A stretch of 40,646 nucleotides of DNA. It comes from Armatimonadota bacterium. Lineage in GTDB: Bacteria > Sysuimicrobiota > Sysuimicrobiia > Sysuimicrobiales > Kaftiobacteriaceae. Positions 1 to 40,646 of the stretch are shown piece by piece; within the stretch, counting starts at the first letter, position 1, and every line of letters starts with the position of its first letter. The stretch covers positions 1 to 40,646 of the forward strand of contig JAVHLZ010000021.1 of the NCBI GenBank assembly GCA_031081675.1, in the 5' to 3' direction. Below the pieces are notes generated by a model, which saw nothing but the letters and a program-made list of their open reading frames with translations, searched no databases and had not been told where the DNA came from. Position numbers and translations under genes: made by a program.

Positions 1-98
1 ACGCTCCGGCCATTCCCCCGCAGGCAGGCCAGCCCCCCGCCGTGCGCCGAAACTCTTCCCGGGGCCGGTCTTTCGTCGGGCCGGACCGGAGGTCCGCC

Positions 99-1817
99 GT
101 GACCGCGGCGCCTGCCGACTCCGCCGGGCAGTTTGCCCTGATCCTGCACACCCACCTGCCCTTCGTCCTGGGGCACGGGCGGTGGCCCCACGGCAGCGAC
201 TGGCTGCACGAGGTGGTGGCGGGAAGCTATCTCCCCCTGCTGCAGGCGCTGGCGGAGGCGGATGCCGCCGGGGTCCGCGTGCGAATCACGGCGGACGTCT
301 CGCCCGTGCTGGCCGAGCAGATGGCGTCCGCGGCATTCCGGCGCGAGTTCGAGGAGTTCATCCGCACCCGGCTGCACTGGGCTCAGGACAACGTCCGCCA
401 TTTCGACGCCTCAGGCGACGCCCGGCTCGCCGCCCTGGCCCGGCGCTGGGAACAGTGGTACCGGGAGCGGCTGCGGCAGTTCGAGGACGCCGGCGGCGAC
501 GTGGTGGGGCTGTTCCGGCGCCTCGCCGACCGGGAGGTGGCCGAGCTGATGACCTGCGCGGCCACCCACGGCTACCTGCCCCTGCTGGGACGGGACGAGT
601 CGGTGGCCCTGCAGCTGGGCGTGGCCGTCTCGACCCACGCGCGCCACTTCCGCAGGCATCCGGAGGGCGTCTGGCTGCCCGAATGCGCCTACCGGCCCCG
701 CTACGAGTGGACGCCGCCGGTGGGGCCGCAGCGGGGCCGGGTGCGCATGCAGCGGCGCGGGCTGGAGGAGTTCCTGGCCGAGTTCGGCCTGCACCACTTC
801 GTCACCGACATCCACCTGATCCGGGGCGGCAGCTCCCTGTCCCCCTACCGGGACTACTATCCGGCCCTGCAGGCGCTTCCCGCCGCCGTCCCTTCCCTGT
901 CCCGCCCGGACCGGTCGCCGTACCGGGCGTACCGGGTGGCGTCCCGCGGGGGGCGCGGGGAGGCGGCCGCCCTGGTCCGGGATCCGGACACCTCTCTGCA
1001 GGTGTGGAGCCGCGACCGCGGCTATCCGGGGGACGGGTGGTACCTGGAGTTCCACAAAAAGCACCCCGGGGGCCTGCGGTACTGGCGGGTCACGGGGGCC
1101 GGCGTCGGACTGGAGTCCAAGGAGGTCTACGAGCCCGACCGGGCCGCCCAGCGGGTCGCCGAGCACGCCGACCACTTCGTGGGTCTGCTGAGGACGGTCC
1201 TGGATGCGGCGCGGCAGATCGAGGGTGACGCGGCGGTGGTGGCCAGTCCGTTTGACACCGAGCTGTTTGGACACTGGTGGTTCGAAGGCCCCGCCTGGGT
1301 GGAGGCGGTCTTCCGGCGCCTGGGCCCCTCCGGCGTGGTGCCGGTGCGGGCCGACGAGTACCTGCGCGCGCATCCGCCAGAGCAGGTCGTCTCCCTGCTG
1401 GAAGGATCGTGGGGGGAGGGAGGAGATCACCGGGTGTGGCTCAACCAGAACACCGCGTGGGTGTGGGAACGGGTGTATGCCGCCGAGGAGACGTTCTGGA
1501 CCCTGGCCCGCCGGGTGCCCCCCGGCGCGTCCACCGCCCGGCGGGTCCTGGCCCAGCTGGCGCGGGAGCTGCTGCTGCTGCAGGCCTCCGACTGGCCGTT
1601 TTTGATCACGACCTGGGCGGCGCGGGACTACGCCGAGGCCCGGGTCGCCGACCACGCCGCCGCCTTCTCCCGCCTGAGCGGTACCCTGCAGACCCTGCTG
1701 GGCGGGGCGGAGCTGTCGAGGCGCGATGAGGAGTTCCTGACGGCCCGGGAAACTCTCAACGCCCTGTTCCCGGACGTCCTAGAGCAGGTGGACCGGGCGT
1801 GCGCCACGGCGGCGTAG
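99..1817 (+). CDS. GH57 1,4-alpha-glucan branching enzyme (DUF1957-type)
   Basis: Predicted cytosolic glycogen branching enzyme that cuts alpha-1,4 chains and rejoins them in alpha-1,6 linkage. Residues 16-21 hold the GH57 motif LHTHLP. GVWLPECAYRP holds the expected nucleophile Glu195, and SPFDTELFGHWWFEG holds the acid/base Asp386; both roles are assigned from characterised GH57 branching enzymes. The C-terminal helical region (WLNQNTAWVWERVYAAEE and after) is typical of this subfamily, and 572 aa is near its usual length. I chose GTG 99 because GGAGG at 88-92 lies 6 nt upstream. An in-frame GTG at 42 would add 19 residues that resemble no conserved N-terminus. It is the first gene of a run with glgC 16 nt downstream, which supports a role in glycogen synthesis. 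No GH13 GlgB is seen in the window, so this may be the only branching enzyme of the locus. Confidence 0.92.
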   Translation: MTAAPADSAGQFALILHTHLPFVLGHGRWPHGSDWLHEVVAGSYLPLLQALAEADAAGVRVRITADVSPVLAEQMASAAFRREFEEFIRTRLHWAQDNVRHFDASGDARLAALARRWEQWYRERLRQFEDAGGDVVGLFRRLADREVAELMTCAATHGYLPLLGRDESVALQLGVAVSTHARHFRRHPEGVWLPECAYRPRYEWTPPVGPQRGRVRMQRRGLEEFLAEFGLHHFVTDIHLIRGGSSLSPYRDYYPALQALPAAVPSLSRPDRSPYRAYRVASRGGRGEAAALVRDPDTSLQVWSRDRGYPGDGWYLEFHKKHPGGLRYWRVTGAGVGLESKEVYEPDRAAQRVAEHADHFVGLLRTVLDAARQIEGDAAVVASPFDTELFGHWWFEGPAWVEAVFRRLGPSGVVPVRADEYLRAHPPEQVVSLLEGSWGEGGDHRVWLNQNTAWVWERVYAAEETFWTLARRVPPGASTARRVLAQLARELLLLQASDWPFLITTWAARDYAEARVADHAAAFSRLSGTLQTLLGGAELSRRDEEFLTARETLNALFPDVLEQVDRACATAA

Positions 1818-1833
1818 CCGGAGGGTGGAGGGG

Positions 1834-3018
1834 ATGGCGCGACCCCGGATCCTGGCCTTCATCCTCGCCGGCGGGCGGGGGGAGAGGCTGTACCCGCTGA
1901 CCCGGGAGCGGGGCAAACCGGCGGTGCCCTTCGGCGGCAAATACCGGATCGTGGACTTCGTCCTCTCCAATTTCGTCAACTCGGGGATCTACAGCCTGTA
2001 CGTGCTGGTCCAGTACAAGGCCCAGTCCCTCATCGAGCACCTGCGGATCGCCTGGCGGCTGGGCGGGATGCCGGACCACTTCGTGATGGTCGTCCCGCCC
2101 CAGATGCGCTGGGGCGAGACCTGGTACCAGGGGACCGCCGACGCAGTTTACCAGAACCTCAACCTGCTGCTGGACTTCGCGCCCGACCTGGTGGCGGTGT
2201 TCGGCGCCGACCACATCTACCGGATGGACGTGGGCCAGATGGTGGCCTTCCACCGGGAGAGGGAAGCCGACCTCACGGTGGCGGCCCTGCCGGTGCCCGT
2301 GGAGCGCAGTCGGGAGTTCGGCATCATCACCGCCTCCGCCGACGGCCGCGTCACCGGCTTCGTGGAAAAGCCGGCCGCCCCCACCCCCCTGCCCGGGGAT
2401 CCCACCCGCGCCCTGGCCTCCATGGGCAACTACCTGTTCACCGCCAGCGTGCTGGTGGATGCGCTGGTGGAAGATGCCCGGCGCAGCACCGACCACGACT
2501 TCGGCCGCACCATCCTCCCGGAACTGGTCGCCCACGCCCGGGTCGTCGCCTACAACTTCCTGGAGAACACCATTCCGGGCATGCAACCCTATGAGGAAGC
2601 AGGGTACTGGCGCGACGTGGGCACCCTGGAGGCGTACTGGGAGGCGCACATGGACCTGCTGGGCCGGTCTCCCCGGCTGGATCTGGCCAATCCCCACTGG
2701 CCGATCCACACCGCCCCCTTTTTGGGCCCCTCGGCCCGCATCCTGGAGGGGACTGTCGAGGACAGCCTCCTGGGGGAGGGGTGCTGCGTGGACGGGGCGA
2801 CCGTGCGCCGCTCGGTCCTGGGGCGGGGAGTGCGCGTCCTGCCCGGCGCGGTGGTGGAGGAGTCGGTGGTCATGGACCACACCGTGGTGGGGGCGGGAGC
2901 GCGGCTGCGGCGGGTCGTCGCCGACCGGTTCAACGAGATCCCGCCCGGGGCCGTTCTCGCCCGGGAGGACGGCGGCCTGAGTGTCCTGCCCCGGGGCCGC
3001 ACCCGGGCGCCGGTATGA
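1834..3018 (+). CDS. glgC: Glucose-1-phosphate adenylyltransferase (ADP-glucose pyrophosphorylase)
   Basis: Makes ADP-glucose from glucose-1-phosphate and ATP, the committed step of bacterial glycogen synthesis. The N-terminal nucleotidyltransferase domain has FILAGGRGERLYPLTRERGKP, WYQGTADAVYQN and FGADHIYRMD. EFGIITASADGRVTGFVEKP is the sugar-phosphate region. From about residue 295 the sequence turns into left-handed beta-helix repeats (hydrophobic-x-G spacing up to NEIPPGAVLA), as in the allosteric domain of the family. ATG 1834 is preferred over GTG 1825, because GGAGG at 1820-1824 is well spaced for 1834 and would be too close to 1825. The 394 aa length is normal. The stop overlaps the next start as ATGA at 3015-3018, indicating translational coupling to the GH57-DUF3536 gene. 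Confidence 0.95.
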   Translation: MARPRILAFILAGGRGERLYPLTRERGKPAVPFGGKYRIVDFVLSNFVNSGIYSLYVLVQYKAQSLIEHLRIAWRLGGMPDHFVMVVPPQMRWGETWYQGTADAVYQNLNLLLDFAPDLVAVFGADHIYRMDVGQMVAFHREREADLTVAALPVPVERSREFGIITASADGRVTGFVEKPAAPTPLPGDPTRALASMGNYLFTASVLVDALVEDARRSTDHDFGRTILPELVAHARVVAYNFLENTIPGMQPYEEAGYWRDVGTLEAYWEAHMDLLGRSPRLDLANPHWPIHTAPFLGPSARILEGTVEDSLLGEGCCVDGATVRRSVLGRGVRVLPGAVVEESVVMDHTVVGAGARLRRVVADRFNEIPPGAVLAREDGGLSVLPRGRTRAPV

Positions 3019-5402
3019 CCGTCCCCTGGCTCGTCGTGCACGGCCACTTCTACCAGCCCCCCCGGGAGAACCCGTGGCTGGAGGAGGTCCCGGTGCAGGA
3101 TGCGGCCGCGCCGTACCACGACTGGAACGAGCGGGTGACCGCCGAGTGCTATGCCCGCAACGCCGCCGCCCGGATCCTGGACGGCCGCAACCGCATCGTC
3201 CGCATCGTCAACACCTACGCCCGCATCAGCTTCAACGTCGGCCCCACCCTCCTGCTGTGGCTGGCGCGGCACGCTCCGGAGGTCTACGGGGCCATCCTGG
3301 AGGCCGACAGGATCAGCCGGCAGCAGCACTTTGGCCACGGCAACGCGCTGGCCCAGCCCTACGTCCACCTCATCCTCCCCCTGGCGTCGGACCGGGACAG
3401 GCGCACCGCAATCCGTTGGGGCCTGGCGGACTTCGAGCGCCGGTTCCGGCGCCGGCCCGAGGGCCTGTGGCTGCCGGAGACGGCCGTGGACCTCCCCACC
3501 CTGGAGGCGCTGGCCGAGCACCGCATCGCCTTTACCCTCCTGGCCCCTCACCAGGCCTGGAGAGTCCGCTCCGGCCCCGACAGCCCGTGGCGGTATCTGG
3601 AGGACGGAGAGGTGGACTGGACGGTGCCCTACCGGTGCCGGCTTCCGGGGGGCCGGTCCCTCGTGATCTTCTTCTACGACCCGGGCACCTCCCGGGCGGT
3701 GGCGTTTGAGGGACTGCTCCACGACGGCGAGGCCCTCCTGCGGCGCTTGGCCGCGCCCCTGCATCCCGCCGACGGACGGCGCCTGCGGGTGGTGGCCACC
3801 GACGGCGAGACCTACGGCCACCACCACCCCTTCGGGGAGATGGCCCTGGCCTACGCGCTGGAGCGTCTGGCCGCCGGCGGCGAGGCGCGGCTGACCAATC
3901 TGGCCGCCTACCTGGCCGCGCACCCGCCCGCCCAGGAGGTGGAGATCCGGGAGGGGACGTCGTGGAGCTGTCCCCACGGCCTGGAGCGGTGGAGGTCAGA
4001 CTGCGGGTGCCGGGCCCGCCCGGACACTCACCAGCGGTGGCGCGGTCCGCTGCGGGAGGCGGTGGCCTGGCTGGCACAGCGGCTGGAGCGCCTGTACGAG
4101 GAGCACGGGGGCCGCGTCCTGCGCGATCCCTGGGAGGCCCGGGATGACGCCGTCACCCTGGTGGACCCCGAACCCGGCGCCGCGGACGCCTTCTTCGCCC
4201 GCCACGGGCTCCGCCCGGACGATGCCTTATCCCGCCGCCAGGCACGCCGCCTGCTGGAGATGCAGCGACAGAGCCTGCTGATGCAGAGCAGCGACGGGTG
4301 GTTCTTCGACGACATCGCCGGGCCGGAAGCCGTGCAGATCCTCGCCCACGCCGCCAGAGCCATCGACCTGGCACAAGCGTGGGACCCGACGCTGGAGGAG
4401 GAGTTCGCGCGCCGGCTGGCGGCGGCTCCGTCCAACGCCGCCGACTGTCCGCACGGAGAGGCGGTGTACCGGGCGCTGGTGCGCCCCCAGGCGGTGTCCA
4501 GCGCGCGGGCCGCAGCGGTGTACGCCACCGTCTCGCTGGTGGAGGACACGCCGCGGGTGAACACCCCCGCCCTGACCGTCGCCCCGATCAGCACCTCCCG
4601 CAGCACCTCCGGGGGGCGTACGCTGGTGGCGGGGCGGGTGCGGGTGGAGTGGACCCTGACCGAGGACCGTGACGACGCCACCTACGCTCTGGTGCACCTG
4701 GGGGGTCACGAGGTGCACTGCGCCGTGCGCACCGACTTGGCCGCGGAGACCTCCGACGCCATCGTGGCGGACCTTCACCGGACGTTCGAGGCCGGCGCGC
4801 TCACCGACGTGCTGCGGACGGCGGACGCGGCCCTGGGGCCGGCGGCCTTCACCCTGCAGGACCTGCCGCTGGACCACCGGCGGCGGGTCCTGGCCGCCCT
4901 CACCGTCCGCGCCCTGCAGGCGCTGGAGGAGACCTACCGTCGGGTCTACCAGGAGACCCGGGGCCTGATGGCGTATCTGCGAGATGCGCAGGCGCCTCTC
5001 CCTCCACCCATGGTCATGGCCGCCGTCGTGGTGCTCACCCGGGACCTGGAGGATGCCCTGGCCGTCCCTCCCACCCAGCCCCTGCCGGAGCGGGCGGCGG
5101 CCCTGGTGGCCGAGCTGCGGTCGTGGGGACGGGACGTCCGCGCGGATCGCTTCGAGCCCGTGCTGCGCCGGCGCCTGGAGGCCGTCCTGGCCGGACCGCT
5201 GCCTCCGCGGCAGAGGCTGGAGCGCGCCCGGGAGGTCCTGGACCTGGCCGACCTGGCGGGTCTGACCCTGAACCTGTGGGAATCTCAGAACCGCCTGGTG
5301 CGGCTCGCGCGGGCCGTCCCCGCCGACTGCGCCCCTCTGCTGAGGGAGCTCGCCGAGCGCATGCACATCAACCCGGACGCCCTCACCGAGCTGACCTCAT
5401 GA
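3015..5402 (+). CDS. GH57-family glycoside hydrolase with DUF3536 C-terminal region
   Basis: A 795-aa protein with an N-terminal GH57 barrel (about 1-300) and a long DUF3536 region. Visible GH57 signatures are HGHFYQPPRENPW at 9-21, GLWLPETAVD with candidate nucleophile Glu155, and ATDGETYGHHHPFGE with candidate acid/base Asp263. A Cys-rich segment, SCPHGLERWRSDCGCR, follows at about 321-336 and is typical of DUF3536 members. The substrate of the family is not settled; an alpha-glucan amylase- or glucanotransferase-like role is inferred from GH57 membership and from its place between glgC and treT. The start ATG overlaps the glgC stop by 4 nt, so I take the shorter start rather than upstream in-frame codons inside glgC. 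No signal peptide is seen, so it is probably cytosolic. Confidence 0.88.
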   Translation: MTVPWLVVHGHFYQPPRENPWLEEVPVQDAAAPYHDWNERVTAECYARNAAARILDGRNRIVRIVNTYARISFNVGPTLLLWLARHAPEVYGAILEADRISRQQHFGHGNALAQPYVHLILPLASDRDRRTAIRWGLADFERRFRRRPEGLWLPETAVDLPTLEALAEHRIAFTLLAPHQAWRVRSGPDSPWRYLEDGEVDWTVPYRCRLPGGRSLVIFFYDPGTSRAVAFEGLLHDGEALLRRLAAPLHPADGRRLRVVATDGETYGHHHPFGEMALAYALERLAAGGEARLTNLAAYLAAHPPAQEVEIREGTSWSCPHGLERWRSDCGCRARPDTHQRWRGPLREAVAWLAQRLERLYEEHGGRVLRDPWEARDDAVTLVDPEPGAADAFFARHGLRPDDALSRRQARRLLEMQRQSLLMQSSDGWFFDDIAGPEAVQILAHAARAIDLAQAWDPTLEEEFARRLAAAPSNAADCPHGEAVYRALVRPQAVSSARAAAVYATVSLVEDTPRVNTPALTVAPISTSRSTSGGRTLVAGRVRVEWTLTEDRDDATYALVHLGGHEVHCAVRTDLAAETSDAIVADLHRTFEAGALTDVLRTADAALGPAAFTLQDLPLDHRRRVLAALTVRALQALEETYRRVYQETRGLMAYLRDAQAPLPPPMVMAAVVVLTRDLEDALAVPPTQPLPERAAALVAELRSWGRDVRADRFEPVLRRRLEAVLAGPLPPRQRLERAREVLDLADLAGLTLNLWESQNRLVRLARAVPADCAPLLRELAERMHINPDALTELTS

Positions 5403-5455
5403 CGCCCCGCGCCCTGCGCCGCCCCTCTCCCTCCCGGCGTCACCCCGGGACCTGA
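5399..5455 (+). CDS. Possible 18-codon bridging mini-ORF
   Basis: An 18-codon frame rich in Pro and Arg (begins MTPRALRR). Its ATG overlaps the upstream GH57-DUF3536 stop as ATGA, and its own stop overlaps the downstream DUF5752 ATG as TGATG. It fills the only notable gap of this operon. There is no good Shine-Dalgarno sequence for either start, so ribosome re-initiation across the mini-ORF is a plausible way to couple the two genes. It could equally be chance, since the peptide resembles nothing I know. Confidence 0.25.
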   Translation: MTPRALRRPSPSRRHPGT

Positions 5456-6105
5456 TGGCGCGCCCGTTGGAGTTCGTCGAGTGCCTGGAGCTGCGGGAAA
5501 TGCTGGGCCGCGCCGCGTGGGACGAGCGCGAGCTGCTGGCGGGCATCGAGGAGGTGCCGGCCGACTCCATCGTCTACCACACCCACAGCTACTTCCTGCG
5601 CAGCCGCTACCTGGCCGCCCCCTACCCCAACGACTTCGCCACCTGGGCGGCCATCCAGGTGCGCGACCGGGTCCTGGGCGAGCGGCTGGCGGTGGTGGAC
5701 CCCTTCGACTACGCCGATGTGGAGCAGCTGCGAGCGGAGCTGGTGACCATCGTGGACGCCCACCTGGCGGGGCTGCAGGCGGTGCCCCGGGCGGACTACG
5801 GTGAGCCCTTCTACTTCATGCGGTCGACCCTCGTGGAGATCCCGACCGGCATGCGGGCGCAGACCCTGCGGGAGTTCCGGGATCTGGTGGCCCGGGTGGA
5901 CGCCAGCGCCATCTACTACCACTTCTACGAGACGGTGCGGCGGCGGCCCGACGCCGATCCCCTGGCGTGGCTGGAGGGGGAGCTGGGCCTGGCGGAGGTG
6001 GCCGCGCGGCTGCGGCGGCTCAACCGGTACATGAGCAGCCTGGACGGCGTGCGCGCCCAGGTCCTGGCCATCTGTGACGCGGCCCTGGAGGCGGCCGGTG
6101 GCTGA
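5455..6105 (+). CDS. DUF5752 family protein, coupled to treT
   Basis: A 216-aa soluble protein that I assign to the DUF5752 family from its layout: an N-terminal FVECLELREMLG segment, the polar motif YHTHSYFLRSRYL, then PYPNDFATWAA and later IYYHFYETVRRR. There is no recognised catalytic fold, signal peptide or membrane segment. The conserved His/Tyr-rich patches (VYHTHSYF and YYHFYE) look like a binding or helical-bundle metal site, but that is speculation. The treT start lies inside its 3' end (8-nt overlap). It therefore probably acts with TreT or the neighbouring GH57 enzyme in trehalose or alpha-glucan metabolism. The start ATG has only a weak upstream GGGA. Confidence 0.75.
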   Translation: MARPLEFVECLELREMLGRAAWDERELLAGIEEVPADSIVYHTHSYFLRSRYLAAPYPNDFATWAAIQVRDRVLGERLAVVDPFDYADVEQLRAELVTIVDAHLAGLQAVPRADYGEPFYFMRSTLVEIPTGMRAQTLREFRDLVARVDASAIYYHFYETVRRRPDADPLAWLEGELGLAEVAARLRRLNRYMSSLDGVRAQVLAICDAALEAAGG

Positions 6106-7286
6106 CCCCGTGCGCCTGGACGACTACCGGGACGTGGTGCCGCCCGGCACCCTGGATATGCTGCGCCGCCTGGCCGACCGGGTCCGGGGGCGCTCGCTGG
6201 TGCACGTCAACTCCACCCGGGTCGGCGGCGGGGTGGCGGAGATGCTGCACCGCCACGTGCCGTTGCTGGAAGAGCTGGGCGTGCCGGCCCGGTGGGAGGT
6301 CATCACCGGATCGGAGGAGTTCTTCCGCGTCACCAAGGCCCTGCACAACGCCCTGCAGGGCCAGGAGCAGGTGTTCACCGACGCCATGCTGCAGACTTAC
6401 CTGGAGACCAACCGGGACAACGCGGCGCGGCTGGACCTGGACGCCGACCTGGTCCTCATCCACGACCCGCAGCCCGCGGCCCTGGTGGCCTATGCGCCCC
6501 GCCGGGGACGGTGGGTGTGGCGCTGCCACATCGACGTCTCGCGCCCCCAGCGCCGGGCCTGGGCGTTCCTGCGCCTGTTCGTCACCCGGTACGACGGCGC
6601 CATCTTCTCGCTACCGCGGTTCGCCCAGCGCCTGCCCATCCCCCAGTACCTCATCTACCCCAGCATCGACCCGCTGTCGGAAAAGAACCGGGACCTCAGC
6701 CCCGCGGAGGTGGACGCGGTCCTGCACCGCCTGAACGTCCCTCAGGACAAGCCCCTCCTGTTGCAGGTGTCGCGGTTTGACCGTTTCAAGGACCCCATCG
6801 GGGTCATCAACGCCTACCGGCTGGTCAAGAAGTACGACGACTGCCGGCTGGTCCTCGCCGGCGGCCCGGCCGACGACGACCCGGAAGGAGCCCAGGTCCT
6901 GGCCGAGGTGATGCAGGCCAGTAGCGACGACCCCGACATCCACGTGCTGGTCCTGCCGCCCACCGCGCACCACGAGATCAACGCGTTGCAGCGGGCGGCC
7001 ACCATCATCATCCAGAAGTCCACCCGGGAGGGGTTCGGGCTGACGGTGGCCGAGGGGATGTGGAAGGGCAAGCCGGTGATCGGGGGGTTTGCCGGCGGCA
7101 TCACCGTGCAGATCATCTGGGGCGTCACCGGCTACACGGTGAATTCCGTGGAGGGATGCGCGTTCCGCATCCGCCACCTGCTCCACAACCCCGAGCTGGC
7201 CGCGCAGATGGGCCGCGCCGGCAGGGAGTACGTCCGGGAGCGGTTCCTGATCACCCGGGACCTGGCCGAGCACCTGGCCCTGATGG

Positions 7287-7303
<17 letters not shown>
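6098..7303 (+). CDS. treT: Trehalose glycosyltransferring synthase (TreT-type GT4)
   Basis: Predicted retaining glycosyltransferase joining NDP-glucose and glucose into trehalose in one reversible step. The N-terminal VNSTRVGGGVAEML is the TreT signature. HDPQPAALV, WRCHIDVSRPQ and LQVSRFDRFKDP follow, and KSTREGFGLTVAEGMWKGKP is the C-terminal GT-B nucleotide-sugar site with the E-x7-E pattern of GT4. The length of 401 aa fits the family. GTG 6098 is chosen because GGAGG at 6087-6091 is 6 nt upstream; it overlaps the DUF5752 gene by 8 nt. glgC in the same run suggests ADP-glucose as donor, but this cannot be read from the sequence. The 3' end overlaps the convergent otsA-otsB gene by 17 nt. 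Confidence 0.9.
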
Positions 7304-9547
<2,244 letters not shown>

Positions 9548-9551
<4 letters not shown>

Positions 9552-10360
9552 GCCTTCCCCTCCGCCACGCGCATGACCTCCGCCCCCACCAGCGTCAGCA
9601 GGGCCACCAGGTACGCCCACACCATGAACACCACCACGCCCGCCAGGGGGCCGTAGACCAGGGGGTAGGAGGCGAGCGTACTCACGTACCAGAAGAACGC
9701 CCGCCGGGTCAGCTCGAACAGAACCGCCGCCGTGGCCGTCCCGGCCAGCAGGCCCCGCCGCCTGGGACGGACAGGCGGCAGGAACCTGTAGACGACGAAG
9801 AACGCCCCGGCGGCCAGGACCCACGGCGCCAGGGTCGCCAGCTCCCGGACCGCAGGGGACCGACCGACCTCCGCTGCGGCCGGGCCCAGGCCGGGAAGGC
9901 TGCGGAGGGCCGCCACCGCCGCGGGCAGCAGCGCCGACAGCCCCAGGAACGTCCCCGCCAGGGCTACCAGGGCCATCTCCACCAGCTTGCGGCGCCAGAA
10001 CACCCGGTGCCGCCCCACCCGCAGGATCTTGCTGAGGGCGTGGCGCAGGGCTCCGGCGGCCGCCGTGGTGGCCCACAGCACGCCCACCACCGCCAGCGAC
10101 CCGGCCGCGCTCCGGGTCCGGACCACGGACGCGATGGCGCTCTGCACCGCCTCCAGCGCGGGGTGCGGCAGGTAGGGCTGCAGGGCCCGCAGCGCCGCGT
10201 CCTGCGCCCGGGACTGGTCCACCACCAGGCTCAGCAGGGCGATCACTCCCACCAGGAGCGGGAACACCGACAGGACCCCGGCGTAGGCGATGGACGCCGC
10301 GTACACCGTCAGGTCGTCCTCGGCCAGGGCCCGCACCAGCGCCCGCAGCCACCCCCTCAC
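9548..10360 (-). CDS. YihY/BrkB-family inner membrane protein
   Basis: A 270-aa polytopic protein with about six hydrophobic segments. It has the family N-terminus WLRALVRALAEDDLTVYAAS and the conserved stretch LTRRAFFWYVSTLASYPLVYGPLAGVVVFMVW near the C-terminus (quoted in two overlapping parts: LTRRAFFWYVSTLASY and YPLVYGPLAGVVVFMVW). Members were once called ribonuclease BN, an assignment now withdrawn, and the molecular role is unknown; transport or envelope roles are proposed. GTG 10360 overlaps the stop of the small upstream ORF as GTGA, and its own stop overlaps the otsA-otsB start. Co-translation with a trehalose enzyme hints at osmotic or envelope stress, but that is inference. Confidence 0.85.
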
Positions 10361-10653
10361 GGTCCGGCCACTCCGGGCAGCGGCCGGACGGGCCCGCCGT
10401 GCACGTAGATGGTGTGCGGGGGGCAGGCGGACTGGATCAGCAGCAGGTCGTCCACCTCACCCGGGGCCCGGCGCGCGCACACCCGCAGCCGGCGGCGGAC
10501 GGCCGCCTGGAGGAGACGGGCGGCTCCCGCGACCGCAGCGGCCACGGCCAGCGCGACAGCCCACTCGCCCACGGTGGTCCCGGACAGCGACGCGTCCCAC
10601 ACAGGCAGGGAGACCACCTCCTTCGCGGCCGGCAGGATCAGCGGGAAGGCCAC
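10357..10653 (-). CDS. Small membrane ORF resembling an MscS N-terminal helix
   Basis: A frame of up to about 98 aa with one membrane segment (VGEWAVALAVAAAVAGAARL). A basic, DDLLL-ended stretch follows (VRRRLRVCARRAPGEVDDLL), like the first paddle helix of MscS-type channels. It then stops after a Pro/Gly tail, with no channel or beta domain. Start codons are uncertain: GTG 10653, GTG 10698, or a CTG at 10608 preceded by a perfect AAGGAGG with 8-nt spacing. The stop overlaps the yihY start (GTGA), which argues that the frame is translated. It may be a truncated channel remnant or a real small protein. Confidence 0.45.
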   Translation of the reverse strand: MAFPLILPAAKEVVSLPVWDASLSGTTVGEWAVALAVAAAVAGAARLLQAAVRRRLRVCARRAPGEVDDLLLIQSACPPHTIYVHGGPVRPLPGVAGP

Positions 10654-10770
10654 GATCCGTTCCGGACGGCCCGGGTCGGTCGGCGCGGACGCGGGCACTC
10701 CCGCGACGCCGCACCGCAGGCACGCGGCAGGTCGCGCACGGTGACAACCGGGTGGCGATGGACTGTGTCC

Positions 10771-10800
10771 AGTGTAGCCCAATGGGTCTGGCGAGGGCAA
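10771..10800 (-). promoter_or_regulatory. Sigma70-type promoter for the small ORF-yihY-otsAB operon
   Basis: On the - strand, TTGCCC (10800-10795) and TACACT (10776-10771) are separated by 18 nt. Transcription would start near 10764 and read the small ORF, yihY and otsA-otsB. The -35 box is one arm of an inverted repeat shared with the divergent promoter. Confidence 0.5.
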
Positions 10801-10814
10801 CCGGGCTTGCCCTC
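10793..10814. repeat. Inverted repeat joining two divergent -35 boxes
   Basis: GAGGGCAA (10793-10800), a 6-nt centre CCGGGC, then TTGCCCTC (10807-10814): a perfect 8-bp inverted repeat. Each arm contains a TTGCCC-type -35 box pointing outward. Its position would let one bound dimeric regulator control both the rhomboid/zinc-finger/permease operon and the yihY-otsAB operon, or it may simply reflect two similar -35 elements. Confidence 0.5.
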
Positions 10815-10835
10815 CCGCGGCGGCGTTGGTAGGCT
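10807..10835 (+). promoter_or_regulatory. Extended -10 promoter for the rhomboid-like/permease operon
   Basis: TTGCCC (10807-10812), 17-nt spacer, then TAGGCT (10830-10835) preceded by TGG, an extended -10 context. The predicted start is near 10842, leaving a leader of about 60 nt before ATG 10901. The -10 hexamer itself matches consensus poorly, so support is moderate. Confidence 0.4.
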
Positions 10836-10900
10836 GAAACCGTGTCGTCGGGAGCCCGGGGCAGATCGGCGACCCGCGCTTCGGCTCCCGCCCGCATCGA

Positions 10901-11638
10901 ATGAGTCGCCTGCCCGGATCGGCGCTCCTGCGCGCGGTGCCCGGTGACTGCCCGGTGACCTGGGCGGTGATTGCGGGCACTGCCGTCACCTTCCTGCTGT
11001 CCTTCGTCGGCGCCGGCGCGGTCGTCTCCGGACTGCTCTTCGTCCCCGGGTCCCTCCTGGCCCGCCCGTGGTCGGCGCTGACCTACCCCCTGGTGGCCGG
11101 CGGGCACGTCCTGTGGGTGCTGGTCAGCGCGTACGTCCTGTGGGTGTTCGGCGGGAGTCTGGAGCGTGCCTGGGGCAGCCACGACTACGCGGTGTTCCTG
11201 GCCCTGGTGACGGCGGTTCCCGCCCTGGCCCTGGCCGGGGCTGCCGCCGCGCTGGGCCGCGCGGTGATCCTGGCCGGCCTGGGCCTGCCTCTGGCGGCGG
11301 TGGTGGTGGCCTGGAGCGCCATCAATCCCCGCGAGCGGGTGCTGGCCTACTTCGCCATTCCCGTGCCCGGACAGTGGCTGGGCGCGATCGCGGCCATCCT
11401 GGTGGTGTTCTCGTTTCCCTTCCCGCTGGGAGTGTTCGCCCTGACGGGGTGCGCGGCGGCCGTCTGGTACGTGCGGGCCGGCCGGTACGGACTGCGCCCC
11501 GCACGATTCGTCCGGCGCCTGCCCGCCATGGGAACCCTCAACCCCGTCCGCGCCTGGCAGCGGTGGAGGCTGCGGCGGAGGTTCCTCCGCGTGGTGAGAT
11601 CCCTGGAGGCCGACGATCCCGACCGCCGGGTCCACTAG
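10901..11638 (+). CDS. Rhomboid-like membrane protein lacking catalytic residues
   Basis: A 245-aa protein with about six membrane helices laid out like rhomboid proteases: RPWSALTYPLVAGGHVLWVL, then WVFGGSLERAWGSHDYAVFL, matching the family pattern of a conserved Trp-Arg loop and GG-x2-E-x3-G. The catalytic GxSG position reads GLGLP (126-130), with no Ser, and there is no catalytic His in the last helix (GCAAAVWYVRAG). It is therefore probably a non-proteolytic pseudo-rhomboid that binds or escorts membrane proteins; this is inference. A basic C-terminal tail follows (WRLRRRFLRVVR). The next gene starts 4 nt after the stop and encodes a B-box zinc-finger membrane protein. No strong Shine-Dalgarno sequence is seen at the ATG. 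Confidence 0.75.
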   Translation: MSRLPGSALLRAVPGDCPVTWAVIAGTAVTFLLSFVGAGAVVSGLLFVPGSLLARPWSALTYPLVAGGHVLWVLVSAYVLWVFGGSLERAWGSHDYAVFLALVTAVPALALAGAAAALGRAVILAGLGLPLAAVVVAWSAINPRERVLAYFAIPVPGQWLGAIAAILVVFSFPFPLGVFALTGCAAAVWYVRAGRYGLRPARFVRRLPAMGTLNPVRAWQRWRLRRRFLRVVRSLEADDPDRRVH

Positions 11639-11642
11639 GACG

Positions 11643-12155
11643 ATGCGCTGCGCGGCCCACCCCGGCGTGGAGACGGAACTGACCTGCGCCAGCTGCGGGC
11701 GGCCCATCTGTCCGGACTGCCTGGTGCAGACCCCGGTGGGGATGAAGTGCCGCGACTGCGGGCTGGCTCCCCCGCCGCCCCTGTACCGGGCCAGTCCGGG
11801 CGCCCTGGCCACCGGCATCGTGGTGGCGGCGCTGCTGGGCGGGGCAGCCGGGCTCGCGGCATGGTGGGCGGCGCAGGCGGTGGGGTGGCTGGTGCTGCTC
11901 GCCGGCCCGGCCCTGGGAGGCCTCGTCGGAGACGCCGCGTGGCGCGCGGCCCGCAGGCGCGGGCGCGCCATGGCGGCGGCCGTGGCGGCGGCCTGCGCCG
12001 CAGGCGTGGTTGTGGTCGGCCCGCAGGCTGCGGCCCTGGCCGGATGGGGCACGTCCCTGGGGGCCGGCGACCTGCTCGTCCTGCTGATCCGACGGCCCCT
12101 GCTTCCCCTCATGGCCGTCCTGATGGCCGTGGCCGCCTTCTGGCGGGTGCGCTGA
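11643..12155 (+). CDS. B-box-type zinc-finger membrane protein
   Basis: A 170-aa protein with an N-terminal zinc-binding module of spacing C3-x2-H6-x8-C15-x2-C18-x4-C23-x2-C26-x9-C36-x2-C39, a B-box pattern. Three to four hydrophobic helices follow (about 55-170). This module with the phrase GRPICPDCLVQTPVGMKC is the N-terminus commonly fused to bacterial rhomboid proteases, from my knowledge of such proteins. Here it sits on its own polypeptide directly after the pseudo-rhomboid gene. AGGA just before the ATG is a weak ribosome site. The downstream permease gene starts 4 nt after the stop, so all four genes probably share one transcript. Function unknown; likely an interaction or assembly partner of the rhomboid-like protein. 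Confidence 0.75.
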   Translation: MRCAAHPGVETELTCASCGRPICPDCLVQTPVGMKCRDCGLAPPPPLYRASPGALATGIVVAALLGGAAGLAAWWAAQAVGWLVLLAGPALGGLVGDAAWRAARRRGRAMAAAVAAACAAGVVVVGPQAAALAGWGTSLGAGDLLVLLIRRPLLPLMAVLMAVAAFWRVR

Positions 12156-12159
12156 GGCC

Positions 12160-13134
12160 GTGGACGTCCTGGGCGTGATCCTGGCCGCCGTCGTGGCCGT
12201 TCCGGCCCTCCAGGTCGGCTACGCGCTGGCCGCCGAGGCCGCTCTGGGAGTGTTGCCCCACCGGGCGCAGACCCGCCTCCGCCCCTGGCTGTGGCTGGCC
12301 CCGGCGCTCGCGTTCCTGGCCGCCTTCCTGGTCTACCCGGCCCTGCACACCCTGGTCCTCAGCACCCTGGACGCCCGCGGCCGGGCGTTCGTGGGGCTGC
12401 GCAACTACGTCGCCGTGTTCACCACCCCGGAGATGCTCGTCGCCTTCCGCAACAACCTGCTGTGGCTGGTGCTTTTCACCTCCGCCACCATCTCCCTGGG
12501 CCTGCTGCTGGCCGTCCTCACCGACCGCGTCCGCTACGAGGCCGTGGCCCAGGCGGTCATCTTCATGCCCATGGCCATCTCCTTCGTGGCGGCCAGCGTC
12601 ATCTGGAAGTTCGTCTACGAGTTCCGACCGGCCGGGGCGCCCCAGATCGGCCTGCTGAATGCGGTTCTGACCCGCCTGATCCCCGGATTCCAGCCGGTGG
12701 CCTGGCTGGTCAACCTGACCACCAACACCGTGGCCCTGATCCTGGTGGCGGTGTGGGTGTGGGTGGGGTTCTGCCTGGTGGTCCTGTCGGCCGCCCTGAA
12801 GGGCATTCCCGAGGAGCTGCTGGAGGCGGCCCGGGTGGACGGCGCCACCGAGTGGCAGGTCTTCTGGAGGATCACGCTCCCTGTGCTGGGACCCACCGTG
12901 GCGGTGGTGGCCACCACCATGGTGATCTTCGCCCTCAAGGCGTTCGACATCGTCTACGTGATGACCAATGGCAACTTCAACACCGAGGTCATCGCCAACC
13001 GCATGTACAAGGAGATGTTCAACGTCCGGGACTTCGGACGGGCCAGCGCCATCGCCGTCGTCCTCTTCCTGGCCACGGTGCCGGTGATGGCCGCCAACGT
13101 CCGGCGGTTCCGCCAGCAGGAGGGGATCCGGTGA
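12160..13134 (+). CDS. aglF: Sugar ABC transporter permease, AglF/MalF type
   Basis: A 324-aa inner-membrane permease of the carbohydrate uptake (CUT1) family. It has an extra N-terminal hydrophobic segment (about 3-30) before the usual start of the domain at WLWLAPALAFLAAFLVYPAL. The EAA loop that docks the ATPase reads EELLEAARVDGATEWQVFWR (about 224-243), intact. VGLRNYVAVFTTPEMLVAFR resembles AglF-type alpha-glucoside permeases more than lactose/glycerol-phosphate types, but the substrate is inferred. GTG 12160 follows the zinc-finger gene by 4 nt. The stop overlaps the next permease start (GTGA). No ATP-binding subunit is encoded in the window. Confidence 0.88.
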   Translation: MDVLGVILAAVVAVPALQVGYALAAEAALGVLPHRAQTRLRPWLWLAPALAFLAAFLVYPALHTLVLSTLDARGRAFVGLRNYVAVFTTPEMLVAFRNNLLWLVLFTSATISLGLLLAVLTDRVRYEAVAQAVIFMPMAISFVAASVIWKFVYEFRPAGAPQIGLLNAVLTRLIPGFQPVAWLVNLTTNTVALILVAVWVWVGFCLVVLSAALKGIPEELLEAARVDGATEWQVFWRITLPVLGPTVAVVATTMVIFALKAFDIVYVMTNGNFNTEVIANRMYKEMFNVRDFGRASAIAVVLFLATVPVMAANVRRFRQQEGIR

Positions 13135-14009
13135 GGGCGGAGGCGGCCCGCGCCCGGCCCCGGGCGGCCCCGGCGCGGTGGGCCGGCCGGCTGGCCCTCC
13201 ACGCCGCGGTGATCGGCCTGTGCCTGCTGTGGCTGCTGCCCACCCTGGGGCTGCTGGTGAGCTCCTTCCGCCCGCCGCGCCTGGTGGCCACCACCGGGTG
13301 GTGGACGGCCCTGCTGCCGCCCCACCAGTTCACCCTGGACAACTACCGGGAGGTCCTGGGCGCCTACAACATGGGGCGCAGCTTCGTCAACAGCCTGGCG
13401 ATCGCCATCCCCTCCACCATCATCCCGGTGATGGTGGCGGCGTACGCGGCGTACGCCTTCGCCTGGATGCGCTTCCCCGGGCGGGACCTGCTGTTCACCC
13501 TCGTGGTCGGCTCCCTGGTGGTGCCGCTGCAGATGACCCTGATCCCGGTCCTGCGCCTGCTCACCGCCCTGGGGCTGGTGGGAACGTTCCCGGCCGTGTG
13601 GCTGGCCCATACCGGGTACGGGCTGCCCCTGGCCGTCTACCTGCTGCGCACCTTCATCGGCGCCCTGCCCCGGGACCTGATCGAGTCCGCCTCCCTCGAC
13701 GGGGCCAGCCCCCTGATGGTCTTCTTCCGGCTGATCCTGCCCCTGACCGTCCCCGCCCTGGCGTCCCTGGTCATCTTCCAGTTCCTGTGGGTGTGGAATG
13801 ACCTGCTGGTGGCGCTGATCTTCGTCGGGGGTCGGCCGGCGGTGGCGCCCATGACGGTGACGGTCAGCAACCTGGTGAACTCCCTGGGCCAGAACTGGCA
13901 GCTGCTGACCGCCGCGGCATTCGTGTCCATGGCCCTGCCCCTGCTGGTCTTCGTGGCCCTGCAGCAGTACATCGTCCGGGGCATCCTGGCGGGAGCCGTC
14001 AAGGGCTAG
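13131..14009 (+). CDS. aglG: Sugar ABC transporter permease, AglG/MalG type
   Basis: A 292-aa second CUT1 permease, partner of the preceding one. It has the typical N-terminal helix (VIGLCLLWLLPTLGLLVSSF) and the AglG-like phrase RLVATTGWWTALLPPHQFTL. The EAA loop is PRDLIESASLDGASPLMVFF (about 181-200), and the C-terminus is YIVRGILAGAVKG, as in MalG-like permeases. Start GTG 13131 has GGAGGGG at 13119-13125, 5 nt upstream, and overlaps the aglF stop by 4 nt. The matching binding protein (15894-17228) is on the opposite strand beyond the sigma factor and sodA, so the transporter is split. Substrate by similarity: trehalose, maltose or another alpha-glucoside. Confidence 0.88.
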   Translation: MRAEAARARPRAAPARWAGRLALHAAVIGLCLLWLLPTLGLLVSSFRPPRLVATTGWWTALLPPHQFTLDNYREVLGAYNMGRSFVNSLAIAIPSTIIPVMVAAYAAYAFAWMRFPGRDLLFTLVVGSLVVPLQMTLIPVLRLLTALGLVGTFPAVWLAHTGYGLPLAVYLLRTFIGALPRDLIESASLDGASPLMVFFRLILPLTVPALASLVIFQFLWVWNDLLVALIFVGGRPAVAPMTVTVSNLVNSLGQNWQLLTAAAFVSMALPLLVFVALQQYIVRGILAGAVKG

Positions 14010-14093
14010 CCCGCCCCTGCGCCCCCCCCCGCGCAGCCAGCGGACGGGGGCGCGGCCCCCGGCGGGGATGCGGGCGGCGGCCCGCCGGGCCGG

Positions 14094-14122
14094 TTGTGAG
14101 GCCGCAGGGGTTGTGCTAATAT
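14094..14122 (+). promoter_or_regulatory. Extended -10 promoter of the sigma factor gene
   Basis: TTGTGA (14094-14099), 17-nt spacer, TAATAT (14117-14122) preceded directly by TGC, a full extended -10. This is the most AT-rich point of the region. Transcription should start near 14129, at the foot of the first leader hairpin. Confidence 0.65.
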
Positions 14123-14130
14123 AAATGATC

Positions 14131-14172
14131 GGTGCGACGCGCGGGAATGGCCGCGCGGCGCACCGCGTTTTT
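14131..14172 (+). terminator. Terminator-like hairpin at the start of the sigma factor leader
   Basis: GGTGCG-A-CGCGCGG (14131-14144) pairs with CCGCGCG-G-CGCACC (14151-14164) around loop GAATGG: 13 base pairs with one A-G mismatch. GCG and five T follow (14168-14172). It is shaped like an intrinsic terminator. Because it begins about 2 nt after the predicted transcript start it could be an attenuator of the sigma gene; alternatively it ends the aglFG transcript coming from upstream. Confidence 0.55.
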
Positions 14173-14186
14173 GTCTAGTTGAACGG

Positions 14187-14211
14187 CCCGCGACCGCCCG
14201 GCGGTCGCGGG
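14187..14211 (+). promoter_or_regulatory. Second leader hairpin next to the ribosome site
   Basis: CCCGCGACCGC (14187-14197), loop CCG, GCGGTCGCGGG (14201-14211): a perfect 11-bp stem ending 14 nt before the sigma factor ATG at 14226. The only ribosome-binding candidate (GGTGGTGAG, 14211-14219) touches the stem, so folding could control its access. Confidence 0.5.
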
Positions 14212-14225
14212 GTGGTGAGCAGACG

Positions 14226-15089
14226 ATGCCTGAAGAGCGGACGTACGATACCCCGACGCCGGACACCGCCGACGACCCGGTCCGGCTGTACCTGTCCGAG
14301 ATCGGGCGGGTCCCCCTCCTGACCCGGGAGGAGGAGGTGGCTCTGGCCCGCCGTGCGGCCGCCGGGGACCCGGAGGCCCGGCGGCGGCTCATCGAGGCCA
14401 ACCTGCGCCTGGTCGTCTCGGTGGCCAAGAAGTACGCGGGGCGCGGCATGGACCTGATGGACCTGGTCCAGGAGGGCAACCGCGGCCTGATGCGGGCGGT
14501 GGAGAAGTTTGACTGGCGGCGGGGCTACAAGTTCAGCACCTATGCCACCTGGTGGATCCGCCAGGCGATCACCCGGGCCCTGGCCGACCAGTCCCGGACC
14601 ATCCGGCTGCCCGTCCACGTCATCGAGACCCGCAACCGGATTCTGCGGGCCGCCCGCGCCCTGGCCCAGCGCCTGGGCCACGAGCCGACCCCGGCGGAGC
14701 TGGCCCAGGCGGTGCGCATCCCCGCGGCCCGGGTGGAGGAGATCCTGCGGGCCGGCCAGGAGCTGGCGTCCCTGGATGCGCCCACCGACGACGAGGGAGA
14801 CAGCCACCTGCAGGACTTCGTGGCGGATCCGGACAGCCTGGACCCGGAGGAGATCGCCGCCCGGGCGTCCCTGCGCCAGCAGCTGGAGGAGGTCCTGGAC
14901 ACCCTGACGCCGCGGGAGCGGCTGGTCCTGCGCCGGCGGTTCGGGCTGTCCGGCGAGGGGCCCCAGACCCTGGAGCAGGTGGGCCGGGAACTGGGGGTGA
15001 CCCGGGAGCGGGTGCGCCAGATCGAGGCGCGGGCCCTGCGCAAGCTGCGCCACCGCGGCCGGGAGCACGGGCTGAAGATGTTCCTGTAA
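14226..15089 (+). CDS. RNA polymerase sigma factor, sigma70 group 1/2 (RpoD-like)
   Basis: A 287-aa sigma70 factor. Region 1.2 starts at [16 protein letters not shown] (17-32). Region 2 includes [17 protein letters not shown] and, for -10 recognition and melting, [19 protein letters not shown] (101-119). Region 3 covers about 130-210. Region 4 contains [15 protein letters not shown] and the -35 binding helix [18 protein letters not shown] (258-275). Region 1.1 and the large non-conserved insert of primary sigma factors are missing. It is either a compact primary factor or an RpoD-like alternative (group 2) factor. The gene stands alone behind its own strong promoter and structured leader, and converges on sodA. 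Confidence 0.93.
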
Positions 15090-15094
15090 AACAT

Positions 15095-15123
15095 CCGGCG
15101 GCAGGGGAATTCCCTGCCGCCGG
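15095..15123. terminator. Shared hairpin terminator between the sigma gene and sodA
   Basis: CCGGCGGCAGGG (15095-15106) and CCCTGCCGCCGG (15112-15123) form a perfect 12-bp stem with a 5-nt loop, 5 nt after the sigma factor stop and 18 nt past the end of sodA. On the - strand it is followed by ATGTTTTA, giving sodA a short U tract. On the + strand no U tract follows, so it works best as a sodA terminator and RNA 3'-end stabiliser. Confidence 0.65.
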
Positions 15124-15141
15124 AGGAGCCGCCTGCCGCGC

Positions 15142-15765
15142 CTACCTGGCGCGGGCCCTGCTGTAGAACTGCTCCACCACGTCCCAGTTGACCACGTTCC
15201 ACCACGCCTTGACGTAGTCCGCCCGCCGGTTCTGGTACTTGAGGTAGTAGGCGTGCTCCCACACGTCGACGCCCAGGATGGGGGTGTCGCCGTCCATCAC
15301 CGGCGAGTCCTGGTTGGCGGTGGAGTACACCTTCAGCGCTCCGGTCCGGTCCACCACCAGCCAGGCCCACCCGGATCCGAACCGCCCCAGGGCGGCCTGG
15401 GTGAACTGCTCCCGGAAGGCGTCCACCGATCCGAAGGCCGCCACCAGCGCATCCCGGAGAGCTCCTCCGGGCTCGTGGCGGCCGCCCGGCGTCATCCACT
15501 GCCAGAACAGGGTGTGGTTGAGGTGGCCGCCCCCGTTGTTCCGCACGGGGATCTGGATCTCGGCGGGCAGGTCCGAGAGGGTGCGCAGCAGGTCTTCCAC
15601 TCCCAGGGAATGGAACCGCGGGTGCTTTTCCAGGGCGGCGTTGAGATTGTTCACATACGCCTGGTGGTGCCGGGTGTGGTGGATCTCCATGGTGAGGGTG
15701 TCGATGTGGGGCTCCAGAGCGTTGTACGGATACCCGAGATCAGGCAACCGGAACGGATACGGCAT
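15142..15765 (-). CDS. sodA: Superoxide dismutase, Mn type
   Basis: A 207-aa cytosolic enzyme that dismutes superoxide. It matches the E. coli Mn enzyme closely: [44 protein letters not shown] and [20 protein letters not shown]. Metal ligands are His29, His84, Asp167 and His171. The Gln of STANQDSP at about 152 and the GGGH context favour Mn over Fe, though cambialistic enzymes exist. The start ATG has GGAGGGAG upstream and a promoter at 15826-15854. The gene converges on the sigma factor with a shared hairpin between them. Confidence 0.96.
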
Positions 15766-15825
15766 GCCTCTCCCTCCTCCGCGTCCTCAGGACAGCCGGC
15801 GGCAACCCGCACGCTGTCTCCCCTC

Positions 15826-15854
15826 ATTTCACTCCATTTGGGGCGCCGCGTCAA
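15826..15854 (-). promoter_or_regulatory. Promoter of sodA
   Basis: On the - strand, TTGACG (15854-15849), 17-nt spacer, TGAAAT (15831-15826). The start would be near 15819, leaving a leader of about 54 nt. The -35 is a 5/6 match and the -10 a 4/6 match. Confidence 0.5.
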
Positions 15855-15893
15855 ACGGGCCCCCCGGCAGGCCTTCACTTTCCGGACACCCGC

Positions 15894-17228
15894 CTAGCGC
15901 CGGTAGGCCTCCTGAGCGATGCGCTCCAGGTTCTGCAGGATCGCGTCCAGCCGCGCCGGGTTTTGGACGTAGTCCAGGGTGCCCTTCCAGAACGCGGCGT
16001 TCACCGCCTCGGGCATCAGGTCGCTGGCGTCAAACCGCGCCACCTCCGCCGAGGTGAGGATCTCCGCCGCCCGCCGGCTCAGCGGGTCGGGGTATTCGTC
16101 CAAGCTGACCTTGCGGTTGGGCGACAGCGCCCCGCCCCGCCGCACCCAGATGGCCTGGGCCTCGGGTGTGGTCAGGTAGGCGATCAGCGCCCGCGCCTGG
16201 GGCGTGTCCCGGAACATCCCGAACAGGTCGCCCGCCATCTCCACCGCCGCCGGCACGCCGGGATCGATGGGCGGGAAGGCGAAGAAGTTGACGTCCTCGC
16301 CGGGCTGCAGGTTCGGGTACTGCTTCTGGATGAAGTCCTGGATGAATGTTGCCTGGTGGTGCAGGTAGCAGCCCGGCGGGTCGGTGAACAGCGGGAACGG
16401 CGACTCCCCGAAGTTGGTGGCCAGGACGCCCTGACGGCCGCCGTAGACGTAGCGGGGGGTGGCGGCGATCCGCCCGAACAGCTCCCACGCCCGCCGCACG
16501 GCGGGATCGGTCCACGAGATCTCATGCCGGTACCACCGGTCGTAGACATCCGGGCCGGCGGTGCGCAGGAGGATGTCCTCGATCCAGTCGGTGGCCGGCC
16601 ACCCGCTGGCCGCGCCGCTCTCCAGCCCGATGCACCAGGGAGTCTTGCCGTCCCGGGCGATGCGGTCGGTGAGGGCCAGCAGCTCCTCCCAGGTGGTGGG
16701 CACCGTGTAGCCCGCGGCGGCGAACGCCTTGGGGTTGTACCAGATCAGGCCCTTCAGCGCCGCCTTGATGAAGATCCCGTAGAGCCTGCCCTCCACCGTT
16801 CCCAGATCCAGCCAGCTCTGCGCGTACTGCTCCCGCAGCGCCGCCATGTCCACCACGTTCTCCAGGGGAACCAGGTGCCCGGCGCGGGCGAGCTCGGCCA
16901 TCTGGCCCGGACCCGGCAGCCCCGCCACGTCAGGCGGGTTCCCGCCCTGAATGCGGGTGGTCAGGACGGCGTTGAGGTCCCGGGTCCCCTCGAACTCCAC
17001 CTTCACCCCGGTGCGCTCCTCAAACGGCCTGACCATGGCGAGAAAGCTCTCCAGCTCCGATCCTCCCCACACGCCCAGGACCGATACCGTCCCCCCCAGC
17101 CGCTGGGGAGCCACCGCCGCCGGCCGCCGGGTGGCGTAGTACGCGGCCGCGACGGCCACCACCACCAGAGCCACGATCACCGCCCAGGCGATGGCGCTGA
17201 GCCCGGCCGAACCCCGACCTCTGGACAT
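15894..17228 (-). CDS. aglE: Sugar ABC transporter substrate-binding protein, AglE type
   Basis: A 444-aa extracytoplasmic solute-binding protein. Residues 10-30 form one hydrophobic segment (SAIAWAVIVALVVVAVAAAY) without a lipobox Cys, so it is anchored or cleaved by signal peptidase I rather than lipidated. The mature part has GTVSVLGVWGGSELESF, VEFEGTRDLNAVLTTRIQGG and NPPDVAGLPGPGQMAELARA, phrases of the AglE alpha-glucoside-binding group. ATG 17228 has GGAGGGG 5 nt upstream. It is the likely partner of the AglF/AglG permeases at 12160-14009, though it is on the other strand and separated by the sigma factor and sodA. Substrate is inferred. Confidence 0.87.
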   Translation of the reverse strand: MSRGRGSAGLSAIAWAVIVALVVVAVAAAYYATRRPAAVAPQRLGGTVSVLGVWGGSELESFLAMVRPFEERTGVKVEFEGTRDLNAVLTTRIQGGNPPDVAGLPGPGQMAELARAGHLVPLENVVDMAALREQYAQSWLDLGTVEGRLYGIFIKAALKGLIWYNPKAFAAAGYTVPTTWEELLALTDRIARDGKTPWCIGLESGAASGWPATDWIEDILLRTAGPDVYDRWYRHEISWTDPAVRRAWELFGRIAATPRYVYGGRQGVLATNFGESPFPLFTDPPGCYLHHQATFIQDFIQKQYPNLQPGEDVNFFAFPPIDPGVPAAVEMAGDLFGMFRDTPQARALIAYLTTPEAQAIWVRRGGALSPNRKVSLDEYPDPLSRRAAEILTSAEVARFDASDLMPEAVNAAFWKGTLDYVQNPARLDAILQNLERIAQEAYRR

Positions 17229-17339
17229 GTCCACCCCTCCCTTTCGCTGGTGGCGCCCGTCCGCGCGGCGGAGAGCGCCGGATGACGCCGGCCGGTGCGA
17301 CCGGCGGAGGAACGATGGCAGGATGCGAGAGATCAGGCC

Positions 17340-17353
17340 GGACCTGCAGGTCC
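17340..17353. repeat. 14-bp perfect palindrome upstream of the binding-protein gene
   Basis: GGACCTGCAGGTCC reads the same on both strands and lies about 112 nt upstream of the aglE-type start, in the 185-nt gap after glcE. A second small inverted repeat, GCCGGT-GCG-ACCGGC, is at 17291-17305. A LacI-type operator is conceivable for a sugar transporter gene, but no clear -10/-35 pair is seen beside it. Confidence 0.3.
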
Positions 17354-17413
17354 CAGGGACGGGTACGATCAGTACTTTCGCCGGCGCCGGGATTCGCCCC
17401 TGCCGCCGGGGCT

Positions 17414-18715
17414 TCACAGGCCGCCGAGGAAGCGGCCGGGGTTGAGCATGCCGCGGGGGTCGAAGTGGCGCTTCAGCTCGCGCATGATGCCCAGCGTCGG
17501 CGGCGGCGGCCCCCACACATCGCGGCCCGCCTTGGCCTCCGGCGGCGCCGCGGCCAGCACGCAGTGCCCGCCGTGCTGCGCCGCCAGCCCGCTCAGGCGG
17601 TCCCACCAGGCGGCGGCCTCCGGCGCGGGCACCTCCACCCACACCGCGCCGCTGCCGGCGTGGGCGATCCACTGCGCCGCGCCGGCCGCGTGCACGGCGG
17701 GCACCACGTCCCCCACCGCTCCCAGCGGCACGGCGACCCTGAACAGCGCCTCCGGCGTGGGCCCGCCCGACGCGTCGGCGAGAGTCGCCCACAGGCGCCG
17801 GTGGTCCTCCGCGGAGACCTCGTCGGCCCGCAGGTCGCGGGAGGCGGCCATCCGGCGGACGTCGGCCGTGTGGCGCGCCACCGCCTCCGCGAAACCCTCC
17901 GCCCGCACGGCCACCGCCGGACCAGCGGCCAGCCCGGCCCGCACGGCGACGTGCGGGCCCACCACCGCCACCGCCGCGGGCTGCAGGACGGAGGCGAACA
18001 GGTCGTCCACCAGTGCCAGCAGCGCCGGCAGATCTCCCCACGCCACCGCGGTGGCCTCAGCCTCCGGCACGGGGGCCAGCCGGAAGGTGACGTCCGTGAT
18101 CACGCCCAGCGTGCCCAGCGAGCCGGTGAACAGCTTGCACATGTCGTAGCCGGCCACGTTCTTGACCACCTTGCCCCCGGCCCGGATCTGCTGCCCGTCG
18201 GCCAGGACCACACCCATGCCGGTGACCAGGTCCCGCACCCCTCCGTACAGCATCCGCCGCGGTCCACCCCCGCCCACCGCCACCACCCCGCCCACGGTGG
18301 CCCGCGACGGGTGCGGCGGGTCTACCGGCAGGAACTGGCCGGCCCGCGCCAGGACCTGCTGGCAGGTGGTCACCGGCATCCCCGCCTGCACGGTGGCCGT
18401 CAGGTTGGCGTCGTCGTGCTCCACCAGGCGATCCAGGCGCTCCAGGCTGAGAACCACGTCGGCCCGCCGGGGCGGGTTCCCCCAGTGCAGGGCCGTGCCG
18501 CCCCCGCGGGGGATGACCGCCGCCCCCGCCTCCCCGCACAGCCGCAACACCGCCGCCACCTGCGCGGCGTCGGCCGGCGCGCAGCGGACGGAGGGGGCCA
18601 TGCCGTCCACGGCGTGGTCAGCCAGGCCGCCCGGCGCCACGCGCACGGCGGCCGTTCCCAGCTCACCCTCCAGCCGCCCCACCAGAACGTCCAGATCCAC
18701 GGCCGCCCGCTCCAC
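17414..18715 (-). CDS. glcE: Glycolate oxidase FAD-binding subunit GlcE
   Basis: A 433-aa subunit of the glycolate oxidase complex that oxidises glycolate to glyoxylate. The N-terminal FAD-binding PCMH domain has VIPRGGGTALHWGN, ATVGGVVAVGGGGPRRMLYG and GKVVKNVAGYDMCKLFTGSL. The C-terminus KRHFDPRGMLNPGRFLGG is the family ending. It lacks the larger C-terminal cap of GlcD, as expected for GlcE. GTG 18715 follows the glcF stop with no intervening base, so the two are co-translated. It is the last gene of the glycolate block. Confidence 0.92.
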   Translation of the reverse strand: MERAAVDLDVLVGRLEGELGTAAVRVAPGGLADHAVDGMAPSVRCAPADAAQVAAVLRLCGEAGAAVIPRGGGTALHWGNPPRRADVVLSLERLDRLVEHDDANLTATVQAGMPVTTCQQVLARAGQFLPVDPPHPSRATVGGVVAVGGGGPRRMLYGGVRDLVTGMGVVLADGQQIRAGGKVVKNVAGYDMCKLFTGSLGTLGVITDVTFRLAPVPEAEATAVAWGDLPALLALVDDLFASVLQPAAVAVVGPHVAVRAGLAAGPAVAVRAEGFAEAVARHTADVRRMAASRDLRADEVSAEDHRRLWATLADASGGPTPEALFRVAVPLGAVGDVVPAVHAAGAAQWIAHAGSGAVWVEVPAPEAAAWWDRLSGLAAQHGGHCVLAAAPPEAKAGRDVWGPPPPTLGIMRELKRHFDPRGMLNPGRFLGGL

Positions 18716-20128
18716 TCAGATCCCGCCCGACCCCGCCCCGCGGGGAGGCCCTCCCGCCGGCGGCGCGGCCTCGTCCGCGCCCCCGCTCCGGTACGCGCGG
18801 TCCAGCAGGTCCACCAGGTGGTAGACCGGCAGGGCGGGTCCGTAGCGGCGGGCGCCGTAGCGCAGCTGCAGCATGCAGCCGGGGTTGGGAGAGACCACCG
18901 CCTCGGCGGAGGTGGCCCGGATGGCGTGCATCTTCTCCCGCAGGAGGACCTGGGACATGTGGGGGTGGGTGATGTTGTAGATGCCGGCGCTGCCGCAGCA
19001 CCGGTCGGCCCCGTCCATCTCCACCAGGCGCAGCCCCGGGATCAGGCCCAGCAGTTGCCGGGGCTGCGTCCGCACCTTCTGGCCGTGGGCCAGGTGGCAG
19101 GGATCCTGATAGGTCACGGTGAGATCCACGCGGCCACCGGGAGGCACTGGCCCCAGCCGGACCAGGAACTCGCTGACGTCGGCGACCGCGCCGGCCAGGC
19201 GCCGCGCCGGCTCCGCCCACTCCGGGTCGTCGGCCAGCAGGTGCCCGTACTCCTTCATCGCCGCCCCGCAGCCGGCGGCGTTGACCACCACCGCGTCCAC
19301 CTTCGCCCCCAGGAACGCGGCCACGTTGGCCCGGGCCATCCGCCGCGCGCCAGCAGGGTCCCCGTTGTGGACGTTGAGGGCTCCACAGCAGGTCTGGGAG
19401 CGGGGCACCACCACCTCGCAACCGTTGCGCTGCAGCACCCGCACCGTGGCGGCGTCCACGTCGGCGAACACCGTGCTCATCACGCACCCGGTCAGCAGCC
19501 CCACCCGCGCCCGCACCGGCCCCAGGGCGGGGAAGACGTCGCTGGCGGGAGTGAAGAAGTGCCGGGGGACCGCGGGCAGCAGAGCCGCCATCTCCCCCAG
19601 GCGGCCCGGCAGCGCCCGCGCCAGGGCGACCAGCCCCAGCCGCCGGGCCCACCCCAGGGTTCGCACGGCCAGGCGGACCCGCGCGGGAGAGGGCAGCACG
19701 TGGGTGAAGACGGCGCGGGCGATCCCCCGCGCCACCGGAGACCCTGGCGGGCCCAGGACGGCGCGGGCGGAGGCGGCGATGCGTCCGTACTGAACGCCCG
19801 ACGGGCACGCCGTCTCGCAGGCGCGGCACATCAGGCACAGGTACAGGTGCTCGGCCCACCGCTGGCTGAGGGCCACGCGGCCATCGGCGGCCGCCCGCAC
19901 CAGGTGGATGCGTCCCCGGGGCGACTCCGCCTCCAGGCGCGTGACCCGGTAGGTGGGACAGTGGTTCAGGCACAGCCCGCAGTGCACGCACTGGTCCAGC
20001 TCCGGCACGGCCAGCGCGGCCACCGCGGGCCCGGACGCCGCGCCCGGGGCCGGCCCACCGGGAACGTGCGACCCGGGGACGGGATCCCGCCTCAGGCCTT
20101 CCTCCGATCCCGCGTATCCGTTCCGCAT
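18716..20128 (-). CDS. glcF: Glycolate oxidase iron-sulfur subunit GlcF
   Basis: A 470-aa electron-transfer subunit. Two 4Fe-4S motifs are present: CVHCGLCLNHCPTY (Cys47, 50, 53, 57) and CLMCRACETACPSG (Cys98, 101, 104, 108). Two Cys-rich CCG domains follow (TCCGALNVHNGD and later CCGSAGIYNITHPH). The N-terminal 40 residues are Gly/Pro-rich and unusual, because the family normally begins close to the first cluster. ATG 20128 is chosen because CGGAG lies 6 nt upstream; GTG 20149, overlapping the glcD stop, is the alternative. It should pass electrons from GlcD/GlcE to the quinone pool. Confidence 0.92.
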   Translation of the reverse strand: MRNGYAGSEEGLRRDPVPGSHVPGGPAPGAASGPAVAALAVPELDQCVHCGLCLNHCPTYRVTRLEAESPRGRIHLVRAAADGRVALSQRWAEHLYLCLMCRACETACPSGVQYGRIAASARAVLGPPGSPVARGIARAVFTHVLPSPARVRLAVRTLGWARRLGLVALARALPGRLGEMAALLPAVPRHFFTPASDVFPALGPVRARVGLLTGCVMSTVFADVDAATVRVLQRNGCEVVVPRSQTCCGALNVHNGDPAGARRMARANVAAFLGAKVDAVVVNAAGCGAAMKEYGHLLADDPEWAEPARRLAGAVADVSEFLVRLGPVPPGGRVDLTVTYQDPCHLAHGQKVRTQPRQLLGLIPGLRLVEMDGADRCCGSAGIYNITHPHMSQVLLREKMHAIRATSAEAVVSPNPGCMLQLRYGARRYGPALPVYHLVDLLDRAYRSGGADEAAPPAGGPPRGAGSGGI

Positions 20129-20139
20129 CGGCAACTCCG

Positions 20140-21627
20140 TCAGATCCACAGCCCCGCCGGCAGGGTCGCCGGGGCGCGGCGCATCTCGGCGCAGGTGATG
20201 GGGGTGGGAAACACCTTGGCCGGATTGAACCGGCCGTCGGGATCGAACGCCCGCCGCACCCGCGCCATGGCGTCCAGGTCCGCCGGGGAGAACAGCAGGT
20301 CCATGTAGGCCTTCTTTTCCAGCCCGATGCCGTGCTCGCCGGTGATGCTGCCGCCCGCGGCGACGCACGCCCGCAGGATGTCGGCTCCCGCGGCGATCAC
20401 CCGGTCCAGCTGGCCCGGGACCCGCATGTCGAAGAGGAGGTTGGGGTGCAGGTTGCCGTCGCCGGCGTGAAACACGTTGGCGATGCGCAGGCCGTACCGG
20501 CGGCCGATCTCGCCGATCTCCCGCATGATCTGGGGCAGCCGGCTGCGCGGCACCACCCCGTCCTGCACGTAGTAGTTGGGCGCCAGCGCGCCCAGCGCGC
20601 CGAACGCTCCCTTGCGGCCCTTCCACAGGCGCTGGCGCTCCGCCTCGTCCCGGGCCACCCGCACCTCCCGGGCCCCCCCGCGGGTGCAGATCTGCCGGGC
20701 CAGCTCGGCCGCCCGCTCGGCATACTCCCGCACGCCCTCCACCTCCACCAGCAGCACAGCCTCGGCGTCCCGGGGATAGCCGACCGGCGCGCCGGTCTCC
20801 ACCGCCTCGATGGTGGTGCGGTCCATCATCTCCAGGGCCGCGGGAACGATGCCGGCGCCGGTGATCCGGACCACGACGTCGGTGGCGTCGTCCATGCGGT
20901 CGAAGACCGCCAGCAGCGTGCGCACCGCCTCCCGGGTCCGCATCAGGCGCAGCGCGGCCGCGGTGACGATGCCCAGGGTGCCCTCCGATCCCACGAACAC
21001 GCCGGTCAGGTCGTAGCCGGGCACGTCCACCGCCCGGCCCCCCAGCCACGTGATCGTCCCGTCCCCCAGCACCACCTCCAGCCCCAGGACGTGGTTGGTG
21101 GTCACGCCATAGGCCAGGGTGTGGGGGCCCCCGGAGTTGTTGGCCACGTTGCCCCCGATGGAGCACGCCGCCTGGCTGCTGGGGTCGGGGGCGTAGAAGT
21201 AGCCGCCGGAGGCCACCGCCCGGGTGACGTCCAGGTTGATGACACCGGCCTCGGCGACCACGATCCGGTGCCGCAGGTTGACCTCCCGGACCCGGGTCAT
21301 CCGGGCCAGCGAGACGACCACGCCGCCCTCGGCCGGCACGGCGCCGCCGGCCAGGCCCGTCCCCGACCCCCGCGGCACGATGGGGACGTCGGCCTCCCGG
21401 GCCGCCCGCACCACGGCCGCGACCTCGGCCGTCGAGGCGGGCAGGACCACCACCTCGGGGAGGACCTGGAGGATGGAGCCGTCCTGCTCGTAGACCACCA
21501 CGTCGGCGGGATCCACCAGCACGTGGCGGTCGCCCACGATCTCCCGCAGCCGGGCCACCAGCGCCCGCCGGTCGGCGCCGGCCGCCGCGTCCGGCGCGTG
21601 TTGTGTGCGCGGGTTCTCGCGCCTCAC
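20140..21627 (-). CDS. glcD: FAD-linked oxidase GlcD, copy 1
   Basis: A 495-aa flavoprotein of the glycolate oxidase/D-lactate dehydrogenase group. The FAD-binding domain shows ADVPIVPRGSGTGLAGGAVP and GGNVANNSGGPHTLAYGVTT. The C-terminal FAD-oxidase domain shows YVQDGVVPRSRLPQIM, ANVFHAGDGNLHPNLLFD and TGEHGIGLEKKAYM. GTG 21627 overlaps the stop of the second glcD copy (GTGA), with AAGGTGG upstream. It lies next to glcF and glcE, so this copy is the likelier core GlcD subunit. The two copies are clearly paralogous but differ throughout. Confidence 0.92.
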   Translation of the reverse strand: MRRENPRTQHAPDAAAGADRRALVARLREIVGDRHVLVDPADVVVYEQDGSILQVLPEVVVLPASTAEVAAVVRAAREADVPIVPRGSGTGLAGGAVPAEGGVVVSLARMTRVREVNLRHRIVVAEAGVINLDVTRAVASGGYFYAPDPSSQAACSIGGNVANNSGGPHTLAYGVTTNHVLGLEVVLGDGTITWLGGRAVDVPGYDLTGVFVGSEGTLGIVTAAALRLMRTREAVRTLLAVFDRMDDATDVVVRITGAGIVPAALEMMDRTTIEAVETGAPVGYPRDAEAVLLVEVEGVREYAERAAELARQICTRGGAREVRVARDEAERQRLWKGRKGAFGALGALAPNYYVQDGVVPRSRLPQIMREIGEIGRRYGLRIANVFHAGDGNLHPNLLFDMRVPGQLDRVIAAGADILRACVAAGGSITGEHGIGLEKKAYMDLLFSPADLDAMARVRRAFDPDGRFNPAKVFPTPITCAEMRRAPATLPAGLWI

Positions 21628-23003
21628 TCGGGCACCACCTTGCCCGGATTCAGCAGTCCCCGGGGATCCCACGCCCGCCGGACCCGCCGCATCGCCTCCA
21701 GGTCGGGTGCGGCGTACATCCAGCGCATGTGGGCCCGCTTGTCCAGCCCCACTCCGTGCTCACCGGTGATGGTGCCCCCCAGCTCCAGGCCGGCCCGGAT
21801 GATCTCCTCTGCCGCCCGGGCCACCGCGGCCGCCGCGCGGGGGTCGCGGGGGTCATACAGCAGGTTGGGATGAAGGTTGCCGTCGCCAGCGTGAAAGAAG
21901 TTGGCGATGGGCACGCCGGTACGGGCCGCGATCTCCCCCACCCGCCGCATCATCTCCGGCAGCCGGTGTCGGGGGACGGTCACATCCGCCAGGTACACCC
22001 CGCGGCGGACGCGCCCCAGGGCCCCGAACGCCTCCTTGCGGCCCTTCCACAGCAGGGCCCGTTCCTCCTCGGAGGCGGCGGTGCGGACCTGCCGGGCGCC
22101 GTGGCGGAGGCACAGGGAGCGCACCTGGTCCGCCAGGCGGTCGAGGACGTCGGCGAGACCGTCCACCTCGACCAGCAGGACGGCCCCCGCGTCGGTGGGG
22201 TATCCGGCGTGGGCGAATTCCTCGACGATGCGCAGGGTCAGGGCGTCCAGCATCTCCAGGGCGGCGGGCACGATGCCGCTGGCGATGATGTCGGAGACGG
22301 CCTGGCTGGCGCTCTCCACGCCGCCGAAGACGGCCAGCAGGGTGCGCACCCCTTCGGGCAGGCGCACCAGGCGGACCACGGCGCGGGTGACGATGCCCAG
22401 GGTGCCTTCGGAACCCGCCAGGAGGCCGCGGAGGTCATAGCCCGGGGCGTCCGCGGCGGCGCTGCCCGCCCACACCACCCGCCCGTCGGCCAGGACGACC
22501 TCCGCGGCCAGGACGTGGTGGGTGGTGACCCCGTAGGCCAGGCAGTGGGCACCCCCGGCGTTGGTGGCGATGTTGCCCCCGATGGTGGACGCGGTCTGGC
22601 TGCCCGGATCCGGGGCAAAGGCCAGGCCGTACGGCCGTGCGGCGGCGTTGAGGTCGGCGTTCACCACCCCCGCCTCCACCTCCGCCAGACGGTGGCGGGG
22701 GTCCAGGGAGAGGATCCGGTTCATGCGGGTGAGGGCCACCACCACACCGCCGCCCTCCGGCACCGCGCCCCCGGCCAGGCCGGTGCCGGCGCCGCGCGGG
22801 ATCACCGGCACGCCGCACTCTGAAGCAGCGCGGACGACCTCCGCCACCTCGGCGGTGGACCCCGGCAGGACGACCGCGTCGGGGAGATGCCCCGTCAGGG
22901 GCAGGGCGTCGTGCTCGTAGACGACCACGTCGGCGGGGTCGGTGAGCACGTAGGGCTCACCGACGATCCCGCGCAGGCGGCGCACCAGCCTGTCCCTGTC
23001 CAC
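21624..23003 (-). CDS. FAD-linked oxidase GlcD, copy 2
   Basis: A 459-aa paralogue of the following glcD with the same motifs: CGVPVIPRGAGTGLAGGAVP, TIGGNIATNAGGAHCLAYG, ANFFHAGDGNLHPNLLYD and TGEHGVGLDKRAHMRWMY. It may take a different 2-hydroxy acid, for example D-lactate, because it sits between lutC and glcD. Substrate cannot be read from sequence. GTG 23003 places the start a normal distance before LVRRLRGIVGEPYVL; GTG 23024 is the alternative and a GTGTCC/GGACAC inverted repeat spans both. A GGGAARA heptad tract lies just upstream (23041-23079). Confidence 0.88.
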   Translation of the reverse strand: MDRDRLVRRLRGIVGEPYVLTDPADVVVYEHDALPLTGHLPDAVVLPGSTAEVAEVVRAASECGVPVIPRGAGTGLAGGAVPEGGGVVVALTRMNRILSLDPRHRLAEVEAGVVNADLNAAARPYGLAFAPDPGSQTASTIGGNIATNAGGAHCLAYGVTTHHVLAAEVVLADGRVVWAGSAAADAPGYDLRGLLAGSEGTLGIVTRAVVRLVRLPEGVRTLLAVFGGVESASQAVSDIIASGIVPAALEMLDALTLRIVEEFAHAGYPTDAGAVLLVEVDGLADVLDRLADQVRSLCLRHGARQVRTAASEEERALLWKGRKEAFGALGRVRRGVYLADVTVPRHRLPEMMRRVGEIAARTGVPIANFFHAGDGNLHPNLLYDPRDPRAAAAVARAAEEIIRAGLELGGTITGEHGVGLDKRAHMRWMYAAPDLEAMRRVRRAWDPRGLLNPGKVVPE

Positions 23004-23040
23004 CGATGTGTCCCCGCCGGACACCCCAGACGCCCGGCTC

Positions 23041-23079
23041 TCTTTTCCCTTCTTCCCTCTTCCCTTTTCCCTCTTCCCT
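23041..23079 (-). repeat. GGGAARA heptad tract A, between lutC and glcD copy 2
   Basis: On the - strand the 39-nt gap segment is almost pure purine, made of GGGAAGA and GGGAAAA units of 7-8 nt. It starts directly at the lutC stop (TAG-GGAAGA) and ends about 17 nt before the alternative glcD start at 23024. Tracts of the same units occur at 28462-28480 and 28577-28612. Confidence 0.7.
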
Positions 23080-23695
23080 ACCCCAGCACATACACCACGA
23101 CGTCGGTGGGCCCGTGGACCCCGCGGACCGGCACCAGCTCGATGTCGGCGGTGCGGCTGGGGCCGCTGATCAGGGTGAGCGCCGACGGCAGCGGTCGCGG
23201 CAGGCCGGCCAGCAGATCCTCCAGGGTGGCCACGACCCGCCCGGCCGGCAGCACCGCCACGTGCAGGGGCGGCAGCAGCGACGTCGTCCGCGGGCGCCCG
23301 GGACCGCAGGCCAGCACCAGGGTGCCGCTGGTGGCCACGGCGGCCTCGGCCGTCGTCAGGCCGGCGTCGCAGGCATCCAGACGCTGTGGGGTGTGCTCGC
23401 CGGGACCCACGATCGCCATGCCGGCCTCCCTCAGGGCCTCGACCGCGGGAGCCAGCAGCGGGTCCTCCCAGACCGCCACCGTCCGCACCCCTCTGTCCCG
23501 CATCTGCGCCGCGAGCTGCCGGGCCCACCCGTGGGCAGGCGCGACCACCACCTCGGCGGCGGCCTCCCGGGCGCGACGCGCGAACAGGTCCAGCGCGTCG
23601 GCGGGGCGCCCGGCGGTCCGGTAGACGTCCGGCAGGGAGATGTCGGAGGGCGAGCGGCCGCGCAGTCTGGCCAGGATGTGTTCCCGGGCGGTCAC
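23078..23695 (-). CDS. lutC: Lactate utilization protein LutC (LUD domain)
   Basis: A 205-aa LUD-domain protein, part of the LutABC L-lactate oxidation complex. It begins VTAREHILARLRGR, typical of LutC. Conserved parts are LTTAEAAVATSGTLVLACGP, LLPPLHVAVLPAGRVVATLE and TLISGPSRTADIELVPVRGV, with HGPTDVVVYVLG at the end as usual. GTG 23695 overlaps the lutB stop (GTGA) and has GGAGGGG 7 nt upstream. Full length, no anomaly. Confidence 0.93.
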   Translation of the reverse strand: MTAREHILARLRGRSPSDISLPDVYRTAGRPADALDLFARRAREAAAEVVVAPAHGWARQLAAQMRDRGVRTVAVWEDPLLAPAVEALREAGMAIVGPGEHTPQRLDACDAGLTTAEAAVATSGTLVLACGPGRPRTTSLLPPLHVAVLPAGRVVATLEDLLAGLPRPLPSALTLISGPSRTADIELVPVRGVHGPTDVVVYVLG

Positions 23696-25107
23696 GGCTG
23701 TGCCCCTCCGGAGGAACGGATCTTCTGCCACCGATCCCGGAAGGCATCGGCGGGCGGTGCGGGCAGGTCCCGGTAGCGGACCCACGCCGACAGGGGGTAG
23801 GGCAGAACGCGCCGCCCCTGCAGCGCCCGCAGAGCCCATCGGGCCATCCGCCCCGCCACCCGCAGGCGCGACGCGCGGGCCATCACCGCCGTCCACCCGC
23901 GGACGAACATCCGCTCCATCGGGCCCGACCATCCCCGGCTCATCACCCGCGCCCGCAGCTCCAGCAGCAGGCGCGGCAGGTCGATGCGGACCGGGCAGAT
24001 CTCCCCGCACGCCCCGCACAGCGACGACGCAAACGGCAGTTGTGCCGCCGCGTCCAGCCCCCGGAGCAGGGGCGTGATCACGGCGCCGATGGGGCCGGAA
24101 TACACGGAGCCGTAGGCATGCCCGGCTGTCCGCTCGAATACCGGGCAGACGTCCAGGCACGCGCCGCACCGGATGCAGGCCAGGGCCTCGGCCATGACCG
24201 GATCGGCGGCGATCCCCGATCGCCCGTTGTCCAGGATCACCAGGTGCAGCTCCTCGGGACCGTCGCCCTCCCCCGGACGGCGGGGCCCGGTGATCCACGA
24301 CACGTAGCTGCTCAGCCTCTGCCCCGTGGCGGCCCGCGGCAGCAGCGTGAGGAACACCGCCAGGTCCGCCAGCCGCGGGATGACTTTCTCCACGCCCATC
24401 AGGGCGATGTGCATCCGCGGCAGGGTGGTGGTCAGGCGGGCGTTGCCCTCGTTTTCCACGATGACCAGGGTGCCGGTCTCGGCCACGGCGAAGTTGACCC
24501 CGGTGATGCCGACGTCGGCGGACAGGAAGGTGCGCCGCAGCACCCGGCGCACGGTGCGGGTGAGTTCCGCCGGGTCGTCGTGGACGGGGACCCCCAGCCG
24601 GTCGGCCAGCAGGCGCGCGATCTCCTCCGTGGACCGGTGGATGGCCGGGGCGATCAGGTGGGCCGGGCGGTCTCCGGCCAGCTGCACCAGGTACTCGCCC
24701 AGGTCGGTCTCCACCACCTGGCAGCCGGCGGCCTGCAGGGCGGTGTTCAGCTCGATCTCCTCGGAGGTCATGGACTTGCTCTTGACCACCGCGCGGCCGC
24801 CCCGGGCGCGGACGAGGTCGGCGATGATGCGCTGCGCCTCGCCGGCGTCCCGGGCCCAGTGCACCCGCCCGCCGGCGGCGGTGACGCGCTCGTCCAGCTG
24901 CTCCAGGTAGCGGTCCAGGTGGGCCAGGGTGTGCATCTTCACCCGGTGGGCGTGCTCCCGCAGCGCCTGCCAGTCCGGAACTTCCTCGATGACCGCCCGC
25001 TGCAGGTCCCGAAAGCGCACCATGGCCCGCCGGACCGACGCGTGCAGGACGGGGTCGGCCAGGGCGGCCTCCGACGCGCGCACGAAGTCGATGGGCACAG
25101 ACCTCAT
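23692..25107 (-). CDS. lutB: Lactate utilization iron-sulfur protein LutB
   Basis: A 471-aa protein with an N-terminal LUD domain (VVKSKSMTSEEIELNTALQA, VGITGVNFAVAETGTLVIVE, GNARLTTTLPRMHIALMGVE). A ferredoxin-like domain with two 4Fe-4S motifs follows (CIRCGACLDVCPVF and CGACGEICPVRIDLP). It should carry electrons in L-lactate to pyruvate oxidation together with LutA and LutC. The ATG lies 24 nt after lutA; its ribosome site is weak (GGTGA). Length is normal for LutB. Confidence 0.94.
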   Translation of the reverse strand: MRSVPIDFVRASEAALADPVLHASVRRAMVRFRDLQRAVIEEVPDWQALREHAHRVKMHTLAHLDRYLEQLDERVTAAGGRVHWARDAGEAQRIIADLVRARGGRAVVKSKSMTSEEIELNTALQAAGCQVVETDLGEYLVQLAGDRPAHLIAPAIHRSTEEIARLLADRLGVPVHDDPAELTRTVRRVLRRTFLSADVGITGVNFAVAETGTLVIVENEGNARLTTTLPRMHIALMGVEKVIPRLADLAVFLTLLPRAATGQRLSSYVSWITGPRRPGEGDGPEELHLVILDNGRSGIAADPVMAEALACIRCGACLDVCPVFERTAGHAYGSVYSGPIGAVITPLLRGLDAAAQLPFASSLCGACGEICPVRIDLPRLLLELRARVMSRGWSGPMERMFVRGWTAVMARASRLRVAGRMARWALRALQGRRVLPYPLSAWVRYRDLPAPPADAFRDRWQKIRSSGGAQP

Positions 25108-25131
25108 GGACCGGTCACCGTCATCCGGGTG

Positions 25132-25875
25132 TCAGCGCGCCGCCAGGATCTCGGCGATGTGGACCGCCCGCACGGCGCTGCCGCGGCGGGACAGGCCGCC
25201 GGCGATGTGCATCAGGCAGCTGCAGTCGGTGGACGTCACCACCTCCGCGCCCGAGGCCTCCACGGCGGCCATCTTGGCGTGGAGCATCGACCCCGACAGC
25301 GCGGCGAACGTGACCGCAAACATCCCTCCAAACCCGCAGCACTCCTCCAGGCCCGGCAGCTCGCGCAGCTCCAGCCCGCGCACCGCCCGCAGCAGGCGCA
25401 GCGGCTGGTCGCGCAGGCGCAGTCCCCGCAGGCTGTGGCAGGACGCGTGGCAGGTGACCCGGTGGGGAAAGCGCGCCCCCAGGTCCCCGGCGTCCAGCAC
25501 GTCCACCAGGAACTCGGTGAGCTCGTACGTCCGGGCGGCCAGATCGCGCGCCCGGACGGCGGCCGGCGGGTCGTCGCGCAGCAGCAGGGGATAGAACTCC
25601 CGCACCATGGTGGCGCACGAGGCGCTGGGAGTCACCACCGCCTCGGCGCCCCCGAAGTCGTTCAGGAACTTGCGGGCCAGCCGCGCCGCCTCCGGCCAGA
25701 ACCCGTCGTTGAAGGCCACCTGCCCGCAGCAGGTCTGGGCCAGCGGGACGTCCACCTCCACCCCCGCGCGGCGCAGGACGGCCACCGCGGCCTCGCCCAC
25801 CTGGGGGAACAGCTGGTCCACCAGGCACGTCACCCACAGGGCGACCCGCCCCGGCCGGCCGGAGGCATCCCTCAT
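25132..25875 (-). CDS. lutA: Lactate utilization protein LutA (CCG-domain Fe-S oxidoreductase)
   Basis: A 247-aa protein with two Cys-rich CCG domains: QTCCGQVAFNDGFWPEA near residue 50 and GLEECCGFGGMFAVTF near 180. CHASCHSLRGL in between is also typical. These bind the 4Fe-4S centre of LutA/GlpC-like subunits. The start ATG is 15 nt after galT, preceded by a GAGGGGGG run. First of the lutABC set and likely co-transcribed with galT and glgA upstream. Confidence 0.93.
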   Translation of the reverse strand: MRDASGRPGRVALWVTCLVDQLFPQVGEAAVAVLRRAGVEVDVPLAQTCCGQVAFNDGFWPEAARLARKFLNDFGGAEAVVTPSASCATMVREFYPLLLRDDPPAAVRARDLAARTYELTEFLVDVLDAGDLGARFPHRVTCHASCHSLRGLRLRDQPLRLLRAVRGLELRELPGLEECCGFGGMFAVTFAALSGSMLHAKMAAVEASGAEVVTSTDCSCLMHIAGGLSRRGSAVRAVHIAEILAAR

Positions 25876-25890
25876 CGCGCGCGACCCCCC

Positions 25891-26946
25891 TCAGTTGCCC
25901 ACTTCCCCGTGAATCCGCTCGGGCGAAGCCGGAGCCCCGGCCGGCACGGCAGACCCTTCCCGCAGGACGCGCGCGGCGTCTTCGGGGACCACCGGGTTGA
26001 TGTAGAATCCCGACCCCCACTCAAAGCCCGCCACCTGGGTCAGCCGCGGCATGATCTCGATGTGCCAGTGGTACAGATGGCCCAGGGGGCTGTGGTAGGG
26101 CAGCGTGTGGACGATGAAGTTGTACGGCGGGTTGGCCAGGCAGGCGGCCAGCCGGGCCAGGGTCTCCCGCAGCGCCCGGGCCACCGGCTCCACCAGCTCG
26201 GGGGTCAGGGTGCCGAAGTCGGCCATGTGCGCCCGCGGCAGGATCCAGGTCTCAAAGGGGAAGCGGGAGGCGTACGGCGCCAGGACCACGCAGGCGTCGC
26301 TTTCCCAGATGATCCGCTCCCCGCTGGCCCGTTCCTGCTCCAGCAGGGCGCAGTAGATGCACGCGCCGCGGCGGGCGAAAAACCTCTCCGCCGCCTCCAG
26401 CTCCTCGGCCACCCGCTTGGGCACCACCGGCAGGGCGATCAGCTGCGAGTGGGGGTGGGACAGCGACGCCCCCGCGGTCCGGCCGTGGTTGCGGAACAGC
26501 AGGGCGTACTGGAAGCGCGCGTCCCCCCGCAGGTCGCGGTAGCGGTGCAGGTACGCCCCGATCACCTCGGCCACATGCCCGGCCGGCAGCGCGCCCAGGT
26601 GGGTGGCGTGGTCGGGGGTCTCGATGATGACCTCGTGGGCGCCCACCCCGTCCATCCGGGTGAAGATCCCCGGCCGGGTGCGCTCGGTGCTCCCCTCGAT
26701 GCGCAGGGCGGGGAACTTGTTGCTCACCACCCGCACCGTCCACCCCGGCGTGTTGGGCGCGGTGCCCGGGGCGCGCACGGCGTAGATCTCGGGCGGGGTG
26801 TGGTCCTCCCGCCCCTCGCAGAACGGACAGGCATCGCTGTCGGCGGCCTCCACCGGCTCGGGGTGGAAGTCGGTGGGCCGGGCGGAGCGCTCGGTGGCGA
26901 TGATCACCCAGCGCCGGGAGATGGGATCCTTGCGCAGCTCGGGCAC
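25891..26946 (-). CDS. galT: Galactose-1-phosphate uridylyltransferase family protein (HIT superfamily)
   Basis: A 351-aa transferase that in the Leloir pathway swaps UMP between UDP-glucose and galactose-1-phosphate through a nucleotidyl-His. The active-site motif SHPHSQ places the nucleophile at His166 and a Zn ligand at His164. CPFC (Cys40, Cys43) supplies further Zn ligands. A second pair, CIYC (about 196-199), is typical of the thermophile-type subgroup. Because it follows glgA, it could instead be an ADP-glucose or other sugar-nucleotide phosphorylase of the same family. GTG 26946 has a strong GGAGGTGA upstream. Confidence 0.88.
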   Translation of the reverse strand: MPELRKDPISRRWVIIATERSARPTDFHPEPVEAADSDACPFCEGREDHTPPEIYAVRAPGTAPNTPGWTVRVVSNKFPALRIEGSTERTRPGIFTRMDGVGAHEVIIETPDHATHLGALPAGHVAEVIGAYLHRYRDLRGDARFQYALLFRNHGRTAGASLSHPHSQLIALPVVPKRVAEELEAAERFFARRGACIYCALLEQERASGERIIWESDACVVLAPYASRFPFETWILPRAHMADFGTLTPELVEPVARALRETLARLAACLANPPYNFIVHTLPYHSPLGHLYHWHIEIMPRLTQVAGFEWGSGFYINPVVPEDAARVLREGSAVPAGAPASPERIHGEVGN

Positions 26947-26973
26947 CGCGTCACCTCCGCGTGTCCACGGCCG

Positions 26974-28425
26974 TCATCGGCGCCGCCGGGCGGCGGCGAG
27001 GGTCCGCTCGTACAGGTCCAGGTACCGGCGGGCAGCGGCCTGCCAGGAGAAGTCGGCGGACATGCCCGCGCGCTGCAGCCTCTTCCACAGCGCCGGCGTG
27101 CGGTAGACCTCCAGGGCCCGCGCCACCGCCGTCGCCAGCGCCTCGGGACTGTACGCATCAAACACAAAGCCGGTGGCGGTGCCGGCCTCCAGCGCGTCCG
27201 GGGTGGCGTCCACGATCGAGTCGGCCAGCCCTCCGGTGCGGCGGACCACGGGCACGGTCCCGTAGCGGAGGCTGTACAGCTGGTTCAGCCCGGACGGCTC
27301 GTAGCGGGACGGCATGACGAACAGGTCCGCGCCGGCCTCGATGCGGTGCGCCAGGGCGTCGTCGAAGCCGATGCGGACGGCCACCCTGCCGGACTCCCGC
27401 CGGGCGAGGTCTTGCAGCATCTGCTCGTACCGGGGCTCGCCGGTGCCGAGGACGACCAGCTGCGCGCCCCGGGCCAGAATCTCGGGGGCGGCGGCCACCA
27501 CCAGATCGATCCCCTTCTGCTCCACCAGCCGGCCCACCATGCCCACCAGCGGCGCGTCGGGCCGCACGTCCAGGCCGACCTCCCGCTGCAGGTACTCCTT
27601 GCAGACCCGCTTGCCCGACAGGTCCTCCCGGGTGTAGGGCGCCGGCAGGTGGGGGTCGTGGGCGGGGTCCCAGATGCGGTAGTCCACACCGTTGAGGATG
27701 CCCACCAGGTCGGCGCCGCGCTCGCGCAGCACGCCGTCCAGGCCGGCGCCGAACTCGGGTGTCTGGATCTCCCGCGCGTAGGTGGGGCTGACGGTGCTCA
27801 GCATGTCGGCGTAGATCAACCCGCCTTTGAGCACGTTCACCTTCCCCCAGAACTCCAGGCCCCGCACCGAGAACATCCGGGGAGGTAGTCCGGTGAGGGG
27901 AAACTGGTCGGCCGGAAAGATCCCCTGGTAGGCCAGGTTGTGGATGGTCAGCAGGGTCGGCAGCGGTGGCGCCTGACCGCTCGCCACCAGGGGCGGGATG
28001 AGGGCGGTCTGCCAGTCGTGGCAGTGGACCAGGTCGGGCCGCCACTGCTGGCGGGGGAGCCAGGCCAGGGCCGCCCGGCACAGGCAGGCGAAGCGGGCCA
28101 GGTTGTCGGGGTAGTCGGACCCTCCGTCCCCGTACAGGCCAGGGCGGTCGAAGAGCTGCGGCTGGTCCACCAGCCACACGGGCACGCCGGTGTCGGGCAT
28201 GGCGCCGTCCCAGATCACCGCCTCCACCGTCCGCTCCCCCAGGGGAACCCGCACCGATCCAGCCCGCCACCACCCCGCGACCTCGATGCCGCGGTAGCGG
28301 GGCAGGACGACGCGCACCTCGCACCCCAGCGCCCGCAGGGCCGCCGGCAGCGCGCCGCCCACGTCAGCCAGCCCTCCGGTCTTGGCCAGCGGCACCGCCT
28401 CCGAGATGCAGAACAGGACCTTCAC
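26974..28425 (-). CDS. glgA: Glycogen synthase (GT5)
   Basis: A 483-aa enzyme that adds glucose from ADP-glucose to growing alpha-1,4-glucan. The N-terminal KTGGLADVGGALPAAL (Lys15 of the ADP-glucose site), VHCHDWQTALIPPLV, and the C-terminal PSRYEPSGLNQLYSLRYG with VVRRTGGLADSIVD are diagnostic. GTG 28425 has GGGAGG 5-6 nt upstream and gives the canonical beginning VKVLFCISEAVPL. The frame stays open for 35 more codons upstream, but that stretch is a decayed copy of the glycerate kinase tail plus heptad repeat, so it is excluded. galT follows at 27 nt. Confidence 0.95.
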   Translation of the reverse strand: MKVLFCISEAVPLAKTGGLADVGGALPAALRALGCEVRVVLPRYRGIEVAGWWRAGSVRVPLGERTVEAVIWDGAMPDTGVPVWLVDQPQLFDRPGLYGDGGSDYPDNLARFACLCRAALAWLPRQQWRPDLVHCHDWQTALIPPLVASGQAPPLPTLLTIHNLAYQGIFPADQFPLTGLPPRMFSVRGLEFWGKVNVLKGGLIYADMLSTVSPTYAREIQTPEFGAGLDGVLRERGADLVGILNGVDYRIWDPAHDPHLPAPYTREDLSGKRVCKEYLQREVGLDVRPDAPLVGMVGRLVEQKGIDLVVAAAPEILARGAQLVVLGTGEPRYEQMLQDLARRESGRVAVRIGFDDALAHRIEAGADLFVMPSRYEPSGLNQLYSLRYGTVPVVRRTGGLADSIVDATPDALEAGTATGFVFDAYSPEALATAVARALEVYRTPALWKRLQRAGMSADFSWQAAARRYLDLYERTLAAARRRR

Positions 28426-28461
28426 CCCGACCTCCCGTCCCGCCGCGCGGACCGTCGTCCG

Positions 28462-28480
28462 CCTCTCTTCCCTCTTCCCT
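28462..28480 (-). repeat. GGGAARA heptad tract B, upstream of glgA
   Basis: A short - strand purine tract of GGGAAGA units, ending about 36 nt before the glgA start. It is the distal end of the degenerate copy at 28465-28540. Confidence 0.6.
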
Positions 28481-28540
28481 GTTACCCGTGGCACTAACAG
28501 GTCCCTGACGCCGGCCTTGGGTGCGACCACTGACCCGCAG
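28465..28540 (-). repeat. Decayed tandem copy of the glycerate kinase 3' end
   Basis: This 76-nt segment aligns with 28597-28671 with a single 1-nt gap; I count identity at about three quarters of positions, including identical CTCTTCCCTCTTCCCT (+ strand) and ACAGGTCC blocks. Read on the - strand in the same phase it gives VRDLLVPRVTGKREE against VTDLYVALVRGKREE in the kinase. The two copies are offset by about 131 nt. Confidence 0.65.
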
Positions 28541-28542
28541 AT

Positions 28543-29964
28543 TTACCCGGTGTGCGAAAGGGTAGACCGTCTTTGGTTTCCCCTGTTCCCTTTTCCCTCT
28601 TCCCTCTTCCCTCTAACGAGCGCCACGTACAGGTCCGTGACGTTGGTCCGCGTGGGACCGCTGACCAGCAGGTCGCCCAGCGCCTGAAAGACGTGATACG
28701 CATCGTTGTCGGCCAGCGCCCGCGCAGGGTCGCGCCCCGCCGCCCGGGCCCGGGCCGCGGTCGCGCCGTCGGCTACCGCGCCGGCGGCATCGGTGGGGCC
28801 GTCGGTGCCGTCGGTGCCGCAGGCCGCCACCACCACGCCATCCCACCCCTCGATGGCCAGCGCGGCCGCCAGGGCGAACTCCTGGCAGCGGCCGCCCCGC
28901 CCCGCTCCCCGGACCGTCACCGTCGTCTCCCCCCCTGCCAGCAGGCAGGCCGGGGGGCGGATCGGGCGCGAGCGCTCCCGCACGGTGCGGACGATGCTGC
29001 AGACCACCCGGGCGGCCTCCCGCGCCTCGCCCTCCAGGCGCGTGGTGAGGACCAGCGGCCGGAATCCCAGGCGGGCCGCCCGGGCTGCCGCGGCATCCAC
29101 CGCCCGATCGATGTTGCCCACCACCTCGACCTGCACCCGTGCAAACAGCGGGTCCCCCGGCTTGGGCGTGTCCGGCTCCTGCCCGGCGGCGCCCCGCTCC
29201 AGGTGCAGCCGGACGGATGGCGGCACCCGGTCCAGCAGACCGTAGCGTTGCAGAACTGCCAGCGCGTCATGGAAGGTGGTGGGGTCGGGGGTGATGGGAC
29301 CGGACGCGATGGCGTCCAGGGGATCTCCGGGCACGTCCGACAGCACCACCCCCACCACCCGGGCGGGCGCGGCGGCCCGCGCCAGCCGCCCGCCCTTGAT
29401 GCGGGAGAGGTGCTTGCGGACGGCGTTGATCTCGCGGATGGTCGCGCCGCTGCGCAGCAGCAGGTCGGTGACCGCCATCTTCTCCTCCAGGGTGATCCCG
29501 TCCGCCGGCGCCGGCAGCAGCGCCGAGCCTCCCCCCGAGATCAGGCACAGGACCAGATCGGGCTCCTCCGCCCCCGACACCAGGTCGAGGATGCGGCCGG
29601 CCCCGCGGGCGCCGGCCTGGTCCGGCAGCGGGTGGCCAGCCTCGATGACCTCGACGCGCCGCAGGGGCATCCCGTACCCGTACTTGACCACGACGAGCCC
29701 GGCGGTCAGCCGGTCGCCCAGCACCCGCTCGCAGGCGGCCGCCATGGGCGCGCAGGCCTTGCCCGCCCCCACCACGAACACGTGCCGCACCCGGCGCAGG
29801 TCGTAGCGGCGCCGGCCCACCCGGAGAATCGGGCCGCGGCGGGTCACGGTACGGGACACCGCGACCTCCGGGTCGACCGCCCGGATGGCCGCACCCAGGA
29901 TGGACACCGCCGCCCGCCGCAGCGTGGCCGCGGGCTTCCCGGCGACTGCGGCCGGGTCAAACAC
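28543..29964 (-). CDS. Glycerate 2-kinase, MOFRL family
   Basis: A 473-aa kinase phosphorylating glycerate. Visible are VFVVGAGKACAPMA, CLISGGGSALLPAPADGI, AVRKHLSRIKGGRLAR, VVLSDVPGDPLDAIASGP, LAGGETTVTVRGAGRGGRCQ and the C-terminal ACGTDGTDGPTDAAGAVADG of the MOFRL domain. The family normally ends soon after the motif VSGPTRTNVTDLYVALV. Here about 24 extra residues (starting RGKREEGKGNRG) are encoded by a GGGAARA repeat tract and spacer, so the natural stop appears lost. GTG 29964 has only a weak ribosome site. It fits glycolate metabolism: glycolate oxidised by GlcDEF can reach glycerate and then this enzyme. Confidence 0.9.
   Translation of the reverse strand: MFDPAAVAGKPAATLRRAAVSILGAAIRAVDPEVAVSRTVTRRGPILRVGRRRYDLRRVRHVFVVGAGKACAPMAAACERVLGDRLTAGLVVVKYGYGMPLRRVEVIEAGHPLPDQAGARGAGRILDLVSGAEEPDLVLCLISGGGSALLPAPADGITLEEKMAVTDLLLRSGATIREINAVRKHLSRIKGGRLARAAAPARVVGVVLSDVPGDPLDAIASGPITPDPTTFHDALAVLQRYGLLDRVPPSVRLHLERGAAGQEPDTPKPGDPLFARVQVEVVGNIDRAVDAAAARAARLGFRPLVLTTRLEGEAREAARVVCSIVRTVRERSRPIRPPACLLAGGETTVTVRGAGRGGRCQEFALAAALAIEGWDGVVVAACGTDGTDGPTDAAGAVADGATAARARAAGRDPARALADNDAYHVFQALGDLLVSGPTRTNVTDLYVALVRGKREEGKGNRGNQRRSTLSHTG
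28577..28612 (-). repeat. GGGAARA heptad tract C, inside the glycerate kinase 3' extension
   Basis: On the - strand this is a run of GGGAAGA, GGGAAAA and GGGAACA units, five in a row. It is read in frame as KREEGKGNRG in the kinase tail. Same unit as tracts A and B. Confidence 0.7.
28597..28671 (-). repeat. Parent segment of the duplicated kinase 3' end
   Basis: This part of the glycerate kinase gene encodes the conserved ending (VSGPTRTNVTDLYVALV) and runs into tract C. It is the intact counterpart of the decayed copy at 28465-28540. Confidence 0.6.
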
Positions 29965-30021
29965 CGCCAGATCCCGACGCCGGCACCGACCGGTGTCCGG
30001 GGGAGATCCGGCGTCCCGCCG

Positions 30022-30798
30022 TCAGCCGACGTCCCACAGGGAACTGCTCCCGTTGGGGCGCACCGCCTCCACCCGGACGCCGGTGATGCCCTCCCGCTCC
30101 AACGCCCACAGGGCGGTGTCCCTCGCCAGCGGCGTCAGGTTGTTGATGTCGCTCAGATGCACCAGGCAGGCCATCCGCAGCCTCCCCCCGGCCGCCGCCG
30201 CCACCACCAGCCCGGCGGCGGCGTCGTTGCTGAGGTGGCCGGTGGGGCTGAGGATCCGGTTCTTGAGAAACCACGGGTAGGGGCTGACCGCCAGCAGGCG
30301 CAGGTCGTAGTTGGCCTCCACCACCAGCGCGTCCACGGTCCGCGACCGTTCCACCAGCGCCTCGTCCACCGCGCCCAGGTCGGTCGCCACCAGCACCGCG
30401 CGCGGGCCCCGGGAGATCACGTAGCCCACCGGCTGCGCGGCGTCGTGGGACACCACAAGCGCCTCCACCTGCACCTCCCCCACCCGGACGGGGACGCCGG
30501 GGACGACGCGCTCGGCGGACACTCCCTGCGCAGATTCGGCCGCCGCGCGGAGGGTTCCCTCGGTGGCCAGGACCGGCACGCCGGCCTGGCGGGCGAGCGC
30601 CCAGGCCCCCCGGGCGTGGTCCTCGTGCTCGTGGGTGAGCAGAATGGCCGCCGGCGGCCAGGCGTCGGGCATGGCGACCAGTTCCTGCGCCACCAGTTCG
30701 GCCGGGAGTCCCACATCGACGAGCAGGCGCGTGGCCCCTCCCTGCACGTAGACCGCGTTGCCGCCGCTGCCGCTGCGGATCACCCGCACGCGCAACAT
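30022..30798 (-). CDS. MBL-fold metallohydrolase, YycJ/WalJ-like
   Basis: A 258-aa metallo-beta-lactamase-fold protein. RVIRSGSGGNAVYVQ at the start and the metal motif THEHEDH (His56, His58, Asp60, His61) are typical of the YycJ group. SHDAAQPVGYVI, ATDLGAVDEAL and GHLSNDAAAGLV give further metal and family signatures. YycJ proteins are proposed exo- or endonucleases linked to mismatch repair and cell-wall signalling; exact activity here is unknown. ATG 30798 has GGAGGG 3 nt upstream. The kinase gene follows after 57 nt. Confidence 0.87.
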   Translation of the reverse strand: MLRVRVIRSGSGGNAVYVQGGATRLLVDVGLPAELVAQELVAMPDAWPPAAILLTHEHEDHARGAWALARQAGVPVLATEGTLRAAAESAQGVSAERVVPGVPVRVGEVQVEALVVSHDAAQPVGYVISRGPRAVLVATDLGAVDEALVERSRTVDALVVEANYDLRLLAVSPYPWFLKNRILSPTGHLSNDAAAGLVVAAAAGGRLRMACLVHLSDINNLTPLARDTALWALEREGITGVRVEAVRPNGSSSLWDVG

Positions 30799-30849
30799 CG
30801 TCCCTCCGCACCCCGGGCCTGCGCCCAGGGTCCTTTCCGCCCGCGTCCT

Positions 30850-31320
30850 CTAACTCCTCCGGGGCGGGCGGCCCCACACCCACAGCGCCACGCCCGCCGC
30901 GGCAACGACGGCCAGGCGCACCCCGTGGACGGCCCGCGCCCGCGCCCGCAGGGGTCCCTCCAGGCCCTCCCACGTCGCCGTCCCGCCCGCCACGCGGGCC
31001 CCCGGCGCCGTGACGCGACCCGGCAGGCTGACAGACAGGCGGACGCCGCCCAGGGCGTCGGCGGCCGCCGGGGCGGTGCGCAGGGAGACGTCGTACACGG
31101 ACGCCACCACCCAGGACCGGCGACGGATGCGCACCTCTCCCAGAGTCCCCACGGCCGGCCGGGTGAGCCGCCCCACGAACGGCTCATCCACCCGCAGGTC
31201 CACCACCGGACCGCCCGCCTCCGGCCACACGATGGCGTCCACCCGGGCCGAGCCCGACAGGCCGCCCGCCGCCAGGCCCAGGACGGCACCGGCCATCAGC
31301 CCGCGCGCCCACGGCGTCAT
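30850..31320 (-). CDS. Small membrane-anchored protein of unknown function
   Basis: A 156-aa protein with an N-terminal signal or anchor helix (LMAGAVLGLAAGGLSGSA), a beta-rich middle of about 100 residues and a C-terminal helix (RLAVVAAAGVALWVWG) followed by RPPRRS. The Arg-rich end suggests the C-terminus is cytoplasmic and the middle part outside. I do not recognise the domain. Its ATG overlaps the sppA stop (ATGA), so it is translationally coupled to the SppA peptidase and might be its partner or substrate. Confidence 0.7.
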   Translation of the reverse strand: MTPWARGLMAGAVLGLAAGGLSGSARVDAIVWPEAGGPVVDLRVDEPFVGRLTRPAVGTLGEVRIRRRSWVVASVYDVSLRTAPAAADALGGVRLSVSLPGRVTAPGARVAGGTATWEGLEGPLRARARAVHGVRLAVVAAAGVALWVWGRPPRRS

Positions 31321-33008
31321 GCGACCACTTCCGGCCCGGGCATCACCAGCAGCGCCGGCTCGGCCAGCAGGTCGGCCACCTGCCGCAGGGCGTGTCCCCA
31401 GGCAGCCGCCGAGTCCGGGATGGGGACGTACCGGGGCGGGCGGACCGTGACCACGGCCACGTCGGCGTCGCGCGGCAGGCCGGCCAGTTCCCGCGCCGCC
31501 TGGACCGCCGCCTCAAAGTCGCCCAGCTCGTCCACCAGCCCGCGGGAGACGGCGTCCTGTCCGGTCCACACCCGCCCGCGCGCCACCGCCTCCACCTGGT
31601 CGGTGCGCAGGCCCCGCCCCGAGGCCACGCGGGCGATGAACCGCCGGTAGATGTCCTCGGCCCAGTGGCGGACGGCGGCGTCCTGGGCGTCGGTGTAGTC
31701 AGCGAAGGGGGATGGCAGGGTGGCCGACTCCCCCCGGGTCAGAATCTCCCGCTCCACCCCGGTGCGGGCCAGAAGGCCCCGCAGGGAGATCTTTCCGGCG
31801 ATCACGCCGATGGAGCCGGTGAGGGTCAGCGGGCTGCACACGATCCGCCGCGCCCCGCACGCCACGTAGTAGCCGCCCGATCCGGCCACCGCGCCCAGGA
31901 AGGCCACCACCGGCACGCGCTGCTGCACCCGGACCACCTCCCGCCAGATCAGGTCCGACGCCACGGCCGATCCGCCACCCGACTCCACGTGGAGGATCAC
32001 GGCCCGCACCCCGGGCGTCCGCTCCGCCGCCCGCAACGCCCGCGCCACGGTGTCGGACCCGGCCAGCCGGCTGCCCACCAGGGGCAGGGGAACGGGAAAC
32101 TGCCGGCTCTCTCCGGGGACGATGGTTCCCAGGACCTGCACCACCGCCACCACCGGGCGCCGCCACCGCCGCCGGGGCGCGCGCAGCCGGCGGACCGCCT
32201 GAGGCCAGGGGACGATCCGCGCCGGGCGTCCGGCGGCGCCCAGCACCGACGGCAGCTCGTCTTCGTAGGCCACCCGGTCCACCAGGCGCAGGCTCAGCGC
32301 GTCGGCGGCGGTGAGCAGGCCCCGGTCGATGGCGGCGGCCACCTCGGCGGGCGCGATGCCCCGGGAAGACGCGATGGCGGAGGTGATCTCCCCCTGCCAG
32401 GTCTCCAGGATCGCCTCCAGCATCTCCCGGTGGGGTTCGGTCATTCTCGGGTACAGGAACCGGTGGGCGGCGGTCTTGTATTCGGCGATGTGGTGGTACC
32501 GGGCGCGGATCCCCAGCCGGTCCAGCGCCGCCCGCAGGAATGTCGCCTCCACCCGCAGACCGGCCAGCAGGAGCTCGGCGCTGTCGGGGACGATCACCTC
32601 CTGCGCCCCGCTGGCCAGGTAGTATCCCGCCAGGTCTGCCGCGGGCAGGAAGGCCACCACGCGGACGCCGGCCTGGCCCAGGTCCCGCAGGCCATCGCGC
32701 AGGACCCGCAGGGCGGGCAGCCCCGCCCGCACCGCCCCTATCCTCACCACCACCCCGCGCACCCGGGAATCGGTGGCCAGCATCCGCAGCCTCTCCCGCC
32801 ACTCCTCCAGGCTCACGTCCGGCTCCGCCCCCCACCCCCGGGCCAGCCAGCGGCGGAGGACTCCGGGCGGCGGGGTGCGGCGCTCGGGCAGGGAACCCGA
32901 CACCGTGAGGAGCACGACCTCGGGAGCGGGTAGCAGGCGCACCAGGCCGTTGCGGACCGCCCGCGCGGCCGCACCCAGCGCGTCCCGCAGAACGGTCAGC
33001 AGGCCCAT
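31317..33008 (-). CDS. sppA: Signal peptide peptidase SppA, double-domain (67K-like) form
   Basis: A 563-aa protease with two S49 domains in tandem. The catalytic Lys is in the first half (EYKTAAHRFLYP, Lys178) and the catalytic Ser in the second half (GAVAGSGGYYVACGA, Ser377), the arrangement of E. coli SppA, which degrades signal peptides left in the membrane. TLTGSIGVIAGKISL follows as usual. The N-terminus (about 1-38) is amphipathic with no clear membrane helix, unlike the E. coli enzyme, so attachment to the membrane may be peripheral. ATG 33008 has GGAGG 6 nt upstream. Confidence 0.92.
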   Translation of the reverse strand: MGLLTVLRDALGAAARAVRNGLVRLLPAPEVVLLTVSGSLPERRTPPPGVLRRWLARGWGAEPDVSLEEWRERLRMLATDSRVRGVVVRIGAVRAGLPALRVLRDGLRDLGQAGVRVVAFLPAADLAGYYLASGAQEVIVPDSAELLLAGLRVEATFLRAALDRLGIRARYHHIAEYKTAAHRFLYPRMTEPHREMLEAILETWQGEITSAIASSRGIAPAEVAAAIDRGLLTAADALSLRLVDRVAYEDELPSVLGAAGRPARIVPWPQAVRRLRAPRRRWRRPVVAVVQVLGTIVPGESRQFPVPLPLVGSRLAGSDTVARALRAAERTPGVRAVILHVESGGGSAVASDLIWREVVRVQQRVPVVAFLGAVAGSGGYYVACGARRIVCSPLTLTGSIGVIAGKISLRGLLARTGVEREILTRGESATLPSPFADYTDAQDAAVRHWAEDIYRRFIARVASGRGLRTDQVEAVARGRVWTGQDAVSRGLVDELGDFEAAVQAARELAGLPRDADVAVVTVRPPRYVPIPDSAAAWGHALRQVADLLAEPALLVMPGPEVVA

Positions 33009-33074
33009 GGCGAACCTCCTCTCACGGGGCGGACCGCAGAGCCGGGCGCGCCGGAGCGCGGGCGGGGACGCGGC

Positions 33075-33449
33075 TCAGTCATACCCCAGCTCGGCCAGGC
33101 GCTCGTCGTCGATGCCGAGGTGGTGGGCGATCTCGTGGACGACGGTCCGCCGGATCTCCTCCGCCATCTCCTCCTCGCTGGCGCACGCCTCCTCCAGCGG
33201 GCCCTGGAAGATCGTGATCTTGTCGGGCAGCAACGAGTCGGCGGTGATCCCCCGGGAAATCAGGGGGACGCCTTCGTACAGGCCGAACAGGGTGTCCTCG
33301 GGCCCCACGCCGGCGGCGGCCAGCTGTTCCGCCGACGGCCAGTCCTCCACCACCACCGCCACGTTGTCCAGCCGCGCGCGGATCTCCTCGGGAAGGGACT
33401 GGAGCGCCTGCAGGACCAGGCGCCGGAACCGCCGCCGGGACAGCCGCAT
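33075..33449 (-). CDS. Small zinc metallopeptidase (PF06262-type zincin)
   Basis: A 124-aa protein of the minimal gluzincin/TTHA0227-like family, with the zinc motif VHEIAHHLGIDDERL (His105, Glu106, His109) near the C-terminus and FGLYEGVPL and PDKITIFQGPL before it, all family hallmarks. No substrate is known for the family. ATG 33449 follows a GGGGGTG run. The promoter at 33460-33488 would start transcription only about 4 nt before this ATG, so the mRNA may be nearly leaderless. Confidence 0.88.
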   Translation of the reverse strand: MRLSRRRFRRLVLQALQSLPEEIRARLDNVAVVVEDWPSAEQLAAAGVGPEDTLFGLYEGVPLISRGITADSLLPDKITIFQGPLEEACASEEEMAEEIRRTVVHEIAHHLGIDDERLAELGYD

Positions 33450-33459
33450 CGACACCCCC

Positions 33460-33488
33460 ACTGTAGCCCACGGCGCCGGCCTCCTCAA
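33460..33488 (-). promoter_or_regulatory. Promoter of the zincin-sppA run
   Basis: On the - strand, TTGAGG (33488-33483), 17-nt spacer, TACAGT (33465-33460). The flank GGGCTACAGT resembles GGGCTACACT of the promoter at 10771. The predicted start is near 33453. Confidence 0.45.
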
Positions 33489-33520
33489 CGGGGAGGGAAT
33501 GCCCCGCCCCGCGGCACACG

Positions 33521-33549
33521 TTGACCCGGCGGGTGAGGTGTGACATCAT
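33521..33549 (+). promoter_or_regulatory. Candidate promoter of the thioredoxin-fold fusion
   Basis: TTGACC (33521-33526), 17-nt spacer, CATCAT (33544-33549). The -35 is a good match and the -10 only 4/6. A start near 33556 would fall after the GGAGG at 33551-33555, which conflicts with use of that ribosome site, so the -10 may lie elsewhere. Confidence 0.3.
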
Positions 33550-33560
33550 CGGAGGCCGGA

Positions 33561-34499
33561 ATGTTCCAGATCGAGTTCCTGTACTGGGAGGACTGCCCCT
33601 CCCATGAGCCGGCCCTGAAGCGTCTGCGGCAGGTGGTGGAGGCCCTCGGGGTGCGCGCGTCGGTGCGCGTCATCCGGGTGGACACCGACGAACAGGCGCG
33701 GGCACTGCGCTTTGCCGGCTCGCCCACCATCCGCGTCAACGGCGTGGACCTGTTCCCCGCTCCCGGCGAGGCCTACCGGCTGACCTGCCGGGTCTTCCTG
33801 ACCCCCGACGGGCGGGTGACACCGATCCCCACGGTGGCGATGCTGGAAGATGCCCTGCGCTCCGCCCTGGACCGTCCCCCGCGGGCCGCCTCCGGGGAGC
33901 CCGCCGACGGGGGCGACGCGGGCGGGGGCCACACGCTCCTGGCGCTGGAGGTGGGCTCGCCGCTCATCCCCTTCACCCTGCGGGACGCCGCCGGCCACCG
34001 GGTCGGGACCGACGACTACCGCTCCGCCAGGGTCCTGGGCGTGGTCTTCACGTGCCTCCACTGCCCGTATGCCCTGGCGTGGGAAGACCGGCTGATCCGG
34101 ATCCAGCGGGACTACGCCGGCCGGGGCGTCCAGCTGCTGCTGGTCAACCCCACAGACCCCCGCCGGCACCCCGAGGACGGCGAGGAGAGCATGCGCCGCC
34201 GGGCGCAGGAGCGCGGGTATCCGTTCCCCTTCCTGGCCGACCCCGCCCAGGAGGTGGCGCGGCGGTATGGGGCGACGCGGACCCCCGAGGTGTTCCTGTT
34301 TGACTCCGCCGGGATCCTGCGCTACCACGGGGGGGTGGACGACAACAGCGAAGATCCCGCCGCCGTCCGCCACCCGTACCTCCGGCAGGCGCTGGACGCC
34401 CTGCTGGCCGGCCGGACCCCGCCGCTGGCGGAGACGCCGGTGATCGGCTGCCGGATCGTGTACGGACACGCCCCGGGCGGCCGGGGACGGGCGGACTAG
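33561..34499 (+). CDS. Fusion of a DF-family domain with a thioredoxin-like (PRX_like1) domain
   Basis: A 312-aa protein joining two thioredoxin-fold domains. Residues 1-105 resemble the DF family of (seleno)proteins: LYWEDCPSHEPALKRL with a single Cys12, FAGSPTIRVNGVDLF and TCRVFLTPDGR. After a Gly/Ala linker, residues 128-312 form a peroxiredoxin-like thioredoxin domain with FTCLHCPYALAWEDRL (Cys165, Cys168), VNPTDPRRHPEDGEESM, RTPEVFLFD and the ending TPVIGCRIVY. It is likely cytosolic, without a signal peptide, and probably a thiol-disulfide or peroxide reductase. ATG 33561 is chosen for GGAGG 5 nt upstream, over GTG 33540. Confidence 0.85.
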   Translation: MFQIEFLYWEDCPSHEPALKRLRQVVEALGVRASVRVIRVDTDEQARALRFAGSPTIRVNGVDLFPAPGEAYRLTCRVFLTPDGRVTPIPTVAMLEDALRSALDRPPRAASGEPADGGDAGGGHTLLALEVGSPLIPFTLRDAAGHRVGTDDYRSARVLGVVFTCLHCPYALAWEDRLIRIQRDYAGRGVQLLLVNPTDPRRHPEDGEESMRRRAQERGYPFPFLADPAQEVARRYGATRTPEVFLFDSAGILRYHGGVDDNSEDPAAVRHPYLRQALDALLAGRTPPLAETPVIGCRIVYGHAPGGRGRAD

Positions 34500-35095
34500 C
34501 CCGGCAGCCCGAGGGCCAGGCGCACGCCCGCCCCGAGCAGCAGCAGCCCGCACACGGCGGACAGCACCCGCAGGGCGGGACCGGTCATCCACCGCCGCGC
34601 CCAGCCGACGGCGGCCGCGAGGACCGCGCACCAGGCGATCGCCGCCGCCATCACGCCGGCGAAGACCGGGGCAAAGACCGGTGAGCCGGCGGGCGCCTGG
34701 GCGGCCACGGCCGCGCCAGCGGTCAGCCAGAATCCCATCGCCAGCGGGTTGGTCAGCGACAGGGCGGCGCCGGCGGCGAAGTCCGCCCCGGGACGGACCC
34801 GCGAGGGACGCGGGGTCGGGCTCCGCGCGTCGCGCAGCGCCCGCCAAGCCAGCCACAGCAGCAGGACGACGCCCGCCGCGCCCAGCGTCCGCCCCAGGCC
34901 GGTGCGCGTCAGCGTGGCCGCGCCCGCCAGGCCGGCCGCCGCCCACAGGGCGTCGCCCAGCAGCGAGCCCACCCCCAGGGCCAGCGCTGCCGTCCAGCCC
35001 CGGGCTGCCCCCCGGCGGACCGCCTCGGCGGTGACCGCCCCCGGAGCCGCGCAGAACGCCAGCCCCAGAACCCACCCCGTCACCACCAGGTTCAC
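34496..35095 (-). CDS. LysE/RhtB-family amino acid exporter
   Basis: A 199-aa inner-membrane protein with about six helices. The N-terminal GLAFCAAPGAVTAEAVRRGA is the LysE signature (PGP-like turn, here APGAV), and ALSLTNPLAMGFWLT is the second conserved motif. It probably exports an amino acid. GTG 35095 comes 7 nt after the glnA stop, so the two are likely co-translated and the substrate may relate to glutamine or nitrogen overflow; this is inference. Its stop shares CTAG (34496-34499) with the convergent thioredoxin-fold gene. Confidence 0.87.
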   Translation of the reverse strand: MNLVVTGWVLGLAFCAAPGAVTAEAVRRGAARGWTAALALGVGSLLGDALWAAAGLAGAATLTRTGLGRTLGAAGVVLLLWLAWRALRDARSPTPRPSRVRPGADFAAGAALSLTNPLAMGFWLTAGAAVAAQAPAGSPVFAPVFAGVMAAAIAWCAVLAAAVGWARRWMTGPALRVLSAVCGLLLLGAGVRLALGLPG

Positions 35096-35102
35096 GACCG
35101 CC

Positions 35103-36560
35103 TCACACGTCGTAGTAGAGGTGAAACTCCGCCGGGTGCGGCCGCAGGCGCACGAAGTCCACCTCCCGGCGGCGTTTGAGATCCAGCCAGGTCTCGATCA
35201 CGTCGGGAGTGAACACCCCTCCCTCCAGCAGGAAGGCGTGGTCCTCCTCCAGCGCGGCCAGCGCGCCTTCCAGCGACCCGGGGACCTGGCGGATCTTCCG
35301 GGCCTCCTCCGCCGGCAGCTCGTACAGGTCCACGTCCATCGGGTCGCCCGGGTCGAGGCGGCGCCGGATCCCGTCCAGGCCCGCCAGGAGCATGGCCGCA
35401 AACGCCAGGTAGGGGTTGGCGGAGGGATCCGGGGGCCGGTACTCGATGCGCTTGGCCCGCGGGCTGGCGGAGTACACGGGGATGCGCACCGCGGCGCTGC
35501 GGTTGCGCTGGGAGTACACCAGGTTCACCGGCGCCTCGTACCCGGGGACCAGCCGACGGTACGAGTTAGTGGTGGGGGCGCAGAACGCCAGCAGGGCCGG
35601 CGAGTGGTGCAGCAGGCCGCCGATGTAGTACATGGCCAGCTCGCTGAGCTGGGCGTAGCCATCGGGGTCGAAAAACAGGTTGACCTCTTCCCTCCACAGG
35701 CTCTGGTGGCAGTGCATCCCCGACCCGTTGTCCCCGAAGATGGGCTTGGGCATGAAGGTGGCGGTCTTGAAGTGGGCGCGGGCGAACATCTTGACCAGGT
35801 ACTTGTACAGCATCAGCCGGTCGGCCATCTCGGTGAGGGTGGCAAAGCGCAGGTCGATCTCGCACTGGCCCGCCGACGCCACCTCGTGGTGGTGGACCTC
35901 CACCTCCAGCCCGGCCTCGCGCATCTTCAGGACCAGCTCGCTGCGGAAGTCCTGGAGGCTGTCCGCCGGCGGGACCGGGAAGTAGCCCTCCTTGTGTCGG
36001 GGCTTGTAGCCCAGGTTGGGCCTTTCGTCGCGCCCGGTGTTCCAGGGGCCTTCCGCCGAGTCCACCAGATAGGAGGCACTGTGGGCCTGCAGGTCGTAAC
36101 GCACGTCGTCGAACACGAAGAACTCCGCCTCGGGCCCCCAGTAGCTGGCGGTGGCGATGCCGGTGCTCGCCAGGTAGTGCTCCGCCTTCTGGGCCACGTA
36201 GCGGGGGTCGCGGGTGTACCGCTCGCGGGTCACCGGATCGTAGACATCGCAGATGAGCATGAGGGTGGGCACCCGGAGCAGCGGGTCCACGCGCGCGGTC
36301 CGGGAATCGGGGAGCAGCAGCATGTCGGATTCGTCGATGGCCTGAAACCCCCGGATGCTGCTGCCGTCAAACCCCACCCCCTCCACGAACATGCTCTCGT
36401 CCAGCTCGTCGGCGGGAATGGAGAAGTGTTGCCACCCTCCCACCAGGTCGGTGAACCGGAAGTCCACCATCCGCACGCCCTGGCGGCGGCACAGGTCAAT
36501 CACCCGGGACGGGTTAATCAGCGCGTGGTCCGACAGGTGCGTGCGTATCTGATCGGTCAT
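35103..36560 (-). CDS. glnA: Glutamine synthetase type I
   Basis: A 485-aa enzyme assimilating ammonium into glutamine, a dodecamer in the cytosol. Signatures: VEGVGFDGSSIRGFQAIDES, ATASYWGPEAEFFVFD, KPIFGDNGSGMHCHQSLW, APTTNSYRRLVPGYEAPVNL and RIEYRPPDPSANPYLAFAAM. Tyr413 in DLYELPAEEA matches the adenylylation Tyr of the GSI-beta group, so covalent control by an adenylyltransferase is possible. ATG 36560 has GGAGG 5 nt upstream. It lies 37 nt after the flotillin gene and is followed by a LysE exporter. Confidence 0.96.
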   Translation of the reverse strand: MTDQIRTHLSDHALINPSRVIDLCRRQGVRMVDFRFTDLVGGWQHFSIPADELDESMFVEGVGFDGSSIRGFQAIDESDMLLLPDSRTARVDPLLRVPTLMLICDVYDPVTRERYTRDPRYVAQKAEHYLASTGIATASYWGPEAEFFVFDDVRYDLQAHSASYLVDSAEGPWNTGRDERPNLGYKPRHKEGYFPVPPADSLQDFRSELVLKMREAGLEVEVHHHEVASAGQCEIDLRFATLTEMADRLMLYKYLVKMFARAHFKTATFMPKPIFGDNGSGMHCHQSLWREEVNLFFDPDGYAQLSELAMYYIGGLLHHSPALLAFCAPTTNSYRRLVPGYEAPVNLVYSQRNRSAAVRIPVYSASPRAKRIEYRPPDPSANPYLAFAAMLLAGLDGIRRRLDPGDPMDVDLYELPAEEARKIRQVPGSLEGALAALEEDHAFLLEGGVFTPDVIETWLDLKRRREVDFVRLRPHPAEFHLYYDV

Positions 36561-36597
36561 GGGATCCTCCAAGAAGACGTGTCTCGCTCGGCCATCA

Positions 36598-37983
36598 TCA
36601 CCGCTCCACCGCCTCCGGCACCGGACGCCGGTCCGCCGCCGGGGCCTCCGCGCCGGGCAGCCGCCGCAGGATCGCGTCCAGCTTCATGCCCGTCAGGGCC
36701 TCCACCACCGCCGGCAGCTGGGCCAGGACCCGCGTGACCTCACCGGTCACCCGGGAGGCGCCCGCGCCGTCGCCGTTGCCGATGAGGATGATCTTGTCGG
36801 TCCGGGCCAGCGGCTCGGCCACGGCCCGCGCCAGATCGGGCAGGATGCGGATCACCAGGTCGGTCAGGGCCGCCTCGGTGTACTGGGACCAGGACCGGGC
36901 TTTCTGCTCCATCGCCTCGGCCTCGGCGATCCCCTTCAACCGCAGCGCCTCGGCCTCGGCGGCCCCGGTGGCCCGGATGCCCTCCGCGCGCCCGGCGGCC
37001 TCCGCGGCCAAGCGGTGCCGCTCGGCTTCCGCCAGCATCTGGATGCGCTCCCGCTCAGCCTGGGCCGGCTTGAGGACCTGGGCCACCAGCTCCTTCTCCC
37101 GGCGCAGGATCTCCCGGGCCTCCAGCTCGATGGCCTTGTCCTTCTCCACGATGCTCACCTGCATCTGCTCGGCCTTCACCTGCTGGCTGACGCGGTGGCG
37201 GTGCAGTTCGTAGGCCAGGTCCGCCTGCGCCCGCTGGGCGGCCACCTCGGCCTCGTAGGCCGCCTTGCGCACCGCCAGGTCCCGGCGCGCCTGCTCCACC
37301 TCCGCCTCGGCCGCCAGGCGGGTCTGCTGGGCCTCCCGTTCGGCCTCGGCCTCCGCCTTGACCGCGTCCCGCTTGACCTGGGCGATCCGGGGCCGGGCCA
37401 GGGCCTCCAGGTATCCCTGGCTGTCGGTGATGGTGCGGATGGTGAGGGAGACGATCTCCAGCCCCATCTTGGCCAGGTCCTCGGCGGCCGCCTCCCGGGC
37501 CGTGCGCGCCAGCGCGTCCCGGCCGCGGTAGATCTCCTCCACGGTCATGGTGCCGATGGCGGCCCGCAGGTGGCCCTCCAGGGTCTGCTGGACCGTCCGC
37601 ATCACATCCTCCCGGGACCGGGAGAGGAACTGCTGCGCGGCGGTGGCGATGCCGGCCTCGTCGCTGCGGACCCGCACCTGCGCCACCCCGTCCACGGTGA
37701 CGGGGATGGCGTGGGCGGTGTACACCTCCGCGGCGCGCACCTCCAGGGTCATCAGCTCCAGGGACAGCCGCTGCACCTTCTCCCGGACGGGCCACACGAA
37801 GGTGCCGCCGCCCAGGACCAGGCGGTACCCCACGGTCCGCACGGAGCCGTCGGGGCCCCGCACCCGCCGCCGACGGCCGGAGATGATCAGCACCTCGTTG
37901 GGACCGACCTTGGTGTACCGCGCGGCCCACAGGGCCACCCCGCCCGCCACCGCCAGCGCCAGGACACTCCACAGAACGATCAT
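36598..37983 (-). CDS. Flotillin-like SPFH/band 7 protein
   Basis: A 461-aa scaffold protein. One N-terminal membrane anchor (2-20, IVLWSVLALAVAGGVALWAA) is followed by the SPFH domain (about 25-200, with KVGPNEVLIISGRRRR and GTFVWPVREKVQRLSLELMT). A long Ala/Glu-rich coiled coil runs from about 205 to 370. DLVIRILPDLARAVAEPLAR and the C-terminal IILIGNGDGAGASRVTGEV match flotillins. Flotillins organise membrane microdomains and oligomers. It lies between a membrane-anchored unknown protein and glnA, downstream of amt. Confidence 0.92.
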   Translation of the reverse strand: MIVLWSVLALAVAGGVALWAARYTKVGPNEVLIISGRRRRVRGPDGSVRTVGYRLVLGGGTFVWPVREKVQRLSLELMTLEVRAAEVYTAHAIPVTVDGVAQVRVRSDEAGIATAAQQFLSRSREDVMRTVQQTLEGHLRAAIGTMTVEEIYRGRDALARTAREAAAEDLAKMGLEIVSLTIRTITDSQGYLEALARPRIAQVKRDAVKAEAEAEREAQQTRLAAEAEVEQARRDLAVRKAAYEAEVAAQRAQADLAYELHRHRVSQQVKAEQMQVSIVEKDKAIELEAREILRREKELVAQVLKPAQAERERIQMLAEAERHRLAAEAAGRAEGIRATGAAEAEALRLKGIAEAEAMEQKARSWSQYTEAALTDLVIRILPDLARAVAEPLARTDKIILIGNGDGAGASRVTGEVTRVLAQLPAVVEALTGMKLDAILRRLPGAEAPAADRRPVPEAVER

Positions 37984-38008
37984 CCCTGCTCCCTCCTCAC
38001 CCGGGATC

Positions 38009-39106
38009 CTACGCTCCCGCGGCCTCGCCGGCGCGGTGCACGCGGATCTCTTCCGCCCGCGCCCGGCCGGCGCGCTCCAGCTCCCGCCCCACCAGGTCCG
38101 CCAGCGTCCAGACGTCCGCGGCCATCAGCATCCGGGTCCCGGAGGACGCCGTGTCGGGAGGCGCGCACCCCACAACCCCGTCCACCTGCCAGACCTCCAC
38201 GGTCGTCCGCGCCCGGCCGTCGGGCACCGAGAGGACGTACCCGCATCGCCGGGCAGCCGCCGCCAGCTCGGCCCGCGCCCGGGGGTCCGGGCAGGTGAGG
38301 ACCAGCGGCCCGGCTCCCTGGTGCACCTCCCGCAGCGCCCGCAGGGCGGCCGCCAGCCCCGGCACGCGCACCGGCAGGTCCGGGGTGGCGAGATGGCCGT
38401 CCTCCCAGAACAGGGGCGCCCACAGCCCCTCGCCCTCCACCACGGCGCACGCCGGATGGTAGCGGAGGTCCCGCCAGGAGAGCGCGCGGACCTCCAGGTC
38501 TGCCCGCCCCAGGTAGCCCGCCAGCCGCTCGCGCAGGGTCGCCAGGGTGGCCGCCTCCAGCAGCGGGCCGCCGGGGACGCGGCCGCACAGCCGCCCGTCC
38601 CGGGCCGTCACCGGCACCGCCGGCCCGCCGCGCACCCGAAACACAAAGCGGGGCAGCCGGTAGCCCTCCAGCACCCAGACCAGGACCTCGCGCGCCGCCC
38701 GCTCCAGGGCTGCCAGGTTGCCGGCCACCAGGGGAAGGCCCGCGATCTCGGTCCGGTAGCGCTCCTTCAGCAGGACGCGCTCGGACCGCACCAGGTCCCG
38801 GTAGACCGGAATCCGGCCGGTGGTGGGAGCGCCTACTCCGGCCAGGTCCACCACGAGCTCGTACGCCGGACCGGCCGCCCCGGTCCGGGCACATCTCTGC
38901 AGGCGCATGTCCACCACCCGGGGGATCTCGGGTCGGCGGCGCCGGCGCATGGGCGCAGTTGCAATCGCGCGGGTCGCGCCCGCAGCTGCTGCGCCCGACG
39001 CCGCCCCCTCCCCGGCCCGCCGCCGATGGACGACCCGGTGGGGGATGATCACCCACAGCGCCAGCAGCACGCCGAACGCCACCAGCCCCAGCAGCACCTG
39101 CGTCAT
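38009..39106 (-). CDS. Unknown membrane-anchored protein coupled to Amt
   Basis: A 365-aa protein with one N-terminal helix (VLLGLVAFGVLLALWVIIPH), an Arg/Ala-rich linker to about residue 60 and a soluble region of about 300 residues. I recognise no known family. Visible stretches include YELVVDLAGVGAPTTGRIPV, LVRSERVLLKERYRTEIAGL, VPGGPLLEAATLATLRERLA and a late alternating pattern that could be a Rossmann-like fold (GAGPLVLTCPDPRARAELAA). The ATG overlaps the amt stop by 4 nt (ATGA), so it is translated together with the ammonium transporter. The flotillin gene begins 26 nt after it. A role in ammonium uptake or microdomain assembly is only inferred from context. Confidence 0.7.
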   Translation of the reverse strand: MTQVLLGLVAFGVLLALWVIIPHRVVHRRRAGEGAASGAAAAGATRAIATAPMRRRRRPEIPRVVDMRLQRCARTGAAGPAYELVVDLAGVGAPTTGRIPVYRDLVRSERVLLKERYRTEIAGLPLVAGNLAALERAAREVLVWVLEGYRLPRFVFRVRGGPAVPVTARDGRLCGRVPGGPLLEAATLATLRERLAGYLGRADLEVRALSWRDLRYHPACAVVEGEGLWAPLFWEDGHLATPDLPVRVPGLAAALRALREVHQGAGPLVLTCPDPRARAELAAAARRCGYVLSVPDGRARTTVEVWQVDGVVGCAPPDTASSGTRMLMAADVWTLADLVGRELERAGRARAEEIRVHRAGEAAGA

Positions 39107-40512
39107 GGCTGTCCTCCCGACTCCCCGGCGGCTCCCAGGATGGGGACCAGAACCTCGGGGTAGCACTCCACGCCGTGTTCGGGCACGTCCAGCCCTCCCA
39201 GCTCCTCCTCCCGGGATGCCCGCAGGCCCATGGTGGCCCGCAGCAGCCCGAACAGGGCGAACCCGGTGGCCAGGGACCACGCCGTCACCGTCACCACGCT
39301 GACGGCCTGAGCCAGGAGCTGCGCCCACGACCCGGCCACCAGCCCCCGCACGCCCCCGTAGGTGCCGTCGGCGAACACTCCCACGGCCAGCAGGCCCCAT
39401 AGCCCGCCCGCCGCGTGCACCGACACCGCACCCACCGCGTCGTCCACCCGCAGCGTGCGCTCGACAAACCCCAGGCTCCACAGCATCACCAGCGCCCCCA
39501 CCGCCCCGATGATCACCGCCGCCCAGGGGGCCACGTAGGCGCACGGCGCGGTGATGGCCACCAGCCCGGCCAGCGACCCGTTGCAGGCCAGGGTGACGTC
39601 CGCCTTGCCCGTGCGCAGGAGGGAGAGGTACAGCGCCACCACGGCCCCCGTGGTTCCGGCCAGGAAGGTGTTGACCGCAATCACCGAGATCCGCAGGTCG
39701 GTGGCCGCCAGGGTGGATCCGGGGTTGAACCCGAACCACCCGAAGAACAGGATGAACGTCCCGGTCACCACATAGGCCATGTTGTGGCCCGGGATCACGT
39801 TGGGGGTGCCATCGGGGTTGTACTTGCCGATGCGCGGCCCGACCATGGCCGCCCCGGCCAGCGCCACCAGCCCGCCTACCGCGTGCACCACCCCCGAGCC
39901 GGCGAAGTCCCGCGCCCCCACCCCCTCGCCCAGAAACGGCAGGTACTCGGACAGCCGGCCCAGCCAGCCGCCGCCCCATACCCAGTGGCCGTAGATGGGG
40001 TAGATGAGGGCGGAGACCAGGAAACTGTACGCCAGGTAGGCGGTGATCTTGGTGCGCTCGGCCACGGCGCCGGCCACGATGGTGGCCGCGGTAGCGGCGA
40101 AGACGATCTGGAAGAACCAGTACAGGATGGTGGTCACATCATAGCTCTGGCCGGTGAGGAAGAACCCCGAGTACCCGATCAGGGCGTTGCCGGCCTCCAG
40201 GCCCGGGGCGATCGCGCTCCCGCCGAACATGAAGGCAAAGCCGAACGCCCAGAAGGCCAGGGACGCCATGCAGAAGTCCATGAAGCTCTTGGTCAGGTAG
40301 TTGACGGTGTTCTTGGACCGGATCAGCCCCGCACCCAGCAGCGCGAACCCGGCCTGCATGAAGAACACCAGGAAGGCGGCCACCAGCGTCCAGGCGAAGT
40401 TGACCGCGGCCGCCGGGTCGGACGCCAGGGTGGCCCGACCTGTCGGGTCGCCGGCCCACGCGGAACCCGCCGCCACCATCACCCACACTGCCACCGCCAC
40501 CAGCCGCCGCAT
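39103..40512 (-). CDS. amt: Ammonium transporter (Amt/MEP/Rh family)
   Basis: A 469-aa inner-membrane channel-like transporter. A likely signal peptide (1-20, ending GSAWA) precedes the usual eleven-helix core, as in many bacterial Amt proteins. The conserved pore histidines are His210 (SGVVHAVGGLVAL) and His366 (SVHAAGGLWGLL). LIRSKNTVNYLTKSFMDF and FFGWFGFNPGST are diagnostic. The C-terminal tail has GGLDVPEHGVECYPEVL, the region that meets GlnK/PII in other Amts. No PII gene is adjacent; an unknown protein follows instead. ATG 40512 has GGAGGAGG upstream. Confidence 0.95.
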   Translation of the reverse strand: MRRLVAVAVWVMVAAGSAWAGDPTGRATLASDPAAAVNFAWTLVAAFLVFFMQAGFALLGAGLIRSKNTVNYLTKSFMDFCMASLAFWAFGFAFMFGGSAIAPGLEAGNALIGYSGFFLTGQSYDVTTILYWFFQIVFAATAATIVAGAVAERTKITAYLAYSFLVSALIYPIYGHWVWGGGWLGRLSEYLPFLGEGVGARDFAGSGVVHAVGGLVALAGAAMVGPRIGKYNPDGTPNVIPGHNMAYVVTGTFILFFGWFGFNPGSTLAATDLRISVIAVNTFLAGTTGAVVALYLSLLRTGKADVTLACNGSLAGLVAITAPCAYVAPWAAVIIGAVGALVMLWSLGFVERTLRVDDAVGAVSVHAAGGLWGLLAVGVFADGTYGGVRGLVAGSWAQLLAQAVSVVTVTAWSLATGFALFGLLRATMGLRASREEELGGLDVPEHGVECYPEVLVPILGAAGESGGQP

Positions 40513-40548
40513 CGGCCGCCTCCTCCGCCCACGGACCCACAAACACAG

Positions 40549-40576
40549 ACGGCGCCCTCCGCCAGGAGGGCGCCGT
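40549..40576 (-). promoter_or_regulatory. Strong hairpin in the amt leader
   Basis: ACGGCGCCCTCC (40549-40560) and GGAGGGCGCCGT (40565-40576) form a perfect 12-bp stem with a 4-nt loop, between the promoter and the amt start. On the - strand the sequence after it, CTGTGTTTGTG, is only partly U-rich, so it is a possible attenuator or leader stabiliser rather than a clear terminator. It is 36 nt upstream of the amt start. Confidence 0.55.
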
Positions 40577-40613
40577 GGCCCCACATACCGCCTATGCTTT
40601 TTCTTTGGACGTT

Positions 40614-40642
40614 ACCCTAGCACAGGCCGCCCCGCCGGTCAA
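40614..40642 (-). promoter_or_regulatory. Promoter of the amt operon
   Basis: On the - strand, TTGACC (40642-40637), 17-nt spacer, TAGGGT (40619-40614) preceded by TGC, an extended -10. Transcription would start near 40607, giving a leader of about 95 nt that contains the hairpin at 40549-40576. Confidence 0.5.
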
Positions 40643-40646
40643 GGGG

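Follow-up and report, generated by a model that had tools for sequence, protein, structure and literature searches.

A single-pass membrane microprotein family occupying the glnK slot of Sysuimicrobiota amt-glnA loci, with a long form beside a flotillin gene

The amt operon and its leader

The window, which is the whole stretch of DNA that was analysed, is an entire contig (C21) of 40,646 bases from a 2.29-Mb genome bin that is 98% complete. It belongs to the order Sysuimicrobiales of the phylum CSP1-3 or Sysuimicrobiota, which comprises one class and one order according to the excerpted text of its description (PMC11604079). Four genes, amt, a gene for a protein of 365 aa, a flotillin gene and glnA, are read in one direction on the minus strand, as are all of the features given below, and the contig ends 134 nt upstream of amt. 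The Amt/MEP ammonium transporter (positions 39,103 to 40,512, 469 aa) matches PF00909 with an E-value of 1.9e-122 and 409.3 bits against a gathering cut-off of 23.2, is above the cut-off of TIGR00836, and is the sole PF00909 match in the genome. The gene for the 365-aa protein (38,009 to 39,106), recognised from its open reading frame and translation, has full-length homologues in six other genomes of the order. It is followed after 25 nt by the gene for a flotillin, an SPFH protein of 461 aa (36,598 to 37,983), which is above the cut-offs of both PF01145 (Band_7; E-value 1e-32, 114.1 against 23.6 bits) and PF15975 (Flot; E-value 1.6e-6, 28.7 against 27 bits). This is a flotillin but not FloT, since the FloT equivalog model NF058507 gave 372.8 bits, below its cut-off of 700 bits. 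After a further 25 to 37 nt, depending on the start codon chosen, comes glnA (35,103 to 36,572), encoding a type I glutamine synthetase with 645.2 bits for TIGR00653 against a cut-off of 429.15. The LysE gene that lies after glnA is not conserved, with no match in the eight related loci searched.

A sequence-only reading of this DNA had described an amt gene coupled by an ATGA to a 365-aa protein with one helix, with flotillin and glutamine synthetase genes following in the same direction. This arrangement is borne out by the overlap of the amt stop with the next start (39,103 to 39,106), the hydrophobic N-terminal helix, and the Band_7/Flot and TIGR00653 matches on the minus strand.

A promoter-like TTGACC-17-TAGGGT with a weak -10 (40,614 to 40,642) was seen by eye upstream of amt, and is absent from the list made by the consensus scan. 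Between this site and amt, sequence scans identified a GC-rich hairpin (40,549 to 40,576) that has a perfect stem of 12 bp and a T-rich tail, a candidate attenuator. Several amt leaders of the order, judged by eye, combine a TTGACA-type promoter with a GC-rich hairpin behind it, which has a T-run and a GACGCC/GGCGTC core common to these leaders. Of 13 amt leaders put through a strict scan for a perfect stem of at least 8 and a T-rich tail, 7 have such a hairpin, against 0.1 expected in shuffles: that of G003 and 6 of the 12 from the window-type clade. The promoter pattern of the scan was found in 5 of the 13. No Rfam family matched the window or the amt leaders of eight related loci.

ANTAR domains were found in all five of the response regulators tested near amt/glnA loci of relatives. 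An ANTAR protein is present in 39 of the 43 genomes of the order, with one match in the genome of the window, on another contig. Antitermination of nitrogen genes by ANTAR proteins is known, with ammonium transporters among the targets in the cited portions of the source, and the likeness here lies in the T-run hairpins of the amt leaders and the ANTAR response regulators encoded near amt/glnA (PMC3369931). Control of the operon probably lies with a leader hairpin attenuator on which an ANTAR response regulator acts, and not with PII-GlnE signalling.

The long protein and the free-standing microprotein

As the sequence-only reading had it, the 365-aa protein falls into no recognised family. 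Nothing significant in Pfam, NCBIfam, PHROGs and the PDB sequences matched either the protein alone or its seven-member family, the lowest E-values being 0.011 (a beta-propeller model, for three of the seven members) and 0.17 in the PDB. In a test for PII, there was no PF00543 match for the protein at E-values up to 1, nor for any of the seven members at E-values up to 5. In a test for an NfeD partner, the protein had no match to PF01957 in Pfam up to an E-value of 1.

The long form is 365 to 423 aa across the family and is 27 to 32% identical to the window protein over the whole alignment (29 to 40% in local BLAST), whereas the neighbouring amt, flotillin and glnA products are 66 to 79% identical to those of the window. 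The dN/dS of the long form is 0.34 for G016-G019, 0.35 for G025-G028, 0.27 for G016-G025 and 0.58 for the distant pair G000-G012; for the neighbours it is 0.10 to 0.24 (flotillin), 0.06 to 0.14 (glnA) and 0.12 to 0.15 (amt). With values of 0.27 to 0.35 in the three closer pairs and 0.58 in the one distant pair, the 365-aa frame is a real gene. The identities of 27 to 32%, against 66 to 79% for the neighbours, indicate that the repeat domain described below evolves fast, as would be expected of a loose linker no less than of a binding domain.

A scan of the contig collection with the window protein found no relatives outside the order, and with the family alignment A3 it found three loci, corresponding to G025, G028 and G012. 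Two other matches were set aside. One is outside the order (G214; long-protein profile, E-value 7.1e-4, positions 325 to 388), has no similar neighbours and was taken as chance; the other, in G018, is without the context of long form, flotillin and glnA.

This flotillin is present in seven of the 43 genomes of the order (E-value of 1e-20 or below), and the same seven carry the full-length protein. In all seven, in which four families are represented, the gene order is long form, flotillin, glnA. In five of these loci amt comes first (G000, G012, G017, G025 and G028), so that the linkage proposed from the one locus recurs with flotillin and glnA in every full-length copy and with amt in five of the seven. 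By eye, the amt beside the long form in G016 is an N-terminal remnant, and in G019 only the amt leader can be recognised. G016 has another amt elsewhere; the G019 genome, which is 98% complete, has no PF00909 match. These losses of amt may be one event, because the two genomes share a genus. Despite them, the long form is under purifying selection, the dN/dS of this pair (0.34) standing against 0.35 where amt is present. As selection retains it in G019, a genome in which no Amt was found, the long form cannot serve Amt alone.

The first 35 or so residues of the long form (39,002 to 39,106), consisting of a short N-terminus, a hydrophobic helix and a basic flank, also occur alone. They are kin to free-standing single-helix microproteins of 31 to 36 aa at six other amt-glnA loci, and a seventh short-form locus (G011) has lost amt. 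A profile made from the seven long proteins only was searched across 386 genomes and matched short frames beside second amt copies in six of them, with whole-genome E-values from 2.5e-9 (G028:C10) to 6.8e-6 (G012:C98), the others being G025:C1, G031, G022 and G016:C1. The short form of G011 (E-value 1.1e-4) lies beside glnA, and the amt there is, by eye, a C-terminal remnant. The short frames are between amt and glnA, and no such flotillin is adjacent to these second amt copies. The frame in G012 could begin earlier (37 to 40 aa), and at the short-form locus of G022 amt is divided between two contigs. A Shine-Dalgarno-like stretch is near the start in six of the seven short frames, and in G012 for the earlier start. 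Over 30 codons of five short frames, dN is 0.06 to 0.18 against dS of 0.41 to 2.7 in all 10 pairs, which are non-independent.

Residues F10, L13, W17 and P21 are invariant in all 15 aligned segments, and E2, L20, R23 and R27 are nearly so. The hydrophobic stretch has a mean of 2.1 to 2.9 over 17 residues. The helix is followed by a net positive charge in 14 of the 15 segments, that of G017 being neutral, and the C-terminal side, with the remainder of the protein after the helix, is thus probably cytosolic.

A 15-row microprotein profile gave 15 matches in the 386 genomes (47 to 70 bits), all within the order. The best score outside the order was 22.6 bits, for a frame that contains a stop, and was taken as noise; as up to 20 candidates per genome were scored, weak members may be missed. 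The long-protein profile is the independent test, because the 15-row profile includes its own rows. The microprotein rows have nothing significant in Pfam, NCBIfam or the PDB (best E-values 0.0045, PIG-P, and 0.032, PspB). On the evidence of these alignments, the 365-aa gene belongs to a new family based on a single-pass membrane microprotein. Across the family, short and long, 14 of the 15 copies are associated with glnA. The G029 genome, from which this flotillin is absent, has a 109-aa form after amt that consists of the helix and about one repeat, with no glnA beside it.

The part of the window protein that is linked to amt is the N-terminal segment of about 35 residues, which the earlier reading had missed. 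Separately, in G002 a 44-aa frame follows a different Amt without PII and overlaps glnA by an ATGA. It has E-values of 1.4e-4 at the locus and 0.036 genome-wide and no net positive charge after its helix, and is a weak lead only.

Beyond the helix lies a predicted cytosolic region (38,072 to 38,911) with about four related beta-rich/alpha repeats, for which there is moderate support from AlphaFold2 models of the window protein and its G012 homologue and from comparison of the family profile with itself. The repeats R1 to R4 are at approximately 38,663 to 38,911, 38,459 to 38,647, 38,324 to 38,446 and 38,072 to 38,251, with boundaries chosen from the model. The models, which rest on four sequences, have a pLDDT of 71.3 and pTM of 0.53 (window protein) and a pLDDT of 71.6 and pTM of 0.61 (G012), and the predicted layout is the helix, a low-confidence linker, and then repeated strands plus a helix. 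In the profile comparisons, R1 matches R2 (E-value 2.5e-5, probability 75%), R3 matches R4 (3.2e-6, 88%), and the whole repeat region matches itself with a shift of one unit (2.6e-7, 93%). R2-R4 is weak (0.003), and R2-R3, R1-R3 and R1-R4 are not significant; the E-value is below 0.005 in three of the six repeat-to-repeat comparisons. A HicB-like repeat, an idea taken from the repeat pattern, was rejected, the family having no significant match in Pfam or PDB sequences.

Fold searches of the PDB with both models and of a viral library with the first gave no match at an E-value of 0.001 or below, which is no proof of a new fold. The best PDB rows were sliding clamps and phospholipase C-gamma, with TM-scores of 0.05 to 0.14. 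With VIA-align, the models gave Z under 6. SH2-containing chains were among the best rows for residues 64 to 147 of the window model (Z 3.7 to 5.9) and for residues 66 to 159 of the G012 model (Z 4.2 to 5.1), in both cases below the trust level of the tool. Since the models rest on four sequences and there is no clear structural match, no partner can be read from the structure.

The glnK slot and the Amt tree

Amt and GlnK form a regulator pair that is widespread in bacteria and archaea, PII/GlnK binding to Amt and blocking it according to 2-oxoglutarate/ATP. The gene directly downstream of amt here is in the same slot as glnK in the amtB-glnK operons. Its product differs in having one hydrophobic helix and no PF00543 match, and is not a PII by sequence.

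A total of 48 amt loci were taken, 27 in the order and 21 outside it, and genes within 700 nt downstream of amt were counted. The outside loci were among the best 30 matches, and in these near relatives Amt does usually go with PII: PII is present in 17 of the 21, always within about 320 nt downstream, and the microprotein in none. Of the four loci that lack PII, one has 66 nt of sequence beyond amt. In the window-type Amt clade, the microprotein or the long form is next to amt in 11 of 11 loci and PII in none. The other Amts of the order have PII downstream in seven of 14 cases and none in the remaining seven, one of which (G039) has a PII upstream. The absence of PII beside amt is therefore not peculiar to the window-type clade (7 of 14 in the order and 4 of 21 outside).

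The tree was built from the 46 Amts with more than 250 aligned residues, leaving out the fragments L053 and L062. The 11 Amts with a microprotein or long form downstream are one clade (100/100), and its sister consists of three PII-linked Amts (95/89). There are 8 label changes in all, a number as low being found in none of 200 shuffles. Five long end branches are elsewhere in the tree, and joins there carry a warning from the tool. Within the clade, the short-form copy G012:C98 branches first, followed by a split of the short-form copies from a subclade of the five long-form copies and G029 (99/92). With PII on the related Amts and the microprotein or long form throughout this clade, it follows that a membrane microprotein took the glnK slot. 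Because the Amts with the family form one clade, a single replacement of glnK is the simplest history. On this simplest reading of the tree, glnK would have been replaced once by the short microprotein, with duplication and then growth of the repeat domain together with flotillin. In the second copy, with the flotillin gene, the microprotein segment would have gained the linker and about four beta-rich/alpha repeats.

There is no PF00543 match in the genome of the window. Among the 11 family genomes, five have none at an E-value of 0.001 or below (G000, G011, G012, G017 and G029), five have weak matches of 21 to 26 bits, one of them over the cut-off, and in G031 there is a strong PII, which lies next to another Amt. 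Weak matches, of 21 to 27 bits, are those of G016, G019, G022, G025, G028, G003 and G031:C280, with G016 and G031:C280 exceeding the cut-off of 25. In G016 the match is to a PII-like ORF of 96 aa, flanked by two longer genes that are pump-like by eye. GlnE, which is present in 3 of 14 control genomes, was matched in none of the 43 genomes of the order.

A possible membrane adaptor

It is possible that the family is a membrane adaptor linking Amt, glutamine synthetase and, in the long form, flotillin. We put this at just short of an even chance, and in it we infer the topology, the docking to Amt, the tethering of glutamine synthetase and the binding of flotillin. The helix of the microprotein would dock to Amt in the membrane and/or hold a partner there, while the basic end and the repeats would face the cytosol and bring glutamine synthetase to the transporter. 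The long form would also bring glutamine synthetase to a flotillin patch, through repeats that bind flotillin, and incoming ammonia would thereby be fixed at the membrane. An adaptor was chosen over a pure gate of Amt because the long form persists in G019, because of the association of nearly all copies with glnA (14/15), and because there is a single small repeat domain where flotillin is absent, in one case.

That the microprotein and the long form functionally replace PII, gating Amt and, like GlnK elsewhere, shutting off ammonium uptake in times of abundant nitrogen, is unlikely. A small protein that controls Amt does exist in sP36 of Methanosarcina mazei, which has 61 aa and is described as hexameric and as dispersed in the cytoplasm under nitrogen limitation; however, it acts with GlnK1 and not in its stead, in the parts of the source cited here (PMC10714827). 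The same text relates its conservation to the absence of GlnD and mentions some bacteria that have it (PMC10714827). It is like the microprotein in being a small protein tied to ammonium transport, and is set apart, by its description in those parts, from a product with one hydrophobic helix (PMC10714827). The sequence-only reading had made the 365-aa protein a candidate for replacing PII or for a scaffold adaptor in a putative membrane microdomain. In terms of position the first of these has support, with the glnK slot of one Amt clade occupied in 11 of 11 loci, no PF00543 match in the genome of the window and no GlnE match in the 43 genomes. A role equal to that of GlnK has been weakened by the want of a PII sequence match, by a single helix of 35 aa without an evident sensor, and by the retention of the long form under selection in G019, in which no Amt was found.

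Less likely still is that the long protein is a cofactor of flotillin, with a role comparable to that of NfeD and a place in the nitrogen operon that is historical. FloT loci pair with NfeD partners, and here too a flotillin has a membrane protein encoded beside it, but this partner has no PF01957 match and its neighbours serve ammonium assimilation. The co-occurrence with this flotillin in seven of seven genomes, even where amt has been lost, argues for such a cofactor, as does the presence of only about one repeat in G029, which is without the flotillin. Against this, the N-terminal segment is common to microproteins between amt and glnA that lack this flotillin, and the long unit is joined to glnA in all seven cases.

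KdpF is a small protein that binds a transporter. So are AcrZ and MgtS, as named in the excerpted text of a review (PMC10710835). The microprotein resembles these three in size and in a presumed action on a transporter; it differs in its linkage to an ammonium channel and glutamine synthetase, and no sequence relation to them was found. The least probable account is that it protects or assembles Amt trimers without regulation, the repeats being a lineage-specific add-on: the text of that review does describe small proteins with a binding or protecting role for transporters (PMC10710835), and all 15 segments share four invariant residues (F10, L13, W17 and P21), but this account explains neither the retention in G019, with no Amt found, nor why glnK is missing from that slot.

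A more far-reaching view, itself rather unlikely, would be that this lineage dropped GlnK-GlnE control, with the microprotein family running Amt and glutamine synthetase and the long form building a flotillin-organised patch in which ammonium is fixed. Among the literature matches listed, the excerpted texts name neither a bacterial operon that joins amt to flotillin nor a single-helix microprotein of this type with a link to Amt. The microprotein is too short for ordinary gene calling and was missed at a limit of 50 aa. Its presence in the glnK slot offers a testable case of how a cell may control the uptake of ammonium, or couple it to assimilation, in the absence of PII, and the free-standing form, at 35 residues, is an easily made object for such tests. 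The long form sets a bacterial flotillin in a metabolic context.

Nitrogen-control genes and RNA leaders in the order

No match to GlnE (PF03710) was found in any of the 43 genomes of the order (G000-G042), and Amt was unmatched in 21 of the 43, some of the bins being incomplete. A PII-like ORF of 96 aa (L028:1435-1725, minus strand) is flanked by two longer genes that appear pump-like by eye; it may be a PII of a kind tied to efflux.

Guanidine-I (ykkC-type) riboswitch matches lie directly upstream of gltB in two related loci (L065:14952-15058, minus strand; L066:2110-2216, plus strand), both exceeding the gathering score only barely. These could be the ppGpp-sensing ykkC subtype, which would be a better match for glutamate synthase. 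On a contig of the related genome G012, a T-box leader (L011:332-575, plus strand) precedes a long plus-strand gene.

SPFH and other neighbouring genes

G012 also encodes an NfeD protein together with a separate SPFH protein (L063:11654-13768, plus strand), close to its short-form amt-glnA locus. This SPFH protein differs in type from the flotillin of the window.

Within the window, a LysE-type exporter gene (34496-35095, minus strand) begins 7 nt after glnA, and was unmatched in all eight related loci searched. The gene at 33540-34499 (plus strand) encodes a single chain joining a weak DUF2703-like start to an AhpC/TSA redoxin part.

The microprotein, its long form or a candidate beside a different or decayed amt

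In G002 (contig C26; L045/L070), a 44-aa frame directly after amt shows the microprotein's E, F, L, W, P pattern, though with a weak score, and shares an ATGA overlap with glnA. The preceding Amt is a different one, without PII.

Three genomes have a decayed amt with the adjoining microprotein or long form kept: an N-terminal remnant in G016 (L012:8462-8791), a C-terminal remnant in G011 (L088, about 1640-1710, minus strand) and only the leader in G019 (L015, about 8800-9200). Since G016 and G019 belong to the same genus, their amt decay may represent one shared event.
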